A stretch of DNA of 64,000 bases from Pseudactinotalea sp. HY158 (GTDB lineage Bacteria > Actinomycetota > Actinomycetes > Actinomycetales > Beutenbergiaceae), in NCBI RefSeq assembly GCF_009660225.1, contig NZ_CP045920.1, positions 868,001 through 932,000 on the forward strand, read 5' to 3'. Made by a program: the position numbers and the translations under genes. Each line of letters opens with the position of its first letter. The stretch's first letter is position 1. Below are positions 1 through 64,000 of this stretch, piece after piece. Under the pieces are notes generated by a model that had not been told where the DNA came from, made no database searches, and was given only the letters and a program-made list of their open reading frames with translations.

Positions 1-979
1 AGGTCTCCGCCGGCACGAACATGACCACGAACTCGGGGGTGACCTCGAGCCGCTCCCAGTAGGCCTTGCCCGCGAGGGAGTCGATGTGGGTGCGCATGTG
101 CCGGGCATGGGCGGCGAGCCGCTTCGTGCGCACGCCCTCGTCGGAGGCCTCCATCGCCTCGAGGAAGCCGCTGAACGCGACCTTCGAGTCGATGACCACC
201 TGCTTCTCGCCGGGCAGGTGCACCACGAGGTCGGGGCGCACGGCGCCGTCGTGGCTCGCATCCGCCGCATACGTGGGCTGCTCGGAGAAGTCGACGTGGT
301 TGAGCATGCCCGCGGCCTCGACCACTCGGCGCAGCTGCATCTCGCCCCAGCGACCCCGGACCTGCGGGGCACGCAGCGCGGTGACGAGGTCGGAGGTCTC
401 CGCGCGCAGCTTCTCCGAGGACGCCTGCATCGCCTTGACCTGCTCCGCCAGGGCCCCGTGGGCCTGCGACCGGGCGCGCTCGGCCGTGGTCATCTCGGAC
501 TTCACCTCCCCGAGCGCCTTGGACAGGGGCTCGACGAGCGCCTGCACCGCCTGCTCCCGCTTCGCCAGTTCGGCCTCGCTCGCCTGCCCCGCACGCTTGA
601 ATCGCTCCTCCGCCTGAGCGAGGAAGGACTCGCTGTTCGACGCCAGCGCCTTCGCCGACAGCGCCGCGAACTCACTGCTGAGCCGGTGCTGGTCGTCCCG
701 GAGTTCGTCGAGCCGCGCCGCGGCCCGGGCCCGCTCGTCGGCCACCTGGATCGCTGCCTGCCGCCGGGCGTCGTCCAGGCGTTGCTCGTACTGGTAGCTC
801 AATTCCGCCAGCCGGGCCTCATGGTGGCGGTCCGCGGCGCCGAGGCGATCGAGCAGCGCCGTGTTCTCCGCGGTCAGCCGGGCCGCCCGGCCACCACCAC
901 GGGCGCGGGCGAGCAGCCAGCCGAGCGCCGCGCCGAGGGTGACCCCGATGAGCAACATGATCACGTGCATCGCATCCAT
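1..979 (-). CDS. rmuC: DNA recombination protein RmuC (3' end outside window)
   Basis: The reading frame on the minus strand is open from an ATG at 979 to the window edge, so about 326 residues are visible and the C-terminus is missing. The first 20 residues form a hydrophobic N-terminal segment (HVIMLLIGVTLGAALGWLLA), followed by a long Ala/Glu/Arg-rich coiled coil (about residues 30-170). The conserved RmuC core then follows, with RAPQVRGRWGEMQLRRVVE, the VVIDSKVAF segment and a YWERLEVTPEFVVMFVP stretch. RmuC proteins are membrane-tethered, nuclease-fold proteins thought to limit inversions and rearrangements at repeats. A GTG six bases upstream (985) is an alternative start. Family identification is firm; the biochemical role is only inferred from the family. 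Confidence 0.93.
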   Translation of the reverse strand, partial: MDAMHVIMLLIGVTLGAALGWLLARARGGGRAARLTAENTALLDRLGAADRHHEARLAELSYQYEQRLDDARRQAAIQVADERARAAARLDELRDDQHRLSSEFAALSAKALASNSESFLAQAEERFKRAGQASEAELAKREQAVQALVEPLSKALGEVKSEMTTAERARSQAHGALAEQVKAMQASSEKLRAETSDLVTALRAPQVRGRWGEMQLRRVVEAAGMLNHVDFSEQPTYAADASHDGAVRPDLVVHLPGEKQVVIDSKVAFSGFLEAMEASDEGVRTKRLAAHARHMRTHIDSLAGKAYWERLEVTPEFVVMFVPAET

Positions 980-1178
980 GGTCACCAGCCAAGCATCGGG
1001 TGCCGACATCGGCGGGGAGGCACGGGGAGCCGGAGCCGGGCAGAGGTGCGACGGCGGATCGCCCGGGCGGGGGCGCGCCGCGGACGAGCGCCTGTGGACG
1101 AGCGGATCCGCCGGCCGGGTTATCCCCAGATCCGGTCGTGGGCGTCGACTGGAGCCGGATTCACGCCACCGTCGGTGC

Positions 1179-1718
1179 ATGGGTATTCGTTATTACGCTT
1201 ACGCCTTCGAGGCGGAACACACCGAGCAGGCCCTGGCCGACCCCCACCGATTCCTCTCGGCCGACCCGCTGGCGGACGCCTGGGGGATGGAGCCGGGAGC
1301 AAGGATCGGTCACCCCACGTTCGTGCAGGCGGTGGCCGAGCGGGACATGCTCTACCTCGACAAGGCCTGGTGGCATCTCCAGCGACTCAGCGCACCCGAT
1401 CGCGTGTGGGGCACCGCCCGGCCGGCTTTTCGAATGTTCGAGGGAGAGGTGACGGAGCATGATCTCGGCTGGACTCCCTGGATGCGGACACTCACCCCAG
1501 ACGAGATGCCGGCGATCAGCCTCGACCTGGAGGCACTCGCCTGTGCTCCAAGGGTCCTCGTGGCCGACATCGCGGAGGAGTGGGTGTGGCGCATGGGTGC
1601 CAGTGAGCGCGACAGCGATGCCGAGGTCGCGTACGTGATGCAGTTTCTGACGCGTGCGCACACGTTCGTCAGCGGACTGGCGCAGGAGGGTCGCGGCATG
1701 GTCTACATGATCGGATGA
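1179..1718 (+). CDS. DUF1877 family protein
   Basis: A 179-residue protein beginning MGIRYYAYAFEAEHTEQALA. The N-terminal MGxRYYAY motif and the later RMFEGEVTEHDLGW and WMRTL segments are typical of the DUF1877 family (YfbM-like). The frame stays open upstream to 861, but that extension is low-complexity and the family start is MGIRYY, so the ATG at 1179 was chosen. No clear ribosome binding site is visible. Family members are small cytoplasmic proteins of unknown function. It is divergent from rmuC and followed by a gene-free gap, so it is probably monocistronic. Confidence 0.85.
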   Translation: MGIRYYAYAFEAEHTEQALADPHRFLSADPLADAWGMEPGARIGHPTFVQAVAERDMLYLDKAWWHLQRLSAPDRVWGTARPAFRMFEGEVTEHDLGWTPWMRTLTPDEMPAISLDLEALACAPRVLVADIAEEWVWRMGASERDSDAEVAYVMQFLTRAHTFVSGLAQEGRGMVYMIG

Positions 1719-2037
1719 CCGAGGCTCAGGGGGTCGCCCGGCCGGCTCCGACCGCTGGAGGCGACCGCGATCGTGGGCGAACCGCCGACGTCCATCAGCC
1801 CCGCGTGCTCGGGCGCAGCCGGCCGGGTGATCGGACGCAGCCGGCTGGGATGTCCCGGCCGTGTCACCGACAGCGGGCCCGGGCCGCACTGCTCGGCCGG
1901 TTGTGCGATCACCGCCGGATGTCCTCCGGTGTGCGGTGTGCCGTGGACGACCACGAGGACCGGTGCGGTCGTGACGGGAGGCGAGCTGCGTCGTCCATAC
2001 GCGGACGGTCCGGGGCGAGCCGATAGACTCTCCTCCC
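1719..2037. promoter_or_regulatory. intergenic region with ychF leaderless promoter
   Basis: About 320 bases without a convincing gene on either strand; open frames here are GC-skew shadows. The only recognisable signal is a TAGACT -10 hexamer at 2024-2029, eight bases before the ychF GTG at 2038. With no Shine-Dalgarno sequence in between, this suggests ychF is transcribed as a leaderless mRNA. Confidence 0.45.
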
Positions 2038-3114
2038 GTGGCTCTGACTATCGGTATCGCAGGACTTCCCAACGTGGGCAAGTCGACCCTGTTCAACGCA
2101 CTCACGCGGGCCACGGTGCTCGCCGCGAACTACCCGTTCGCGACGATCGAGCCGAACGTGGGCGTCGTTCCGCTGCCGGACGAGCGGCTCGCGGAGCTGG
2201 CGACGGTGTTCGGCAGCGAGAAGATCCTCCCGGCGACGGTGAGCTTCGTGGACATCGCGGGAATCGTGCGCGGCGCCTCCGAGGGGGAGGGGCTCGGGAA
2301 TCAGTTCCTCGCCAACATCCGCGAGGCCGACGCGATCTGCCTCGTGACCCGGGCGTTCTCGGATCCGGACGTCGTGCACGTCGACGGCGAGGTGGATCCG
2401 AAGTCGGACATCGACACGATCCTGACCGAGCTCGCGCTCGCCGATCTGCAGACGATCGAGAAGGCGATTCCGCGGCTCGAGAAGGAGGTCCGCGGCAAGA
2501 AGGTCGAGCCGGGCGTGCTCGAGACGGCCCGCGAGATCCAGGGAGCGCTCGAGGCCGGCACGCCGATCAGCTCGGTGCCGGGACTGGACGAGGAGGCCGT
2601 GCGCTCGTTCGGGCTCATGACCGCCAAGCCGATGATCTACGTGTTCAACACCGACGACGACGGGCTCGCCGACGCGGAGATGCAGGGCCGGCTGCGGGCC
2701 ATGGTCGCCCCGGCCGACGCGATCTTCCTCGACGCGAAGTTCGAGGCGGAACTCGTGGAGCTGTCAGAGGAGGAGGCGGTCGAGATGCTCGCCGAGTCGG
2801 GACAGACCGAGTCCGGGCTGAGTCAGCTCGCGCACGTCGGATTCGACACCCTCGGACTGCAGACCTATCTCACCGCCGGGCCGAAGGAGGCCCGTGCCTG
2901 GACGATCGGCAAGGGGTGGAAGGCGCCGCAGGCCGCCGGGGTGATTCACACCGACTTCGAGCGTGGTTTCATCAAGGCCGAGATCGTCTCCTTCGACGAC
3001 CTCATGGCGGCCGGGTCGATGGCCGAGGCGAAGGCGCGCGGGCAGGTGCGCATGGAGGGCAAGGAGTACGTGATGGTGGACGGGGACGTGGTCGAGTTTC
3101 GCTTTAACGTGTGA
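2038..3114 (+). CDS. ychF: redox-regulated ATPase YchF (Obg family)
   Basis: A 358-residue protein, about the usual YchF length. It starts MALTIGIAGLPNVGKSTLFN with a canonical Walker A/G1 motif, has the switch region FVDIAGIVRGASEGEGLGNQFL (G3 DIAG), and ends in a TGS-like domain with IHTDFERGFIKAEIV and the family-typical end GDVVEFRFNV. YchF is an Obg-family P-loop ATPase that associates with ribosomes and modulates translation and stress responses. The start is a GTG eight bases after a TAGACT hexamer. The last codons (3071-3114) matter beyond this gene: near-identical tails recur four times downstream at 4554, 5381, 7863 and 10356. Confidence 0.97.
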   Translation: MALTIGIAGLPNVGKSTLFNALTRATVLAANYPFATIEPNVGVVPLPDERLAELATVFGSEKILPATVSFVDIAGIVRGASEGEGLGNQFLANIREADAICLVTRAFSDPDVVHVDGEVDPKSDIDTILTELALADLQTIEKAIPRLEKEVRGKKVEPGVLETAREIQGALEAGTPISSVPGLDEEAVRSFGLMTAKPMIYVFNTDDDGLADAEMQGRLRAMVAPADAIFLDAKFEAELVELSEEEAVEMLAESGQTESGLSQLAHVGFDTLGLQTYLTAGPKEARAWTIGKGWKAPQAAGVIHTDFERGFIKAEIVSFDDLMAAGSMAEAKARGQVRMEGKEYVMVDGDVVEFRFNV

Positions 3115-3198
3115 GCAGCAGCTCGGCCTGTCCGCTCTTCTCTGAGAGCATTTGCTGATGGTGGTGCAGCTCTCACTCGTTGAGCTGTTGAGAATCAT

Positions 3199-4056
3199 TC
3201 ATCGTCGTGAAGCGCCCTCGAGCCAGCGCAGAAGGTCCATGCCGAGTGCATCGGTAGCTTCGACGGGTACCAGATGCCCGGTGGCCGAGAACCGGACTAC
3301 ATCAACAGGTGCGGGGATTGCGGCTGCGAGTTCGTATGCCTGATCGATGGGAATCCAGGGGTCCGAATCGCCCCACCCGATCTGTGTAGGGCAGCGTACA
3401 TCCGCGAGGCGATCGACGATCGGACGTGTCTCTCTCGGGCTCAGCTGGGCAATCTGGCGGTAGAACGCGCGCTGGCCAGCTGGTGTGCGCCAGGGGCGGG
3501 CGAGTTCGTCGACCCACGCGCTGTCGAGACTGCGGCCGGCCGCCCCCGCGATGTATTCGCGGATGAGCGCCGTGTGAAGTTCTGGCGGCAGTGCGGCGAA
3601 GGCTTCTTCGTGTTCGGTCACGAGTCGGAAGAAGGGCGAGCCCCATGGGTCAAGCGTGACGATGTCGACGAGATATAGGGACGCGAAGGCGCAGCCCTCG
3701 AGCAGGTGTGCGCCGAGCGCAACCGCACCGCCGATGTCGTGAGCCACGACGTTCGGTCGGTCGAGTTGCCAGTGATCGATCACGGCAGCGAGCCGCTTGC
3801 GCTGCTGAACGAGATCCACCGCTAGGTTGTCGTCAGAGATCGATTTGCCATAACCGGGCATGTCCCAGAGGAAGACTCGGTGCTGGTCGGAGAGTATCCG
3901 CGCCACGGGCACCCACATCGCCGCAGACCAGGGCGTCCCGTGACAGATCACGACGTTGCTCGCGGAACTCTGGCCGTCGGGGTCGAGACGGTAGGTGGCG
4001 ATCTCGACTCCGTCGACGTCGATGCGGGTGGGGCTTGGGAGGGCGGGCACAGTCAC
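3199..4056 (-). CDS. alpha/beta hydrolase (dehalogenase/epoxide-hydrolase-like)
   Basis: A protein of about 285 residues with the alpha/beta-hydrolase fold. HGTPWSAAMW is the oxyanion-hole loop, VAHDIGGAVAL the nucleophile elbow, GDSDPWIP carries the acidic residue and ATGHLVPVE the catalytic histidine. The nucleophile position is Asp (HDIGG), as in haloalkane dehalogenases and epoxide hydrolases, not Ser as in esterases. A GTG at 4056 was preferred over the in-frame GTG at 4065 because 4065 lies inside the apparent -10 box and 4056 lies just beyond it. It is divergent from a merR-type gene and its promoter has the 19-bp spacer typical of MerR activation. Substrate unknown. First cargo block behind ychF. 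Confidence 0.85.
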   Translation of the reverse strand: MTVPALPSPTRIDVDGVEIATYRLDPDGQSSASNVVICHGTPWSAAMWVPVARILSDQHRVFLWDMPGYGKSISDDNLAVDLVQQRKRLAAVIDHWQLDRPNVVAHDIGGAVALGAHLLEGCAFASLYLVDIVTLDPWGSPFFRLVTEHEEAFAALPPELHTALIREYIAGAAGRSLDSAWVDELARPWRTPAGQRAFYRQIAQLSPRETRPIVDRLADVRCPTQIGWGDSDPWIPIDQAYELAAAIPAPVDVVRFSATGHLVPVEATDALGMDLLRWLEGASRR

Positions 4057-4063
4057 GGACCTC

Positions 4064-4108
4064 ACGGTAGAACTTCAGGTTGACCTGAAGTCAATGTGCG
4101 ACTATGGC
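4064..4108. promoter_or_regulatory. MerR-type divergent promoter/operator
   Basis: A perfect 20-bp palindrome ACTTCAGGTTGACCTGAAGT lies at 4072-4091 between the divergent hydrolase and merR genes. On the minus strand TTGACT (4094-4089) and TACCGT (4069-4064) are separated by 19 bp with the palindrome between them, the geometry of promoters activated by DNA distortion by MerR proteins. On the plus strand TTGACC (4080-4085) and TATGGC (4103-4108) are 17 bp apart and could serve merR itself. Confidence 0.7.
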
Positions 4109-4111
4109 CGC

Positions 4112-4501
4112 GTGCGAATCGGTGAGGCAGCGGCAAGGCTCGGTGTTGCGACACATGTGTTGCGACATTGGGAAGATGAGCGGGTCGTCATTCCGCAGCG
4201 GACCTCGTCGGGACACCGCGACTACGCGGAGGAGCACCTTCGGCGTCTGCATATCGTCCAGTCCTGTCAGCGAGTGGGGCTGAGCCTGCCGGAGATCCGC
4301 CAGATTCTTCATCGCGACGAACCGGAGCGCGTTGCCGTGATCGACCGAAGGGTGCGGGAGATACGGCGGCTGCGCGAGGAGTTGGACACAGCCGAAAGAT
4401 TCCTCAGTCACGTCCTCGAATGTCGTCACGACTTCATCACGCGATGCGCTGAGTGCTCGGCGTATGCGGAGCCGGGTGACGAGGCCGGTTCGCACGGTTG
4501 A
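4112..4501 (+). CDS. MerR family transcriptional regulator
   Basis: A 129-residue MerR-family regulator. The N-terminal winged helix begins VRIGEAAARLGVATHVLRHWEDE and continues with RDYAEEHLRRLHIVQSCQ; a coiled-coil dimerisation helix follows (about residues 75-105). The C-terminal tail has clustered cysteines (CRHDFITRCAEC) that could bind metal or sense redox state, although no characterised sensor motif is matched. The GTG at 4112 gives the standard MerR N-terminus; an in-frame ATG at 4094 would add six residues. It is divergent from the hydrolase and shares the palindromic promoter, so the two probably form an inducer-controlled pair. Confidence 0.85.
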   Translation: MRIGEAAARLGVATHVLRHWEDERVVIPQRTSSGHRDYAEEHLRRLHIVQSCQRVGLSLPEIRQILHRDEPERVAVIDRRVREIRRLREELDTAERFLSHVLECRHDFITRCAECSAYAEPGDEAGSHG

Positions 4502-4553
4502 ATGGTCTCGGGGCGTGCTGCCCCTGCGAGAGGTTGGTCCGTGCCGGAACTCG

Positions 4554-4577
4554 GTGGAGTTTAGATTTTCGAACTGA
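4554..4577 (+). repeat. degenerate ychF 3'-end remnant (tail 1)
   Basis: Eight codons reading V-E-F-R-F-S-N-stop, resembling the final VEFRFNV-stop of ychF. The last two codons differ and the arginine codon is AGA, rare for this genome. Weakest of the four tail copies and not convincing on its own; it is listed because it falls where the first cargo block (hydrolase-merR) ends and the VapBC block begins. Confidence 0.4.
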
Positions 4578-4685
4578 CATCTGCGAGCCGGATGGCGCGC
4601 GCGAGCGCTGTCTCCCGGGAGCGACCACTCCAGGTTCGCGAGTTCGTCGGTGCGATCATCGGCCGGCGGAGGACCTTTCGGAGGT

Positions 4686-4701
4686 TGATATCGTGATATC
4701 A
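4686..4701. promoter_or_regulatory. VapBC operator (inverted repeat)
   Basis: Perfect inverted repeat TGATATC-GT-GATATCA (7-bp arms, 2-bp spacer), about 20 bp upstream of the vapB start. Ribbon-helix-helix antitoxins autoregulate from such sites; binding here is inferred from position and symmetry. Confidence 0.6.
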
Positions 4702-4722
4702 TCTCACCTGGAGGTGGTCGCG

Positions 4723-4944
4723 GTGACGAACGTGCTCATCCGAGGACTCAGCGTCTCGACTGTCGAGCGGATCGATGCTGAGGCTTCAGCATTGGGGTTG
4801 TCCCGCAACGAGTTCCTCCGCCGGAAACTTGAGGGGGACAGTCCTCGGTCGGCGGAGACGACGACCGAGGAGAACTGGCGGCGTGCCGGTGAGATCTTTG
4901 CCGATCTTGCGGACCCGGACGTGATGGCTGACGCGTGGCGGTGA
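4723..4944 (+). CDS. vapB: VapB-like antitoxin (ribbon-helix-helix)
   Basis: A 73-residue antitoxin starting [20 protein letters not shown], with a ribbon-helix-helix DNA-binding half followed by an acidic tail (about residues 40-73) of the kind that wraps the toxin. The GTG start at 4723 is preceded by GGAGGTGG; the frame extends upstream without a plausible start. It overlaps vapC by a few bases, the usual antitoxin-first arrangement. The core [20 protein letters not shown] recurs, slightly changed, in an orphan chimeric antitoxin at 11303. An inverted repeat just upstream is the probable autoregulatory operator. Confidence 0.82.
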
Positions 4945-5354
4945 CGGGTTGGCTGCTCGACAAGTCGGCGTTCGTGAGGCTCGAGCTCGACCAGGTTGTC
5001 GACGCCGAGGTGTGGAAGACCAGGATCGATCGGGGCCTGGTGCGGATCTCGACGATCACTCGCCTGGAACTCGGGTACTCGGCGCGGACGGGGGCTGAGG
5101 GGCGAGAGGGGTTCCGTCAGCCCCCGGTCTCGTTGATGCCAGTGGAGCGCATTACTCCTGCGATCGAAGACAGGGCTGAGGAGGTGCAGATGCTTCTTGC
5201 CGACCGGGGGCAGCATCGCGCGCCGTCAATCCCGGACTTGCTGATCGCCGCCACGGCTGAGAAGGCGGGCCTCACGGTGCTGGCCGTGGACAAGGACTTT
5301 GAGCTGATCGCCGAGGTCACGGGGCAGTCGGTCGAAACGCTCGCGCAGCGCTGA
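4935..5354 (+). CDS. vapC: VapC-like PIN-domain toxin ribonuclease
   Basis: A toxin of about 138 residues with PIN-domain features: [11 protein letters not shown] (first acidic residue), [10 protein letters not shown] (conserved Glu), [14 protein letters not shown] (third acidic residue) and [10 protein letters not shown] near the C-terminus. PIN toxins are Mg-dependent RNases that cleave tRNA or rRNA and are neutralised by their VapB partner. GTG starts at 4935 and 4941 are both possible; each overlaps or abuts the vapB stop, indicating translational coupling. It is followed directly by a ychF-tail remnant at 5381. RNA target unknown. Confidence 0.87.
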
Positions 5355-5380
5355 CCAACGTCTTTGCATGAGACTGCCCT

Positions 5381-5419
5381 ATGTGCGGCGACGTGGTCGA
5401 GTTCCGATTCAATGTGTGA
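5381..5419 (+). repeat. ychF 3'-end remnant (tail 2)
   Basis: Reads M-C-G-D-V-V-E-F-R-F-N-V-stop, ending with exactly the peptide that ends ychF (GDVVEFRFNV). Over the final 30 bases it differs from the resident ychF at four positions, all third-codon synonymous changes. That pattern means it descends from a selected ychF coding end, probably of another lineage, and is not a recent local duplication. No open reading frame leads into it. Confidence 0.8.
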
Positions 5420-5528
5420 TTGCGTTCCACAAAGCTGTAGTGCTGACCGCCCCGGTTGCCTGACGAGACGGCCGAGGCGGTGTCGTCTGATGGATCGTGT
5501 GCTCCGCTGATGAGGCTGCGTCGATCGC

Positions 5529-5546
5529 GCTATCATGAGTGATAGC
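5529..5546. promoter_or_regulatory. FitAB-like operator (inverted repeat)
   Basis: Perfect inverted repeat GCTATCA-TGAG-TGATAGC (7-bp arms) immediately before the AGAGGAGGT ribosome binding site of the antitoxin gene. FitA-type antitoxins bind inverted repeats upstream of their own gene; the assignment is positional. Confidence 0.6.
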
Positions 5547-5563
5547 AGAGGAGGTGGTTGCCG

Positions 5564-5797
5564 ATGTCGTCCATCATCGTTCGCGGTCTCGACGACGCCG
5601 TGAAGCAGCAACTCGCCACGCAGGCGAAGGAACACGGCCGATCCATGGAGGCCGAGGTCCGCGACATCCTGACCAAGGCAGCGCGACGGCCGCACATCGG
5701 CATGGCGTTGCTGGCTGCCGCTCAAGAGGTCGGCGGTGTCCAAGAACTGCCGATCCCAGTGCGCGATGACGTCGCACGGTCGGTGGACTTCGGGTGA
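5564..5797 (+). CDS. FitA-like antitoxin
   Basis: A 77-residue antitoxin beginning MSSIIVRGLDDAVKQQLATQ, followed by HGRSMEAEVRDIL, the classic FitA/Phd-type ribbon-helix-helix signature (RGLDD...K..L...A..HGRSMEAE.R.IL). The C-terminal part contributes the toxin-binding tail. The ATG at 5564 has an excellent AGAGGAGGT eight bases upstream; a TTG six bases earlier is less likely. The stop overlaps the toxin start by four bases (GTGA). It pairs with the FitB-like PIN toxin that follows. Confidence 0.87.
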   Translation: MSSIIVRGLDDAVKQQLATQAKEHGRSMEAEVRDILTKAARRPHIGMALLAAAQEVGGVQELPIPVRDDVARSVDFG

Positions 5798-6219
5798 TCG
5801 TCCTCGACACGAACGTCATCTCGGAGGTCTTTCGGCCCTCGCCGGAGGCGCGCGTCGTCGGTTGGCTCGCGTCGCTGACGGGGGACGTTTCGATCACGTC
5901 AGTGACGCTCGCCGAACTGCTCGCAGGCGTGCGGAGACTGGCGGACGGTCGTCGCAAGACAGAGCTGACGAAGCACATCGAATCGGCGCTCGGGCCGTAC
6001 CGGGGGAGTCGTTCGGTGCTGCCGTTCGATGAAGCGGCGGCGGAGTGCCACGCGGACGTGCTTCTCGCCCGCGAGGCTGTAGGAGTGCCGATCAGCACGG
6101 CCGATGCGCAGATCGCTGCGATCTGCCTGGCGCACGACGCGACCTGCGCGACGCGGAATGTCAAGGACTTCGCGAACACCGGCATCGACCTGATCAACCC
6201 GTCGAGAACTGACGGATGA
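5794..6219 (+). CDS. FitB-like PIN-domain toxin ribonuclease
   Basis: A 141-residue PIN-domain protein. MIVLDTNVISEVFRP is the signature FitB/VapC N-terminus with the first catalytic Asp, SVTLAELLAGVRRL carries the conserved Glu, and STADAQIAAICLAH plus TRNVKDFANTGIDLINP hold the remaining acidic residues. All four expected acidic positions are present, so it looks active. FitB-type toxins are RNases held inactive by FitA. The GTG start overlaps the antitoxin stop by four bases. The next gene fragment overlaps its stop codon. Confidence 0.9.
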   Translation: MIVLDTNVISEVFRPSPEARVVGWLASLTGDVSITSVTLAELLAGVRRLADGRRKTELTKHIESALGPYRGSRSVLPFDEAAAECHADVLLAREAVGVPISTADAQIAAICLAHDATCATRNVKDFANTGIDLINPSRTDG

Positions 6220-6732
6220 CGTATTCCGTGCTCGACGTCATCGCTCACGAAGATCTCACCGGGGTGAACCGTGTGAGCTCCGGCGACTCTTCGACGGCGA
6301 GTATCTCGATGATTTCGGAGAGTGGGATCGAACAGCCTTATGGCTACGCACCGCACGATGTTCACGTCATCGCGCGCACCGACGGTCGCGTAGTCGGGCA
6401 CGTGCGATGCGCCCACCGTGAGATTGATATCGGTCTCGAGACCGTCGCGATCGCGGGAATCGGCGGTGTCCTGGTCTCCGATGAAGCGCGAGGGATACGC
6501 CTCGGGGGCTCGCTCATGGAGCGGGCAGAGCAGTCGATGAAGGATCATCACAGCGTCGCCTTCGGCTACCTGGGCTGCCGGAAGTAAGTCGTTCTCCGAG
6601 GCGTGTGGGTGGACGCGGATCGTTGCCCGCGAGAGGTCGATCGGGCGCAAGGGTGCGCCTGTCGTGGATGAGCCGGGCCAGCCGATCCTCATCCGACCCA
6701 TCGGCGCGTCGCTGGAGTGGTGGCCGGACGGG
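6216..6732 (+). pseudogene. frameshifted GNAT acetyltransferase
   Basis: The first frame (6216-6587) encodes an acetyltransferase-like N-terminus with GHVRCAHREIDIG, VAIAGIGGVLVSDEARG and LGGSLMERAEQSM, the beta4/acetyl-CoA-binding region of a GNAT, and stops after FGYLGCRK. The missing C-terminal part continues in another frame (about 6590-6732) as SEACGWTRIVARERSIG...ILIRPIGASLEWWPDG. Codon changes near 6585-6595 (a stop and a short deletion) therefore break the gene. The domain order resembles aminoglycoside 2'-N-acetyltransferase-like GNATs, but I do not claim that substrate. It overlaps the 3' end of the minus-strand SnoaL-like gene. Non-functional as read. Confidence 0.65.
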
Positions 6733-7239
6733 TCACGGCAGGCTGATTTCACGCCCCCTTCCGATCCCGAAGTGCCGGGCCAGTCTGGTCATGCACCTGG
6801 ACATCTTCGACGGCATCGCCTCCGGGTCGGGGACGGTCAGTGGGCGCTGCCGACCGTTCTGGATCGCGGCGATGCGCCAGCCATCCGTGGTGCGGATACA
6901 CGTCACGATCTGCCGGGACAGTCGCCTCTTGGGCAGCTCGCTGCGCCAGGGCATCAGGACCGACGCGTTGCCGACTAACACCGCGGTGTTGTCGCCGACG
7001 AATCGTAGCGACTCGATCTCGCCGACCATGGCCGACCCGGCGAGTACTCCGCGGAACAATCTGTCGTGATTGTCCTGCAGCGATGCCCGGCCGGCTGCCC
7101 AGCTGCCGTCGTACGAGACGTAGTCGGCGTCGTCGGTGAACAGTGCGCCGAACTCGACCGTGTCGCCTCGTGTCCATGCAGCGCAGAAGCTCCCGAAGAG
7201 TTCACGAACTGCTGCTTCCCTTGTCCGCTCGTCAAACAC
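6733..7239 (-). CDS. SgcJ/EcaC-like NTF2-fold protein (SnoaL superfamily)
   Basis: A 168-residue protein of the NTF2-like/DUF4440 type: FDERTREAAVRELFGSFCAAWTRGD, then DDADYVSYDGSWAAGR, LRFVGDNTAVLVGNASVLMPW and TCIRTTDGWRIAAIQN. This layout is common in SgcJ/EcaC-family proteins. The GTG at 7239 is chosen because AAGGAGAC lies eight bases upstream. The reaction is unknown; family members are small ligand-binding proteins or isomerase-like enzymes. It is divergent from a MarR regulator with a shared palindromic promoter region, so it is a likely MarR target. Confidence 0.75.
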   Translation of the reverse strand: MFDERTREAAVRELFGSFCAAWTRGDTVEFGALFTDDADYVSYDGSWAAGRASLQDNHDRLFRGVLAGSAMVGEIESLRFVGDNTAVLVGNASVLMPWRSELPKRRLSRQIVTCIRTTDGWRIAAIQNGRQRPLTVPDPEAMPSKMSRCMTRLARHFGIGRGREISLP

Positions 7240-7261
7240 GACGATCAGTCTCCTTGTTGTG

Positions 7262-7293
7262 ATAGTCTTTCTTTCGCACGAACGAAACACTAT
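7262..7293. promoter_or_regulatory. candidate MarR operator
   Basis: Between the divergent SnoaL-like and marR-type genes lies a nested imperfect palindrome: TTTCG-N6-CGAAA (7272-7287) flanked by ATAGT (7262-7266) and ACTAT (7289-7293). Size and position fit a MarR dimer site repressing both genes. Confidence 0.5.
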
Positions 7294-7302
7294 GGAGTTG
7301 TC

Positions 7303-7791
7303 ATGTCGAAGTCAAGGCCGGTGATCCTCGATGAGCTCTCGACTGCCGGACGGGAGCTCAGCAACGCGGCGGTGCTCTTCCATGCGGCCGTGAGTCGTCA
7401 GATGGCAGTCAGCCCGGTCGAGGAGAAAACCCTCGACCTGCTCCAACGCGAGGGGCCCCTGGCAGCGGGCGATATCAGTGCGCGAACCGGGTTGGCGCCT
7501 GCCTCGGTGACCGGCCTACTCGACCGACTGCAGCGCAAGGGGTACGTGAGTCGGCACAAGGACGCCACAGATGGGAGACGGGTCGTCGCGGAGGTCGAGC
7601 CCGGTCTCGAGGAGCGGTTTGCGCACCTGTTCGAGCCCTTCGCCCAAGCACTCGCCGGCCTCTATGCGAAATACACCGACGATCAGCTCGCCACGATCCT
7701 CGACTTCCTCGAGCGGACCGCTCGTCTTCAGTCCGATGCGGCTCGCGCGCTGGCCGAGGTGTCCGCCGACGCGGCGCGAGCGAACCGCTGA
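7303..7791 (+). CDS. MarR family transcriptional regulator
   Basis: A 162-residue winged-helix regulator. The centre carries EKTLDLLQREGPLAAGDISARTGLAPASVTGLLDRLQRKGYVSR (recognition helix), followed by the KDATDGRRVVAEV wing (DxRxx motif) and a long C-terminal dimerisation helix. The ATG at 7303 has TATGGAG upstream. MarR dimers usually repress a divergent gene and release on ligand binding; here the divergent gene is the SnoaL-like protein and a palindromic element lies between. The reading frame ends about 70 bases before another ychF-tail remnant. Confidence 0.87.
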   Translation: MSKSRPVILDELSTAGRELSNAAVLFHAAVSRQMAVSPVEEKTLDLLQREGPLAAGDISARTGLAPASVTGLLDRLQRKGYVSRHKDATDGRRVVAEVEPGLEERFAHLFEPFAQALAGLYAKYTDDQLATILDFLERTARLQSDAARALAEVSADAARANR

Positions 7792-7862
7792 TGCGATCGC
7801 GGACGCACCGATCGGGCGTATCGGCCGCTGTGACTCGTCGTCCTGCAGGCGGCTCCATCCGT

Positions 7863-7895
7863 CGGGATGCGGTGGAGTTCCGGTTTAACGTCTAG
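7863..7895 (+). repeat. ychF 3'-end remnant (tail 3)
   Basis: Reads R-D-A-V-E-F-R-F-N-V-stop with a TAG stop. It matches the ychF C-terminus over VEFRFNV and differs from the resident ychF mostly at third positions. It closes the FitAB/SnoaL/MarR block, and its end overlaps the inverted repeat that probably serves as the HigBA operator. Confidence 0.75.
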
Positions 7896-7922
7896 CGTTA
7901 TTGACGCTTCGCGTTATATGCT
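7886..7922. promoter_or_regulatory. HigBA promoter/operator
   Basis: Inverted repeat TAACG-TCTAG-CGTTA at 7886-7900 and a GCGTTAT direct repeat (7895-7901 and 7911-7917) sit just upstream of higB. TATGCT at 7917-7922 lies six bases before the higB GTG, suggesting a leaderless transcript. The left arm is built from the ychF-tail remnant. Confidence 0.5.
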
Positions 7923-7928
7923 GGTCTC

Positions 7929-8210
7929 GTGATCAGATCTTTCGCTGACCGCGACACGGAGCGCATCTGGCGTCGTGAGCCAGCGAAGCGACTTGATCCG
8001 CGAATTCACAAGACAGCGAACAGGAAGCTGCACCTGCGGGACGCTGCCACGGTGTTGGACGCGTTGCGCGTTCCGCCCGGCAACCGCCTTGAAGCGCTCA
8101 AGGGTGACCGGCTCGGACAGCACAGCATCCGCATCAACGATCAGTGGCGGATCTGCTTCCGGTGGACCGATGCTGGTGCTGAAGACGTCGAGGTCGTCGA
8201 CTACCACTGA
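7929..8210 (+). CDS. higB: HigB-type RelE-superfamily toxin
   Basis: A 93-residue toxin starting MIRSFADRDTERIWRRE with the HigB/PIN-unrelated RelE fold signature: ALRVPPGNRLEALKGDRLGQHSIRINDQWRICFRW. HigB toxins are ribosome-dependent mRNA interferases; the conserved NRLE and INDQWRICF segments are those of type II HigB with a downstream HigA. The GTG start follows a TATGCT hexamer by six bases. The toxin-first gene order and the adjacent XRE antitoxin support the pairing. Confidence 0.92.
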   Translation: MIRSFADRDTERIWRREPAKRLDPRIHKTANRKLHLRDAATVLDALRVPPGNRLEALKGDRLGQHSIRINDQWRICFRWTDAGAEDVEVVDYH

Positions 8211-8224
8211 GCTGAGGAGGGGCG

Positions 8225-8524
8225 ATGTCCGAGAAGCTCTACCCGCCGATCCACCCCGGGGAGGTCCTCATGGAGGACTTCATCGAGGGCTTCGGCATCA
8301 CGCAGAACAAGCTCGCGGTGGCGATCGGCGTGCCCCCGAGGCGCATCAACGAGATCGTGCACGGAAAGCGTGCGATCACTGCCGACACCGCCCTGCGCCT
8401 GGGCCGGTACTTCGCGATGGACCCGCAATTCTGGCTCAACCTGCAGACGCGGTACGAGCTTGAGGTCGCGCAGAGCCGCGTCGCTGATCAGGTTGCCGCG
8501 ATCGCGCCCCTGCGGACCGCGTGA
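8225..8524 (+). CDS. higA: HigA-type antitoxin (XRE family)
   Basis: A 99-residue HigA antitoxin: PPIHPGEVLMEDFIEGFGITQNKLAVAIGVPPRRINEIVHGKRAIT is the characteristic HigA/VapI HTH region (IHPGEVL...), followed by TALRLGRYFAMDPQFWLNLQ. HigA neutralises HigB and represses the operon. It begins 14 bases after higB with a GAGGAGG ribosome binding site. The length is normal and no defect is visible. Confidence 0.93.
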   Translation: MSEKLYPPIHPGEVLMEDFIEGFGITQNKLAVAIGVPPRRINEIVHGKRAITADTALRLGRYFAMDPQFWLNLQTRYELEVAQSRVADQVAAIAPLRTA

Positions 8525-8567
8525 CAGGCGGCACGAGCGTCGTTGAACAGAACGAGGCACGGGTTCG

Positions 8568-8843
8568 ATGAGCGACTTCGTGGTCGATGGGCAGAGCGCA
8601 CGTGCGACAACTGCTGAAGCGGCCGTCGACATCAACACGGCTTCGCCGTCGGATGCTCGTGGTCTGGCAAGCGTGATGGCTGCTCGCGGCGGTACGACCG
8701 AAGGTCATCTCGATCCCGCCCGACGCCTGATCGAGCAGCTGCCGGTCCTGCTGATCGCAAAGAGTAGTGGTGTCGCAGTCGGCTGGTGCGGCACCCAGAA
8801 GCACTCGAATATTCTTACCGCGTGGCGTCGATTCAGGCCTTGA
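8568..8843 (+). pseudogene. truncated GNAT-like fragment
   Basis: An open frame starting MSDFVVDGQSARATTAEA. Residues 25-80 look like a GNAT N-terminus (ASPSDARGLASVMAARGG...RLIEQLPVLLIAKSSGVAVGWCG), but the protein then runs into an unrelated tail where the next gene begins in another frame, and the acetyl-CoA-binding motif is absent. It is most simply a GNAT gene cut by recombination at about 8795. It could be expressed as a small hypothetical protein; I see no reason to expect activity. Confidence 0.4.
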
Positions 8844-9352
8844 GCGATTCGGACCGGCGGGTGCTCGCTCGGTGGGCGCTGTCATGTGCTGAGCGAGTGC
8901 TTCCGCAGTTCGATGCCGACGCTGCTGCGTACGCTGAGATCCGCGATGCGGTGGACCGTACCCGTGCCTACAGCGCCGGGGCGAGCAGCGCCGGCGAGGA
9001 GATCAAGAAGCGTTTGGTCGCTGTGAAGGCGGCCAAGGCGGCGACGACTCCGGCCGGTGCTGCCGCAGCGCGGGCGGTGGGTCAGGCGGCCGCGGTCGCG
9101 CACATGGGGGCCCACGCGCTGGGAGCTGCCGCCTACGCTGCCAAGGCCGTTTCGCTGGCTCACCCGGATCGACCGGAAGCCGTGCAAGAAGAAGTGCGAT
9201 GGCAGATCGCGGATCTCACAGATCGTGAGCGTGAAGCGCTGCATCGGCTCCCACCCCTCGGAGCTGACACATCTGGACCGCTCGGGCAAGGCCTTCTGTC
9301 GCGCGGCGTGCTCGGCTCAGTGATCCGACAAATCCAGGCGGCGATCGGCTAG
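8822..9352 (+). CDS. Imm-5-like putative immunity protein
   Basis: A 176-residue alpha-helical, alanine-rich protein: ALSDSDRRVLARWALSCAERVLPQFD, AYAEIRDAVDRTRAYSAG and AARAVGQAAAVAHMGAHALGAAAYAAKAV. These segments match the proteins annotated as putative immunity proteins with an Imm-5-like domain, whose function is not established. The GTG at 8822 follows TATTCT by six bases (leaderless); an in-frame ATG at 8786 would also overlap the GNAT fragment. No cognate polymorphic toxin is nearby, so any immunity role is speculative. Confidence 0.6.
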   Translation: MASIQALSDSDRRVLARWALSCAERVLPQFDADAAAYAEIRDAVDRTRAYSAGASSAGEEIKKRLVAVKAAKAATTPAGAAAARAVGQAAAVAHMGAHALGAAAYAAKAVSLAHPDRPEAVQEEVRWQIADLTDREREALHRLPPLGADTSGPLGQGLLSRGVLGSVIRQIQAAIG

Positions 9353-9390
9353 AGACCGCTCGCCGGGCCTCGGGCACCGGCTCTCCCGAG

Positions 9391-9400
9391 AATGTACATT
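9391..9400. promoter_or_regulatory. palindrome with TGTACA core, probable relict TA operator
   Basis: AATGTACATT is a perfect 10-bp palindrome. TGTACA is the core of characterised YefM-YoeB operators. Here it stands 20 bases before a RelE-like toxin fragment that has no antitoxin gene, suggesting the antitoxin was deleted. Confidence 0.35.
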
Positions 9401-9419
9401 TCGGGGTAGTCTCGGCACG

Positions 9420-9722
9420 GTTCGCATCGCTTCCACCGCGCGTCGCCAGATCCGCGAGCTCTCGCGTGACGGTCAGGAGCGGGTCATTGCCGTGCTCTCC
9501 CTGCTCGCGGACGAGCCTCGACCCCCGGCGTCGAAGAAGCTCACCGGCCGTGACGCCTGGCGCGTTCGCACGGGAAGCTGGCGACTCATCTACGAGATCC
9601 ACTATGACGAACTCCTCGCCATAGTCGTCGCGGCGGGGAACAGGATGCTCAACGGCCCAGAGGATCTCCTGGCAGTACGAGTCCACTTGGGCCGTCTCCT
9701 CGTAGACAGCGTCCCTCAGTAG
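9420..9722 (+). pseudogene. RelE-like toxin remnant without antitoxin
   Basis: The frame encodes VRIASTARRQIRELSRDGQE, then LLADEPRPPASKKLTGRDAWRVR and TGSWRLIYEIHYDELLAIVV, the hallmark segments of a RelE/ParE-type toxin (AxRRQIREL, KKLTG, WRVRxGxxRLIYEI). There is no start codon before the first conserved residues; the first in-frame GTG is at 9492, inside the domain. The C-terminal basic VGHR-type motif is replaced by unrelated sequence after AAGNR. With no antitoxin gene upstream it is read as a relic. Confidence 0.6.
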
Positions 9723-9779
9723 GTCGGCGCGCACAGGCCTCGCTGATCGTGGCCCGCGACGTGACTCGGCGACGATGGT

Positions 9780-9800
9780 TGGTACCGTAAGCGGGTACCA
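9780..9800. promoter_or_regulatory. YefM-YoeB operator (inverted repeat)
   Basis: TGGTACC-N7-GGTACCA, a perfect inverted repeat with two GTAC cores, 27 bp before the yefM start. The paired-core layout resembles YefM-YoeB operators, in which two sites are bound cooperatively. Confidence 0.6.
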
Positions 9801-9826
9801 CTCGTCCGAATGGGGAGGCTCTCGTT

Positions 9827-10087
9827 ATGTCTATCAGCGCAAGCGAGGCGCGCAAGACCCTGTTCCCTCTGATTGAGCGAGTGAATGCGGACCGTGATGC
9901 CGTCGAGATCGTCTCTCGTAAGGGCAATGCAGTTCTGATGCCGGCTGACGAGTACGCCGCGTGGCAGGAGACCGCCTACCTGTTCCGCTCGCCGGCCAAC
10001 ACCCGCCGCCTGCTCGATGCCTACGACCGTGCCCGCGGTGGAAGAGTCGAGGTCCACGACCTCGATCGCGCAGACGACGAAGCCTGA
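9827..10087 (+). CDS. yefM: YefM/Phd-family antitoxin
   Basis: An 86-residue Phd/YefM antitoxin: MSISASEARKTLFPLIERVN, then DAVEIVSRKGNAVLMPADEYAAWQETAYLFRSPANTRRLL. This is the standard YefM core, with N-terminal DNA-binding dimer and C-terminal helix that masks YoeB. The ATG at 9827 follows GGGGAGG. The stop codon abuts the yoeB GTG with no gap. Autoregulation through the paired GGTACC inverted repeat upstream is likely. Confidence 0.92.
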   Translation: MSISASEARKTLFPLIERVNADRDAVEIVSRKGNAVLMPADEYAAWQETAYLFRSPANTRRLLDAYDRARGGRVEVHDLDRADDEA

Positions 10088-10342
10088 GTGCGTCTGGTCT
10101 GGGACGAGTCGGCCTGGGAGGACTACAAACACGGGCAGACCGCCGACCGGAAGATCCTGAAGCGCATCAACACGCTGATCGACGCCTGCCTGCGCGAACC
10201 GTCCTCCGGGATCGGCAAGGCCGAACAGCTGAAGTACGGAGCGCAGGGCTCGTGGTCGCGGCGCATCACCGATGAGTACCGACTGGTCTACCTCGTGGAC
10301 GACGAGGACCCCGTGATTCTTCAGGCACGCTACCACTGCTGA
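10088..10342 (+). CDS. yoeB: YoeB-family mRNA interferase toxin
   Basis: An 84-residue YoeB (Txe) toxin starting MRLVWDESAWEDYKHGQTAD. GIGKAEQLKYG contains the catalytic glutamate position, SRRITDEYRLVYLV the conserved arginines, and the C-terminus ARYHC corresponds to the usual RYHY, so the catalytic histidine is kept while the last tyrosine is Cys. YoeB cleaves mRNA on the ribosome and is inhibited by YefM. The GTG start immediately follows the yefM stop. It ends 13 bases before the fourth ychF-tail remnant. Confidence 0.92.
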   Translation: MRLVWDESAWEDYKHGQTADRKILKRINTLIDACLREPSSGIGKAEQLKYGAQGSWSRRITDEYRLVYLVDDEDPVILQARYHC

Positions 10343-10355
10343 GTCACATGGCCGT

Positions 10356-10394
10356 ATGTGTGGGCACGTGGTGGAGTGTCGGTTCAACGTGTAG
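10356..10394 (+). repeat. ychF 3'-end remnant (tail 4)
   Basis: Reads M-C-G-H-V-V-E-C-R-F-N-V-stop. It shares the M-C-G lead-in with tail 2 and the V-V-E-x-R-F-N-V end with ychF, but carries two amino-acid changes (D to H, F to C), as expected of decaying non-coding sequence. It closes the HigBA/YefM-YoeB block; the MNT-HEPN module starts 45 bases later. Confidence 0.72.
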
Positions 10395-10438
10395 GGCGCT
10401 CATGTCGAACGGGCACTGTGGCCGGTATCCTTAAGGGC

Positions 10439-10768
10439 ATGCCTGGGAGCACCGCGACGCCCGAGACGCTCGCCCTTCGCGAGCTCATCGACGCGCGTCG
10501 CGACGAGTTCCAGGTGCTCCTTGACCGATACGGCGCGACCAGCCCGAAGCTGTTCGGATCCGTCGCCCGCGGCACTGCGCACCCGGGGTCCGACATCGAC
10601 ATCCTCGTCGAGATGGATCCTGTGGACGGGAACCTGCTCATGCGGGCCTCCGGGCTGATGGAGGAGACGCGAGCACTGTTCGGTCGCGACGACATCGACG
10701 TGTTCCCGCTCCAGCTGCTCAGGCAGCCGATCTCGGACTCGGCGCTCGCCGAGGCAGTTGCCCTGTGA
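10439..10768 (+). CDS. mntA: MNT-type nucleotidyltransferase antitoxin (MntA)
   Basis: A 109-residue minimal nucleotidyltransferase. LFGSVARGTAHPGSDIDILVE is the diagnostic GSxxRG...SDxD active site, with both metal-binding Asp residues. MntA antitoxins transfer AMP onto a tyrosine of the partner HEPN toxin. The ATG at 10439 lies eight bases after TATCCT, suggesting a leaderless message; the frame extends upstream to 10358 but without a ribosome binding site. It overlaps the HEPN gene by four bases (GTGA). Confidence 0.9.
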   Translation: MPGSTATPETLALRELIDARRDEFQVLLDRYGATSPKLFGSVARGTAHPGSDIDILVEMDPVDGNLLMRASGLMEETRALFGRDDIDVFPLQLLRQPISDSALAEAVAL

Positions 10769-11100
10769 GCCGCGACCATGCTCAGCGCATCACCGACGTT
10801 CTCGAGGCAGTCGAGCGATGCCGGCGGTACGTCAGTGCTCTCGGCGGCGATGCAGACGTTGTGGAGATGGCGGAGGACGCGATCGAGCGCAACCTGCAGA
10901 TTATCGGCGAAGCTGTGAACCATCTTCCCGAGGACATCACCAATGCGCACCCGGAGATCGCCTGGCCGCAGATCCGGGGCTTCCGCAACATCCTCGTCCA
11001 CCAGTACTTCGGAGTAGACGCGGACGTCGTCCGCGATGTCGTGGAGATCCACCTCCCGCCGCGCGCCGAGGCGCTGCGAAAGCATGTCGCCGGCAACTGA
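10765..11100 (+). CDS. hepT: HEPN-domain RNase toxin (HepT)
   Basis: A 111-residue all-alpha HEPN protein (DUF86-type). FRNILVHQYF contains the RNase motif Rx4HxY (R-N-I-L-V-H-Q-Y), both catalytic residues and the tyrosine that partner MNT enzymes AMPylate in characterised HepT-MntA systems. AEDAIERNLQIIGEAVNHLP is the conserved dimer-interface helix. The GTG start overlaps mntA. The pair looks complete and active. Confidence 0.92.
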   Translation: MSRDHAQRITDVLEAVERCRRYVSALGGDADVVEMAEDAIERNLQIIGEAVNHLPEDITNAHPEIAWPQIRGFRNILVHQYFGVDADVVRDVVEIHLPPRAEALRKHVAGN

Positions 11101-11274
11101 TCTCGGCCCGGCCCGGGCCGGCAGTGCAGCGCCTGGGGTGTGAGGGCCCTTCACAAACGAGGGATGCTCCTGTATCGCGCACGTGTCGGTCTGCTTCTGT
11201 CTGCGCCCCGTGCCTTCGGATGATGTCGGACAGGCCAGTGAAACCAACGATGTCGGTGCTTGGCGACGCGCTGC

Positions 11275-11293
11275 GTCTTACAGGATGTAAGAC
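11275..11293. promoter_or_regulatory. operator-like inverted repeat before orphan antitoxin
   Basis: GTCTTACA-GGA-TGTAAGAC is a perfect inverted repeat with 8-bp arms, ending ten bases before the ATG at 11303. It looks like the intact operator of a TA locus whose coding part has been rearranged. Confidence 0.6.
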
Positions 11294-11302
11294 AATTGAG
11301 TC

Positions 11303-11536
11303 ATGACTGCGACGATCACCTTCCGCCCGAGGATCGAGATCGGTGGCATCCGGACTCGCGTACTCGCCGAGCAGGGGAGTGCCGTCGACCCGAGTCGGCT
11401 CGGCGACACGGCCGTGGCGCGGGTCGATGCGGAGGCGTCGGCGTTGGGTCTGTCTCGCAACGAGTTCTTGCGTCGGAAGCTCGAGGGTGACGGCCCGCGG
11501 CCGACATCGCGCTGCGTCGACCCCTGGACCGCATGA
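11303..11536 (+). pseudogene. orphan chimeric VapB-like antitoxin
   Basis: A 77-residue frame. Residues 1-9 (MTATITFRP) look like the start of one antitoxin type. From about residue 40 it carries [26 protein letters not shown], nearly the same core as the VapB at 4723. The middle is unrelated and the acidic toxin-binding tail is replaced by a short unrelated end. No toxin follows. It is probably a recombination product between two antitoxin genes that kept an operator. It could still bind DNA. Confidence 0.5.
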
Positions 11537-11815
11537 CGGCTCTCGTGGAGCTGGCGGCCTGATGTTCCCTCGCGGGATGCTTGCTGCCCGTGGGAGGCGA
11601 GGTGGTCGAGCACGCTGCCGCCGGGACGTCCTTCCGCGACTCGAGCCACCACGCCTGCGGCCTGCGCGTCACGCGCACTCTGAAACTGCAAGTCCCGGGT
11701 GCGTCGTCGGCGAATATGGACTGCTGAGCCGCGTGCCTCGACCGGCGCGGGGGCTCCGACGCCCGGCGGCCACCGCTGCTAGCCTGGCCGGTCCCCACCG
11801 ACCGAGGAGCACATC

Positions 11816-12184
11816 GTGGAATTGAGCATGGCCAAGGGCGAGCGGTTCATCGCGGACACGCAGTCCCCGCAGGGCGCCGCGGCCTGGAAACGGCAGCTCG
11901 ACGAGTTCGCGCCGGGCGCCTCGGACTGGGTGGTCGGCGCGGTCTTCGGCGGCACCTATCAGCGAGAGGGCCTCGAGCTGCGCGACCGGCAGATCCTCAA
12001 CATGGCGGCCCTCGCGGCCATGGGCGGCACCGAGCCGCAGCTGACCGGCCACATCCGCACCGCGGTCGACGTCGCCGGCATGAGCAGGGAGGAGGTCGCC
12101 GAATGCTTCGTGCACCTCATGCCCTATATCGGCGTGCCGAAGGTGCTCGCCGCCATGCGCTGCATGTCGGCCGCGTTCGAGTAG
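11816..12184 (+). CDS. carboxymuconolactone decarboxylase family protein
   Basis: A 122-residue CMD/AhpD-fold protein: FAPGASDWVVGAVFGGTYQREGLELRDRQILNMAALAAMGGTEPQLTGHIRTAVDVAGMSREEVAECFVHLMPYIGVPKVLAAM. This is the gamma-carboxymuconolactone-decarboxylase-like layout with the conserved His of TGHIRTA. The CxxC of AhpD-type peroxidases is absent, so a peroxidase role is unlikely. The GTG at 11816 is preceded by GAGGAG; ATG 11828 is an alternative. Exact substrate unknown. It stands alone after the TA island. Confidence 0.82.
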   Translation: MELSMAKGERFIADTQSPQGAAAWKRQLDEFAPGASDWVVGAVFGGTYQREGLELRDRQILNMAALAAMGGTEPQLTGHIRTAVDVAGMSREEVAECFVHLMPYIGVPKVLAAMRCMSAAFE

Positions 12185-12250
12185 AGGCCTACGGACGGCG
12201 CCCGGTCGCCGTCCGCACCCGCCGGCGGTCGATCCATTCTCGCCGTCACT

Positions 12251-12286
12251 GGTCAGCGTCTGCTGTATAGTCACCGCGTGCTGACC
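12251..12286. promoter_or_regulatory. cmtR promoter with inverted repeat
   Basis: TATAGT (12266-12271) lies six bases before the GTG start, so the message is probably leaderless. GGTCAGC (12251-12257) and GCTGACC (12280-12286) form a perfect inverted repeat embracing the -10 box, a plausible autoregulatory site. Confidence 0.5.
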
Positions 12287-12637
12287 ATTGCTTCGCGTCT
12301 CGACGTCATGAACCGGCTCGGTCGGGCCATGGCCGATCCGACGCGCTCCCGCATCCTCATGACCCTGCTCGACGGCCCGAGCTTCCCCGCGGTGCTGTCG
12401 CGGACGCTGGAGCTGACCCGCTCGAACGTGTCGAACCACCTGAGCTGCCTGCGTGACTGCGGGATCGTGGTCGCCGAGCCCCAGGGCAGGCAGACCCGCT
12501 ACGAGATCGCCGACCCGCACCTCGCCGCGGCCCTTGACGCCCTGGTCGACGTGACCCTCGCCGTGGACGACAGCGCCCCCTGCATCGACCCCGCCTGCTC
12601 CGTCCCGGGCTGCTGCGACGCCGAGGTCGCCCGGTGA
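12278..12637 (+). CDS. cmtR: CmtR-like ArsR-family Cd/Pb sensor
   Basis: A 119-residue ArsR/SmtB repressor very like mycobacterial CmtR: LGRAMADPTRSRILMTLLDG, then LELTRSNVSNHLSCLRDCGIVVAEPQGRQTRYEIADPHLA. The two cysteines of SCLRDCG and the C-terminal cysteine of APCIDPAC sit where CmtR binds Cd(II)/Pb(II) (Cys57, Cys61, Cys102). The C-terminus adds a CSVPGCC cluster, giving extra thiols. It overlaps the downstream cation transporter gene by four bases, so it probably derepresses that gene on metal binding. Leaderless GTG start. Confidence 0.88.
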   Translation: MLTIASRLDVMNRLGRAMADPTRSRILMTLLDGPSFPAVLSRTLELTRSNVSNHLSCLRDCGIVVAEPQGRQTRYEIADPHLAAALDALVDVTLAVDDSAPCIDPACSVPGCCDAEVAR

Positions 12638-13380
12638 CCGCGCTCCTCACGCCGGCGCGCACGAACGTGCTTCGGCGCCGGATCAGGATCGTCGTAGCCG
12701 TGACGATCACCTGGAACGTCGTCGAGGCGATCGTCGCCCTCCTCGCCGGTGCCGCCGCGTCGTCTGCGGCACTCATCGGCTTCGGCCTGGACTCCATCGT
12801 CGAGGTGCTCTCCGCCGCCGCGGTGGCGTGGCAGTTCGCAATACCCGATCACGAGCGGCGGGAGAAGGTCGCGCTCCGGGTCATCGCGGTGTCGTTCTTC
12901 GCCCTCGCCGCCTACGTCTCGGTCGACGCCGTGCTGTCGCTGACCGGCCTGCGCGAACCGGGGCACTCGCCGGTGGGCATCGCCGTCGCCGGGCTGAGCC
13001 TGATCGTCATGCCGTTCCTCAGCTGGTTCGAACGCCGTACGGGGCGCGAGCTCGGCTCGGCATCCGCCGTCGCCGACTCGAAACAGACACTCATCTGCAG
13101 CTATCTCTCGGCTGCGCTGCTCGTCGGACTGGTGCTCAACGGCCTGCTCGGCTGGGCCTGGGCGGACTCTGCGGCCGCGCTGGTGATCGCCGTGTTCGCT
13201 GTGCGTGAGGGCGTCGAGGCGTGGAAGGGCGATGCCTGCTGCGCCGCACCGGTCGTCGAGCTCACCGGGGAGCGCGGACTCGCCGGGCACGGTCGGCCCG
13301 GCCTGTCCGATGGGGGCCCGTGCGTGGGGGCTTCAGCGTCCGAGGCCGCGCCGCACCGCGTCGAGGGTCGTCTCCGGTGA
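12634..13380 (+). CDS. cation diffusion facilitator-type metal transporter
   Basis: A 248-residue membrane protein with about five to six hydrophobic helices (for example ITWNVVEAIVALLAGAAASSAALIGF and GIAVAGLSLIVMPFLSWF). The CDF fold signature GFGLDSIVEVLSAAAVAWQF and the later ADSKQTLICSYLSAALLVGL helix with the conserved D/S/Q positions identify a cation transporter family member. It is translationally coupled to the CmtR-like sensor, so efflux of Cd, Pb or Zn is likely. The usual family end is near GDACC; about 45 further residues run over a decayed minus-strand gene and may be a neutral extension. Confidence 0.82.
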   Translation: MTALLTPARTNVLRRRIRIVVAVTITWNVVEAIVALLAGAAASSAALIGFGLDSIVEVLSAAAVAWQFAIPDHERREKVALRVIAVSFFALAAYVSVDAVLSLTGLREPGHSPVGIAVAGLSLIVMPFLSWFERRTGRELGSASAVADSKQTLICSYLSAALLVGLVLNGLLGWAWADSAAALVIAVFAVREGVEAWKGDACCAAPVVELTGERGLAGHGRPGLSDGGPCVGASASEAAPHRVEGRLR

Positions 13381-13556
13381 ATCGTTGAAGCAGAGGTGCG
13401 CCCCCGGCTGGACGGCCACGACGGTGTTGACGACCCGCTCGAAGATCGGGCTGTAGCGATGCGAGCCCGAAGCGTATTCGCATCCTGACCCGGCCAGGGC
13501 GTGAAGTCGATGACCGACGGATCCATCCCGATCTGGAGGACGCGTGGCCGGTACAT
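13333..13556 (-). pseudogene. frameshifted small gene of unknown function
   Basis: On the minus strand an ATG at 13556 opens MYRPRVLQIGMDPSVIDF followed by TPWPGQD. After about residue 25 the coding pattern jumps to another frame, which reads EYASGSHRYSPIFERVVNTV, then VAVQPGAHLCFNDSPETTLDAVRRGLGR and a stop at 13333. Both halves look protein-like and join at about 13480, so an internal deletion has broken the gene. I do not recognise the family. Confidence 0.4.
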
Positions 13557-13761
13557 GGGGCCAGGCTACGCGCCGTCGGTGAGGATGGAGAAAGTCCGGC
13601 CGGTCGACATGATCGTGTCGCGGACGGCGCCCGCCATGGTGGGGATGCGGCCGCCCGCGAACCGGACTCGACCCCAGCGTGTGCGAGTGCCTACGTCACA
13701 TGAGTGGCGGACCCTGCTCGACCGTGCTCTGGTCGCAGAGTCCGCGGCTCCGCTACTTGTC

Positions 13762-13787
13762 TGAGGACTTGTGTAGACTCGTCCTCA
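13762..13787 (+). promoter_or_regulatory. promoter/operator of leader-MFS unit
   Basis: TGAGGAC-N12-GTCCTCA (13762-13787) is a perfect inverted repeat embracing a TAGACT -10 box (13774-13779). The -10 lies seven bases before the ATG of a short leader, so transcription probably starts at that ATG. A repressor bound here would block the -10. Confidence 0.5.
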
Positions 13788-13828
13788 TGACCGAGTGGCT
13801 CATCCTTCGTCGCCGCGTCAGGACGTGA
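13787..13828 (+). CDS. 13-residue leader peptide upstream of MFS exporter
   Basis: A short ORF MTEWLILRRRVRT begins with ATG seven bases after the -10 box (leaderless) and stops with TGA, 124 bases before the MFS start. It is Arg-rich near its end. Its position on the exporter's mRNA, before a strong stem-loop at 13890-13926, is that of a regulatory leader peptide. Whether it is translated is inferred. Confidence 0.4.
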   Translation: MTEWLILRRRVRT

Positions 13829-13889
13829 CCCGACCGGCCATCCTGTGCGCGGAGTGATTCCACGTGTCGGCACCCAGCTCATCGCAGCC

Positions 13890-13926
13890 TCACGCCCGTC
13901 CGTGTGTCGACGGTCTACGGGCGTGA
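13890..13926 (+). promoter_or_regulatory. stem-loop in MFS 5' leader
   Basis: TCACGCCCGT (13890-13899) pairs perfectly with ACGGGCGTGA (13917-13926), with an inner CCGT/ACGG helix. It lies 26 bases before the MFS start codon without a following T-tract, so it may be an attenuator or a fold that masks translation, governed by the upstream leader. Confidence 0.5.
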
Positions 13927-13952
13927 TCACGCGATCGGACCGAAAGAAGCAC

Positions 13953-15176
13953 ATGACCTCACCCACACCCCACGCCCGCGCCCGATGGGGCCTGTGGGCG
14001 CTGACCGCAACCCACTCCGCGAACGACTTCTACACCGGCGCGGTCGCGGCCCTGCTTCCCTTCTTCGTGCTCCGAGCCGACTACTCCTACGCGGCGGTCG
14101 CCGGAATCACGCTCGCGGCGACCGCGCTGTCGAGCGTCGCCCAACCGGTGTTCGGGTATCTCGGCGACAGATACGGAATGCGCTGGATGAGCGTGGTCGG
14201 ACTCCTCGCTGCCGGAGGGGGCATCGCACTGAGCGGGATCGTCGCGGACTCCTATGTCGCCGTCTGGATCGCCGTGGCGATCTCCGGAATCGGCGTCGCG
14301 GCCTATCATCCGGCGGCGACCATGGAGGCTCGCGAACTGGGCGGGGGCACGAGCGGATCGATGAGCCTCTTCTCAGTCGGCGGGAACGTCGGCGTGGCCC
14401 TCGCGCCGTCGGCCGTCATTCTCGTCGTTGGTGTGTTCGGCCTGCCGGGCTCGGGCCTGCTGATCATGCCCGCGCTCGCCCTGGGGGTGGTCTACGTGGC
14501 GGTCTCCCGGCGACGGCTCTTCTCGCGTTCCATGCCCGCCGGGCCACCGCCTGCGGCGACCGCCGCCGGATCCGATGACTGGCGTGCCTTCATGTGGCTC
14601 ACGGCCGTGCTGGCCACGTGGTCGGTCGCCTACGTCGGCACGTCCACCTTCGTCTCCCTCTACTCGATTCAGCGGTTCGACGTGACCGCCGGTGTCGCAT
14701 CGATCGCGTTGTCACTGTTCCCCGCGGCCGGGGCGATCGGCACGCTCGCGGGCGGATGGCTGGCCGACCGCTTCGGGCGGCTCCGCATCGTCCGCCTGGG
14801 GTACCTCCTGGCGGTGGGATCCCTCGCTGCCATCGTGCTCGCGCCGTCTCCCGTGGCGGTCATCGTCGCGACCGCTGCGCTCGGGACGAGTCTGTTCCTG
14901 CCATTCGCCGCGCAGATCACCCTGTCGCACTCGTACCTGCCGAACCGGATCGGGGTGGCGAGCGGGGTCACGTTGGGATTGACGCTCTCGCTCGGCGGCC
15001 TCGTGAGCCCCCTGCTCGGGGCCGTCGCAGACGGGGGGAGCATTCGGATCGTCTTCGTCATCATGGCCGCGCTGGTCGCGATCGGATTCGGCCTCTCCTT
15101 CGTCCTCACCGACCGCCGGACCGGCTCGACGACGCGCCATGCGCCGCAGGGCCCGCCCGAACTGGAGCGAGCGTGA
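13953..15176 (+). CDS. MFS exporter, Fsr (fosmidomycin resistance)-like
   Basis: A 407-residue major facilitator with about 12 hydrophobic segments. The N-terminus HSANDFYTGAVAALLPFFV and the loop QPVFGYLGDRYGMRW (GxLaDRxGrr motif A) are like Fsr-family exporters; the second half repeats the motif as GWLADRFGRLRIV. The ATG at 13953 gives MTSPTPHARARWG; the open frame extends upstream through the leader stem-loop and is not used. Fsr proteins export fosmidomycin and related compounds by proton antiport; the real substrate here is unknown. A 13-codon leader and stem-loop upstream suggest drug-responsive control. Confidence 0.83.
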   Translation: MTSPTPHARARWGLWALTATHSANDFYTGAVAALLPFFVLRADYSYAAVAGITLAATALSSVAQPVFGYLGDRYGMRWMSVVGLLAAGGGIALSGIVADSYVAVWIAVAISGIGVAAYHPAATMEARELGGGTSGSMSLFSVGGNVGVALAPSAVILVVGVFGLPGSGLLIMPALALGVVYVAVSRRRLFSRSMPAGPPPAATAAGSDDWRAFMWLTAVLATWSVAYVGTSTFVSLYSIQRFDVTAGVASIALSLFPAAGAIGTLAGGWLADRFGRLRIVRLGYLLAVGSLAAIVLAPSPVAVIVATAALGTSLFLPFAAQITLSHSYLPNRIGVASGVTLGLTLSLGGLVSPLLGAVADGGSIRIVFVIMAALVAIGFGLSFVLTDRRTGSTTRHAPQGPPELERA

Positions 15177-15194
15177 CTGATCGGCGGTGCCCAT

Positions 15195-15219
15195 CGGCGG
15201 CCGGTCGCCCCGGCCGCCG
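15195..15219 (+). terminator. GC hairpin after MFS gene
   Basis: CGGCGGCCGG-N5-CCGGCCGCCG, a perfect 10-bp stem starting 18 bases after the MFS stop codon. There is no U-tract, common in high-GC actinobacteria. Likely terminator between the MFS and Nramp genes. Confidence 0.5.
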
Positions 15220-15251
15220 CCCGAACCCGCGGCCATATGCTTGGGTCCGCG

Positions 15252-15271
15252 GAGCCCGCGGGTGCGGGCTC
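15252..15271 (+). promoter_or_regulatory. hairpin just upstream of Nramp ribosome binding site
   Basis: GAGCCCGC-GGGT-GCGGGCTC forms a perfect 8-bp stem with a 4-base loop, ending directly before the GGGTGAGGAG ribosome binding region. It could tune translation of the transporter. It does not resemble the yybP-ykoY manganese riboswitch. Confidence 0.35.
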
Positions 15272-15286
15272 GGGTGAGGAGACCAG

Positions 15287-16591
15287 GTGGCGGCGGCGCG
15301 TGATCCCGGCCCGCGCGGCGAGGGCGCCCGGCTCCCCGGAAGAACGCGGCGCCCCCGAGGAACGCGGCGACCGGAGCGTCGCCTGCTGCACCTGCTCGGA
15401 CCGGCGTTCGTCGCCGCGATCGCCTACGTCGATCCTGGGAACGTGGCCGCGAACCTCTCGGCGGGTGCCGGTTATGGGTACCTGCTCGTCTGGGTGCTCG
15501 TGCTCGCCAACGCGATGGCGGTCATCGTGCAGTACCTCTCCGCCAAGCTCGGCCTCGTGACCGGGCGGAGCCTGCCGGCGCTGCTCGGTGAGCGGATGCC
15601 TCGACGCTCTCGGCGCGCGTATTGGGTGCAGGCCGAGCTCGTGGCCGCGGCGACCGACCTGGCCGAGGTGATCGGCGGGGCCATCGCCCTGCAGATCCTC
15701 TTCGGGGTGCCCCTGGTGGCCGGCGGTGTGATCGTCGGCGTGGTGTCGATGGCACTGCTCACGGTGCAGTCCCGCCGGGGGCAGCGCATGTTCGAGTTCG
15801 TCGTGATCGGGCTGCTCGTCATCCTCACCGCCGGGTTCCTCGCAGGCCTGGCCGTGAGCCCGATCGAGTGGGGCGGCCGGGACGGCGTGGCGGGCGGGCT
15901 CGTGCCTCGATTCGAGGGCACCCCGACCGTGCTGCTGGCGGTGAGCATGCTCGGGGCCACCGTCATGCCGCATGCGATCTACCTGCATTCCTCCCTCGCC
16001 CTGGATCGTCACGGAGCCGGCGGCGACGAGGACCGCGTGCGCAGGCTGCTGCGGGTCAACCGGTGGGACGTCGCCCTCGCGCTGTTCGTCGCCGGCGGGG
16101 TCAACATCGCGATGCTCCTCGTCGCGGCGTCCGCGCTGCGCGGGGTCGAAGGGACCGACACGATCGAGGGCGCCGCCGCCGCGATCAGCACCCATCTCGG
16201 GGCGGGTGTCGGCGTGGCGTTCGGGATCGGCCTCCTCGCCTCCGGGCTCGCCTCGACCTCGGTGGGCAGTTACGCCGGCGCGCAGATCATGGCGGGGCTG
16301 CTCCACATCCGGGTGCCGCTGCTCGTGCGGCGGGCCGTGACGCTCATCCCGGCACTCGTCATCCTCGCGGTGGGGGTGAGCCCGACCTGGGCGCTCGTGC
16401 TGAGCCAGGTGCTCCTGTCGATGGGAATCCCGTTCGCGCTCATCCCGCTCGTGCGCTTCACGAGCCGGGCCGACCTCATGGGCGAATTCGTCAACGGCCG
16501 CGTGCTGCGACTCGTGGCCGTCGCCGTGACCGCGGCGATCGTCGCCCTCAACTTGGTCCTCCTCGGGCTCGTCCTGACCGGGAACGGATGA
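15287..16591 (+). CDS. mntH: Nramp-family divalent metal transporter (MntH-like)
   Basis: A 434-residue Nramp protein with about 11 hydrophobic helices. FVAAIAYVDPGNVAANLSAG carries the DPGN metal-binding motif of TM1, and GATVMPHAIYLHSSLAL the MPHxxYLHS motif of TM6, the two half-helices that coordinate Mn(II)/Fe(II). The first 35 residues are an Arg/Pro-rich cytoplasmic extension. The GTG at 15287 has GAGGAG eight bases upstream. It imports Mn or Fe with protons. It stands between the MFS gene and a methyltransferase on the same strand, probably as its own unit behind the hairpin. Confidence 0.92.
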   Translation: MAAARDPGPRGEGARLPGRTRRPRGTRRPERRLLHLLGPAFVAAIAYVDPGNVAANLSAGAGYGYLLVWVLVLANAMAVIVQYLSAKLGLVTGRSLPALLGERMPRRSRRAYWVQAELVAAATDLAEVIGGAIALQILFGVPLVAGGVIVGVVSMALLTVQSRRGQRMFEFVVIGLLVILTAGFLAGLAVSPIEWGGRDGVAGGLVPRFEGTPTVLLAVSMLGATVMPHAIYLHSSLALDRHGAGGDEDRVRRLLRVNRWDVALALFVAGGVNIAMLLVAASALRGVEGTDTIEGAAAAISTHLGAGVGVAFGIGLLASGLASTSVGSYAGAQIMAGLLHIRVPLLVRRAVTLIPALVILAVGVSPTWALVLSQVLLSMGIPFALIPLVRFTSRADLMGEFVNGRVLRLVAVAVTAAIVALNLVLLGLVLTGNG

Positions 16592-16632
16592 CCTCCCGGC
16601 CCCGGCCGTGACGGACCAGCTGTACTAGCCTG

Positions 16633-17454
16633 GTGAAGATGTCGGATCCACCCGGACTCACCGAGCCGGAGATCGCCGCACGGCTGCGGGCTGCGGGCTG
16701 CGTCTTCGCCGAGGACGAGGCCCGGCTGCTGCATGCGAGCGGCACCGACCCCGCCGAGGTCGCCGGGAGGGTCGAGCGGAGGATCGCGGGTGAGCCGTTG
16801 GAGCATCTCCTCGGCTGGGCCGAGTTCGCCGGCCTGCGGATCCCGGTGGCGCCGGGGGTGTTCGTGCCCCGGCGCCGCACGGAGTACCTCGTGGTGCAGG
16901 CACGCGCCCGCACCGCGCCGGGGGACGTCGTCCTCGATCTGTGTTGCGGTTCCGGCGCGCTGGGCATGGCCCTCGCCGCGGCGGTTCCCGGGGTCGAGCT
17001 CTACGCGGCGGACAGCGAACCCGCCGCGGTCGCCTGCGCCCGGGCCAACCTCGCCCCGCTCGGCGGGCGGGTGTTCCAGGGGGACCTCTTCGACGCGCTG
17101 CCCGCCGCGCTGCGGGGGCGGATCGACACGGTGCTGTGCAACGCCCCGTACGTGCCCACACCGGGAATCGACTTCATGCCACCCGAAGCTCGGCTGCACG
17201 AGCCGCTCGTCGCCCTCGACGGCGGCCCGGACGGCCTCGCGGTGCAGCGGCTCGTGGCCGCGAGCGCCGCCCGGTGGCTCGCCCCCGGCGGCACGCTGCT
17301 GATCGAGACCGGCGCGGATCAGGCCGCGCGGACGGCTGCTGCGTGCTCCCGGGGCGGCCTCGAGGCCCGGATCGCGCACTCACCCGAGCACGGCGCGACC
17401 GTCGTCCTCGCGACGGCCCCTCCCGCCGACGCCCGCGAATCCCGGCCGGGCTAA
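16633..17454 (+). CDS. putative protein N5-glutamine methyltransferase (PrmC/HemK-like)
   Basis: A 273-residue SAM-dependent methyltransferase. An N-terminal helical domain ends in GEPLEHLLGWAEFAGLRIPVAPGVFVPRRRTEYLV, the PrmC signature; the SAM loop is LDLCCGSGALGMAL. The catalytic NPPY motif appears as NAPYVP in LCNAPYVPTPG, the variant of the actinobacterial subfamily annotated as putative PrmC paralogues. The true release-factor methylase may be elsewhere, so the substrate is uncertain. The GTG at 16633 or the ATG at 16639 could start it; TAGCCT just upstream hints at a leaderless message. Confidence 0.82.
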   Translation: MKMSDPPGLTEPEIAARLRAAGCVFAEDEARLLHASGTDPAEVAGRVERRIAGEPLEHLLGWAEFAGLRIPVAPGVFVPRRRTEYLVVQARARTAPGDVVLDLCCGSGALGMALAAAVPGVELYAADSEPAAVACARANLAPLGGRVFQGDLFDALPAALRGRIDTVLCNAPYVPTPGIDFMPPEARLHEPLVALDGGPDGLAVQRLVAASAARWLAPGGTLLIETGADQAARTAAACSRGGLEARIAHSPEHGATVVLATAPPADARESRPG

Positions 17455-17500
17455 CCCCTTGGAACACCCCGGTGCGCATGGGTAGCGTCATTGGTAGCCG

Positions 17501-17516
17501 GGCGGAACGTTCCGCC
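17501..17516. promoter_or_regulatory. 16-bp palindrome upstream of CHC-type operon
   Basis: GGCGGAACGTTCCGCC is a perfect 16-bp palindrome, 38 bases before the start of the AroA-ligase fusion gene and just downstream of a TAGCGT -10-like hexamer (17483-17488). It has the size and symmetry of a dimeric repressor site. No regulator gene adjoins it. Confidence 0.5.
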
Positions 17517-17553
17517 ACGGCGGACACAGTCTCACCCGAAGGATCTGGTCGGC

Positions 17554-20500
17554 ATGCGCTTATCAGTGGTCGGCAGCACCGCACGAGTGCACGGGGCGGT
17601 CGATGTTCCCAACTCCAAGTACCACGCCCATCGGGCGCTCATCCTCGCCTCCCTCGCCCCGGGAACGAGCCGGATATCGGGGATGAGCGACGCCCGGCAC
17701 GTGCGCTACACGGTGTCGCTGCTGCGCTCCCTGGGGATCCGCATCGATCACGAGGACGATGCGTTCGTGGTCCACGGCCGCCGCTATCACGCCCGGCACG
17801 AGACCATCTCGGCGGGCAGCTCCGGCTCGACCCTGTACTTCATGGTCGGGCTCGCCGCGCTCGCCGACGCCCCGCTCACGGTGACCGCCCAGAAGTACTT
17901 CCGGCGCCGCCCCATCGGGCCCCTGCTCCAGGCACTCCGCGACCTCGGCCTCGACGTCTCGTCCGCGACGGACTGCCCGCCGATCCGAGTCGGTGCCGGC
18001 CGGCCACGGGGCGGCCGCGTGCACATCGACGGCATGCTCTCCCAGTGGATCTCGGCCCTGCTGCTCGTGGCCCCCTTCGCCTCGGAGCCCACCGAGATCG
18101 TCGTCGACGGACCCCTGAACGAACGCACCTACATCGACCTGACGATCCGCATGATGGCGCGCTTCGGGCTCACCGTGACGGCCGCCGCCGACGGGCGGCG
18201 CTACCGGATCGAGCCCGGTCAGAGTGCTCGGCCCACGGATCTGCGCCTGCCGCCGGACATCGGATCGGCGGCCTTCGGCCTGGCGGTGGCGGCGCTGCGG
18301 CCGAGCGACGTGCTCCTGCGGGGGCTCACCCGCGCGGGCTCCGACGGCGTCGATCATCCGGAGGCGGGGTTCCTCGACGTGCTCGGCGAGATGGGCGTGC
18401 CGATGAGCGTGGACCGGGAGGCGGGCGGACTGCGGATCCAGCACGACGGCGTGCGCCTGCGGCCGGTCGACATCGACTGCCGGGCCATGCCGGACATGCT
18501 CCCGATCCTGGCGACCCTCACGTGCCGGGCCGACGGGGACAGCGTGCTGCGCAACGTCGAGCACGTGCGGTTGAAGGAGTCCGACCGGGTCGTCTCCATG
18601 CTGCAGCTCAACGAGATGGGCGGCCTGCTCCGGCTCGACGGCGGTGACCTGCACGTGCGCGGGGTCGACTCGCTGCGCAGCGCCCACCTGTCCTCGTTCA
18701 ACGACCACCGGGTGCTCATGTCGCTGTCCGTGGCGGCGGCGGCCGCCGAGGGACGCTCCACGCTCACGTTCCCCACCGCGTACCGGATCTCCTACCCGCA
18801 GTTCCTCGAGGCGATGCAGACCCTGCACGTGGACATGGAGGTCGAGCCCGACCTCGCCGATCCGGGCGGGCGCCGCCGGCCGGCGCGGGTGAGCGGGGCC
18901 GTGGAGAACGAGGAGAACGCGGCCCGGGTGACCGGACCCGAATGGGTGCGCCGCTGGGCCCGGGAGAAGCCGCACGCCCTCGCCGTGGTCGACGTCGCCG
19001 GCGACCGGACCGACCACGTCAGTTGGCGCGAACTGGACGCCGAGGGGGACGCCGCGGCCGCCGTGCTGCTCGGGCTCGGGGTGCGCCCCGGCGACCGCGT
19101 GGCCGTGCAGCTGCCCAATCGGCGCGAGTTCGTGGTCGCCGCGCTCGGGGCTATGCGCATCGGCGCGGTCATCTGCCCGATCATGCCGATCTTCCGGCAA
19201 CGGGAGGTGGCCGACGCGCTCGCACGCACCGGTGCGCGGGTGCTCATCGTGATCGACAACTACCGTGGCCGACAGCACGATCGGGAGGTCGCCGAGATCC
19301 TCGAGGGAGAGCAGGGCGGGGCGCTTCCGCTGCGGCACGTGCTCGTGCTCCACGGCACGCCCGGCACCGGACACGTGCTCCCGCGCTGCGGCCACCCCGG
19401 CGTGACCTGGCAGCCCTGGCACCGGGAGATGGCCGTCGCCCGGCCCGACCGGGCGGCGATCGACGACGTCGCGCCCCATCCCGCCGACCCCGCCCAGCTG
19501 CTGCTCACCTCGGGAACCTCCGGGGAGCCGAAGGGGGTCGTGCATCGGCACGGCACCCTGAGCCGCGCCGCCTGGATGGAGGTGGAACACCTCCGGCTCA
19601 ACTCCTCGGACTCGATCTTCGTGCCCTCGCCGCTGGCCCACCAGACCGGCTTCCTCTACGGCATGTGGCTCGCGTTCACGCTCGGGGTGCCGCAGATCCT
19701 CCAGGCCACCTGGGATCCGGAACGGGCGCTGCGCGCACTGAACGACTGGGACGGCACGTTCGTGCAGGCGGCCACCCCGTTCCTGAGCGACCTCGTGCAC
19801 GAGGTGGAGGCGGGTGGGCTCCGCCCGCGGGCGCTGCGGATCTTCGTGGCCACGGGCGCCGCGGTGCCGCGGGCGCTGGCGGAACGGGCCACCCGGGTCC
19901 TGGGTGCCGGCGTCTGTGGGGCGTTCGGGACGACCGAGACCGGCCTCGCGACGCTCGGCTCCCCGGACGATCCGGCCGCGCGCGCCTGGGGGACCGACGG
20001 CCGGGCGCTCGCGGGCATCGGGATCCGGGTCGTGGACGATGGGGGCCGGCGCGTCTCGGCCGGGGTCGAGGGACACTTCGAGCTCAGCAGCCCGACCGTC
20101 TTCGACGGGTACCTCGACCGCCCGGACCTGACGGCCGAGGTGATCGCCGCGGACGGCTGGTACCGCACGGGGGACCTGGCCACGATCGACGCGGACGGAT
20201 ACCTTCGCATCACCGGCCGGGTCCGCGACGTCGTCAACCGCGGCGGCGAGAAGATCCCGGTCTCCGAGATCGAGCAGCTCCTGCACACGCTCGAGGGTGT
20301 GGAGGAGGTCGCCATCGTCGCGATGCCGGATGCGCGGCTGGGGGAGCGGGCCTGCGCGTTCGTGGTCCCCGCGGCCGGCGCCCGGGTGACGTTCCGCACG
20401 ATGCAGCGCTTCCTCGACGACGCGCGGGTCGCCAAACAGTACTGGCCCGAACGGCTCGAGGTCGTCGAAGAGCTCCCCCGCAACGCCGTCGGAAAGGTCC

Positions 20501-20706
20501 AGAAGTTCCGGCTGCGCGAGGAGGCGGCACAGTTCACGCACCAGCGGTTCGAGATGCTCACATCACCGGTGAAGGAGAACGAGGACGATGGCAGCGACGT
20601 CAACGATGGAGCACCAGGCCCCCGGCGGGCGGGAAGGGCGGATCGACCGACGCGAGTTCGAGCAGATTCTCGGGCAGGTGACCGCCTGGGTGGATGGCCC
20701 CGGTGA
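17554..20706 (+). CDS. EPSP-synthase-like domain fused to acyl-CoA ligase
   Basis: A 1050-residue fusion. Residues 1-445 are EPSP-synthase (AroA)-like: PNSKYHAHRALILASL keeps the Lys22 and Arg27 positions, then LSQWISALLL, DCRAMPDMLPILATL (catalytic Asp308), HVRLKESDRV and FNDHRVLM. Ser23 is Tyr, and the lysine equivalent to E. coli Lys411 is Ile412 in RISYP, so the reaction may not be canonical. Residues 455-1015 are an AMP-forming ligase with TSGTSGEPKG, WYRTGDLATIDADGYLRITGR and the GKVQKF lysine loop, close to cyclohexanecarboxylate-CoA ligases. No stop separates the halves. Start ATG 17554 has AAGGA upstream. The last 35 residues overlap the next gene out of frame. Inferred role: early shikimate-derived steps and CoA activation in CHC-CoA synthesis. 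Confidence 0.85.
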   Translation: MRLSVVGSTARVHGAVDVPNSKYHAHRALILASLAPGTSRISGMSDARHVRYTVSLLRSLGIRIDHEDDAFVVHGRRYHARHETISAGSSGSTLYFMVGLAALADAPLTVTAQKYFRRRPIGPLLQALRDLGLDVSSATDCPPIRVGAGRPRGGRVHIDGMLSQWISALLLVAPFASEPTEIVVDGPLNERTYIDLTIRMMARFGLTVTAAADGRRYRIEPGQSARPTDLRLPPDIGSAAFGLAVAALRPSDVLLRGLTRAGSDGVDHPEAGFLDVLGEMGVPMSVDREAGGLRIQHDGVRLRPVDIDCRAMPDMLPILATLTCRADGDSVLRNVEHVRLKESDRVVSMLQLNEMGGLLRLDGGDLHVRGVDSLRSAHLSSFNDHRVLMSLSVAAAAAEGRSTLTFPTAYRISYPQFLEAMQTLHVDMEVEPDLADPGGRRRPARVSGAVENEENAARVTGPEWVRRWAREKPHALAVVDVAGDRTDHVSWRELDAEGDAAAAVLLGLGVRPGDRVAVQLPNRREFVVAALGAMRIGAVICPIMPIFRQREVADALARTGARVLIVIDNYRGRQHDREVAEILEGEQGGALPLRHVLVLHGTPGTGHVLPRCGHPGVTWQPWHREMAVARPDRAAIDDVAPHPADPAQLLLTSGTSGEPKGVVHRHGTLSRAAWMEVEHLRLNSSDSIFVPSPLAHQTGFLYGMWLAFTLGVPQILQATWDPERALRALNDWDGTFVQAATPFLSDLVHEVEAGGLRPRALRIFVATGAAVPRALAERATRVLGAGVCGAFGTTETGLATLGSPDDPAARAWGTDGRALAGIGIRVVDDGGRRVSAGVEGHFELSSPTVFDGYLDRPDLTAEVIAADGWYRTGDLATIDADGYLRITGRVRDVVNRGGEKIPVSEIEQLLHTLEGVEEVAIVAMPDARLGERACAFVVPAAGARVTFRTMQRFLDDARVAKQYWPERLEVVEELPRNAVGKVQKFRLREEAAQFTHQRFEMLTSPVKENEDDGSDVNDGAPGPRRAGRADRPTRVRADSRAGDRLGGWPR

Positions 20707-21811
20707 GGCCTGGTCCGAGGAGATCGAACGGTCCGGACACGTGCCCCGTGAACTGTTCGAGGAGATCAGGCGGCACGGCTTCCTCGGCCTGGCGGCCCCG
20801 GTCGAACTCGGCGGCCGGGGACTGGGCTTCACCCAGTGGATGAGACTCATCGAGGAGTTCTCCCGATCGCACGCCTCGATCCGGATGCTCGTGCACGTGA
20901 TCAACGGCACCTGGCGGTCGATGAACCCGCACGCCACGCCGGCGCAGCGGGAGCGGTTCGTGCGCCCGTCGGTCGCCGGCGACCTGCTCATCGCGTTCAC
21001 GCTCACCGAGCCCGGCAACGGCACCGGGGCCGACCTGACCAGCCGGGTCCGGCGCGACGGCGACACCTACTACCTGACCGGGCGCAAGCACCTCATCACG
21101 TTCGGGGCGCACTGCGACTACTGGCTGCTGTTCGCCCGGCTCGAGGGGAGCACGGGCAGCGACGGCACGGTGGCGCTCCTCGTCGCCCGGGACTCGCCCG
21201 GCGTCACGGTCGAGGACACCTCGGACACGATGGGGGTGCGCGGCACGGACCACGCGAGCCTCACGTTCGTCAACACGCCGGTGCCGGTGGCACACCGGCT
21301 CGGCGAGGAGGGAGACGGGCTCGCGATCGCGCTGGGCGGATTCCTCACGCCCAGCCGCATCTCCGTGGCGATGAGCTGCGTCGGGTTGGCCGAGCGCGCC
21401 CAGCAACTCGCGGTCGACTACGCCCGCGGTCGCGTCACCTTCGGCAAGCCGATCGCCTCGCGGCAGGCGATCGCGTTCATGATCGCCGACAACGAGGCGG
21501 AGATCGAGGCGGCGCGGGCCCTGACCATGCACGCGGCCCGGCAGTGGGAGGACGGCTCGGATCGCGCGTCCGCGCTCTCCTCGATGGCCAAGCTCACGGC
21601 CGTCGACATGCTCACCCGGGTCACCGACCGGGCCCTGCAGATCCACGGCGGCTCCGGCTACTGGAAGAGCGCGCCGATCGAGCGGGTGTACCGGGATGCG
21701 CGCGCGCAACGCTTCGAGGAGGGCACGAACGAGATCCAGCGCACCGTCATCGCCCGCGACGTGCTCGCCCGAGCCGACCAGGCCCGCCCGATCGAGGAGG
21801 CCGGCGCGTGA
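20588..21811 (+). CDS. acyl-CoA dehydrogenase (CHC-CoA pathway type)
   Basis: A 407-residue acyl-CoA dehydrogenase. FTLTEPGNGTGADLTSR is the FAD/substrate signature, followed by YYLTGRKHLITFGAHCDYWLLF, QALQIHGGSGYW-like ALQIHGGSGYW and RFEEGTNEIQRTVIARDVL, whose EGTNE glutamate is the catalytic base. In Streptomyces CHC-CoA clusters a homologue introduces a ring double bond for isomerisation or aromaticity-avoiding dehydration steps. The ATG at 20588 has AAGGAGAACGAGG upstream; it lies inside the end of the fusion gene, an unusually long overlap of 119 bases. It overlaps the next gene by four bases, so translation is coupled. Confidence 0.88.
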   Translation: MAATSTMEHQAPGGREGRIDRREFEQILGQVTAWVDGPGEAWSEEIERSGHVPRELFEEIRRHGFLGLAAPVELGGRGLGFTQWMRLIEEFSRSHASIRMLVHVINGTWRSMNPHATPAQRERFVRPSVAGDLLIAFTLTEPGNGTGADLTSRVRRDGDTYYLTGRKHLITFGAHCDYWLLFARLEGSTGSDGTVALLVARDSPGVTVEDTSDTMGVRGTDHASLTFVNTPVPVAHRLGEEGDGLAIALGGFLTPSRISVAMSCVGLAERAQQLAVDYARGRVTFGKPIASRQAIAFMIADNEAEIEAARALTMHAARQWEDGSDRASALSSMAKLTAVDMLTRVTDRALQIHGGSGYWKSAPIERVYRDARAQRFEEGTNEIQRTVIARDVLARADQARPIEEAGA

Positions 21812-22668
21812 GCGCCCCGGGCGAGGGCCGCCCATCCGATCCGCACCACGGCGGTGAGCACGCCGGCCGGATCGCGGTCGTCACCGGCGCCTCCCGCGGC
21901 ATCGGCCGCACCCTCGCGCTGATGCTCGGCCGGCAGGGGGCCACGGTCGTCGTGAACTACCGCACGAATTCGGAACTCGCCGCCGAGGTGGTCGCCGAGC
22001 TGCGCCGGTCCGGAGGGGAGGGCATCGCCGTGCGGGCCGACCTGGAGAACCCCGAGGAGATCGTGCGCCTGTTCGAGACCGTCGCCGCCGAATACGGTCG
22101 GATCGACTACTTCGTGAACAACGCGGCCGCGTCCGCGTTCAAGCGCGTGCTCGACCTGCGCACCCACCATCTCGACCGCTCCTATGCGATGAACGTGCGA
22201 CCGTTCGTCCTCGGCGCCCAGGAGGCGGTCAAGCTCATGGACCGGGGCGGGCGCATCGTCGCGGTCTCCAGCTACGGCAGCATGCGTGCCTTCGCCACCT
22301 ACGCGCTGCTCGGCTCCTACAAGGCCACGGTGGAGTCGTTCATCCGGTACATGGCCGTGGAGTTCGCCGGCTACGGGATCACGGTCAACGGGGTGAACGG
22401 CGGGCTCATCGAATCGGACTCCCTCGACTACTTCTACTCCCTGCCGGGCATGGCACCGATGCCGGCGGTGATCGAGACGATCCCGCTCAGGCGCGCGGGC
22501 ACCGCGGCGGACATGGCCAACGCGATCGACTTCCTGCTCTCCGAACGGGCCGCCTACATCACGGGCCAGACGCTCGTCGTCGACGGCGGCATGACGATCT
22601 CGGCCGCCCCGTACTATCACGACACGTCCAGCCCGCTCGGGCTGCCGGAGCGGCCCGGGCGGGAGTGA
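21808..22668 (+). CDS. SDR enoyl-CoA reductase, ChcA/FabL-like
   Basis: A 286-residue short-chain dehydrogenase. VVTGASRGIGRTLAL is the NADP-binding loop and VNNAAASAFKRVLDL the NNAA motif. The catalytic region is VSSYGSMRAFATYALLGSYKAT: a Tyr is followed six residues later by Lys (Y-x6-K), the spacing of enoyl reductases such as FabI/FabL, not the Y-x3-K of ketoreductases. This suits 1-cyclohexenylcarbonyl-CoA reductase (ChcA), which reduces ring enoyl-CoAs in CHC-CoA biosynthesis. The GTG at 21808 overlaps the dehydrogenase stop (GTGA). Specific identity as ChcA is inferred from context. Confidence 0.83.
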   Translation: MSAPGEGRPSDPHHGGEHAGRIAVVTGASRGIGRTLALMLGRQGATVVVNYRTNSELAAEVVAELRRSGGEGIAVRADLENPEEIVRLFETVAAEYGRIDYFVNNAAASAFKRVLDLRTHHLDRSYAMNVRPFVLGAQEAVKLMDRGGRIVAVSSYGSMRAFATYALLGSYKATVESFIRYMAVEFAGYGITVNGVNGGLIESDSLDYFYSLPGMAPMPAVIETIPLRRAGTAADMANAIDFLLSERAAYITGQTLVVDGGMTISAAPYYHDTSSPLGLPERPGRE

Positions 22669-22674
22669 ACCGTC

Positions 22675-24807
22675 ATGACCTCCCCATCGACCGCCTACCC
22701 CACGGCGCGACGTCCGGTCGCGATCGGCACGTTGACCCTGCCGCACCGGATCGTCATGGGGTCGATGCACCTGAACCGGGAGACCGGCGACCCGGGCGCC
22801 CTCGCCGAGTTCTACGCGACCCGGGCCCGCGGCGGGGCCGGCCTCATCGTCACCGGCGGAGCCGCCGTCTCCCGGGTGGGCGCGGGCGGGCCCGGCTACG
22901 CACTGATCAATGACGACGCCCACGCGCCCGTGTGGGCGCGTGTCACCCGGGAGGTGCACGAGGCGGGTGGGCTCATCGCGCTGCAGCTGTTCCACGCGGG
23001 CCGGTACGCCCACGAGTCGACGTTCGGCCTGCGGCCGGTGGCGCCCTCGGCGGTCTACTCCCGGTTCTCCCGGTGCGAGCCGGTGGCGCTGACGGAGGAG
23101 GGCATCGCCGACACGATCGAGGCGTTCGCGGCGGGCGCGGCCCGGGCGTTCGAGCTCGGGTTCGACGCGGTCGAGGTCATGGCCTCCGAGGGGTACCTGC
23201 TCAACCAGTTCGCCTCACCGCTGACGAACCGGCGCGACGACGCCTGGGGCGGGGACGCGGCCCGGCGTCGACGGTTCCCGGTCGCGGTGGTCGGCGCGGT
23301 CCGCGGGGCCGCGGGCACCGGGCCGGTGCTCGTGCGGATGTCGGGTGCGGACCTGATGCCGGGCTCCTCGACGCCCGAGGAGACCGGCGCGCTCGCCGTC
23401 GACCTCGTCCGGGCCGGCGCCGACGCCCTCGACATCGGGATCGGATGGCACGAGTCGCCGGTGCCGAGCGTCCAGTCCCTCGTGCCGCACGGGGTCTGGG
23501 CCGGGGTCGCCGCGGGCATCCGGGGCGTGCTCGCGGGCGCCGGCGCCGCCGTGCCCGTCATCGCCGCGGGCCGGGTCAACACCCTCGCGCAGGCCGAGGA
23601 GATCCTCGCCGCGGGAGCGGCCGACCTCGTGTCCATGGCGCGCCCGTTCCTCGCGGATCCGGCGATCGTGGCCCGGTCCTTCGCCGGCCGGCCAGAGCTG
23701 GTGAACACGTGCATCGGCTGCAACGAGGCGTGCATCGACCGGTCGTTCGGGACCGCCGCGGTCTCGTGCCTGGTCAATCCCCGGGCCGGTCGCGAACTCG
23801 ACTATCCGGCGTCACCGGTGGACGTGGTCGACCGGGTGGACCGGGCCCAGGCCCGGGCCGGGCGCCGGCGGCGCGTGGCGGTCGTCGGCGGCGGCCCGGC
23901 CGGGATGGAGGCCGCCCGGGCCGCGGCCGCGAACGGTGCCGACGTCACCCTCATCGAATCGGGCCGGCGGATCGGGGGACAGTTCCTCCTCGCCGGGCTC
24001 GTGCCGGGCAAGTCGGACTTCCTCGAGACCGTGCGGTACTTCGAGAACGAGCTCGCCCGGCTCGGGGTCGGCGTGCGGCTGGGGGAGGAGGTCCGCGGAG
24101 CCGCCGGGGCGGACATGCTCGCGGGGTTCGACCACGTCGTCCTCGCCACCGGCGTGCGTCCCCGCCGGGTCGAGATCGACCACGACGGATCCGCACGCCT
24201 CCTCGACTACCGGGCCGCGTTCGCCGATCCGGGCGCGCTCGGCCGGCGCGTGGCGGTCGTCGGGGCCGGCGGCATCGGCGTCGACCTGGCCCACCTCCTC
24301 GCGGAGCCCGCGCCCACCTCGGCCGCGGCCGCGAGCCTGCTGTTCCTCGCCCGCCACGGCCTGGCTCCCGGCGCCGAGCCACCCGCCACCGGCCCGGCCC
24401 GGCAGGTGACGATCATGCGCAGGTCCGGGTCGATCGGCGCGGGGATGGGCGTGAGCACCCGCTGGGCCGCCGTGCAGGCGATCCGGGCCGCCGGCGTCGT
24501 CACCCTGTCCGGGGTGACCTACGAGTCGATCGACGCCACCGGGGTGCACATCCGCCACGACGGCGCCCGCCGCCTCGTGCCGGCCGACACCGTCGTGATC
24601 GCCGCCGGGCAGGAACCGCACGCGCCCCTCGCCCCCCGCCTCACGGCCGCCGGAATCCCCGTCACGGTCATCGGCGGCGCCCGGAGCACCGCCGGCCTGC
24701 GCGCGGTGGAGGCGTTCGAGGAGGGGCTCCGGGCGGGCACCGCCGCCGCGACCGCCCCGCCCGACCAGGGCACCGTCCGCACGAGAGAGGCAGCGCAGCA
24801 TGGATGA
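22675..24807 (+). CDS. 2,4-dienoyl-CoA reductase-like flavin/Fe-S oxidoreductase
   Basis: A 710-residue old-yellow-enzyme-type protein with the FadH architecture. Residues 1-340 are an FMN TIM barrel (PHRIVMGSMHLNRE, QLFHAGRY, VEVMASEGYLLNQF); a cysteine cluster C-x2-C-x3-C-x11-C starting at NTCIGC binds 4Fe-4S; the rest is an FAD/NAD(P)H half with VAVVGGGPAGMEAARAA and VAVVGAGGIGVDLAHLL. Such enzymes reduce conjugated dienoyl-CoAs; a homologue is present in CHC-CoA clusters, where several ring double bonds must be reduced. It starts six bases after the SDR gene and overlaps the ketosynthase gene by eight bases. Confidence 0.88.
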   Translation: MTSPSTAYPTARRPVAIGTLTLPHRIVMGSMHLNRETGDPGALAEFYATRARGGAGLIVTGGAAVSRVGAGGPGYALINDDAHAPVWARVTREVHEAGGLIALQLFHAGRYAHESTFGLRPVAPSAVYSRFSRCEPVALTEEGIADTIEAFAAGAARAFELGFDAVEVMASEGYLLNQFASPLTNRRDDAWGGDAARRRRFPVAVVGAVRGAAGTGPVLVRMSGADLMPGSSTPEETGALAVDLVRAGADALDIGIGWHESPVPSVQSLVPHGVWAGVAAGIRGVLAGAGAAVPVIAAGRVNTLAQAEEILAAGAADLVSMARPFLADPAIVARSFAGRPELVNTCIGCNEACIDRSFGTAAVSCLVNPRAGRELDYPASPVDVVDRVDRAQARAGRRRRVAVVGGGPAGMEAARAAAANGADVTLIESGRRIGGQFLLAGLVPGKSDFLETVRYFENELARLGVGVRLGEEVRGAAGADMLAGFDHVVLATGVRPRRVEIDHDGSARLLDYRAAFADPGALGRRVAVVGAGGIGVDLAHLLAEPAPTSAAAASLLFLARHGLAPGAEPPATGPARQVTIMRRSGSIGAGMGVSTRWAAVQAIRAAGVVTLSGVTYESIDATGVHIRHDGARRLVPADTVVIAAGQEPHAPLAPRLTAAGIPVTVIGGARSTAGLRAVEAFEEGLRAGTAAATAPPDQGTVRTREAAQHG

Positions 24808-26032
24808 TCGCGTCGTCATATCCGGCATCGGCTCCGTGACCCCGCTCGGCACCACGACCCGCCAGACCTGGGCGGGCCTGCTGGCGGGGCGCTCCGGCGT
24901 CGATCGGATCAGCCTGTTCGATCCGTCCGACCTGCCGACCCGGATCGCGGCCGAGGTGCACGGATTCGACGCCGGGGCATACCTGGCGCCGAAGCAGGCG
25001 AACCGGACGTCCCGGACCTCGCAGTTCGCCGTCGTCGCCGCCCGGGAGGCCGTCCGGGACGCCGGCCTGCCGGGCGACCTGTCCGAGACCGAGGCGGCCG
25101 TGATCCTCAACAGCGCCGTGTCGGGCTTCGCCGAGGTGCAGGAGGCGACCGAGGCGTTCCATTCCGGGGGCACCCGGCGGATCAGCCCGCGGTTCGTGCC
25201 CTCCTCGCTCACGAACATGCCCGCCTGCGAGATCGCGATCGACCTCGGCGTGCACGGGCCGGTCAACGCGAGCGCGCTCGCGTGCGCGAGCGGCGCCCAC
25301 GCGCTGGTGGAGGCGCGCCGGCTCGTGCTCTCCGGGGACGCCGACGTGGTGCTCGCCGGCGGCGCCGACGCCTCGATCACCCCGGTCATGTTCGCGGGCC
25401 TGAGTGCGATGCGGGCGCTCTCGCGCCGCAACGACTCGCCGGCCGAGGCGAGCCGCCCGTTCGACGCCGACCGGGACGGCTTCGTGTTCGGCGAGGGCGC
25501 GGTGGTCATGGTCGTCGAACGCCTCTCCCGCGCGCGGGCCCGGGGCGCGACCGGCTACGCCGAGATCCTCGGCGGGGCGCTCACGAGCGACGCCTTCAAC
25601 ATCGTCGCGCCGGAGCCGAGCGGGCGCTACGCCACCCGGGCGATCACCCGGGCCCTGCGTGCCGCCCGGCTCGACCCGGGCGACGTCGACCTCGTCTGCG
25701 CGCACGGCACGTCGACGAGGGCGAACGACCGCACCGAGACCGCCGCGCTCAGGCAGGCGCTCGGGGCCGCCGCCGACGACGTGGCCGTCTCCGCCCCCAA
25801 GTCCATGGTCGGCCACCTCATCGGCGCCGCCGGGGCCGTCGCCGGGCTCGTGTGCGCGCTCGCGATCAGCGAGGGAGTCATCCCGCCGACGCTCAACTAC
25901 ACCACCCCCGACCCCGACTGCGACCTGGACTACGTGCCCGGATGCGCGCGGGAGCAGTCGGTCCGGCACGCCTTCACGAACGCGTTCGGGTTCGGCGGGC
26001 AGAACTGCGTGGTCGCGTTCGGGGCGATCTGA
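24800..26032 (+). CDS. beta-ketoacyl-ACP synthase II (FabF-like)
   Basis: A 410-residue condensing enzyme with an intact Cys-His-His triad: Cys162 in ALACASGAHAL, His302 in CAHGTSTRAND and His339 in KSMVGHLIGAAGAV, plus the glycine-rich NAFGFGGQN gate. This is the KAS II layout with elongation activity on acyl-ACP. As last gene of the CHC-type operon it may be specialised for chains with a cyclohexyl end, or for extending the CHC starter. It overlaps the flavoenzyme gene by eight bases and has GAGAGAGG upstream. It converges with aldose 1-epimerase. Confidence 0.9.
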   Translation: MDDRVVISGIGSVTPLGTTTRQTWAGLLAGRSGVDRISLFDPSDLPTRIAAEVHGFDAGAYLAPKQANRTSRTSQFAVVAAREAVRDAGLPGDLSETEAAVILNSAVSGFAEVQEATEAFHSGGTRRISPRFVPSSLTNMPACEIAIDLGVHGPVNASALACASGAHALVEARRLVLSGDADVVLAGGADASITPVMFAGLSAMRALSRRNDSPAEASRPFDADRDGFVFGEGAVVMVVERLSRARARGATGYAEILGGALTSDAFNIVAPEPSGRYATRAITRALRAARLDPGDVDLVCAHGTSTRANDRTETAALRQALGAAADDVAVSAPKSMVGHLIGAAGAVAGLVCALAISEGVIPPTLNYTTPDPDCDLDYVPGCAREQSVRHAFTNAFGFGGQNCVVAFGAI

Positions 26033-26072
26033 CGACGCCGCGCACCGGGCACCCGCCGGAGTCGCCGAGCGC

Positions 26073-27029
26073 CTACTCGGCCTCCTCGGACGGGGCGGAC
26101 ACCAGCGCCCCCCAGGTCGAGGTCGTGGTCTCGCCCGCCTCGAGCCGGATGATGCCCTGACCGGTCGCGAGCGCGTTCGGCGGGCACGTCATCGGTTCGA
26201 CGCCGAGGCCCCGGCGGCGACGGGACGGGGCGAGCGTGTCCGCCGTGTACAGCTCGACGAGGGGGTAGGCGCGGTCGACCCACAGGGCCGCGGTGAGACC
26301 GTCCGCGCCGGTCAGTCGCACCCACGCCCGGCCGTCGTCGTCGCGGGGCAGGTCGGTGAAGGCGAAGTCGATCGCGGTGTCCCCGAGGCGCCGCGGCTCC
26401 CGGAAGTCGAAGGGGGTGCCGGCGACCGCCTCGGTGCCCGTGGGGAGCTGCCGGTCGGGGTCGGTCGTGATCCGGGTGGCGGCGTCGAAGCGGAGGGTGG
26501 CCTCGTCGATCGTGCCCTCCGGGCCGGGGGAGAGGTAGGGGTGCTGCCCGGAACCGTAGGGCAGGGACCGATCGCCGGCGTTGGTCGCCGTCGTGGTCAC
26601 GGTGAGCCCGCCGGCGGAGAGGCGGTAGTCCACGGCGACGTCGAGCAGGAACGGATAGCCCGTGAGCGGGAGCAGGCGCACGGCCATGACGACCCGATCG
26701 GCCTCGTGCACGAGGGCCCGCCATGGCCGCCACCGCAGGAAGCCGTGGATCGCGTTGCGCTTGGCCGGTTCCGTCAGCGCGACCCGGTAGTCCGCGCCGT
26801 CGAAGCTGTAGCGGCCGTCGGCCAGCCGATTCGGCCACGGGACGAGCGGTGTGCCGTGGGCGCCGTCGCACAGGGCGTCCACCGGATAGGGCTGCAGCAC
26901 GTCCCGGCCCGACCGGGTATAGGACCGGATCCCGCCACCGACCTCGACGACGGTCGCGTGCTGGTCGCCGTGGCCGATCTCGAACTGTTCGCCGGAGGGG
27001 TGGACGGTCGTCGTCATGTCTGCACTCAT
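26073..27029 (-). CDS. aldose 1-epimerase (galactose mutarotase-like)
   Basis: A 318-residue aldose 1-epimerase-fold protein: LVPWPNRLADGRYSFDG, AIHGFLRWRPW (HGF with the conserved His), LPYGSGQHPYLSP (catalytic His) and VELYTADTLAPS. It catalyses interconversion of sugar anomers. ATG 27029 overlaps the permease stop codon (ATGA), so it is the last gene of the sugar ABC operon; a second in-frame ATG (27017) is possible. Its presence with an importer suggests cytoplasmic processing of a galactose- or glucose-containing sugar. Confidence 0.87.
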   Translation of the reverse strand: MSADMTTTVHPSGEQFEIGHGDQHATVVEVGGGIRSYTRSGRDVLQPYPVDALCDGAHGTPLVPWPNRLADGRYSFDGADYRVALTEPAKRNAIHGFLRWRPWRALVHEADRVVMAVRLLPLTGYPFLLDVAVDYRLSAGGLTVTTTATNAGDRSLPYGSGQHPYLSPGPEGTIDEATLRFDAATRITTDPDRQLPTGTEAVAGTPFDFREPRRLGDTAIDFAFTDLPRDDDGRAWVRLTGADGLTAALWVDRAYPLVELYTADTLAPSRRRRGLGVEPMTCPPNALATGQGIIRLEAGETTTSTWGALVSAPSEEAE

Positions 27030-27910
27030 CCCTTCGTCGCCCCGGCGGTCAGGCCGGAGACGATGTACCGCTGCGCGAACAGGGCCACGACGATGATCGG
27101 CACGGTCATGATCACCGAGGCGGCCATGATCGCCCCCCAGTCGATGCTGGCGTAGGACACGAAGTCGAACACGGCCACGGGCAGTGTCCTGGTCTCCGAG
27201 CTGGTCAGCACGAGCGCGAACATGAAGTTGTTCCAGGAGAAGATGAACGAGAGGATCCCGGCCGTGGCGATGCCGGGCAGCGACAGCCGGAGCATGATCC
27301 GCAGGAACGCGCCGATCCGTGTCAGGCCGTCGATGAGCGAGGCCTCCTCGAGGTCCGGCGGCATCGAGTCGAAGTACGACATCATGATGTAGACGCTGAT
27401 GGGGATGAGGATGAACATGTGCGACAGGATCATGACGCTGTAGCCCCCGACCCAGCCGAGGTTGGCGAAGATGTAGTACCAGGGCACGAGCAGGCTGACG
27501 CCCGGGATGATCCGGGCCAGGAGCACGACGAGCGCGGACCTGCGCATGTTGAACCGGCTCATCGCGTACGCCGCCGGAACCCCGATGAGCAGCGAGAGCG
27601 CCGTGGCCCAGAGCGCGATCCACAGGCTGTTTCCCACGAAGTCCAGGTAGTCGTCCCGGCCGAACACCTCCGTGTAGTTCGCGAGCGTGGGGGAGAACAC
27701 GAAGGACTTCGACGTGTCCTGGATGTCGACGTTCCGCTTGAAGGAGGACATGAGCATCCACAGCAGCGGCGCGAGGAAGATCACGATGACCAGGGCGATC
27801 ATGAGGCCGCGGAACGCCGAGTAGGAGCGCTGCCGCAGCGGCCGCCGGCGCACGGGAACGGAGTGCGGGTGCCGGCCGCGTCCGGCCCCGGCCACGCGGG
27901 CCGTCGTCAT
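27026..27910 (-). CDS. sugar ABC transporter permease (MalG-type)
   Basis: A 294-residue permease with six hydrophobic helices. The EAA loop DLEEASLIDGLTRIGAFLRIMLRLSLPG is the inner-membrane docking motif of carbohydrate uptake permeases. RSYSAFRGLMIALVIVIFLAPLLWML is the first helix and SSFKRNVDI the family motif after it. The ATG shares one base with the stop of the upstream permease gene (TGATG). Together with its partner it forms the channel of a CUT1-type importer. No ATPase gene is present, so a shared MsiK-like ATPase elsewhere is expected. Confidence 0.9.
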   Translation of the reverse strand: MTTARVAGAGRGRHPHSVPVRRRPLRQRSYSAFRGLMIALVIVIFLAPLLWMLMSSFKRNVDIQDTSKSFVFSPTLANYTEVFGRDDYLDFVGNSLWIALWATALSLLIGVPAAYAMSRFNMRRSALVVLLARIIPGVSLLVPWYYIFANLGWVGGYSVMILSHMFILIPISVYIMMSYFDSMPPDLEEASLIDGLTRIGAFLRIMLRLSLPGIATAGILSFIFSWNNFMFALVLTSSETRTLPVAVFDFVSYASIDWGAIMAASVIMTVPIIVVALFAQRYIVSGLTAGATKG

Positions 27911-28830
27911 CACGTCACCTCCCTGCGCCGCAGGGTGAGCAGCCACATCACCAGGACGATCATGAGGAAGAACAGGATGAGCACGGCGGAGGAATAGCCG
28001 AAGTTGCTGAACAGCAGGCTCTCCGTGTACGCGTAGATGTTCAGCGTCTCCGCCTCGTGGAAGGAGCCGCCGCCCGGCCCCTTGACCACGTAGAGCAGGT
28101 CGAAGGTCTTGAGCGCGTCGATCGCGCGCAGCATGATCGCCACGAGGATCATCGGCCGCAGCAGCGGCAGGGTCACGTACCAGAGCCGCTGCCACGCGCC
28201 CGCGCCGTCGATCCGGGCCGCCTCGTCCGGCTCGTCCGACAGGGAGGTCAGGCCGGCGAGCAGGATCACGGCGATCATCGGCGTGAATTCCCAGACGTCG
28301 ACGAAGATGAGCGTGGGCAGGGTCGAACTCGGGTCCGCGAACCAGGGCTGCGGGGCGATGCCGAACCACCCGAGCACCTGGTTCGCGAAGCCGATGTTCG
28401 GGTTGAAGATCAACCGCCACATCATCGCGATGGCCACGGGTGTGGCCACGAACGGGAGCAGGACCACGACCCGGACCCACCCCTGCGCCTTGAACGGACG
28501 CCGCAGCAGCAGCGCGATCGCGAGCCCGGCGGCCAACTCGAAGATCAGGGCGCCGACGGTGAAGACGGCGGTGCGCCAGACGGCCGGCCAGAAGCGAGAG
28601 GTGTTGGTGAGCGCGTCGATGTAGTTGTCGAAGCCGACGAAGCCGAACGGCGCCCGAACGGAACCGGCCGCGTCCGTGAAGCTGAGGTAGAGCGTCCAGC
28701 CGATCGGGATGACGATGAGCAGGACGATGAACAGCACGGCGGGTGAGGCGAACAGCCACTTGCGGTGGCTGTTCGCCCACTGCGACAGCTTCTCCCTGCC
28801 TGACACCTCAGGGGGCGGGGCCACGGCCAT
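27910..28830 (-). CDS. sugar ABC transporter permease (MalF-type)
   Basis: A 306-residue permease: FASPAVLFIVLLIVIPIGWTLYLSFTD is the first transmembrane helix, GFDNYIDAL a typical MalF-like periplasmic motif, and DEPDEAARIDGAGAWQRLWYVTLPLLRP the EAA loop. Six helices are visible. It pairs with the MalG-type permease that follows with a one-base overlap. The ribosome binding region GAGAGGTGGACA precedes the ATG at 28830. It lies 38 bases downstream of the solute-binding lipoprotein gene. Confidence 0.92.
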   Translation of the reverse strand: MAVAPPPEVSGREKLSQWANSHRKWLFASPAVLFIVLLIVIPIGWTLYLSFTDAAGSVRAPFGFVGFDNYIDALTNTSRFWPAVWRTAVFTVGALIFELAAGLAIALLLRRPFKAQGWVRVVVLLPFVATPVAIAMMWRLIFNPNIGFANQVLGWFGIAPQPWFADPSSTLPTLIFVDVWEFTPMIAVILLAGLTSLSDEPDEAARIDGAGAWQRLWYVTLPLLRPMILVAIMLRAIDALKTFDLLYVVKGPGGGSFHEAETLNIYAYTESLLFSNFGYSSAVLILFFLMIVLVMWLLTLRRREVT

Positions 28831-28868
28831 TGTCCACCTCTCCTCGGGATCGACGACGGACGGCCGGG

Positions 28869-30167
28869 CTACTTCTCCGAATCCAGGAGGTCCTGGAACT
28901 TGGAGTTCGCGGTCTCGGCGGCGGCGTCGGAATCGCCACCGGTGATCGCGACGACGATCGGGGTGCCCACGATCTCCCGCGCCTCGGCCACGTTCACCAC
29001 GAGCGGGCGGTCCGTGCCCACACCGTTCTTGCCGTTGGCGGCGATGGCGGCGACCAGGTCATCGGGCAGGTCCGCGGTGCTGTCGGGGTTGTCCCAGACC
29101 GACGTCCGTGCGCTCGGCGTGCCCTCCTTCTGCATCTCGAGGGTCATGTCGGGGCTCGTGGCCCACTTGATGAACGTCCAGGCGTTGTCCTGATTCTCGG
29201 AGTTCGCGTTGATCCCGAGCGCCCAGGCGGCCACGTTGTAGGGCTTCGAACCGGCGGGGCCGGCGGGGAAGGCCGCCACGCCGACATCGTCGGCGACCTT
29301 CGACTTGTCCGGGTTGCCGAGGTTGTCGTACAGGCTCGAGGCGTCCGTCTCGAACGCCGCCTTGCCCTGCTGGAAGATCGCCATCGCCTCGGGCCAGCTC
29401 ATGTCGGTGCTCAACTGGTCGGGGCCGTACTCCCGCAGCAGCTTTCCGTAGAACGCGTAGGCGGCCTTGGCCTCGTCGGTGTTGATCGTGGCGTTGTCGT
29501 TGCCGTCGGTCCAGGTGCCGCCGAAGCTGTAGAGGAACCCCGAGAACTGGGTCACGGCCGCGGACGCCTGGGTGCGCGAGACGAATCCGGCGACGCCGTC
29601 GTTCTCCTCGGAGATCTGCTTGGCCGCGGCCTCAAGCTCCTTCATGGTCGTCGGAACGTCGATCCCGGCCTGCTCGAGCAGATCCTTGCGGTAGTAGAGC
29701 ACCTCGCTCTCGGTGATGAGCGGCACGCCCACGACCGTGTCCTTATAGGTGGTCAGGCTCACCGGCCCGTCCTGGAAGTCGTCCCAGTTCCAGTCGGGAT
29801 CCTCGGTCACCTTGTCACCGAGATCGGCGAGGAAGTTGCTCTTGCCGAACAGCTTGCCCACCTGGAGCGGCCGGTACATCATCACGTCGAAGTCACTCGA
29901 GCCGGCGTTGAGCTTGACCTTGTAGCTGTCGGCCAACTGGTCCTCGCTCAACTGGCTGACCTCGACCGTGAGCCCCGACTCCTTCTCGAAGTCCGGGATC
30001 TTCTTCTTGATCGCCTCGGTCCACACATGGTTCGCGAGCGTGACCTTGACCGTGTCCGAGGCCCCGCCGCCTCCGTCGTCGCCCCCTCCGCACGCGGTCA
30101 GTGCGCCGACACCCATGAGTGTCGCGACCGAGACCGCTGCGGCTCTTCTCATAGCTTGGTGGTTCAT
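28869..30167 (-). CDS. sugar ABC transporter substrate-binding lipoprotein
   Basis: A 432-residue family-1 extracellular solute-binding protein. Residues 1-25 form a lipoprotein signal peptide with lipobox LTAC (lipidated Cys followed by GGG). SGLTVEVSQLSEDQLADSYKVKLNAGSSDFDVMMYR and EVLYYRKDLLEQAGIDVP are typical of CUT1 sugar-binding proteins, and DMSWPEAMAIFQQGKAAFETDAS is the conserved hinge region. First gene of the minus-strand operon SBP-permease-permease-epimerase. A GGAGGTC ribosome binding site precedes the ATG. Sugar unknown. Confidence 0.92.
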   Translation of the reverse strand: MNHQAMRRAAAVSVATLMGVGALTACGGGDDGGGGASDTVKVTLANHVWTEAIKKKIPDFEKESGLTVEVSQLSEDQLADSYKVKLNAGSSDFDVMMYRPLQVGKLFGKSNFLADLGDKVTEDPDWNWDDFQDGPVSLTTYKDTVVGVPLITESEVLYYRKDLLEQAGIDVPTTMKELEAAAKQISEENDGVAGFVSRTQASAAVTQFSGFLYSFGGTWTDGNDNATINTDEAKAAYAFYGKLLREYGPDQLSTDMSWPEAMAIFQQGKAAFETDASSLYDNLGNPDKSKVADDVGVAAFPAGPAGSKPYNVAAWALGINANSENQDNAWTFIKWATSPDMTLEMQKEGTPSARTSVWDNPDSTADLPDDLVAAIAANGKNGVGTDRPLVVNVAEAREIVGTPIVVAITGGDSDAAAETANSKFQDLLDSEK

Positions 30168-30374
30168 GGTGACCTCCTGGAGCTTCGCTGCGTTGTGATG
30201 TGAACCACAGGTGATGTCCAGACTAGGGAGGCCCCGTGTCCGGCATCAATACGTACGGTGCATCCGTCTTCCGCATCCGATCGCGGCGCGAGGGTTCTGT
30301 CGAACGGGCGGCGCCGGTATCGTCGCTCGTGGCCCGAGGAACACGGCGGGGCCCGTGCGAGCAGGAGTAGCCGA

Positions 30375-31115
30375 ATGGACGACGCGTTGGCGGTGACGTG
30401 GATCGTCGGCGCCGGGTCCGGTGTGGGGCGGGCGAGTGCGACGGCGCTGGCGGCCACCGGCCGGCGGCTCGTGCTCAGCGGGCGCCGACACGAGCGCCTC
30501 GAGGAGACCTGCCGCGGGGTTCGGGACGCCGGCGGCAGCGCCGCGGCGCACGTTCTCGACGCGACGGACGACGACGCCGTCCGGGCGGCCGCCACCCGGA
30601 TAGCCGACGAGTTCGGACCGATCGCCGAGGTGATCTTCTGTGCGGGCCGGAACGTGCCCGAGCGGTCCTGGGCGGAGCTCGACCCGGCCGGGTTCCGCGA
30701 CGTGGTCGAGGCCGATCTCATCGCCGTCGCGACGACGATCTCGGCCGTCCTGCCCGGGATGCGCGAGCGCGGGTACGGCCGGGTGGTCGTGCTGTCCTCC
30801 TGGGCCGGCTGGACCCTCGGGCGGGGTGCCGGCGTGGCGTATTCCGCGAGCAAGACCGCGCTCGCCTCGCTCACCGAGCAGCTCAACGACCAGGAGTCCG
30901 CCCACGGCGTCAGCGCCTGCGTCGTGTGCCCGGGGGATATCGACACGGCCTTCGTGGACCAGCGCCCGAGCGTTCCGGACGCCGCCGCCCGGGCCAGGAT
31001 GCTCAGGCCGGAGGACGTCGCCCGCGCGGTCGCCTTCGTCGTCACCTCGCCGCGCGAGGTCTGCGTCAACGAACTGGTGATCACACCCGTGCGCAGCCAT
31101 TCCTACGGCAGGTAG
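30375..31115 (+). CDS. short-chain dehydrogenase/reductase
   Basis: A 246-residue SDR: VTWIVGAGSGVGRASATALAA is the TGxxxGxG-like cofactor loop (here GAGSGVG), VIFCAGRN replaces the usual NNAG, and SSWAGWTLGRGAGVAYSASKTALA carries the Ser...Tyr-x3-Lys triad. The ATG at 30375 follows GGAG; upstream in-frame starts lie in low-complexity sequence. The unusual FCAG motif suggests a divergent subgroup. Substrate unknown; it converges with another SDR on the opposite strand. Confidence 0.83.
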   Translation: MDDALAVTWIVGAGSGVGRASATALAATGRRLVLSGRRHERLEETCRGVRDAGGSAAAHVLDATDDDAVRAAATRIADEFGPIAEVIFCAGRNVPERSWAELDPAGFRDVVEADLIAVATTISAVLPGMRERGYGRVVVLSSWAGWTLGRGAGVAYSASKTALASLTEQLNDQESAHGVSACVVCPGDIDTAFVDQRPSVPDAAARARMLRPEDVARAVAFVVTSPREVCVNELVITPVRSHSYGR

Positions 31116-31132
31116 CCTCGCGTCGTCCCCTC

Positions 31133-31151
31133 GCCCGCGCGGTCCGCGGGC
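31133..31151. terminator. bidirectional hairpin between convergent SDR genes
   Basis: GCCCGCG-N5-CGCGGGC lies in the 37-base gap between the convergent genes and can serve both strands. Confidence 0.45.
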
Positions 31152-31152
31152 C

Positions 31153-31947
31153 TCAGGCGTCGCCCGCGAGGTCGTATGCCTCGGCGGGGATCTGCGTCGC
31201 GAGCTTCCCGCCGCTGACGTCGATCAGGGCGCCGGTGATGTAGGACGCCCGATCCGAGGCCAGGAAGCAGATGAGGTTCGCGATGTCGCCGGTCGTGCCC
31301 CACCGCCGCAGCGTCAGGGTCTCGAGCAGCCGCTGCTGCTGGTCCTCGGGCAACTCGGCGAAGTGGTTCATCTCGGTGGGGATCATGCCCGGGGCGTAGG
31401 CGTTGACGGTGATCCCCCACGGGCCGAGCTCGCCCGCCAGCCCGCGCGTCAGATGGGCCACGGCGGCCTTGGAGCTCGCGTACGCCACGCCGGCGACCCG
31501 TGGAGAGATGGCCGCGAACGAGGCGGCGTTGATGATCCGGCCGGCGCGCTGCGCCTTCATGTAGGGGATGACGGCCTTGCACATGAGGAAGGTGCCCTTG
31601 ACGTTCACGTCCTGAACGAGGTCCCACGTGGATTCACTCAGGTGCTCGATGGTGGCGTCGTCCACGACCCCCGCGTTGTTGATGAGGATGTCGATCCGGC
31701 CGAGCCGCCCGTGCGCCGCGCGGACCGTCTCGCGCACGGCCGCCTCGTCCCGGACGTCGCATTCGAACTGCAGGTTCTCGGTCCCGGAGGAGGCGAGGTC
31801 CGTGCCGAGGGATCGCAGGTCGCCGGCCGTGACGTCGCAGGCGACCGTGCGTACGCCCTCGCCCGCCAGGGTCGTGACGACGTCGCGGCCGATCCCGCGC
31901 CCGGCCCCCGTGACCACCGCCACCCGGCCGCGCAGATCGATCCTCAT
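31153..31947 (-). CDS. SDR family oxidoreductase (FabG-like)
   Basis: A 264-residue classical SDR: VAVVTGAGRGIGRDVVTTL (TGxxxGIG), ILINNAGVVDD (NNAG), and NAASFAAISPRVAGVAYASSKAA with the Ser...YASSK triad. The C-terminus SYITGALIDVSGGKL is the usual FabG-like end. It is probably NAD(P)H-dependent on a ketone or alcohol; the physiological substrate is unknown. Its ATG overlaps the stop of the upstream small gene (ATGA), so the two are cotranslated. Confidence 0.85.
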   Translation of the reverse strand: MRIDLRGRVAVVTGAGRGIGRDVVTTLAGEGVRTVACDVTAGDLRSLGTDLASSGTENLQFECDVRDEAAVRETVRAAHGRLGRIDILINNAGVVDDATIEHLSESTWDLVQDVNVKGTFLMCKAVIPYMKAQRAGRIINAASFAAISPRVAGVAYASSKAAVAHLTRGLAGELGPWGITVNAYAPGMIPTEMNHFAELPEDQQQRLLETLTLRRWGTTGDIANLICFLASDRASYITGALIDVSGGKLATQIPAEAYDLAGDA

Positions 31948-32279
31948 CGGTGCCCGCCCCGCCGAGCGTCACCGCGGCCCCGGCGCATCGACCGCAGCAG
32001 GAACACCACCGCGACGACCGTCGCGACCCCGGTGAGGGCGCCGTCGAGGAGGCGACCGGGAGTACCGGCCGAGCCCGAGCGCGCACCCGCGCGGGCGCGG
32101 GCGGCCCGGCAGGCTACGCGGCCCAGAGCCCGCTCGGTGGGGACTCCCGGGAGCCACGGCCGGTCCCGGGTGTGGGCGGCGATCTCGGCGGGGGAGGCGC
32201 CGGGCCCGCGGCCGGACAGGAGCGCCGCGCGCAGGTGCGCCAGCTCCGTCTCGATCGCGGGCGCGGTGGGATCGACCAT
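31944..32279 (-). CDS. small hypothetical membrane protein
   Basis: A 111-residue protein starting MVDPTAPAIETELAHLRAAL. The middle is Arg/Ala/Gly-rich and residues 78-97 form one hydrophobic helix (LLDGALTGVATVVAVVFLLR) followed by a basic RSMRRGRGDARRGGHR tail, so it may sit in the membrane with the C-terminus inside. I recognise no family. It is translationally coupled to the SDR gene by a four-base ATGA overlap, the main argument that it is a gene. Confidence 0.5.
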   Translation of the reverse strand: MVDPTAPAIETELAHLRAALLSGRGPGASPAEIAAHTRDRPWLPGVPTERALGRVACRAARARAGARSGSAGTPGRLLDGALTGVATVVAVVFLLRSMRRGRGDARRGGHR

Positions 32280-32379
32280 GCATCCAGTGTGCTCCGGCCC
32301 TTGTCGGCGTGCCAGGCGTGGCGCACATTGAAAGGACCGGTTCGTGGCCGGTGGATCACCGGGCCCGAGTGGAGGAGGA

Positions 32380-33870
32380 ATGTCGGACTTCTTTCCGTGG
32401 TGGGTGGTGGTCACGCATGCGCTGAACGTCATGTGGATGCTGCTGCTCTTCCGCTCGGGGATCGAGGTGCTGTCCGCCTTCCCGAAACTGCACTGGCGCG
32501 ACGATTGCCCGCCGGGGCGTCAATGGCTGCGGCTGTCGAGGAAGCAGTTCGGCGCGGACTCGCGCCGGCCGTGGACCTCGCTGGACGAGGAGGAGTCGTG
32601 GTCACCGGTGCTCGCCCTGCCCGGGCGCAAGAACCTGGGCCTCGGGCGGCACTGGCACTTCATGACGATCCAGTTCTGGATCCTCACCGGGCTCGTGTAC
32701 ATCGTGGCCGTGTTCGCGACCGGCTACTGGCGCTACCTCGTGCCGGTCCACTGGTCGATCGTTCCCGACTCCATCAACGCGATCGGCAGCTACCTGCAGT
32801 TCGAGTTGCCGGCCACGATCCCCGGCGAGCCGTTCGAACCCGCCCAGAAGCTCGCCTACTTCGTCGTCGTCTTCCTCATGGCACCGCTCCAGATCGCCAC
32901 CGGCGCGGCCATGTCGCCCTCGGTGCTCGCGCGCTTCCCCCGCTACGGACGGATCTTCGGCGGAAAGCAGGGGGCGCGGAGCCTCCACTTCCTGCTCATG
33001 TGCGCGTTCGCCGCCTTCATCGTGGTGCACGTGACCATGGTGGTGATCCACGGACTGCCCAAGGAGCTCGCGGCGATCGTCCTCGGGGATCCGGGCGGCG
33101 ACCGCCGGCTCGCCACCGGTATCGGTGCGGCCGTGCTGCTGGCGATCATCGTCCTCCAGGTGGTGGTCACCTGGTACTCCCTGCGGCATCGCCGGCGCAC
33201 GCAGCGGCTCCTCGGCCTCATGGTCGACCCGTTCGAGCGGGCGATCTCCCGGAGGTTCACGTCGAATCAGCACTACCCGCACACGGCGATCTCCCCGTAT
33301 TTTCGCGTCAACGGCTATCCGCCGGCCGGCGCGGAGTACGAGCGGATGGCCGCCGACGGCTTCCGCGACTTCCGGCTGACGGTCGGCGGACTCGTCGCGC
33401 ATCCGGCCGCGTACGCGCTGGCCGACCTGCGAGAACTCGGCTCGCAGCGTCAGATCACCAAGCACAACTGCATCCAGGGGTGGACCGCCGTCGCGGAATG
33501 GGCCGGGGTGCCGCTCGCGGACGTCATCGCCCAGGTCGAACCCGACCCGCGCGCCACCCGCGTCGTCTTCTACGCCATGGACGACAAGGGGCTGACCGAG
33601 GGCGAGGGGCGGTACGGCTACTTCTACGGCACCATCCCGATCCATCTCGCCGAGAACCCGCAGACCATCCTCGCGCTCGAGATGAACGGCGCTCCGCTGC
33701 CGGTGGAGCACGGCGCCCCGATTCGACTCCGGGTGGAGACCCAGCTCGGCTTCAAGATGGTCAAGTGGATCCGGGCCATCGAGTTCGTCGATGACGTGTC
33801 CGAGATCGGGATGGGCATGGGCGGCTGGCGGGAAGACCAGCAGTTCTACGCCAACGCGGCCGGAATCTGA
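32380..33870 (+). CDS. cytochrome b domain fused to molybdopterin oxidoreductase
   Basis: A 496-residue fusion. Residues 1-270 are a cytochrome b561/DUF4405-like membrane domain with histidines in helices (VVVTHALNVMWML, HWHFMTIQFW, LHFLLMCAF and VVHVTMVVIHG) that can bind two b-hemes. From about residue 285 a sulfite-oxidase-type Moco domain follows: ISPYFRVNGYPP, FRLTVGGLVAHP, KHNCIQGWTAVAEW (Cys ligand of Mo) and VVFYAMDDKGL. Electrons probably pass from a membrane quinol through heme to the Moco site, or the reverse. ATG 32380 has GGAGG upstream. Separate subunits (MsrQ/MsrP-like) are more common than this fusion. Confidence 0.82.
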   Translation: MSDFFPWWVVVTHALNVMWMLLLFRSGIEVLSAFPKLHWRDDCPPGRQWLRLSRKQFGADSRRPWTSLDEEESWSPVLALPGRKNLGLGRHWHFMTIQFWILTGLVYIVAVFATGYWRYLVPVHWSIVPDSINAIGSYLQFELPATIPGEPFEPAQKLAYFVVVFLMAPLQIATGAAMSPSVLARFPRYGRIFGGKQGARSLHFLLMCAFAAFIVVHVTMVVIHGLPKELAAIVLGDPGGDRRLATGIGAAVLLAIIVLQVVVTWYSLRHRRRTQRLLGLMVDPFERAISRRFTSNQHYPHTAISPYFRVNGYPPAGAEYERMAADGFRDFRLTVGGLVAHPAAYALADLRELGSQRQITKHNCIQGWTAVAEWAGVPLADVIAQVEPDPRATRVVFYAMDDKGLTEGEGRYGYFYGTIPIHLAENPQTILALEMNGAPLPVEHGAPIRLRVETQLGFKMVKWIRAIEFVDDVSEIGMGMGGWREDQQFYANAAGI

Positions 33871-33881
33871 GAGGAGACGAG

Positions 33882-35669
33882 ATGTCGACCAAGGCGCAGC
33901 AGCGACGTGACTCGGAGGAGTTCCCGCCGCACGTGCTCCGTGAATACGCCCTCCTGGCCGACGGGCAGCGTGGCGCGCTCATCGGACCGCGCGGCGACAT
34001 CGCCTGGATGTGCATGCCGCGCTGGGACTCCGGTGCCGTGTTCTCCTCGCTGATCGGGGGCGGCGGCAAGTTCGCGGTCACCCCGAGCACGAATCGGTTC
34101 GTCTGGGGCGGGTACTACGAGGACGCCACGTTGATCTGGCGCAGCCGGTGGGTCACGACCAGCCGGATCCTCGAGTCGAGGGAGGCGTTGGCGTTTCCGG
34201 GAGACGCCCACACCGCCGTCGTCCTGCGCCGGGTGGTGGCGCTGGACCAGCCGGCCGACGTGGACGTCGTGCTCGACCCGCGCGCCGATTTCGGCAGCCG
34301 CCGGATGCGGCGGCTGTCCTGCGACGAGGGCGTGTGGACGGCGCGGTGCGGCACCCTGTACATGCGCTTCCTGGGCGCGCCGTCGGCCGAGGTCGATCAC
34401 GACGGCGCCCTGCGCGCGCACCTCGAGGTGGCCCCCGGCGCTCCGCACGACCTCGTGCTCGAACTCTCCGACGAGCCGCTTCGCGGTGCCCCCCTCGACC
34501 CGGACCGTGCCTGGGCCGCGACCGGCACGGCCTGGCAGCGGGCGGTGCCGCCGATCTCGGGCACGATCGCGGACGGCGATGTCCGCCAGTCCTATGCGGT
34601 CCTGCGGGGACTGACCTCGCCGGGCGGGGGGATGGTCGCGGGTGCCACGATGTCGCTGCCGGAACGTGTGGGGCAGGGGCGCAACTACGACTACCGATAC
34701 GCGTGGATCCGCGATCAGAGCTATGCGGGTGAGGCCGTGGCCGCGTGCGGCGCCCACCCGCTGCTCGACGATGCCGTGAGCTTCGTGTCGGAGCGGATCC
34801 TCGCGGACGGCCCGCGGCTCAAGCCCGCGTACACGATCACCGGTGGCCCCGTGCCGGGTGAGCGGTCGCTCGATCTCGCGGGCTACCCCGGCGGCGCCGA
34901 CAAGGTCGGCAACTGGGCGAACGAGCAGTTCCAGCTCGACGCGTTCGGCGAGGCGCTCTCGCTCTTCGCGGCCGCCGCCCGCCTCGACCGGCTCGACACG
35001 GTCCACTGGCGGGCGGTCGAGGCCGCCGTCGCGGCCATCCGCGCGTGCCGGATGGAGCCGGACGCGGGCATCTGGGAACTCGACGAGCGGCGGTGGGCGC
35101 ACTCCCGGCTCAGCTGCGTGGCGGGACTGCGCGCCGTCGCGAGTGCGGCCCCCGCCCGGCAGGGTTCGGAGTGGACCTCCCTGGCCGACTCGATCCTCGC
35201 GGACGTCTCCGCCGACTGCCTCCATCCCAGCGGACGCTGGCAGCGCGCCCCCGGCGACGACCGGGTCGACGCGGCGCTCCTCATCCCGGCCATCCGGGGC
35301 GCGTTGCCGGCCGACGACCCGAGGACCGTGGCCACCCTCGCCGGGATCCTCGAGGGGCTGGCCCAGGACCACTTCATGTACCGGTTCCGTCACGACCAGC
35401 GCCGGCTCGGCGAGGCGGAGGGCGCGTTCCTCCTGTGCGGCTTCATGACGAGCCTGGCGCTGCACCGGCAGGGCCGCGAGGTCGAGGCCGGCCGGTGGTT
35501 CGAACGCAACCGGGCGGCGTGCGGGCCGCCCGGACTGTATTCGGAGGAGTACGACACGACGCAGCGGCAGATGCGGGGCAACCTGCCGCAGGCCTTCGTG
35601 CACGCGCTGATGATGGAGACGGCCCGCGCGCTCGCCGATCCGTGGACCGGCCCGCGCCGCCGTGACTGA
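33882..35669 (+). CDS. glycoside hydrolase family 15 protein
   Basis: A 595-residue GH15 protein of the glucoamylase/trehalase type. The N-terminal beta domain starts LREYALLADGQRGALIGPRGDIAWMCMPRWDS; the (alpha/alpha)6 barrel holds NYDYRYAWIRDQSYAGEAV, DAGIWELDERRWAHSR (general-acid Glu) and GLYSEEYDTTQRQMRGNLPQAFVH (base Glu and GN.PQAF.H end). Actinobacterial relatives act on trehalose or alpha-glucans. No signal peptide, so it is cytoplasmic. It begins 11 bases after the oxidoreductase gene with GAGGAGAC, so the two may be cotranscribed. Confidence 0.9.
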   Translation: MSTKAQQRRDSEEFPPHVLREYALLADGQRGALIGPRGDIAWMCMPRWDSGAVFSSLIGGGGKFAVTPSTNRFVWGGYYEDATLIWRSRWVTTSRILESREALAFPGDAHTAVVLRRVVALDQPADVDVVLDPRADFGSRRMRRLSCDEGVWTARCGTLYMRFLGAPSAEVDHDGALRAHLEVAPGAPHDLVLELSDEPLRGAPLDPDRAWAATGTAWQRAVPPISGTIADGDVRQSYAVLRGLTSPGGGMVAGATMSLPERVGQGRNYDYRYAWIRDQSYAGEAVAACGAHPLLDDAVSFVSERILADGPRLKPAYTITGGPVPGERSLDLAGYPGGADKVGNWANEQFQLDAFGEALSLFAAAARLDRLDTVHWRAVEAAVAAIRACRMEPDAGIWELDERRWAHSRLSCVAGLRAVASAAPARQGSEWTSLADSILADVSADCLHPSGRWQRAPGDDRVDAALLIPAIRGALPADDPRTVATLAGILEGLAQDHFMYRFRHDQRRLGEAEGAFLLCGFMTSLALHRQGREVEAGRWFERNRAACGPPGLYSEEYDTTQRQMRGNLPQAFVHALMMETARALADPWTGPRRRD

Positions 35670-35701
35670 CCGGCGGGGCCGGCCGGCCCGCGCCCGCATA
35701 G

Positions 35702-36232
35702 TCAGGCGCTCCTCGCGGGCCGTTCCTGCAGCGCGGACCGCAGCCGGTCCGGGTCGACGCCCGCAGCAGTGAGCGCCTCCCGTCCGGGACAGTCGGCGCG
35801 CAGGATCCCGAGTGCCAGGTGCCGCGCGTCGATCGAGCGATCACCCAGCGCGACCGCCTCGCGCAGGCCCAGCTCGAGCGCCTTCTTGGCGTCCCGCGCG
35901 AACGGCAGGCTCCCACGGCCGCGCCGTGCGGTGCCCAGGGATCCCGGGCCGAAGACCTCGTCGGTGCGCCGGGCCACCTCATCCAGGTCGATTCCGAGTG
36001 AGCCGAGGGCGGCGCCGTCGAGACCCGCCCGGGAGACCTGCGTGCCGATCTCCTCGGTCAGTGCCGCGGCGTCGACGTCGATGCGGCCGAGCGCATCGGT
36101 CAGGCCGCCCCGCTCGAGGAGGGCGAGGAGCACGTGTCGGGTATCGATCCGCGAGGCCCCGGACGCCCGCGCCGAGTCCTGAGCGGCGACGACGGCGCCG
36201 CGTGCCTGCTTGGTGAACCGTTCGAACATCAT
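35702..36232 (-). CDS. Clp N-domain protein (ClpC N-terminal-like)
   Basis: A 176-residue protein made only of two Clp-N repeats: MFERFTKQARGAVVAAQDSARASGASRIDTRHVLLALL and the second RDAKKALELGLREAVALGDRSIDARHLALGIL. The AAA+ modules of ClpC are absent, so it cannot unfold proteins itself; such proteins may act as adaptors or bind substrates. It is cotranslated with the upstream HTH protein (ATGATG overlap at 36232-36229). This pair is known as a conserved actinobacterial two-gene unit; function is not established. Confidence 0.83.
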   Translation of the reverse strand: MMFERFTKQARGAVVAAQDSARASGASRIDTRHVLLALLERGGLTDALGRIDVDAAALTEEIGTQVSRAGLDGAALGSLGIDLDEVARRTDEVFGPGSLGTARRGRGSLPFARDAKKALELGLREAVALGDRSIDARHLALGILRADCPGREALTAAGVDPDRLRSALQERPARSA

Positions 36233-36432
36233 CTTCTCCGTCCGTGCTTCTTGTGCACTGCCTGCCGACTGACGTCGAGTGCGTCCGCGATCTCCTGCCA
36301 GGGCATGCCGAGCTCGCGAGCCCGGTTCACCTGCAGAACCTCGAGCCGGTCGGCCAGCTCCCGAAGCGAGCGAACCGCGCGCAATCCGGTGATCGGGTCG
36401 TCGCCCGCCGCAGCATCGATATCGGAAACCAT
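36229..36432 (-). CDS. small HTH regulator paired with Clp-N protein
   Basis: A 67-residue DNA-binding protein: RSLRELADRLEVLQVNRAREL, then GMPWQEIADALDVSRQAVHKKHGRRR, a helix-turn-helix whose recognition helix is SRQAVHKKH. First gene of a two-gene operon with the Clp-N protein. Two GTCAAC-N4-(G/A)TTGAC palindromes overlap its promoter, so autorepression is strongly suggested. Confidence 0.8.
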   Translation of the reverse strand: MVSDIDAAAGDDPITGLRAVRSLRELADRLEVLQVNRARELGMPWQEIADALDVSRQAVHKKHGRRR

Positions 36433-36434
36433 GC

Positions 36435-36478
36435 GTCAACATTAGTTGACGTCATGGATTCTGTCAACGCAGATTGAC
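36435..36478 (-). promoter_or_regulatory. HTH/Clp-N promoter with tandem operators
   Basis: On the minus strand a TTGACA -35 (within 36468-36463) and a TAATGT -10 are 17 bp apart, near consensus. A perfect GTCAAC-ATTA-GTTGAC palindrome (36435-36450) covers the -10 and a second, one-mismatch copy (36463-36478) covers the -35, with a 28-bp period. This is a classic autorepression layout. Confidence 0.75.
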
Positions 36479-36552
36479 GGCGGGTGGATCGACGGCACGC
36501 ATGCAGGCGGACGGATCGTCGCCGATGGACCGGGCCCGTGCACCCGCCGCCC

Positions 36553-37023
36553 CTACCCCCGCCGCAGCGCCGAGGCCAGGTGGTGCACGAGCGGCTGCCC
36601 GACCGCGGCCATCGAGAAGTCGACTTCGAGCGTGTCGCCGCGCACCGTGTACCGCCGCCGGGTCACCTGCACGTGCTTGGCGCTCGCGGAGTTCATGATC
36701 CGGGCGATGAGGTCGAACTCGAGCACGTCGTCGTCGAGCCGCAGGCGCCCCTCGGCCAGCTCCGTCTGTCCGGTCGGCTGCGCGAGCGTCATCTCGACGG
36801 CGCCCTCCGCCGGGATCCGCACGAACCCGGACTCCATGTGCAGCGGCGCCCCCTCCGGCGACCACGTGCGCTGGGAGTACACGAGGAACGGCTTGCCCAC
36901 ATCCGTGAACTTCAGCTCCTCCGTGTACTCGAAGGACGTGATCGTCGGGTACTCCCCGCGCCCCGCCCCCGTCCATGTGCCGAGGAGGGTCGCCGCCGGC
37001 GAGAGATTCGGGTGAAGGGCCAT
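36553..37023 (-). CDS. nitrobindin-like heme-binding beta-barrel protein
   Basis: A 156-residue protein with the nitrobindin/DUF1794 signature GTWTGAGRGEYPTI at residues 16-29 and a C-terminal VHHLASALRR, in which the His can serve as axial heme ligand. The beta-rich middle (FLVYSQRTWSPEGAPLHMESGFVRI) fits the fold. Such ferric heme proteins interact with nitric oxide or peroxynitrite. The ATG at 37023 is chosen over one nine bases upstream as the family start. Monocistronic or with the neighbouring GNAT. Confidence 0.82.
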   Translation of the reverse strand: MALHPNLSPAATLLGTWTGAGRGEYPTITSFEYTEELKFTDVGKPFLVYSQRTWSPEGAPLHMESGFVRIPAEGAVEMTLAQPTGQTELAEGRLRLDDDVLEFDLIARIMNSASAKHVQVTRRRYTVRGDTLEVDFSMAAVGQPLVHHLASALRRG

Positions 37024-37068
37024 GGCCCGCACCCTACGCCCCGGCCCGGGCCGTGCACTTGACCGGCG

Positions 37069-37635
37069 TCAAGGCGCGGGCCGGTCGGTGCGCAGCATCG
37101 CCATGAGCTCGGCGTCCACCCAGCCGCCGTCGAAGCGAAGCGCCTCACGCATCGTCCCCTCGTGCCGGAACCCGGCCTTGGCGTACACGTGCCGGGCCCG
37201 CGGGTTGAACGCGTACACCTCGAGGCTCACCCGGTGCAGCTGCTGCACCTCGAAGGCGTGCGCCATCGTCAGCCGCACCGCCTCGGTGCCGAGTCCGCGC
37301 CCGGTGGCTCCGGCGATCCAGATCCGGAACCCGCACGAGCGGTTTCCGGGGTCGAGGTCGTTGAGCACGGACTCGCCGACGATCCGGCCCGTCGAGTTCT
37401 CCCGGATCGCCCAGACGAGCCGGTCGGACGCCGTCGCCCACCGTGCGTAGGTCTCGGCCAGCTGCGCGCTGGTCCAGGGCCGTGCCGCAGTGGGCGTGCT
37501 CGTGTGGGAGGTGCCCGTGAGGATCGCCACCTCCGGATCGTCGAGGAGAGGCTCGATCGCGGACACGTGCCCGGTGCTCACCGGTTCGAGCGTCACGAGG
37601 TCGCCGGTCAGCGGCACCTTCCGCGTGAAGTCCAT
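37069..37635 (-). CDS. GNAT family N-acetyltransferase (RimJ/RimL type)
   Basis: A 188-residue GNAT: VPLTGDLVTLEPVSTGHVSAI, then LVWAIRENSTGRIVGESVLND, CGFRIWIAGATGRGLGTEAVRLTMAHAF (acetyl-CoA pyrophosphate loop GRGLGTEA) and LEVYAFNPRARHVYAKAGFRHEG, the RimJ/RimL-type end. It probably acetylates an N-terminus or small amine. Clear family, unknown substrate. It is divergent from the peptide-binding lipoprotein gene. Confidence 0.87.
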   Translation of the reverse strand: MDFTRKVPLTGDLVTLEPVSTGHVSAIEPLLDDPEVAILTGTSHTSTPTAARPWTSAQLAETYARWATASDRLVWAIRENSTGRIVGESVLNDLDPGNRSCGFRIWIAGATGRGLGTEAVRLTMAHAFEVQQLHRVSLEVYAFNPRARHVYAKAGFRHEGTMREALRFDGGWVDAELMAMLRTDRPAP

Positions 37636-37993
37636 GCTCGTCTCCCTCGCTGGTCGCCGGTGGGCCCGGGCGGTGCCGTCACGCTACTGCGGCTCGCATC
37701 GGCGCGCGAGCATCCACTCGTGCGGCCACGGGGCGAGGCGACGACCTCGGCCGCGCCCCGGGGCGACGAACGTCGCGCCGAGCTGCGCCGTCGGTCTCGT
37801 TCGAGGCGCCTTCGGCCGCGGGAGACGACGCTCCGCTCGCCCACCGGTAACGATGCGGTTTCAGTCTCGAGGAGGCCGCACCGGCGCGCATCGCCGCGCG
37901 TATGCTCGCCCCAACCACGGGGGATCCTGCCCCCGCCGCACCCCACCCGGGGCGGCGCGGTCCGGCATTCCCCCGATATCCATAGGAGGAACA
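37636..37993. promoter_or_regulatory. intergenic region before peptide-binding lipoprotein gene
   Basis: About 360 bases between divergent genes with no coding potential I trust. A TATGCT -10-like hexamer occurs at about 37901 and AGGAGG lies at 37983-37989 before the TTG start. It presumably holds both divergent promoters. No clear palindrome was found. Confidence 0.35.
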
Positions 37994-39847
37994 TTGAAGA
38001 GCAGGCGATTTTATGCCGCCGCGGCCACGCTGGCCGCGGGTGCCATGGTGCTGAGCGCATGCGGCAGCAGCGGCGAGGCCACGGGAGGGGCGACCGACGA
38101 CGGCGGCAACGCCGGGATCAGCGACACGTCGAGCATGTCGGTCGCGTGGAACGAGCAGCTGGACGAGACGAACCCCGACAGCTCGACCGGCAACGCGACG
38201 AAGAACGCGAACGTCCTGTACCTGACGAACGACCGGTTCATGTACTACGACGACCAGCTCAACCTCGTGCAGGACCCGGGATTCGGCAGCTACGAGAAGG
38301 TCTCCGACGACCCGCTCCAGGTCAAGTACACCTTCGCCGACACCGCGACGTGGTCCGACGGCACGCCGGTCGACGCGGCCGACCTGGTGATGTTCTGGGG
38401 CGCGGTCTCCGGCAACTTCAACACCATCGCCGACGAGGACGCCCTGACCGACGAGGGCGAGACCGACGAGAAGGCGACGGCCGACCAGGTCTACTTCAAC
38501 GGCACGAACTCCACCGTCGGCCTGATCGAGGACTTCCCGGAGATCTCCGACGACGGCAAGTCGATCACCTTCACCTACACCAAGCCGTTCGGCGACTGGA
38601 ACGTCAACCTCGAGACCGGCGTTCCGGCGCACGTCGTGGCCCAGCACGCGCTCGGCGTCGAGGACCCGGCCGAGGCCAAGCAGGCCCTCATCGACGCGTT
38701 CAAGAACGAGGACAAGGACGCGCTCGTCAAGATCTCGAAGTTCTGGAACACGGGCTTCCAGTTCTCCGGCGCGCTGCCGGACGACCCCTCGCTCTACCTC
38801 TCGAGCGGCCCGTACATCATGACCGAGTACAAGCAGGACCAGTACCTCACGCTCGAGGCCCGCGACGACTACGAGGGCGACCGCACCGGCGGCCCGGAGA
38901 AGATCACCATCCGGACGATCCCGGACGCGATGGCCGCGGTCTCCGCCCTTCAGAACGGCGAGGTGGACCTCATCTCCCCGCAGTCGACCACGGACGTGGT
39001 CGAGGCGCTCAAGGCACTCGGCGACGACTACACGGTGCTCGAGGGCATCGAGGGCACGTACGAGCACGTCGACCTCATGTTCGACAACGGCGGCCCGTTC
39101 GATCCGGCCACCTACGGCGGCGACGCGGCGGCGGCCCTCAAGGTCCGCCAGGCGTTCCTCAAGCTCATCCCGCGCCAGGAGATCCTCGACAAGCTCATCG
39201 TGCCGCTCAACTCCCAGGCCGTGATCCGCAACTCCTACAACGTGCTGCCCGGCGCGCCGATGTACGACGCGGTGACCGAGGCGAACCAGATGGGTGCGAA
39301 GTTCTCCGAGGTCGACGTCGACGGCGCCAAGCAGCTTCTCGAGGAGGCCGGCGTGGACACCCCGGTCGACGTGCGGTTCCTGTTCGACAAGGCGAACCCG
39401 CGCCGGCAGAACGAGTACACGCTCATCGCCCAGTCGGCCGGCCAGGACGACCTGTTCAACGTGATCGACTCGAGCAGCGACGAGTGGGGCCGGCTGCTGT
39501 CGGACAACTCCAAGTACGACGCCTCCGTCTTCGGCTGGCAGTCCACCTCCACGGCGGTCACCGAGGGGGATGCGAACTATCGCACCGGCGCCATCAACAA
39601 CTTCGGCGGCTACTCGAGCGAGACGGTCGACGGGCTGCTCGACCAGCTGCTGGTCGCGACCGAGCCGGCGGAGCAGGAGGAGCTGCTCGGCAAGATCGAG
39701 GCTCAGCTCGTGGACGACGCGTTCGGGCTCACGCTCTACCAGTTCCCCTCCGTCACGGCCTACCGGTCCACGATCGAGGGAATCGACCCGATCACGATCT
39801 CCCCGACGATCTTCTACGGGTTCTGGAACTGGAAGGTCGGTTCCTGA
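37994..39847 (+). CDS. peptide ABC transporter substrate-binding lipoprotein
   Basis: A 617-residue family-5 solute-binding protein (DppA/OppA type). The signal peptide ends in lipobox LSAC (residues 21-24), then a Ser/Gly-rich linker. Conserved family-5 segments include WSDGTPVDAADLVMFWGAV, FTYTKPFGDWNVNLETGVPAHVV, LSSGPYIMTEYKQDQYLTLEARDDY and KVRQAFLKLIPRQEIL. The start is TTG at 37994 with a strong AGGAGG five bases upstream. A stable hairpin follows the stop, which would give more binding protein than permease. Peptide or other ligand unknown. Confidence 0.9.
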   Translation: MKSRRFYAAAATLAAGAMVLSACGSSGEATGGATDDGGNAGISDTSSMSVAWNEQLDETNPDSSTGNATKNANVLYLTNDRFMYYDDQLNLVQDPGFGSYEKVSDDPLQVKYTFADTATWSDGTPVDAADLVMFWGAVSGNFNTIADEDALTDEGETDEKATADQVYFNGTNSTVGLIEDFPEISDDGKSITFTYTKPFGDWNVNLETGVPAHVVAQHALGVEDPAEAKQALIDAFKNEDKDALVKISKFWNTGFQFSGALPDDPSLYLSSGPYIMTEYKQDQYLTLEARDDYEGDRTGGPEKITIRTIPDAMAAVSALQNGEVDLISPQSTTDVVEALKALGDDYTVLEGIEGTYEHVDLMFDNGGPFDPATYGGDAAAALKVRQAFLKLIPRQEILDKLIVPLNSQAVIRNSYNVLPGAPMYDAVTEANQMGAKFSEVDVDGAKQLLEEAGVDTPVDVRFLFDKANPRRQNEYTLIAQSAGQDDLFNVIDSSSDEWGRLLSDNSKYDASVFGWQSTSTAVTEGDANYRTGAINNFGGYSSETVDGLLDQLLVATEPAEQEELLGKIEAQLVDDAFGLTLYQFPSVTAYRSTIEGIDPITISPTIFYGFWNWKVGS

Positions 39848-39867
39848 TCCGCGCCGACTGACCTGAT

Positions 39868-39900
39868 GGATGAGGGGCGCCCGCCGGGCGCCCCTCATCC
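39868..39900 (+). terminator. strong hairpin after binding-protein gene
   Basis: GGATGAGGGGCGCCC and its exact reverse complement form a 15-bp perfect stem with a 3-base loop, 20 bases after the stop codon. Likely a partial terminator or mRNA stabiliser within the operon. Confidence 0.7.
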
Positions 39901-39917
39901 GCTGCCCGAGCGCGCAT

Positions 39918-39954
39918 CGTTCGCCCGGCGCGCCGCACCGTTCGCCCGGCGCGC
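39918..39954. repeat. 16-bp tandem direct repeat
   Basis: CGTTCGCCCGGCGCGC occurs twice (39918-39933 and 39939-39954) with a 21-bp period between the hairpin and the permease start. Function unknown. Confidence 0.6.
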
Positions 39955-40029
39955 GCTCGGGCCCCGTCATAGACTCGGCGACACCGCGCCGACTCCGTCC
40001 CCATGTTCGTGAGCGAGGTACCACCCCCG

Positions 40030-41562
<1,533 letters not shown>

Positions 41563-41573
41563 GAAGCCCTATG

Positions 41574-42844
41574 TCAAGCCGCCTTGTTTTCGGGGGTGAG
41601 GTAGGGCTGGAGTGCTCGGTGTTTGCTGGGGTTGTATGGGACGTGGTCTTGCCAGCAGTGCCAGATGATGGTGAGCCATGCTCGGGCGAGGATTCGGACG
41701 GCGTGGGGGTGGTCGTGGCCTCTGGTTCTGGCTTGTTGGTAGAGGTGCGCGGCCCATGGGTTGGCTTTGATGCTGTCGGCGGCGAAGTCGGTGACGGCGT
41801 CGCGGAGTTGTTTGTCGCAGGACCAACGGAATCCGACGACGCGGATCCTCCCGGATTGGCGGGTCGATGGTGCTGCTCCGGCGAGGCAGATGAGTGCTTC
41901 GGGGGTGGGGAATCGGGAGCGGCAGTCGCCGATCTCGGCGAGCAGTCGGGCGGCGCGGACGCGCCCGGATCGGGGCAGGCTGGTGAAGATGTGCGCGTCG
42001 GGGTGGGTGGTCAGCTGCTGATCGATGTGCTTCTCCAGGGTGCGGGTCTGGGCCTGGAGGGTGCGCAGGACGGCGACGTGGCTGGCGGTGATCGTGGCCA
42101 GGGCTGTGGCGAAGTCACCTTCGGGTCCGCGGGGTGCGGCGAGGATCTTCGTGTGCAGCACGGTGGAGCTGGTGCGTCCGGAGTATCCCTGTTTGCGCAG
42201 CCAGGTGCCGAGTCTGGTGGGGGTGAGCCAGTCCAGCTTGTCTTGGGTGTCGAAGCGTTCCAGGAACGACAGAGCTATGTCGGAGTCGATGTCCTTGAAC
42301 AGTCCGATTGTGGCGGGCAGTGCGTTGCGCAGGTGCGCGCGCAGCTGGTTTCCGGTCGCGATGCGGTGGGCGATGAGGTCCTTGCGTGCACGGCATGCCC
42401 GGCGCAGAGCTATCGTGTCGTCTCGGTCCGGGACGAGCGGGCGCAGTCGTGCCCGGTCGGTGCGGAGCGTGTCGGCGAGGACGAACGCGTCGAACCGGTC
42501 GTCCTTGTTGCCGGAGGAGCCGTATCGGCGTCGGATGTTCTTGACTTGGTTCGGGCTGATCACGACCACGGTGATGCCGGCGTCCAGCAGCGTGTCGATC
42601 ACGGGTCCGTCGGGCGTTCGATCGCGACTTCGGTGGCGTTGTTGCGGGCCAGGAAGGTGAGCAGGGCGCGCAGCCCCTCCGCGGTGTGTTCGATCATGCA
42701 TCGGTCGATTTCACGGCCGCGATGATCTACCACGCTGACCGCGTGGTCGTCACGGGCCCAGTCCAGACCGGCGGTCACGTCGCCGGGAGGTTCCTCGGGC
42801 AGGCACAGGGTTTGTTCATGGTGGGTGTGTTGGCAGACTTCATG
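41574..42844 (-). pseudogene. IS110 family transposase, frameshifted
   Basis: The N-terminal DEDD RuvC-like part reads LCLPEEPPGDVTAGLDWARD then DHAVSVVDHRGREIDR and ATEVAIERP; a one-base deletion in a G run at 42612-42614 shifts the frame, and the rest continues as DGPVIDTLLDAGITVVVISP with NKDDRFDAFVLADTLRTD, holding the remaining acidic residues. The C-terminal transposase_20 domain (LPRSGRVRAARLLAEIGDCRSRFP, LICLAGAAPSTRQSGRI with the catalytic Ser region) is intact to the stop at 41574. No good ATG is visible in the first frame. Inactive as read. Confidence 0.8.
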
Positions 42845-42904
42845 TCAGCCTCCTTGCTGCTCGTACCAGTGGGGAGGCGCCCTCGTCTCACGGTGCTGTG
42901 GGAG

Positions 42905-42996
42905 CCGGGACGTGTCTGCCGGTTCGCTCACTGATCGGCGCTCGCCCCCGTCACCGGGTTTGGCGCTCAGCCCTATCGACGGTCCACACGTCCCGG
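42905..42996 (-). ncRNA. candidate IS110 bridge RNA region
   Basis: In the non-coding end, CCGGGACGTGT (42905-42915) and ACACGTCCCGG (42986-42996) form a perfect 11-bp stem enclosing a 70-base internal region with a GGCGCTC direct repeat. IS110 elements encode a structured bridge RNA here with loops pairing to target and donor. Position and stem fit; the loops were not aligned to the junctions. Confidence 0.35.
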
Positions 42997-43124
42997 GCAG
43001 CCACCAGACCTCGCAGATCTCATGCTGGACATCAACAGTGTCGAGCGAGCTGGGCGATGGCCCGGCAGCACCCGGGGTGCATCAGCGTCCTATCGAAGAA
43101 CGCTGACACAAGGAAGGTAGACCA

Positions 43125-44186
43125 GTGAGCATCTCGAACATCCCCCCGGAGATCCCCGAGCCCGAGGGCGCGGGGGACTCCTACGACGCCGTCGAGAACG
43201 CGATCGAGCTCAAGGAGACCGAGGGCAAGTCCCAGGGCCGGATCGTGCGCGAGCGGTTCTTCCGCCACAAGGGCGCGATGATCTCCCTGGTCGTGCTCCT
43301 GCTCATCGTGCTGCTCGCGTTCACCTCGATCGGCTACGGCCCGCTGCCCGGCTGGTGGACGTGGACGCCGTACCAGACCCCGGAGAGCGTCCTGCCCGGG
43401 GGGCGCCCGACGCTCGTCATGCCGTGGAGCGGCTCGTTCGCCATCGGCGAGCACCCCTTCGGCCAGGACGAACTCGGCCGCGACATCTTCGCCCGGGTGA
43501 TGAAGGGGGTGCAGACCTCGATCTTCATCATGGTGGTCATCGGCCTGGTCGCCACGATCGTGGGCACGATCTTCGGATCCCTGTCCGGATTCTTCCGGGG
43601 CCGGACCGACAACCTGCTCATGCGCCTCACCGATCTCGTGATCACCCTGCCGGTCATCGTGATCGGCGCCATGCTCGGCAAGCTCCTCGGTTCGGCCGCC
43701 CCGTTCTCGCTCGGCCTCGCGCTCGGGCTCATCGCGTGGCCGCCGATCGCACGCCTCGTGCGCGGGGACTTCCTCAGCCTGCGGGAGCGGGAGTTCGTGG
43801 ACGCCGCCCGCGTGGCCGGCGCGAGCAACTCCCGGATCATCTTCAAGCACATGCTGCCGAACGCGATGGGGGTCATCATCGTGGCCGTCACGCTGCTCAT
43901 GAGCTCGGCGATCCTGCTCGAGACCTCGCTCAGCTACCTCGGCTTCGGCATCCGGGAGCCGAATATCTCGCTCGGCACGATGATCTCCGCGTATCAGAGT
44001 TCGTTCGCCACCCGGCCGTGGCTGTTCTGGTGGCCGGGCCTGTTCATCATCGCGATCGCGCTGTGCGTCAACTTCATCGGCGACGGGCTGCGCGACGCGT
44101 TCGACCCGCGCCAGAAGAAGGTTCCCTCGCGGCGTGCCCGTCGCCGGGCCGCGGCGCCGGACGCCGCCGTGAGCGCGGGCGAATGA
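43125..44186 (+). CDS. dppC: peptide ABC transporter permease (DppC-like)
   Basis: A 353-residue DppC-type permease: RERFFRHKGAMISLVVLLLIVLLAF is the first helix, HPFGQDELGRDIFARVMKGVQTSI the diagnostic G-x-D-x-x-G-R-D motif, and DFLSLREREFVDAARVAGASNSRIIFKHMLPN the EAA loop. The first 45 residues are acidic and cytoplasmic. GTG 43125 is preceded by AAGGAAGG. Its partner permease gene dppB is 1.56 kb upstream because of the inserted IS110 element, so its transcription may now depend on read-through or a new promoter. Confidence 0.92.
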   Translation: MSISNIPPEIPEPEGAGDSYDAVENAIELKETEGKSQGRIVRERFFRHKGAMISLVVLLLIVLLAFTSIGYGPLPGWWTWTPYQTPESVLPGGRPTLVMPWSGSFAIGEHPFGQDELGRDIFARVMKGVQTSIFIMVVIGLVATIVGTIFGSLSGFFRGRTDNLLMRLTDLVITLPVIVIGAMLGKLLGSAAPFSLGLALGLIAWPPIARLVRGDFLSLREREFVDAARVAGASNSRIIFKHMLPNAMGVIIVAVTLLMSSAILLETSLSYLGFGIREPNISLGTMISAYQSSFATRPWLFWWPGLFIIAIALCVNFIGDGLRDAFDPRQKKVPSRRARRRAAAPDAAVSAGE

Positions 44187-44209
44187 GCCCGCGGGGGAGG
44201 GCCGCGGCG

Positions 44210-44833
44210 TCAGCCGAGGACGGCCGATCCGGCCGCCACCGCGGCGATGACCGCGAGCACCGCGAGCGGGCGGCGGTTGAGGCTCACCCGCGCCGGGGCC
44301 TCGGGCCGCGCCGGCAGGAAGCCCGCCTCGGTCAGCGAGCGCACGCGCTCACCGATCTCGAGCACCGCCGCCTCGGCGCTCCCACCCCGGATCATGGACG
44401 GCGCCCGCTCGCCCGGGCGGGCGTGGCCGGACTCCGCCCGGCCACCGTCGCGCAGCGGCAGGCGGCGCAGACTTCCGCTGCCGGCCGGCAGGGCCCACGA
44501 GGAGAACTCGCGGTCGTCGTCCGTACGCACCCGCAGGGCCCACCGGGCGTCGGCGGAGGAGAAGGCCGGCCACGGCACCCACACAGTGCGGGCCACGTTG
44601 ACAAGCAGGACGCCGCCGCCCGAGACCTCCACCCGCGGCAGCGCGAACAGCAGCCACACGAGCGCCACGGCGAGGGCGATCCAGGGGCCCGAACGCCACA
44701 GGTCGCCCCAGCCGCCGCGGGTCGCCGCGGCGATCGCGCCCGCGAGGGCCGCGGCGGCGGCGACCCACGGGAACACGCGGGAGAACCCCGTGCGGAAGAC
44801 GGCCGTGTCGAACGCGCCGGGGGACTCGGGCAT
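44210..44833 (-). CDS. PH-domain membrane protein
   Basis: A 207-residue protein with two hydrophobic helices near the start (VFPWVAAAAALAGAIAAAT and IALAVALVWLLFALP), then VEVSGGGVLLVNVARTVWVPWPAFSSADARWALRVRTDDDREFSSWAL, the pattern of the bacterial PH domain of low-molecular-weight antigen 6 (Cfp2)-type proteins, and a last helix at the C-terminus. ATG 44833 has GGGAGGAT upstream. It lies antiparallel inside the peptide importer operon, divergent from the ATPase gene; function unknown. Confidence 0.72.
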   Translation of the reverse strand: MPESPGAFDTAVFRTGFSRVFPWVAAAAALAGAIAAATRGGWGDLWRSGPWIALAVALVWLLFALPRVEVSGGGVLLVNVARTVWVPWPAFSSADARWALRVRTDDDREFSSWALPAGSGSLRRLPLRDGGRAESGHARPGERAPSMIRGGSAEAAVLEIGERVRSLTEAGFLPARPEAPARVSLNRRPLAVLAVIAAVAAGSAVLG

Positions 44834-44877
44834 GGCGTCATCCTCCCATCCAGCAGCTTCGAGAAAGGTGAGCACGC

Positions 44878-46662
44878 GTGAGCACCATCGCCACCACCGA
44901 CACCGGTGAGAGCACCGGCACGCCGCGGGAGCCGATCCTGTCGGTGCGCGGCCTCCATGTCGACTTCCTCGTGGAGAACGAATGGTTCCCCGCGGCGGTC
45001 GACATGACCTACGACGTCGCCCCCGGTGAGGTGCTGGCGATCGTGGGGGAGTCCGGCTCGGGCAAGACCCAGTCGTCCCTCTCCCTGCTCGGCCTGCTGC
45101 CGCCCAACGGCCGATCCGCGGGCAGCGCGAAGCTCGCGGGCCAGGAGCTCGTGGGCATGACGCCGGCCAGGCTGCGCCGGATCCGGGGCAGCGAGATCGC
45201 CGTGATCTTCCAGGAGCCGATGACGGCCCTCAACCCCGTCTACACGATCGGCTTCCAGATCGTGGAGACGATCCGCATCCACAACGACGTGGGGCCGAAG
45301 GAGGCGAAGGAGCGGGCGCTCGAACTGCTCCGGCTCGTGGAGATGCCCGATCCGCAGACCCGCTTCAACTCCTATCCGCATCAGCTCTCGGGCGGGCAGC
45401 GGCAGCGGGCGATGATCGCCCAGTCGCTCTCGTGCGACCCCAAGCTGCTCATCGCCGACGAGCCCACGACCGCCCTCGACGTGACCGTGCAGGCCGAGAT
45501 CCTCAAGCTCATGCGGGACCTGCGCAACCGGATCGACTCGGGCATCGTGCTCATCACCCACGACATGGGCGTCGTGGCCGACATGGCCGACCGGATCATC
45601 GTCATGCGCCACGGGCGGATCATGGAGACCGGGGACGCACGGCAGATCTTCCACGACCCCCAGCACGACTACACCAAGCAGCTGCTCGAGGCGGTGCCCC
45701 ACCTCGGCGGCACCTCCCTCCTGAGCGAGTACGAGCTCGCCCACGGCGGCGAGACCCCGCTGGGGGAGCCGGTGCTCGTGGCCGAGGACGTCGTGATCGA
45801 GTACCCCAAGCGTGGCCGCACGCCCGCGTTCAAGGCGGTCGACGGCGTCTCCCTCACCCTGAACCAGGGCGAGGTCGTGGGCCTCGTGGGGGAGTCGGGA
45901 TCGGGCAAGACCACCGTCGGCCGGGCGATCGTGGGGCTGCTCCCGGTCAAGGCGGGTCGCCTCGAGATCGCCGGCTTCGACATGGTCGGCGCGAGGGCGC
46001 GCGACCTCAAGCCGCTGCGCTCCCAGGTCGGGATCGTCTTCCAGGATCCGGGCTCCTCGCTCAACCCGCGGCTGCCGATCGGGGAGTCGATCGGGGAACC
46101 GCTGCTCCTGCACACCGGCATCAAGGGCGCGGCCCTCGACAAGCGGGTGGAGACCCTGCTCGATCAGGTGCAGCTGCCCTCTTCCCTGCGGAACCGGTAC
46201 CCGCACGAGCTCTCGGGCGGGCAGCGCCAGCGGGTGGGCATCGCCCGGGCGCTCAGCCTCGAGCCGAAGCTCCTCGTCGCCGACGAACCGACCTCGGCCC
46301 TCGACGTCTCGGTGCAGGCGACCGTGCTGCAGCTCTTCCAGGACCTGCAGCGCGAGCACGGCTTCGCGTGCCTGTTCATCAGCCACGATCTCGCGGTGGT
46401 CGAGATGCTCGCCTCGCGGATCGCCGTCATGCATCACGGCCGGCTCGTGGAGATCGGGTCGAGCCGCCAGATCGTCTCCGAGCCGCGCGATCCCTACACG
46501 CAGCGGCTCATCGCCGCCGTGCCCGTGCCGGATCCGGAGAAGCAACGGCAGCGGCGCGCCGTCCGCGACCGCCTGCTCGCCGAGGCGCTCGCAGAGGAGG
46601 AGGGGGCCGGCGCGGGGCATGCCGCCCCGCCGGCGCGGCCCACGAGCGGGCCGTCGATCTGA
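44878..46662 (+). CDS. peptide ABC transporter fused ATP-binding protein (DppD-DppF)
   Basis: A 594-residue protein of two complete ABC ATPases. The first (about 20-285) has GESGSGKTQSSLSLLGLLPP, LSGGQRQRAMIAQSL and LIADEPTTALD; the second (about 300-560) has GESGSGKTTVGRAIVGLLP, LSGGQRQRVGIARAL and LVADEPTSALD. Both have oligopeptide-type C-terminal extensions (HDYTKQLLEAVP, PYTQRLIAAVP). It energises the DppB-DppC channel. GTG 44878 has GAAAGGTGAG upstream. Fusion of the two ATPases is common in actinobacteria. Confidence 0.93.
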   Translation: MSTIATTDTGESTGTPREPILSVRGLHVDFLVENEWFPAAVDMTYDVAPGEVLAIVGESGSGKTQSSLSLLGLLPPNGRSAGSAKLAGQELVGMTPARLRRIRGSEIAVIFQEPMTALNPVYTIGFQIVETIRIHNDVGPKEAKERALELLRLVEMPDPQTRFNSYPHQLSGGQRQRAMIAQSLSCDPKLLIADEPTTALDVTVQAEILKLMRDLRNRIDSGIVLITHDMGVVADMADRIIVMRHGRIMETGDARQIFHDPQHDYTKQLLEAVPHLGGTSLLSEYELAHGGETPLGEPVLVAEDVVIEYPKRGRTPAFKAVDGVSLTLNQGEVVGLVGESGSGKTTVGRAIVGLLPVKAGRLEIAGFDMVGARARDLKPLRSQVGIVFQDPGSSLNPRLPIGESIGEPLLLHTGIKGAALDKRVETLLDQVQLPSSLRNRYPHELSGGQRQRVGIARALSLEPKLLVADEPTSALDVSVQATVLQLFQDLQREHGFACLFISHDLAVVEMLASRIAVMHHGRLVEIGSSRQIVSEPRDPYTQRLIAAVPVPDPEKQRQRRAVRDRLLAEALAEEEGAGAGHAAPPARPTSGPSI

Positions 46663-46880
46663 GCCGAACGTCACACGGCGGATCCTCCCCGCCGGCACCC
46701 GACGGGTTCTGACGGGCGGCGCGCGGCATTATCATGTCCTGTGGCCTGTGCGCAGGCATGTCGTGGCGTCGGACCGATGCCCCAGGCCGGCTTCCCCAGG
46801 AGGGGGCGGCCCCGCCCGGCCGGCCCCGCGCATCGGCCCGGTACCCGAGTGCCCCGCCCCACCCAGTAGAGGAAACCCCT

Positions 46881-48794
46881 ATGGCAGCTGCCACCCACCG
46901 GCGTTCCAACCTGCGCAACGTCGCAATCGTCGCGCACGTCGACCACGGCAAGACCACCCTCGTGGACTCGATGCTGTGGACCTCCGGCGCGTTCGGCGGC
47001 CACGCGCACGTGGACACCCGGGCGATGGACTCCGGCGACCTGGAGCGCGAGAAGGGGATCACGATCCTCGCCAAGAACACGGCCGTGCAGTATCACGGGC
47101 CGGCCGCCGCCGACATCGACGGCGGCGTGATCGTCAACGTGATCGACACCCCGGGGCACGCGGACTTCGGCGGCGAGGTCGAGCGCGGGCTGTCGATGGT
47201 CGACGGCGTCGTGCTGCTCGTCGACGCCTCCGAGGGACCGCTCCCGCAGACCCGGTTCGTGCTCCGCAAGGCGCTCGCGGCGAAACTGCCCGTCATCCTC
47301 GTGGTGAACAAGGTCGACCGGCCCGACGCCCGCATCACCGCGGTCGTCTCCGAGACCACCGACCTGCTGCTCGCCCTCGCCTCGGACGTGGCCGAGGAGG
47401 TGCCCGACCTCGACCTCGACGCCCTGCTCGACCTGCCCGTCGTCTACGCCTCGGCCAAGGCCCGCCGCGCCTCCCTCACCCAGCCGGCCGACGGCGCGAT
47501 GCCGGACGGGGAGGACATGGAGGCGCTCTTCGCCACCATCCTCGAGCGGATCCCCGCCCCCGCGTACACGCCGGGAGCGCCCCTGCAGGCGCAGGTGACG
47601 AACCTCGACGCCTCCCCCTTCCTCGGCCGCCTCGCCCTGCTGCGGGTGTTCAACGGCACCCTGACCAAGGGCCAGTCCGTGGCCCGGATCAGCCTCGACG
47701 GCACGGTGAGCCACGTGCGGATCGCGGAACTGCTGCGCACCCAGGCCCTCGAGCGGGTGCCCGCCGAATCGGCCGAGGCCGGCGACATCGTGGCCGTCGC
47801 GGGCATCGAGGACATCATGATCGGCGAGACCCTCGCCGACCCCGACCATGCCGAGGCGCTGCCCCCGATCGTCGTGGACGAGCCCGCCATCTCGATGACC
47901 ATCGGCATCAACACCTCTCCGCTCGCCGGTCGCGTCAAGGGTGCGAAGGTGACCGCCCGGCAGGTGAAGGACCGCCTCGACCGGGAACTCGTGGGCAACG
48001 TGTCCATCCGGGTGCTGCCCACGGAGCGGCCCGACGCCTGGCAGGTCCAGGGCCGCGGCGAGCTCGCGCTGTCGATCCTGGTGGAGCAGATGCGCCGCGA
48101 GGGCTTCGAGCTGACCGTCGGCAAGCCCCAGGTCGTCACCCGCGTCATCGACGGCAAGGTGCACGAGCCGATGGAGCGGCTCACGGTCGACGTGCCCGAG
48201 GAGTACCTCGGCTCGGTCACCCAGCTGCTCGCGAGCCGCCACGGCCGGATGGACTCGATGACCAACCATGGCACCGGCTGGGTACGGATGGAGTTCGTGG
48301 TGCCCGCGCGCGGCCTCATCGGCTTCCGCACCCGCTTCCTCACCGACACCCGCGGCACCGGGATCGCGGCCGCGATCGCCGACGGCTACCAGCCGTGGGT
48401 GGGCCCGATCGAACTGCGGTCGAACGGTTCGCTCGTGGCGGACCGGGCGGGGCAGGCCACGCCGTTCGCGATGACCAACCTGCAGGACCGCGGCACGTTC
48501 TTCGTCGAGCCGACCTCCGAGGTGTACGGCGGCCAGGTCGTGGGCGAGAACAGCCGCGGCGACGACATGGACGTGAACATCACCAAGGAGAAGAAGCAGA
48601 CGAACATGCGGGCGGCGGCCGCCGACACGTTCGAGAACCTCACCCCCTCGCGCCGGCTCACCCTCGAGGAGTCCCTCGAGTTCACGCGCGAGGACGAATG
48701 CGTCGAGGTGACCCCGGAGGCCGTGCGCATCCGTAAGGTGATCCTCGACCAGCACGAGCGGGGGAAGGTCGCCGCTCGCGCACGCAAGAACTGA
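46881..48794 (+). CDS. typA: translational GTPase TypA/BipA
   Basis: A 637-residue ribosome-binding GTPase with all motifs: [18 protein letters not shown] (G1), [10 protein letters not shown] (G2), [14 protein letters not shown] (G3), [10 protein letters not shown] (G4) and YASAKARRA (G5); the C-terminus has [29 protein letters not shown] and the BipA-specific [15 protein letters not shown] and [24 protein letters not shown]. It assists ribosome assembly and stress responses. ATG 46881 with AGAGGAAA upstream. No defect seen. Confidence 0.97.
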
Positions 48795-48827
48795 CCGCGC
48801 CCCGCGGGGAGCAGCAAGGAGGATCCG

Positions 48828-50222
48828 GTGCAGGCAGCCGGTCACGAGGCGCACGTCCCCTCGCAGGAACGATCCGAGCCGGTCGAGTCGCCCGAGCCGG
48901 CCGTGCTCGCGTTCTTCGCCCACCCGGACGACGAGACCCTCGGCGCGGGGGGCGCGATCGCCCGGCTCGCCCGCACGAACCGCGTGCACCTCGTCACCGC
49001 CACCCGCGGGGAGCTCGGCGAGCGGATGGGCCCGGTCGCCGAGCGGGCCCACGCCGACCCGATCGCGCTCGCCGGGATCCGGGTGGGCGAGCTCGCCGCG
49101 GCCGCGCGCGCCCTGGGGATCGAGAGCCACCGCTTCCTCGACGAGCTCGACGGCGCACCCGACGGGCGGGTCTACACCGATTCCGGCATGGCCTGGGCGG
49201 ACGACCTGCGCCGCCGGGCGGTCCCGGCCCCCGGCGCCGCGCCGACCGCCTTCTCCGCGGGCGATCTGGAGGAGGAGGCACGGATCCTCGCGGGTGAGAT
49301 CGAGCGGCTGCGCCCCCGCCTCGTTCTCACCGAGGAGGTGGGCGGTGGCTACGGCCACCCGGATCACGTCCGCGCCCACGCCGTCGCCGTGCGGGCGGTC
49401 GAGATCGCGGAGCCGCGATGGCGGGTGCCCGTCGTCGCGGCCACCGTGCGAGACCACGCAGCCCTCGTGCGCGCCCAGGAGTGGGTCGCCGGTCACCCGG
49501 CGCGGCCCGCGGCCGATGTCTTCGGCGCCCCGCTGCGCGCCCCCGACCCGGCCGCGCCCCAATCCTCCGGCGCCCAGGAGCGACCCGACCTCGTGATCGA
49601 CACGAGCGCGCAGTCCGATCAGGTCATCGCCGCGATGACGGCGCACCACACCCAGGTGCACGAGGTCACCCGGGTCCCCGGCGGGCTGGACGCCGCCGGG
49701 TGGTACGCGTTGACGAACAACGACCTGCAGCCGATCCTCACCCACGCCGCGTTCGCGGTCGTCGCGGGCCACGGCTCGCGGGAGGAGCTGGCGGACGCGT
49801 TCACGGGGCCGACCCGTGGGCGCCCGCCCGGCCCGGTCCCGGTCGGACCCGCGACCCGCTGGGCCTTCGCCGGACTGGGTGTGGGCGCCGGCGCGCTCGC
49901 GGGAGCGGTCACGACCGTCATGCACCGATCGGTCGCGCCGTGGGGGCTCATCGCGGGCATCGCCGTGCTGTACGCCGGAATGCTGCTCGCCCGCAGCCTG
50001 GGCGATCGGTGGGCCGCCAACGGCTTCGGCGCGGGTGTCCTCGGGATCGTGCTGGCCATGACCGCGTGGCGCCCGGCCGGGGACGTGATCATCGTCCAGG
50101 ACGTGCTCGGCCTCGGCTGGCTCGCCGCGGTGTTCGCCGCCGTGCTCGCGGGGATGCTCGCGCCGAGCTCGTGGTTCGCGCTGGGTTGGCGGCCCCGCGC
50201 GAGCGAGCGGGGGCAACGGTGA
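48828..50222 (+). CDS. mshB: MshB-like PIG-L deacetylase with membrane C-terminus
   Basis: A 464-residue protein. The N-terminal PIG-L deacetylase has FFAHPDDETLGAGG (Zn ligands His, Asp) and GGGYGHPDHVRAHAVAV (third ligand His), the pattern of MshB, which deacetylates GlcNAc-inositol in mycothiol synthesis. From about residue 340 a membrane domain follows with about four hydrophobic helices (WAFAGLGVGAGALAGAVTT, LIAGIAVLYAGMLLARSL, LGWLAAVFAAVLAGML), which classical MshB lacks. GTG 48828 has AAGGAGG upstream. It overlaps the flavin reductase gene by four bases. Confidence 0.83.
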   Translation: MQAAGHEAHVPSQERSEPVESPEPAVLAFFAHPDDETLGAGGAIARLARTNRVHLVTATRGELGERMGPVAERAHADPIALAGIRVGELAAAARALGIESHRFLDELDGAPDGRVYTDSGMAWADDLRRRAVPAPGAAPTAFSAGDLEEEARILAGEIERLRPRLVLTEEVGGGYGHPDHVRAHAVAVRAVEIAEPRWRVPVVAATVRDHAALVRAQEWVAGHPARPAADVFGAPLRAPDPAAPQSSGAQERPDLVIDTSAQSDQVIAAMTAHHTQVHEVTRVPGGLDAAGWYALTNNDLQPILTHAAFAVVAGHGSREELADAFTGPTRGRPPGPVPVGPATRWAFAGLGVGAGALAGAVTTVMHRSVAPWGLIAGIAVLYAGMLLARSLGDRWAANGFGAGVLGIVLAMTAWRPAGDVIIVQDVLGLGWLAAVFAAVLAGMLAPSSWFALGWRPRASERGQR

Positions 50223-50713
50223 CGATGGACGGCGAGGAGTACCGCGCGCTCATGTCCCGCCTCGTCAGCGGCGTGAGCGTCGTGGCCCTGCGGGACGGCC
50301 ACCACGACCTCGCGATGACGGCCACCTCCGTCGTCTCCGTGGCGCTCGAACCGCCCACCGTGCTCTTCGCCGTGCACGCGGACGCACGTCTGGCCGAGCG
50401 GATCGAGACGGGCGCCGAGTGGGCCGTGAGCATCCTGGGCCCGACGGGCGGCTCCGACGCCGAGTGGCTCGCCAGCCCGGGGCGGCCGACGATCGGCCAG
50501 CTCGACCGGGTCCCCCATCGCCGGGGCGAGCTGACCGGCGCGGCCGTCCTCGAGTCCGCCTCCGCCTGGCTCGAGGCGCGGACCGTGTGGACCAAGGAGG
50601 CCGCCAGCCACCTCGTGGTGGTCGGGGAGGTACTCTCCGGCGGCGTGCGCCCCGGCGTCGCCGGCGCGACCGTGCACGCCTTCGGCCGCCTCGAGACCTT
50701 CCCCGCCTCCTGA
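50219..50713 (+). CDS. flavin reductase-like FMN-binding split-barrel protein
   Basis: A 164-residue flavin_reduct domain protein: EYRALMSRLVSGVSVVALRDGHHDLAMTATSVVSVALEPPTVLFAV is the conserved FMN-binding start (TATSxxSVSLxPP), and WAVSILG and HLVVVGEVLSG are the later strands. Such proteins reduce FMN for monooxygenases or are themselves oxidoreductases. GTG 50219 overlaps the mshB-like stop; ATG 50225 is an alternative. Partner oxygenase not in the window. Confidence 0.85.
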   Translation: MTMDGEEYRALMSRLVSGVSVVALRDGHHDLAMTATSVVSVALEPPTVLFAVHADARLAERIETGAEWAVSILGPTGGSDAEWLASPGRPTIGQLDRVPHRRGELTGAAVLESASAWLEARTVWTKEAASHLVVVGEVLSGGVRPGVAGATVHAFGRLETFPAS

Positions 50714-50829
50714 GCCGTCCGCCTGATGCGGGCGCAAAGTGTGTCCGAATCGTTCCCATACGATCGACTCGGCGGGTCGCGCGCCCCGTAGAATGCCGGA
50801 CGGAGTAGTGGACCCAGGGAGGGTATTGC

Positions 50830-52902
50830 GTGACCGACGGCTTCGAACGTCCTGGCGATGATGTGCCGGACGATGAGACACAGGTCCTTCCCGCGGTGTC
50901 GGGTCCAGCCCCCGCCGACACGGCAGACACAGCCGACACGGCCGACACGGCCGATGTAGTCGACACGGCCGACACGGACGCTCCTGCCGATTCTGTCACC
51001 ACGGCCGCCCTGCCACTCCTCGGCCCGGCGGCGGCCGGCCCGCAGTCCGAGCACGTGCCCGCTCCCGAACCCGAGATCGCAGGCGAGGCCGAGACGATGC
51101 CCCCGACGCCCCCCACGGCACAAACCTCACAGCCGGCACAGACGCGACCCGTCCGGCGGCGCGGACGCCGGATCGGCCTGGTGAGCGGCATCGTCGTGTT
51201 CGTGCTCGCGGCCGCCTACCTCGGGGCCGCCTGGTACTTCAGCGACCGGGTCCCCTCGGGCACCACGGTCGCCGGGGTGGACATCGCCGGCCAGGCCCGC
51301 ACGGACGCGATCACCGCCCTCGAGGACTCGCTCGCCGAGATCGTCGCCGCCCCCATTCCGGTCGTCCTCGGGACACCGGAGGAGGACGCCTCGTCGAGCC
51401 TCGACGCGGGGGAGGAACGCGCCTCCCAGATCGACCCGGACGCCTTCACGTTCGATGCCGCCGCGACCGTCGACTCCCTCATCGGCTTCTCCCTGGAGCC
51501 CGGACGACTCCTCGACCACCTCTTCGGCGGCGGAGCGGTGGATCCGGTGACCCGGGTCGACACCGAGGCGGTCACGGCGGCCGTCGAGGCGCTGGCCCCC
51601 GACCTGCAGATCCCCCCGGTCGAGGGCTCGATCGAGCTCTCGGACGGCGCGGCGAACGTGACCGCTCCCGAGAACGGCGTCGACGTCGACGTCCCCGCCT
51701 CGGTCGACCTGCTCAGCGACGACTGGCTCACCGGCCGGCGGCCCTTCACGCTGCCCGTGGTGAGCGTCTCCCCGACCATCGACTCCGACGAGATCGACCG
51801 GGCGATGGCACAGCTCGTGGATCCGATCCTCTCCGGTCCGATCACCGTGCACCTCGCCGACGAGGCGACGGTCGAGCTCACCCCCGCGGACCTCACCGCC
51901 GTGGCACACATCGTCGCCGACGGCGACCGGCTCACGCTCGAGGTGATGGAGACCGAGGCGAGCGACCTGGTCGGCGAGCGGGCGTCGTCCATAGGCAAGA
52001 CCGCCCAGGACGCCCGGATCGTGATCGAGGGCGGCAAGCCCACGATCGTCCCCAGCAAGACGGGGGCCGGCGTGGATCCGGCCGAGCTCGCCGGCCTCAT
52101 CTCGGCGGCCGCGACGGCGACCGGCGACGGGCGCGAGGCCACGCTCGACCTGGCCACGACCGAACCGGAGTTCACGACCGAGGACGCCGAGAAGCTCAAG
52201 GTCACGGAGCGCGTGTCCTACTTCTCCACGCCGATGCCGTACAACCCCGTGCGCACCCAGAACCTGCTCACCGGCACGAAGAAGGTGACGAACACCCTCG
52301 TCAAGCCCGGTGAGACGTTCTCGCTCATCGACGCCCTCGGCCCGATCGACGCGGCCCACGGATACACCTCGTCGGGGGTCGTGGTGAGCGGTTTCGCGAC
52401 CGAGGCGATGGGCGGCGGGCTCTCGCAGCTGTCGACCACGACCTTCAACGCCGCCTACGAGGCCGGCATGGAGGACGTGAGCCACAAACCGCACTCGCGC
52501 TATTTCAGCCGCTACCCCGAGGGGCGCGAGGCCACGATGTTCGCCCCGTCCCTCGACATGAAGTGGCGCAACAACACCCCCTACGGCGTGCTCGTGCAGG
52601 CCTGGGTCGCCGATTCCAAGACACAGGTCGCGTTCTGGTCCACCCCGTACTGGGACGTGTCGATTCAGACCGGGCCGCGCCGGAACATCACCCCACCCAC
52701 GACCGTCTACAACACGGCCTCGACCTGCGCCCCCGAATCGGGCGGCCAGTCCGGATTCACCGTTCACATCGAGCGCACCGTCTCCCACGACGGCGCGCGC
52801 AACGAGGAGTATTCGGGCGGCTACTCCCACACCTACCAGCCGTGGAACAAGGTCGTGTGCGGGCCGAAGCCGGACCCGGACGACAAGAAGTCGGACGACT
52901 GA
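50830..52902 (+). CDS. VanW family wall-associated protein
   Basis: A 690-residue protein. A cytoplasmic N-terminus of about 115 residues contains a run of A-D-T triplets and acidic/Pro-rich sequence; RRIGLVSGIVVFVLAAAYLGAAWYF is one transmembrane helix; the large outside part holds two peptidoglycan-binding-4-like domains (TTVAGVDIAGQARTDA; APENGVDVDVPASVDLL and VEVMETEASD-like repeats) and the VanW domain (YFSTPMPYNPVRTQNLLTG, KPGETFSLIDALGP, GGGLSQLSTTTFNAAYEAG). These proteins bind or modify cell wall; function is not fixed. GTG 50830 follows GGGAGGG; TAGAAT lies about 40 bases upstream. Confidence 0.87.
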   Translation: MTDGFERPGDDVPDDETQVLPAVSGPAPADTADTADTADTADVVDTADTDAPADSVTTAALPLLGPAAAGPQSEHVPAPEPEIAGEAETMPPTPPTAQTSQPAQTRPVRRRGRRIGLVSGIVVFVLAAAYLGAAWYFSDRVPSGTTVAGVDIAGQARTDAITALEDSLAEIVAAPIPVVLGTPEEDASSSLDAGEERASQIDPDAFTFDAAATVDSLIGFSLEPGRLLDHLFGGGAVDPVTRVDTEAVTAAVEALAPDLQIPPVEGSIELSDGAANVTAPENGVDVDVPASVDLLSDDWLTGRRPFTLPVVSVSPTIDSDEIDRAMAQLVDPILSGPITVHLADEATVELTPADLTAVAHIVADGDRLTLEVMETEASDLVGERASSIGKTAQDARIVIEGGKPTIVPSKTGAGVDPAELAGLISAAATATGDGREATLDLATTEPEFTTEDAEKLKVTERVSYFSTPMPYNPVRTQNLLTGTKKVTNTLVKPGETFSLIDALGPIDAAHGYTSSGVVVSGFATEAMGGGLSQLSTTTFNAAYEAGMEDVSHKPHSRYFSRYPEGREATMFAPSLDMKWRNNTPYGVLVQAWVADSKTQVAFWSTPYWDVSIQTGPRRNITPPTTVYNTASTCAPESGGQSGFTVHIERTVSHDGARNEEYSGGYSHTYQPWNKVVCGPKPDPDDKKSDD

Positions 52903-52909
52903 GAGGCCG

Positions 52910-53158
52910 TCAGGCCGGGCCACCGGGCTCGGTCGGATCGGGGTGGCGGGGTCGACGCACGGGCGCGGGCGGCACGAGCTTGGCGTGGGTGATGAGCTCG
53001 CCCGGAACGGCCACCGGGCCGCGCTTCGTGGCGATCTCGACGCCGGAAGCATCGACGCGCAGGACGACCCCGAGCGCGTCGGTCACGCCGCCGGGGATGC
53101 GATAACGAACGACGACTCGACTGCCCACGGGCCAGGTGGCCCACCCCGCGTTACCCAT
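52910..53158 (-). CDS. small SH3-like domain protein
   Basis: An 82-residue protein: WPVGSRVVVRYRIPGGVTDALGVVLRVDASGVEIATKRGPVAVPGELITHAKLVPPAP. The segment resembles the SH3-like N-terminal domain found before GNAT domains in actinobacterial proteins (Rv0428c type), here alone. A Pro/Arg-rich tail follows. ATG 53158; divergent from ferredoxin and convergent with the vanW-like gene. Probably a nucleic-acid or protein-binding module; function unknown. Confidence 0.6.
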   Translation of the reverse strand: MGNAGWATWPVGSRVVVRYRIPGGVTDALGVVLRVDASGVEIATKRGPVAVPGELITHAKLVPPAPVRRPRHPDPTEPGGPA

Positions 53159-53213
53159 GGTGCGATACTAGGGGCGGTGTTCCGCTGGCGTCGCGTGAGA
53201 AGGAGGACCACTC

Positions 53214-53549
53214 GTGACCTACATAATCGCTGAGCCATGCGTGGATGTGAAGGACAAGGCGTGCGTCGACGAATGTCCGGTGGACTGCATCTACGAGGGC
53301 GAACGGATGCTGTACATCCACCCCGACGAGTGCGTGGACTGCGGTGCCTGTGAGCCCGTGTGCCCGGTCGAGGCGATCTACTACGAGGACGATGTGCCCG
53401 AGCAGTGGAGCGGCTACTACGACGTGAACGTCGACTTCTTCGACGAGCTGGGCTCGCCGGGGGGTGCCGCGAAGCTCGGCCTCATCCCGACCGATCACCC
53501 GGTCGTGGCGGCGCTGCCGGCGGGCGTGAACGACCACCTCACGTCCTGA
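53214..53549 (+). CDS. fdxA: ferredoxin (7Fe, FdxA-type)
   Basis: A 111-residue ferredoxin: MTYIIAEPCVDVKDKACVDECPVDCIYEG, then HPDECVDCGACEPVCPVEAIYYEDDVPEQW. The first cysteine group lacks one Cys of a standard motif and binds 3Fe-4S; CVDCGACEPVCP binds 4Fe-4S, the FdxA pattern of actinobacteria. It carries electrons in the cytoplasm. GTG 53214 follows GAAGGAGG. It shares one base with dapC (TGATG), a common actinobacterial neighbour. Confidence 0.95.
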   Translation: MTYIIAEPCVDVKDKACVDECPVDCIYEGERMLYIHPDECVDCGACEPVCPVEAIYYEDDVPEQWSGYYDVNVDFFDELGSPGGAAKLGLIPTDHPVVAALPAGVNDHLTS

Positions 53550-54661
53550 TGGGGTTCGCGGCCTTCGACGAGGGCTATCCGTGGGACGAGTTGCGCCCGT
53601 ACGCCGAGACGGCGCGGGCCCACCCGGGCGGGATCGTCGACCTGTCGATCGGCACGCCGGTCGATCCGACCCCGCTCGCGATCCAGGCCGCCCTGCGGGA
53701 GGCGGCCGATTCGCCCGGGTACCCGACCGTGGCCGGGTCGCTCGAGCTGCGGGAGGCGATGGCGGCCTGGTGGGCGCGGCGCCGGCGCACCGAGGTCGAC
53801 GAGACCGCCGTGCTCCCCACGATCGGCTCGAAGGAGTTCGTGGGGCTGCTGCCCTCGATGCTCGGGATCGGCCCGGGCGACGCGGTGGTCATCCCGACCG
53901 TCGCCTACCCGACCTACGCCGTGGGGGCGCGGCTGGCGGGGGCGAGCGTGGTGCCCGCCGACGACCCCCAGGAGTGGGCGGGGCGCGCGGACGTGCGGCT
54001 CGTGTGGATCAACTCGCCCTCGAACCCGACCGGCGCCGTGATCCCCGCCGAGCACCAGGCCCGCATCGTCGCCGCGGCCCGGGAGGTCGGGGCGGTCGTG
54101 GCGGCCGACGAGTGCTACGCCGAGCTGCCCTGGAACGAGCCGTGGACCTCCCACGGGGTGCCGTGCCTGCTCGAGGACGCGGTGAGCGGCGGTGACCACA
54201 CCGGTCTGCTCGCCGCGTACTCGCTGTCGAAGCAGTCGAACCTGGCCGGATACCGGGCCGCGTTCGTGGCCGGGGACCCGGAGCTCATCGCCCGGCTCAC
54301 GCTGCTGCGGCGCCACCTCGGGATGATGCTGCCCGCGCCCGTGCAGGCCGCGATGCTCACGGCGCTGACCGAGACCTCCCACGTGCTCGACCAGCGGCGG
54401 ATCTACCTGCACCGGCGTGAGCGGCTGCTCGGGGCGCTCGAGCGGGCCGGCTACGGCGTGGACCACTCGGATGCGGGCCTGTACCTGTGGGCGCGCAAGG
54501 GCGGCCGCACGACCTGGGACCTCGTGGGCGACCTCGCCGAGCTCGGCATCCTCGTGGGGCCGGGGACCTTCTACGGCCCTGGCGGTGAGGGGTATGTGCG
54601 CATCGCCCTGAGCGCGACTGACGAACGCATCACAGCCGCCGCCGCGCGCCTGGGCGCCTAG
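53549..54661 (+). CDS. dapC: succinyldiaminopimelate transaminase
   Basis: A 370-residue class-I PLP aminotransferase: VDLSIGTPVDPTP, SPGYPTVAGSLELREAMAAW, TIGSKEFVGLLP, WINSPSNPTGAV (PLP-binding NP..P), ADECYAEL and AYSLSKQSNLAGYRAAF with the Schiff-base lysine (SLSKQSN). The SKQSNLAGYR form is specific for DapC, which makes N-succinyl-LL-diaminopimelate for lysine and peptidoglycan. ATG 53549 overlaps the ferredoxin stop. No defect is seen. Confidence 0.94.
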   Translation: MGFAAFDEGYPWDELRPYAETARAHPGGIVDLSIGTPVDPTPLAIQAALREAADSPGYPTVAGSLELREAMAAWWARRRRTEVDETAVLPTIGSKEFVGLLPSMLGIGPGDAVVIPTVAYPTYAVGARLAGASVVPADDPQEWAGRADVRLVWINSPSNPTGAVIPAEHQARIVAAAREVGAVVAADECYAELPWNEPWTSHGVPCLLEDAVSGGDHTGLLAAYSLSKQSNLAGYRAAFVAGDPELIARLTLLRRHLGMMLPAPVQAAMLTALTETSHVLDQRRIYLHRRERLLGALERAGYGVDHSDAGLYLWARKGGRTTWDLVGDLAELGILVGPGTFYGPGGEGYVRIALSATDERITAAAARLGA

Positions 54662-54672
54662 ATTCGAAGGGC

Positions 54673-54692
54673 TAGAATCGACCGGAGATTCT
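54673..54692 (+). promoter_or_regulatory. gltA promoter with inverted repeat
   Basis: TAGAAT (54673-54678) is a good -10 hexamer. AGAATC-N7-GATTCT (54674-54692) is a perfect inverted repeat overlapping it. The site lies 25 bases before the chosen start codon; an unidentified repressor could bind. Confidence 0.45.
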
Positions 54693-54716
54693 GGCTGACC
54701 AATGAAGGGTTCATCT

Positions 54717-56015
54717 ATGTCCGAGACACCGCTCACGCCCGCGACGTTCCGAGTGGACGACAAGGAACTCGAGTTTCGGCGGGTGGCCGCGGTAGAGGGC
54801 AACGACGGTGTTGTCATCTCCAATCTGCTCAAGGAGACCGGGCTGGTCACCCTCGACCTGGGCTTCGGCAACACCGCGAACACCGAATCGAAGATCACCT
54901 ACATCGACGGCGGCGCCGGCATCCTGCGCTACCGCGGCTACCCGATCGACCAGCTCGCCGAGTCCTCGACCTTCCTCGAGACCGCCTACCTGCTCATCAA
55001 CGGCGAACTCCCCACCGGGAGCGAGCTCGAGGCGTTCACCGAGCGCATCAACCGCCACACCCTCCTGCACGAGAACTTCCAGAAGTTCTTCACCGCCTTC
55101 CCGCTCGACGCGCACCCCATGTCGATCCTGCAGGCGGGCATCGCGGGCCTGAGCACGTACTACGAGCACACCCTCGACCCCTACGACCCGGAGCAGCTCG
55201 AGCTCGCCACGGTGCTGCTGCTGGCGAAGGTGCCGACGATGATCGCGAACATCGCCAAGCGCGCCACCGGCCTGCCGCAGCTCTACCCGGACGTGAACAA
55301 GGGCTACATCGAGGACTTCCTGCGGATGACCTTCGGCCTGCCCTTCCAGAACGCCGACCCGGACCCGGTGCTCGTGCGGGCGCTCGACATGCTGCTCATC
55401 CTCCACGCCGACCACGAGCAGAACTGCTCCGCCTCGACCGTGCGCATGGTCGGCTCGGCGGACGCGAACATCTTCTCCTCCGTCTCGGCGGGGATCGGGG
55501 CGCTCTCCGGCCCGCTGCACGGCGGCGCGAACGAGGCCGTGCTCGCGATGCTCAACCGCATCCACGACTCGGACGACGACGTCGACACCTTCATGACGAA
55601 GGTGAAGAACAAGGAGAGCGGCGTGCGCCTCATGGGCTTCGGCCACCGGGTGTACAAGAACTACGACCCGCGCGCGGCCATCGTCAAGAAGTCCGCCGAC
55701 GAGGTGCTCGCCAAGCTCGGGGTCTCCGACCCGCTCCTCGACATCGCCCGCGAGCTCGAGGAGATCGCGCTGAGCGACGACTACTTCATCGAGCGCAAGC
55801 TCTACCCGAACGTCGACTTCTACACCGGCCTCATCTACAAGGCCATGGGCTTCCCGACCTCGCTCTTCACTCCGCTCTTCGCCCTCGGGCGCATGCCGGG
55901 TTGGATCGCCCAGTACCGCGAGATGATCACGGACCCGACCAAGCGGATCGGCCGGCCGCGGCAGGTCTACACCGGGGCCGCCGAGCGCGAGTACGTGGCG
56001 ATCGACGCCCGCTGA
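54717..56015 (+). CDS. gltA: citrate synthase
   Basis: A 432-residue type II citrate synthase: ITYIDGGAGILRYRGYPIDQLAESSTFLE, HADHEQNCSASTVRMVGSADAN (His), GALSGPLHGGANEAVL (His), MGFGHRVYKNYDPRA (His and substrate arginines) and NVDFYTGLIYKAMGFP (Asp). It condenses acetyl-CoA with oxaloacetate. ATG 54717 (MSETPLTP) is chosen with AAGGG upstream; ATG 54702 would add five residues. A strong hairpin follows. Confidence 0.97.
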   Translation: MSETPLTPATFRVDDKELEFRRVAAVEGNDGVVISNLLKETGLVTLDLGFGNTANTESKITYIDGGAGILRYRGYPIDQLAESSTFLETAYLLINGELPTGSELEAFTERINRHTLLHENFQKFFTAFPLDAHPMSILQAGIAGLSTYYEHTLDPYDPEQLELATVLLLAKVPTMIANIAKRATGLPQLYPDVNKGYIEDFLRMTFGLPFQNADPDPVLVRALDMLLILHADHEQNCSASTVRMVGSADANIFSSVSAGIGALSGPLHGGANEAVLAMLNRIHDSDDDVDTFMTKVKNKESGVRLMGFGHRVYKNYDPRAAIVKKSADEVLAKLGVSDPLLDIARELEEIALSDDYFIERKLYPNVDFYTGLIYKAMGFPTSLFTPLFALGRMPGWIAQYREMITDPTKRIGRPRQVYTGAAEREYVAIDAR

Positions 56016-56030
56016 CGGCGCGCCGCCTCG

Positions 56031-56075
56031 AGCGGGGACGGTCGCCCACCTCCGGTGTGGGTGGGCGTCCCCGCT
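56031..56075 (+). terminator. hairpin after gltA
   Basis: AGCGGGGACG at 56031-56040 pairs with CGTCCCCGCT at 56066-56075, and an inner CCCACC/GGTGGG-like helix extends the stem. No U-tract follows. It stands 16 bases after the stop codon and is the likely gltA terminator. Confidence 0.65.
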
Positions 56076-56105
56076 GCTCGTGGGGATGATGGATTCCGTT
56101 CGATC

Positions 56106-56141
56106 TGGACGGGAAGTAGTCAACTAGCTACAATGTCTCAC
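56106..56141 (+). promoter_or_regulatory. promoter of GH110-like gene (leaderless)
   Basis: TGGACG (56106-56111) and TACAAT (56129-56134) are 17 bp apart. The ATG at 56142 is seven bases after the -10, so the mRNA is probably leaderless. A small TAGT-CA-ACTA inverted repeat lies between the hexamers. Confidence 0.5.
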
Positions 56142-59100
56142 ATGTATGAACACAATGAGGTGCGACGTCATTCGAGTCGTGGCCGACACGCCCGCGGAAT
56201 CGTCGGCATGACCGGGATCGCGGCGCTGCTGGCCGTTCCGTTCGTCGCCGGTCCGGCCACCGCCGCGCCCGACCTGCTCGATCCGGCGGAGCTGAACGTG
56301 ACCACGGTCGGATACACCGCGGACGAGCCCGCCGAGCGCGACGAGGCGGCGCTCCCGCGGCACGCCGACCAGCGCACGGTGGTCGACGTGACCGCCTTCG
56401 GGGCCGACCCGACGGGGGCGGAGGACTCCGCTGCGGCGATCCGCGACGCCTTCGCCCATGCGCGCGGGATCGACGGGCCGGTGACGATCTCCTTCCCCTG
56501 CGGGCAGTACCGCATCTACCCCGAGGCCACCGAGAAGCGCGAGCTGTACGTGTCGAACACGGTCGGCACCGACGCGTCCGTGCGCGAGAAGAGCATCGCG
56601 ATGCTCATCGAGGGCATGGACGACGTGATCGTCGAGGGGAACGGCTCCCAGCTGACCTTCCACGGCAAGCAGAGTCAGTTCGCCGTCATCGACTCGACGG
56701 ACGTGACGATCCGAGACCTCGGTACCGACTGGTACGCGCCCGGCACGCTCGACCTGACCGTCGTGGACACCGGTGTCGAGGACGGTCACGGCTACCGCGA
56801 CATCCGTGTGCCCGCGGGCGTCGAGTACACGCTGACCGGAGCCACCGCCACCTTCACGGGCGAAAAGAGCCCCGTGAGCGGCGAGCCGTATTGGACGTTC
56901 AGCCCCGGAGACACACGGGCGGGCCACAATCAGATCCGCGACCTGCTCACCGGCCACACCCGGCGGTCGGGCCTGCCGATCTGGACGGCCTCTCGGTCGG
57001 TCACCGAGGTGTCGCCCGGTCTCCTGCGGGTGAGCTACGACTCCACGACCGCTCCCGGCGACGGCGCTCACGTCTACGAGATGCGCCACACCCAACGCGA
57101 CCACCCGGGGGCCTTCATCTGGCAGTCGGAGCGTACCGCCGTGGACTCGGTCGACTTCCACTATCTTCACGGGTTCGGAATCGTCGGGCAGCTGACCACC
57201 GACGTCTCGTTCGACCGAGTCCGCATGATCACGGATCCGGGCACCTGGCGATCGACCGCGGGCTTCGCCGACTTCATTCAGATGTCGGGCGTCGCGGGCA
57301 CGGTGCAGATCACCAACTCGCTCTTCGACAACCCGCACGACGACCCGTTCAACATCCACGGCACCTATGTGCAGGTGACCGACGTCGACCGCGCCGCTCG
57401 GCAGGTCACCCTGCGATACATGCACAACGAGACCGCCGGGTTCCCGCAGTACTACGAGGGAGACGAGCTGCGATTCGTCGAGAAGTCGACCATGCTGCCG
57501 GTGGCGGGCGGCACTGCGACGGTGACCGCCGTCGACGGCCCGAGCGGGCGGGACCACGAGCGAGACCTGACCACGATGACGGTGACCCTCGACGGCGAGA
57601 TCCCCGCGGAGGTGACGCCCGGTCAGTACGTGGCCGAGAATCTCACCTACACGCCGGACGTCTACCTCGCGGGGAATACGTTCCGCTCGGTGCCCACCCG
57701 CGGCATCCTCGTGACCACGCCCGGTGAGGTCGTGATCGAGCGCAACCACTTCGACCAGATGAACATGGCGTCGATCTTCATCTCGGCCGACGCCGCGAGC
57801 TGGTACGAGTCCAGCGCGGTCGAGGACGTGACCATCCGTAACAACATCTTCGACCGGCCCGCGAGCAACTGGGGCGCGATCTTCATCGAGCCGACGAACA
57901 GTGCCACCGAACCGGGCCGAACCGTTCACAGCGGTATCGACATCACCGCCAACCGGTTCGCGCTGCTGCCGAACGGGCGCCTCGTGGACGCGAAGTCGGT
58001 CACCGGTCTGACCTTCACCCGCAATCTCGTGCAGCACTGGGCACCGACGGAGCCGGTGACCGAGACGTCCTCGCAGGCGCTCTTCCGCTTCCGTGGCAGC
58101 GCGGATATCGACATCTCCGCAAACACCTACGCCGAAGGGTTCAATCTCCGCGCGGACACCTCCGGAATGGATGCCGCCGAGGTGGCCGGGGGAGAGGTGA
58201 GCGTCAACAGCGATCACCTCCTCGCTCCCGAGGGTGACCGCGCCGTCTTCGCGCCCGGGATGAGCCTCGTGCGTGAGGACGACGGCCGCTGGTCCGCCCT
58301 CGACGAGGCGTCGATCTCGCTCGCCGCGGGATCGGCCGGGCTGTGGGCCACGCAGAACGCGGCCACCAACATCGTGCTCGCCGACGGCGACGCCGGCGGC
58401 ATCGAGGAGGCGATCGTCAAACTCGAGGGAACCACGGCGAGTGGCTACGAGGAGGCCGGGCTCATCCTCTACACGGACGACGACAACTACGTCGCCGTGC
58501 AGCGCAAGCACGACGGCGGGAGCCCGAAGCTGGCGGTCGTGACGGAGGAGGCCGGCAGTCCGAACGAGGACGGCCGGATCGCCGACCCGGGAACGACGGA
58601 CCTGTGGCTCAAGCTCACGCGCGACGGCAACGACATCACCGGTTCCTACTCCACCGACGGCACGGCGTTCACGCCGATCCGAACGGTGACGAACGCGGCC
58701 GCCGCCACGGGCCGCGCGGGGGTGCTCGGGGTCGGATCCAGCTCGGCGGGAACGGCCTTCACGTTCACGGATCTGACGATCGACGGGGTGCAGCGGCCGT
58801 TCTTCGCCTCCGTGCCCGAGCGGCAGGAGCCGTCGACGGCCGCGCCGCTCGACCAGGCGCACTGGACCGGAGCGACCTTCGAGGAGGGCGCCTCCCCGCT
58901 CACGTGGTTCGGACGCACGGGCCCGGATGTGACCGAGGTGTCGGCGAGCTTCGCGCCGGCAGTGGGGGTCTCGCTCGACCAGGTGCTGCTCAACAGTGAG
59001 GTCGTCACGGCGGCGGCCGGTGACTACCGGTTCCCGCTCGCCGCGGGGCCGAACGTCGTGGAGGTGCACACCTCCGACGACGCCGGCCGGGCGCAGACCT

Positions 59101-59522
59101 ACCGTTGGGTCGTCCTCTCCGACCTCCCCGCGAAGGCCCCGGGCAGCGGCGTCGAGTGCACGAACCCCGATCCGGACCCGGAGCCGACCACGGACCCGAC
59201 GACCGACCCGGAGCCGACGACGGATCCCGAGCCGACGACGGACCCGGAGCCGACGACGGATCCCGAGCCGACGACGGACCCGACCACGGATCCCGAGCCG
59301 ACGACCGACCCCGACCCGAGCGCCGATTCCGACCCGACGACCGATCCCGAGCCGACCACGGATCCGACGACGCGCCCCTCCGCCGGCGCGGGCTCCGAGG
59401 CGCCGGGCGAGCTTCCCCGGACCGGCACGAGCCCGCTTGTGCGCGACGTGGTCCTGGGTGGCGCGGCAGTGCTGCTCGCCGGGGGCGTCGTGCTCGGCCT
59501 GCGTCGCCGGCTCGCGGGCTGA
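56142..59522 (+). CDS. sortase-anchored GH110-like alpha-1,3-galactosidase
   Basis: A 1126-residue surface protein. A signal peptide (HARGIVGMTGIAALLAVPFV, cleavage near ATAAP) is followed by a right-handed beta-helix region (VVDVTAFGADPTGAEDSAAAI to about 700). NIHGTYVQVTDVDRAA and RYMHNETAGFPQYYEGDELRFV resemble GH110 alpha-1,3-galactosidases that remove terminal Gal from glycans such as blood group B. Residues about 715-900 are a DUF1349/laminin-like beta-sandwich (GLILYTDDDNYVAVQRKHDG). A Pro/Thr/Asp repeat spacer then leads to LPRTG, a hydrophobic helix and RRRLAG, the sortase signal. ATG 56142 fits the -10 box; ATG 56133 lies within it. The family call is by motif resemblance only. Confidence 0.75.
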   Translation: MYEHNEVRRHSSRGRHARGIVGMTGIAALLAVPFVAGPATAAPDLLDPAELNVTTVGYTADEPAERDEAALPRHADQRTVVDVTAFGADPTGAEDSAAAIRDAFAHARGIDGPVTISFPCGQYRIYPEATEKRELYVSNTVGTDASVREKSIAMLIEGMDDVIVEGNGSQLTFHGKQSQFAVIDSTDVTIRDLGTDWYAPGTLDLTVVDTGVEDGHGYRDIRVPAGVEYTLTGATATFTGEKSPVSGEPYWTFSPGDTRAGHNQIRDLLTGHTRRSGLPIWTASRSVTEVSPGLLRVSYDSTTAPGDGAHVYEMRHTQRDHPGAFIWQSERTAVDSVDFHYLHGFGIVGQLTTDVSFDRVRMITDPGTWRSTAGFADFIQMSGVAGTVQITNSLFDNPHDDPFNIHGTYVQVTDVDRAARQVTLRYMHNETAGFPQYYEGDELRFVEKSTMLPVAGGTATVTAVDGPSGRDHERDLTTMTVTLDGEIPAEVTPGQYVAENLTYTPDVYLAGNTFRSVPTRGILVTTPGEVVIERNHFDQMNMASIFISADAASWYESSAVEDVTIRNNIFDRPASNWGAIFIEPTNSATEPGRTVHSGIDITANRFALLPNGRLVDAKSVTGLTFTRNLVQHWAPTEPVTETSSQALFRFRGSADIDISANTYAEGFNLRADTSGMDAAEVAGGEVSVNSDHLLAPEGDRAVFAPGMSLVREDDGRWSALDEASISLAAGSAGLWATQNAATNIVLADGDAGGIEEAIVKLEGTTASGYEEAGLILYTDDDNYVAVQRKHDGGSPKLAVVTEEAGSPNEDGRIADPGTTDLWLKLTRDGNDITGSYSTDGTAFTPIRTVTNAAAATGRAGVLGVGSSSAGTAFTFTDLTIDGVQRPFFASVPERQEPSTAAPLDQAHWTGATFEEGASPLTWFGRTGPDVTEVSASFAPAVGVSLDQVLLNSEVVTAAAGDYRFPLAAGPNVVEVHTSDDAGRAQTYRWVVLSDLPAKAPGSGVECTNPDPDPEPTTDPTTDPEPTTDPEPTTDPEPTTDPEPTTDPTTDPEPTTDPDPSADSDPTTDPEPTTDPTTRPSAGAGSEAPGELPRTGTSPLVRDVVLGGAAVLLAGGVVLGLRRRLAG
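59168..59366 (+). repeat. Pro-Thr-Asp tandem repeat spacer
   Basis: About eleven imperfect copies of the hexapeptide EPTTDP or its TTDP half, ending before the LPRTG sorting signal. It is an extended wall-spanning linker. Repeat units are close to identical at DNA level, so copy number may vary between strains. Confidence 0.85.
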
Positions 59523-59552
59523 CCGAACGCGACTGAACGCGACTGAACGTAC

Positions 59553-59591
59553 CGAGCGCCGCGCCGATCACTTGTGACGGCGTGGCGCTCG
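59553..59591 (+). terminator. hairpin after GH110-like gene
   Basis: CGAGCGCCGCGCCG pairs with CGGCGTGGCGCTCG with one mismatch around an 11-base loop. It follows the stop codon by 31 bases and precedes the sialidase promoter. Confidence 0.65.
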
Positions 59592-59610
59592 TTGCGTTCA
59601 CGATCCGTCA

Positions 59611-59639
59611 TTGACTGACGTCCGCCGTGGACATATGAT
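59611..59639 (+). promoter_or_regulatory. sialidase promoter, near consensus
   Basis: TTGACT (59611-59616) and TATGAT (59634-59639) are exactly 17 bp apart, an excellent vegetative promoter. GGTTCA-N30-TGAACC (59646-59687) lies across the predicted start point and could be an operator for a sugar-responsive repressor. Confidence 0.65.
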
Positions 59640-59718
59640 CACCGTGGTTCAAGTTGCCACGTCATCCGCTGTGCACTCGTGTGAACCGGCTGACCCACCC
59701 CGATGATGAGGATGCTCG

Positions 59719-62700
59719 ATGAAGCGCGTTGGAATCCTGGCCGCCGCCGTGGCACTGGCCGTCCCACTCCTGGCGGTTCCCGCCGCGGCGCCCGCCCAGG
59801 GCGCCCCGGATTCCGGCGAGTACCCGGCCGCGTCGGCCGGGGAGACGCTCACGGTGACCGACCTCGCCTCGCGGTACGAGGGATCGCACCTGCGCTACCG
59901 GATCCCGGCGCTCACCACGGCGCCCAACGGCGACCTGCTCGCCGTGTACGACGGCCGGCCGACGATGGCCGACCTGCCCTCGAACATCTCCGTGCTCCTG
60001 CGCCGCTCCACCGACGGCGGGAGGAGTTGGCAGGAGCCGGAGGTCGTCCGTTCCGAACCGGCCCCGAACGGCTTCGGCGACCCGAGCGTGCTCGTCGACC
60101 GTGAGACCGACACGATCTTCGTGTTCTACGCCGCATCGATCAACCAGGGCTTCGCGGGCTCGGCCACCGGCAACGACCCGAGCGACCCGAACGTGCTCCA
60201 CCCCGATGTGAGCATCTCCGAGGACAACGGCCTCACCTGGCGGCACGAACGCCTCACCGCACAGCTCAAGGAGCCCGCCTGGGGTGGGATGTTCGCCTCC
60301 TCCGGCGAGGGGATCCAGCTGCGGCAGGGCCCGCACGCGGGCCGCCTCATCCAGCAGTACGCGGTGCGCGCGAACGGCGGGAACTACGCCATGAGCGCCT
60401 TCAGCGACGACCACGGCCGGACCTGGCACCACAGCGAGCTCGTGGGCCCGGGCGCCGACGAGAACAAGACCGTCGAACTGGCCGACGGCACCGTCATGCT
60501 CAACAGCCGATCGGCCCCGTACCGACAGGTCGCCACCTCCACCGACGGCGGGGCGAGCTACACCCCGTTCGCGCCCGACACGCAGCTCGAGGACCCCGCG
60601 AACAACGGCTCGATCATCCGCGCCTTCCCCGACGCCGCCCCGAGCGACCCGAAGGCGCAGATCCTGCTCTTCAGCAACACCGAGGACACCGGCATCCGGC
60701 GCAACCTCACGGTCAAGATGTCCTGCGACTCCGGCGCGACCTGGCCGGTTCGCGCCGTGGTCGAGCCCGGCTCGGCCGGGTACTCCACGCTCACGGCGCT
60801 CCCCGGCCCGGGCGGCGACCTCGGCGGCTCCTACGGGCTGCTCTACGAGCGGGAGGGATACAACCACCTCTCCTACACCGCCTTCGACCTCGACTGGCTC
60901 GGCGGCGTCTGCGCGCCGATCGAGGTGAGCGCCCCGGGCGAGCTCGCCACCGGCTCGGCCGGGCTCATCGACGTCGACGTCACGAACCAGACGGATGCCG
61001 TGCTCGCCGCCGGCACCGTGCGCATCGACGGGTGGTCCGAACCCGTTCCGACCCCCGCGATCCCCGCGGGCGAGAGCGCGACGGTCACGGTTCCCGTACG
61101 CGTGCCCGCCGGGATCGGCTCGGGCGCCGAGCAGGTGACGGTCCGCTACGAGACGGGCGGGACGTCGTCGACACGCGTGACGAGGATCGAGGTGAGCGCC
61201 GACCTCGAGGAGGTGGTGAGCGCCCCCGGGCCCTGGACGCTGCCCGACGGGGACACCACGTATATCGACCTGACCGGCGAGCTCGAGCAGGTGGCCGACC
61301 TCGCGGCCGGGAGCTTCTCGGTCACGTTCGCCACGGAACAGCGCCCGGCCGTCGGGGTGCTCCTGTCCGCCTCGGACTCCTCGAGCACGGTCAAGGACGT
61401 CATCCTCTCCCTCAACAGCGGCAAGCCCTACCTCGAGGTGCGCACCGGCGGCGGCTCCTATCCGAGCCGCATCACGACCGGCGTCGACGTGGCCGACGGC
61501 GAGGAGCACACGCTCACGGTCGTCGCGGACGGCGCCACGACCCGGCTGCTCCTCGACGGTGAGGAGATCGGCCGTGGCGGCGCCGGGTTCTTCGCCTCCG
61601 TGAGCGACCTCGACTCCCTCCAGCTCGGCGCGTATCACGCCGCCGACGGCCGGCGCTGGCCGTTCACGGGCACGATCTCCGGCGTCTCGGTGAGCGCGCC
61701 CGCCGCGCCCGCCCCGGCGATCGAGGTGCTGCCGGTGCTCGATGCGACCTACCCCGGCGGCCGCGACGGCGTGCGTGACGACCTGATCGCGCCGTGGATC
61801 CGCATCGCGAACACGGGCAACGTGGCGCTGACCGGCATCGTGCTCGAGGGCCCCGACAACTCCGCGACCTGCAACCGGGCGAACCCGCTCGGCCCGCGCG
61901 AATCGTATGTGTGCAAGTCCGTGCGCCACACCATCACGGACGCCGACGTCGCGGCCGGGCAGTGGGCGCCGACGTTCACCGCGACCGCGCGCGGGGCGGG
62001 CACGGCCGTGACGACGTCCGCGCGCCTGACACCCGTCGAGATCGCGGACCCCGGCGCACCGACGACCGGCTCGGCCGTCTGGATCCCGTCGGGAGACGTC
62101 GCCTCCTCCGCCATGGTGCGCGTGCCGCGCGCGGGCACGCATCACGAGAACCTGCCGGAGGCGACTGTGCTGCGGATGCAGGCCGCCGCCGGCGAACACG
62201 TCTCGAGCCAGCTCGCCGTCAGCGCCTTCGACGGACTCGAGCAGGTGAGCGCGCACGTGTCGGACCTGAGCTCGCCGGCGGGCACGATTCCCGCGGCCGC
62301 GACCCGGGTGCGCTTCCCCTCCTATATCCCGGACCTGGTGGCCGGCGGGGTCGTGGCCGACCCGCTGACCGAGGCGGCGAGCGTCGACGTGCCCGCGGGC
62401 CGCAACCAGGGAATCTGGTTCACGACGCTCGTTCCGGCCGGCACCGCGCCGGGCGGCTACACCGGCACGGTGACGGTCACGAGCGCCGGCGGCGAGCTCG
62501 GCACGTGGCCGGTCCGGATCGACGTGGCCGACATGGCCCTGCGCCCGGTCGACGAGCGACCCTTCACCCTCGACATGTGGGCGCATCCGGACGCCGTGGC
62601 GGACCACCTCGGGCTCGAGCCCTGGAGCGCCGAGCACCTGAGCGCGCTTACGCCCTACCTGCAGGATCTGGCCGACCACGGCCAGCGGATCGTCGACGTG

Positions 62701-64000
62701 GCGATCGTCGATGATCCCTGGCTCATCTCCTCGGGCGGGGAATGGGTGCCGCAGACGCAGAGCCACTACCGCTCGAGCATCGAATGGCGATGGGACGGGG
62801 AGGAGTGGAGCTTCGACTACGACGCCTTCGACGGCTACGTCGACCTGAACGCCTCGGTCGGCATCTCCGATGCGATCCACGTGTTCGCGATGCTCCAGTT
62901 CCGCGACCGGGAGGTGCTCACCTACACCGACACCCGCACGGGCGAGCGCACCCAGGAGGTGGTCGACCGTTCGGGCGATCGCTACCGGGGTGCCTGGGGC
63001 GCGTTCCTCACCGACTTCCAGTCGCACCTCGAGGCACGGGGCTGGTTCGAGCGGACGCGCCTCGCCTTCGACGAGCGGCCCGTGGCGATCATGAACCAGG
63101 CCTTCGCCGTGATCGACGACGTCGCCCCCGCCTGGCGCGACAAGGTCGCCCTCGCCGCGAACTCGCTCGCCGAGGCCGATATCGCCGACTTCATCAGCTT
63201 CAACTACTCGTTCCTCGACAACGTGCCGGACGACCTCATCGCCCAGCGCGTCGAGGCGGGCGAGCCGACCCTGTTCTACACGTACTACGACCCGGTGCGC
63301 CCCAACACCGTGACCGCCTCACCGCCCGTGTCGACCCGCTCGCTCGGGTGGATCGTCGAGCAGCGCGGCCTCGACGGCTACCTGCGCTGGACCTACAACT
63401 CCTGGCCCGCGGACGTCTACTCCGATCCCGCCTACCGGTACGGCCAGGGCGACGAGTACATCGTCTACCCGGGGGAGGACGGGCCGATCTCCTCGATCCG
63501 GTGGGAGAACTTCCGCACCGGCCAGGAGGACGCCGAGGTGCTCGACCAGGCGGCCGCCCTCGGGGGCCGGGTCGCGGCCGTGACCGACGGCGCGCTCGCG
63601 AGCATCGACCCGCGGGCGGAGGGCACGCCCGAGGTCTGGGCCGCGATGCTCCAGGCGAAGGCGGATGTGCTCGACGCGGCCTCGAGTGCCGTGGGCGTGA
63701 GCGCGACCTCCGAGGACGTCGTCGGCCGCGGGGGCCCCGCGGACCTGCGAGTCGAGGTGACGGCCGGGGCCGAGGACCTGACCGGGCTGACCGTCGAACT
63801 CGACACCCTCGGTGGTGCCGCCGGGGCGGCGATCGACGTGCCCGCCGGCGAGACCGGCGGGTGGGACCTGACCGTCGACATCCCGGAATCGGCCCGCACG
63901 CTCATCGTGCTCTCCGGCCGGGTGCTCGACGCCGACGGGCAGGTCGTCGCCCACTTCACCGAGGTTCCCCTCGTCGGGGAACTCGTGAGCGCCGACGGCG
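59719..64000 (+). CDS. secreted GH33 sialidase with DUF4091/GH123-like region (3' end outside window)
   Basis: Open from ATG 59719 (GAGGAT upstream) to the window end, 1427 residues visible. The signal peptide is MKRVGILAAAVALAVPLLAV with cleavage near PAAAPA. The GH33 part (about 45-400) has YRIPALTTAPNGDLLAVYDGR with the arginine of the RIP motif and five Asp boxes (STDGGRSW, SEDNGLTW, SDDHGRTW, STDGGASY, SCDSGATW). A CARDB-like and a laminin-G-like module (about 510-650) follow. From about 790 comes a DUF4091/GH123-like region (LDMWAHPDAVADHLGLEPWS, EWSFDYDAFDGYVDL, LRWTYNSWPADVYSDP). The first part should release terminal sialic acid; the second could act on exposed hexosamine, but no catalytic residues are assigned. 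Confidence 0.87.
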   Translation, partial: MKRVGILAAAVALAVPLLAVPAAAPAQGAPDSGEYPAASAGETLTVTDLASRYEGSHLRYRIPALTTAPNGDLLAVYDGRPTMADLPSNISVLLRRSTDGGRSWQEPEVVRSEPAPNGFGDPSVLVDRETDTIFVFYAASINQGFAGSATGNDPSDPNVLHPDVSISEDNGLTWRHERLTAQLKEPAWGGMFASSGEGIQLRQGPHAGRLIQQYAVRANGGNYAMSAFSDDHGRTWHHSELVGPGADENKTVELADGTVMLNSRSAPYRQVATSTDGGASYTPFAPDTQLEDPANNGSIIRAFPDAAPSDPKAQILLFSNTEDTGIRRNLTVKMSCDSGATWPVRAVVEPGSAGYSTLTALPGPGGDLGGSYGLLYEREGYNHLSYTAFDLDWLGGVCAPIEVSAPGELATGSAGLIDVDVTNQTDAVLAAGTVRIDGWSEPVPTPAIPAGESATVTVPVRVPAGIGSGAEQVTVRYETGGTSSTRVTRIEVSADLEEVVSAPGPWTLPDGDTTYIDLTGELEQVADLAAGSFSVTFATEQRPAVGVLLSASDSSSTVKDVILSLNSGKPYLEVRTGGGSYPSRITTGVDVADGEEHTLTVVADGATTRLLLDGEEIGRGGAGFFASVSDLDSLQLGAYHAADGRRWPFTGTISGVSVSAPAAPAPAIEVLPVLDATYPGGRDGVRDDLIAPWIRIANTGNVALTGIVLEGPDNSATCNRANPLGPRESYVCKSVRHTITDADVAAGQWAPTFTATARGAGTAVTTSARLTPVEIADPGAPTTGSAVWIPSGDVASSAMVRVPRAGTHHENLPEATVLRMQAAAGEHVSSQLAVSAFDGLEQVSAHVSDLSSPAGTIPAAATRVRFPSYIPDLVAGGVVADPLTEAASVDVPAGRNQGIWFTTLVPAGTAPGGYTGTVTVTSAGGELGTWPVRIDVADMALRPVDERPFTLDMWAHPDAVADHLGLEPWSAEHLSALTPYLQDLADHGQRIVDVAIVDDPWLISSGGEWVPQTQSHYRSSIEWRWDGEEWSFDYDAFDGYVDLNASVGISDAIHVFAMLQFRDREVLTYTDTRTGERTQEVVDRSGDRYRGAWGAFLTDFQSHLEARGWFERTRLAFDERPVAIMNQAFAVIDDVAPAWRDKVALAANSLAEADIADFISFNYSFLDNVPDDLIAQRVEAGEPTLFYTYYDPVRPNTVTASPPVSTRSLGWIVEQRGLDGYLRWTYNSWPADVYSDPAYRYGQGDEYIVYPGEDGPISSIRWENFRTGQEDAEVLDQAAALGGRVAAVTDGALASIDPRAEGTPEVWAAMLQAKADVLDAASSAVGVSATSEDVVGRGGPADLRVEVTAGAEDLTGLTVELDTLGGAAGAAIDVPAGETGGWDLTVDIPESARTLIVLSGRVLDADGQVVAHFTEVPLVGELVSADG

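Follow-up and report, generated by a model that had tools for sequence, protein, structure and literature searches.

A fused gene for an EPSP-synthase-like domain and an acyl-CoA ligase, likely entry enzyme of a cyclohexane-carbonyl-CoA cassette, in Pseudactinotalea sp. HY158

One gene of Pseudactinotalea sp. HY158 encodes an EPSP-synthase-like (EPSPS-like) domain and an AMP-forming acyl-CoA ligase in a single polypeptide. It lies in the window, by which we mean the whole 64,000-nucleotide stretch of DNA that was analysed (NZ_CP045920.1, positions 868,001 to 932,000). The fusion is conserved in other genomes, its neighbours recur, and its relatives have a common altered active site. Judging from sequence comparison, we consider it likely that the fused gene supplies the entry enzyme for a cassette of five genes, which would turn shikimate into cyclohexane- or cyclohexene-carbonyl-CoA for an omega-cyclohexyl fatty acid or a similar lipid.

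Cyclohexane-carbonyl units made from shikimate are known from several antibiotics and from membranes that tolerate acid and heat. Streptomyces and Alicyclobacillus have a known route that leads from shikimate to cyclohexanecarbonyl-CoA (CHC-CoA). CHC-CoA cassettes comprise an EPSPS-like protein, a ligase, an acyl-CoA dehydrogenase (ACAD), a ChcA-type short-chain dehydrogenase/reductase (SDR) and an old-yellow-enzyme flavoprotein (OYE), and the biosynthesis includes the Delta3,Delta2-enoyl-CoA isomerase ChcB. To our knowledge, no enzyme is firmly assigned to the first committed step from shikimate to cyclohexanecarbonyl. The cyclohexylcarbonyl-CoA cassette of Streptomyces collinus, which we take to consist of ansJKLM, chcA and chcB, was reportedly described by Cropp et al. 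in 2000, as cited in PMC4581413. In a literature search with most subscription papers outside its reach, we recognised no paper that gives the S. collinus cassette and none that describes the fusion. A. acidocaldarius has a high omega-alicyclic fatty acid content (PMC3035248), omega-alicyclic fatty acids and their genes are said to occur in Sulfobacillus (PMC4378227), and both Curtobacterium pusillum (PMC3426160) and Propionibacterium cyclohexanicum (PMC5023266) contain omega-cyclohexyl fatty acids; according to a title cited in PMC3035248, omega-cyclohexyl fatty acids are formed from shikimate.

A continuous fused gene

The fused gene, its parts and the four genes that follow it are:

17554..20706, forward strand: fused gene, EPSP-synthase-like domain and AMP-forming acyl-CoA ligase (1050 aa; Pfam, fused homologues)
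17578..18816, forward strand: EPSP-synthase-like domain with altered S3P site (aa 9-421; PF00275, E 1.9e-75; TIGR01356, 307 bits; residue map)
18826..18939, forward strand: linker, about aa 425-462 (differs among relatives; GC3 0.95, coding-like)
18949..20496, forward strand: AMP-forming ligase domains (AMP-binding, aa 466-854, E 8.2e-69; AMP-binding_C, aa 905-981, E 7.9e-11)
20554..20703, forward strand: C-terminal tail, aa 1001-1050 (low GC3, unmatched in relatives, overlaps the next gene)
20588..21811, forward strand: ACAD family protein (homologues beside the fusion 54-71% identical, one short cut piece 42%)
21808..22668, forward strand: SDR (best curated model FabL, below cut-off)
22675..24807, forward strand: OYE/FadH-like flavoprotein (family models, homologues beside the fusion)
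24800..26032, forward strand: FabF-like beta-ketoacyl-ACP synthase (KAS; C-H-K-H residues kept)

The frame runs uninterrupted from the ATG at 17554 to the TGA at 20706, and the computed size of its product, 113.7 kDa, agrees with the roughly 113 kDa anticipated in the preliminary description. Of 2000 shuffles that preserved the composition at each codon position, none remained open for the full 1050 codons. The open frame alone is weak evidence, since the sequence has 73% GC and a 992-aa frame lies on the opposite strand across the same stretch. When GC3 was computed by blocks of 50 codons, it ranged from 0.82 to 1.00 across aa 1-1000 and dropped to 0.60 in the final ~50 codons, the tail, for which none of eight aligned relatives has a counterpart; in this respect the preliminary description of the gene needs correcting. 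In the linker, GC3 was as high as in both flanking domains. Because of this, and because the same domain order is conserved and open across the junction in other genomes, the fusion is real: the two domains form one continuous gene, and the earlier claim of a single polypeptide stands on the open frame, the Pfam domains and the conserved fusions. An assembly accident or a frame error at the junction was considered as an explanation and is ruled out by the GC3 profile and the conserved fusions. A promoter and terminator scan found neither. An AlphaFold2 model built from nine sequences had a pLDDT of 57 and a pTM of 0.41 and was set aside.

The preliminary description had also suggested that a free ligase could start from an internal GTG, at 18889 or 18928. 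For the window and for 14 Eremiobacterota sequences, we listed the start codons and Shine-Dalgarno-like sequences at the junction (L071 was left out). No Shine-Dalgarno-like sequence lies within 20 nt upstream of the GTG at 18889 or of the GTG at 18901, which corresponds in position to the former start of the ligase. GAGGAG lies 12 nt upstream of the GTG at 18928, and Shine-Dalgarno spacing is usually shorter than that. At the homologous place, 12 of the 14 Eremiobacterota sequences have an ATG, none with a Shine-Dalgarno-like sequence upstream. With such sites absent or farther away than usual, an internal start yielding a free ligase is not supported.

Distribution of the fused and the separate genes

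The preliminary description had proposed a search for the same domain order in other genomes, and we found it in Candidatus Eremiobacterota, in a Streptomyces-like genus and in the window's own taxonomic order; across all groups, the fused homologues are 55-62% identical to the window protein. Six 8-residue patterns, scanned against a named genome collection of 84,980 species, gave 21 stretches. Eleven of these encode a relative, and all 11 are Candidatus Eremiobacterota MAGs whose relatives extend into both halves, with best segments at 54-59% identity. A search of 148 genomes of this phylum at E <= 1e-80 yielded a match in 20 (55-61% identity by stretch). In all 20 the domains come in this order, with no stop at the junction. 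Sixteen traverse the two halves; in three, a contig end truncates the gene (G454 after aa 977, G458 before aa 50, G580 after aa 777), and one, G460, has a frameshift that falls within the ligase and not at the junction.

The Streptomyces-like genus, presumably Streptomyces itself, has fused genes in two of 140 genomes at E <= 1e-90 (G607 and G935, 61-62% identity), together with one EPSPS fragment (G687) and three ligase-only matches; an overlapping draw of 101 genomes gave the same outcome minus G935. The preliminary description had held that, to its knowledge, CHC clusters keep the two functions on separate genes; both intact copies found at this threshold are fused, so that such a separation may not be general. 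In the window's order, 297 genomes searched at E <= 1e-80 contained two fused genes besides that of the window (G745 and G912, 60-62%) and ten ligase-only matches. The wide searches scored few candidates per genome, so that 'ligase-only' is valid only at the stated thresholds. Among the matches listed for 58 relatives in the window's family and order, none covered both halves.

Separate genes were found in another actinobacterial family, f34, in a set of 396 genomes of the window's phylum: besides the window, four f34 genomes carry the halves as two genes at 48-51% identity, and four more of the 396 have a ligase-only match. In the order to which f34 belongs, these same four of 39 genomes had the separate pair, and there was one ligase-only match in addition. 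Among plasmids, there were 44 matching records (E <= 1e-60), none of them covering >80% of the query.

An altered S3P site in the first domain

EPSP synthase is the enzyme targeted by glyphosate. For the E. coli enzyme, we take S169, S170 and S197 to be the 3-phosphate contacts, S23 and R27 the carboxylate contacts and N336 an S3P-binding position; K22, D313 and E341 are presumably catalytic, R124, R344 and R386 form the PEP site, and K411 belongs to the catalytic/PEP set. Residues were compared with E. coli AroA in 26 sequences, namely 22 fused loci (including the window; three are incomplete) and four unfused ones. S23Y was present in all 25 sequences that have the N-terminus, while N94S, R100Y, P101F, S197E, N336H and K411I were each present in 26/26, as was the loss of one residue at S169/S170. 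K22 and R27 were kept in 25/25, and G96, R124, Q171, Y200, D313, K340, E341, R344, H385 and R386 in 26/26. An earlier comparison of 20 sequences agrees at these positions. The domain is like EPSP synthase (AroA, TIGR01356) in fold family, length, the catalytic residues D313, E341 and K22 and the PEP-site arginines, but unlike it in all the replacements above and in its fusion to a ligase. The S3P-binding set (S23, S169, S170, S197, N336) is not retained. In the catalytic and PEP set only K411 is changed, and the window has an Arg immediately before this position.

The Glu at 197 and the missing serine make a phosphate on the substrate unlikely, and the retained R27 suggests a free carboxylate. 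Taken together, these changes suggest that the first domain is not a housekeeping AroA and that its substrate would be unphosphorylated shikimate, acted on before CoA ligation. The retained PEP-site arginines leave room for a PEP-assisted elimination. The window genome carries another AroA-type gene, 34% identical to the fused domain, and so do 10 of 11 Eremiobacterota genomes (E <= 1e-20); the fused domain is therefore probably dispensable for aromatic amino acids.

By score, the domain passes the AroA equivalog model TIGR01356 (307.4 bits, cut-off 287.25), and an annotation that relied on scores would probably label the first half as AroA. This is what would be expected if a second ordinary AroA, making EPSP for aromatic amino acids, had become fused to an unrelated ligase. 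We regard that reading as highly improbable, given that the S3P-site changes are fixed in 26/26 relatives (25/25 covering the position for S23Y), that the genome has its other AroA-type gene, and that acyl-CoA enzymes are linked to the fusion in the loci read. The motif KYHAHR and the Glu that replaces S197 could serve as sequence markers for finding such cassettes.

The ligase half

The C-terminal half has the AMP-binding and AMP-binding_C domains and the core motifs of an AMP-forming ligase of the ANL superfamily. Of 22 fused sequences, 21 retain the core motif residues, and only L050, which is frame-shifted, does not; another fused sequence ends before the last motif residue. Its top curated model is TIGR03208, cyclohexanecarboxylate-CoA ligase (455.1 bits, aa 475-989), and four of its best five plasmid matches are annotated aliA, at 40-43% identity. 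It resembles AliA in these respects, but it does not reach the equivalog cut-off of that model (792.3), and no bad or ali gene was recognised among the neighbours tested.

This resemblance raises the alternative of a catabolic fusion, in which the ligase would activate cyclohexanecarboxylate or shikimate-like acids for degradation in the manner of AliA/AliB, with the EPSPS-like half reversed or scavenging. The degradation route described in the literature is AliA-AliB-BadK-BadH-BadI. The ACAD of the window fits such a route to the extent that it resembles cyclohexanecarbonyl-CoA dehydrogenases (157-205 bits), but it scores higher to acryloyl-CoA reductase (258 bits), all of these values being below the cut-offs. 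Moreover, no BadK- or BadI-type gene was recognised by Pfam among ten proteins around the cassette, and the FabF-like KAS and the enoyl-reductase-like SDR indicate synthesis. We therefore consider degradation quite unlikely.

The surrounding cassette

None of the curated models listed for the ACAD, SDR and OYE reaches its cut-off, so the functions of these three are given as family type only. At that level, all the enzyme types of a CHC-CoA cassette (EPSPS-like, ligase, ACAD, SDR and OYE) are present, and the CHC-type context proposed earlier holds by family resemblance of the ligase and its neighbours only. The S. collinus cassette is presumed to carry out the same shikimate to CHC-CoA chemistry, and its enzyme types would match those of the window at the level of composition; the window differs in having a FabF-like KAS. 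A ChcB-type Delta3,Delta2-enoyl-CoA isomerase is not among the cassette genes. The KAS falls just under TIGR03150 (493.7 vs 493.75) and exceeds the cut-off of NF005589 (484.6 vs 387), and its catalytic residues are C164, H304, K336 and H341, numbered from Met. It is 59.5% identical to the KAS of G607 and 41.5% identical to the KAS beside FabH, of which one was found in the window genome.

The neighbours recur around the fusion elsewhere. G607 has five genes in the same order, fusion-ACAD-SDR-OYE-KAS, at 54-68% identity, with another AMP-ligase behind them, and G935 has the fusion, ACAD, SDR and OYE before its contig ends. The flanks of 16 Eremiobacterota loci give the order KAS-fusion-ACAD-SDR-OYE: the three downstream genes follow as far as the contigs reach, and a KAS (34-40% identity) precedes the fusion in 14 of the 16, while the other two loci begin at or near a contig end. 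G745 and G912 have the fusion, ACAD and OYE; the 20 kb read in each gave no match to an SDR or to a KAS. These two loci adjoin genes that were recognised by eye as EF-Tu and EF-G. The f34 loci contain EPSPS, ligase, ACAD and SDR. They are like the window in the identity of the pair to the two halves, in the active-site pattern and in the ACAD and SDR that follow, but they differ in having two genes, and no OYE or KAS match was found in the 20 kb read. In one f34 genome, an F420-dependent oxidoreductase follows the SDR.

A second alternative is that the cyclohexyl starter made by the cassette goes into a secondary metabolite, in the style of ansatrienin or phoslactomycin, and not into a membrane lipid. 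CHC-CoA is the known starter of the phoslactomycin PKS, and CHC-CoA cassettes were used for doramectin (PMC4581413; PMC7496768). The additional AMP-ligase after the KAS of G607 would also suit this role. However, no PKS-sized frame was found by length in the window, where the longest has 1181 aa, or in 52 kb around the G607 copy, where the longest, at 1011 aa, is the fusion itself; and the presence of the fusion in 20 of 148 Eremiobacterota suggests a lineage trait. We consider a secondary-metabolite role unlikely.

Proposed pathway and product

In the lipid pathway that we favour, the N-terminal domain would bind unphosphorylated shikimate and strip a ring hydroxyl. The C-terminal domain would then adenylate the free carboxylate and transfer it to CoA. 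The preliminary description had taken the fusion of these two steps as a hint of channelling, which may occur. The SDR, the OYE flavoprotein and the ACAD-type flavoprotein would reduce and isomerise the ring on CoA, and the FabF-like enzyme would load the resulting unit onto a chain of fatty-acid type, so that an omega-cyclohexyl fatty acid or a similar lipid is formed. Since there is no PKS-sized frame nearby and the cassette contains a condensing enzyme, the most probable product is an omega-cyclohexyl fatty acid, and the cassette probably primes such fatty acids. The retention of catalytic residues in both halves argues for this pathway, as do the AliA-like ligase half, the second AroA-type gene, the recurring gene order and a cassette KAS that is distinct from the KAS beside FabH. 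Several observations count against it. No gene was identified for the second and third dehydrations; neither an SDR nor a KAS was matched in the 20 kb of G745 and G912; the score of the first domain exceeds the AroA equivalog cut-off; the ACAD, SDR and OYE are assigned by family type only; and the kept R124, R344 and R386 would be superfluous for a simple dehydratase.

A bolder version of this pathway takes up the last point. In it, the cassette would be a mobile, self-contained omega-cyclohexyl lipid module, common to the uncultivated phylum Eremiobacterota and several actinobacteria, with its own FabF-type enzyme replacing the FabH starter step. The entry enzyme would be an EPSP synthase turned into a PEP-using dehydratase of free shikimate, enolpyruvyl transfer improving the hydroxyl as a leaving group before elimination. 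We offer this version as a possibility, and a doubtful one. If the favoured pathway is true, cyclohexyl lipids are predicted in Eremiobacterota, a phylum represented here by MAGs alone, and the fused entry enzyme would be a single protein with which the first step and CoA activation could be assayed together.

Origin of the fusion

In a ligase tree, all 18 fused sequences formed one clade (100/100), with a long-branch warning, and the four actinobacterial ones formed a clade (100/100) nested among Eremiobacterota (96/90). This nesting is compatible with transfer, short of proof. The tree left out the outgroups L034 and L068, which were in a prior tree, and L033, L035, L069 and L070, which were in neither. 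In the tree of the EPSPS half, which had the very distant E. coli AroA as its sole outgroup and left out the window genome's own AroA, the unfused f34 genes grouped with Eremiobacterota sequences (81/99), inside the fused ones. Both trees left out the cut or frame-shifted fused sequences L044, L048 and L050, and G935. Given the placement of f34 inside the fused sequences and the remote root, either direction, fusion first or fission, may apply. In the f34 pair (G142, G153, G164, G174), the end of the EPSPS gene and the start of the ligase gene share 8 nt, and with such an overlap the loss of a stop would readily give a fusion. Most likely, the fusion came about when a stop was lost between two translationally coupled genes, and it would hold the two activities at 1:1.

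The C-terminal tail and the upstream region of the fused gene

Over its final ~50 codons (window 20554-20703), the fused gene had a GC3 of 0.60. When aligned with eight relatives, this tail was without a counterpart in any of them, and it runs into the start of the next gene. Judged from the sequence, it looks as if the native stop codon had been lost.

One feature was identified ahead of the fused gene:

Window 17501-17516: perfect 16-base palindrome GGCGGAACGTTCCGCC, 37 bases ahead of the fused-gene start codon

As a sequence element, this palindrome is a possible operator. The window held two other matches to it at <=3 mismatches, a number not above chance. Among the loci compared, its 12-base core was seen solely in the window's own copy, and the 200 bases preceding the fused gene contained no palindrome of this kind in two Streptomyces-like genomes (G607 and G935) or in two carriers from the window's order (G745 and G912).

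Partial copies and variants in other genomes

An EPSPS-like fragment matching amino acids 1-339 of the fusion at 56% was observed in a Streptomyces-like genome (locus L072, 8962-9975). The matched stretch contained one stop, a ligase match was absent from the 20 kb read, and the fragment appears to have decayed. The fused gene of G460, a Candidatus Eremiobacterota MAG (locus L050), carried a frameshift inside its ligase part, which could be due either to decay or to assembly.

In the window's order, nine genomes of genus g16, including G047, encoded a ligase that shares 37-39% identity with the C-terminal half of the fusion; the first half was unmatched in these nine at the same threshold (E <= 1e-80).

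The composition of the cassette also varied. In G745 and G912 (loci L095 and L096), it was found without an SDR or KAS match within the 20 kb read, and it adjoins genes that by eye resemble EF-Tu and EF-G. In one genome of f34, an actinobacterial family with four genomes in which the EPSPS-like and ligase genes are separate, a TIGR03617-family F420-dependent oxidoreductase (locus L074, 5777-6793) followed the SDR, at the place occupied in other lineages by the old-yellow-enzyme gene. In G607, an additional AMP-forming ligase was located after the KAS (locus L071, 1214-2884).
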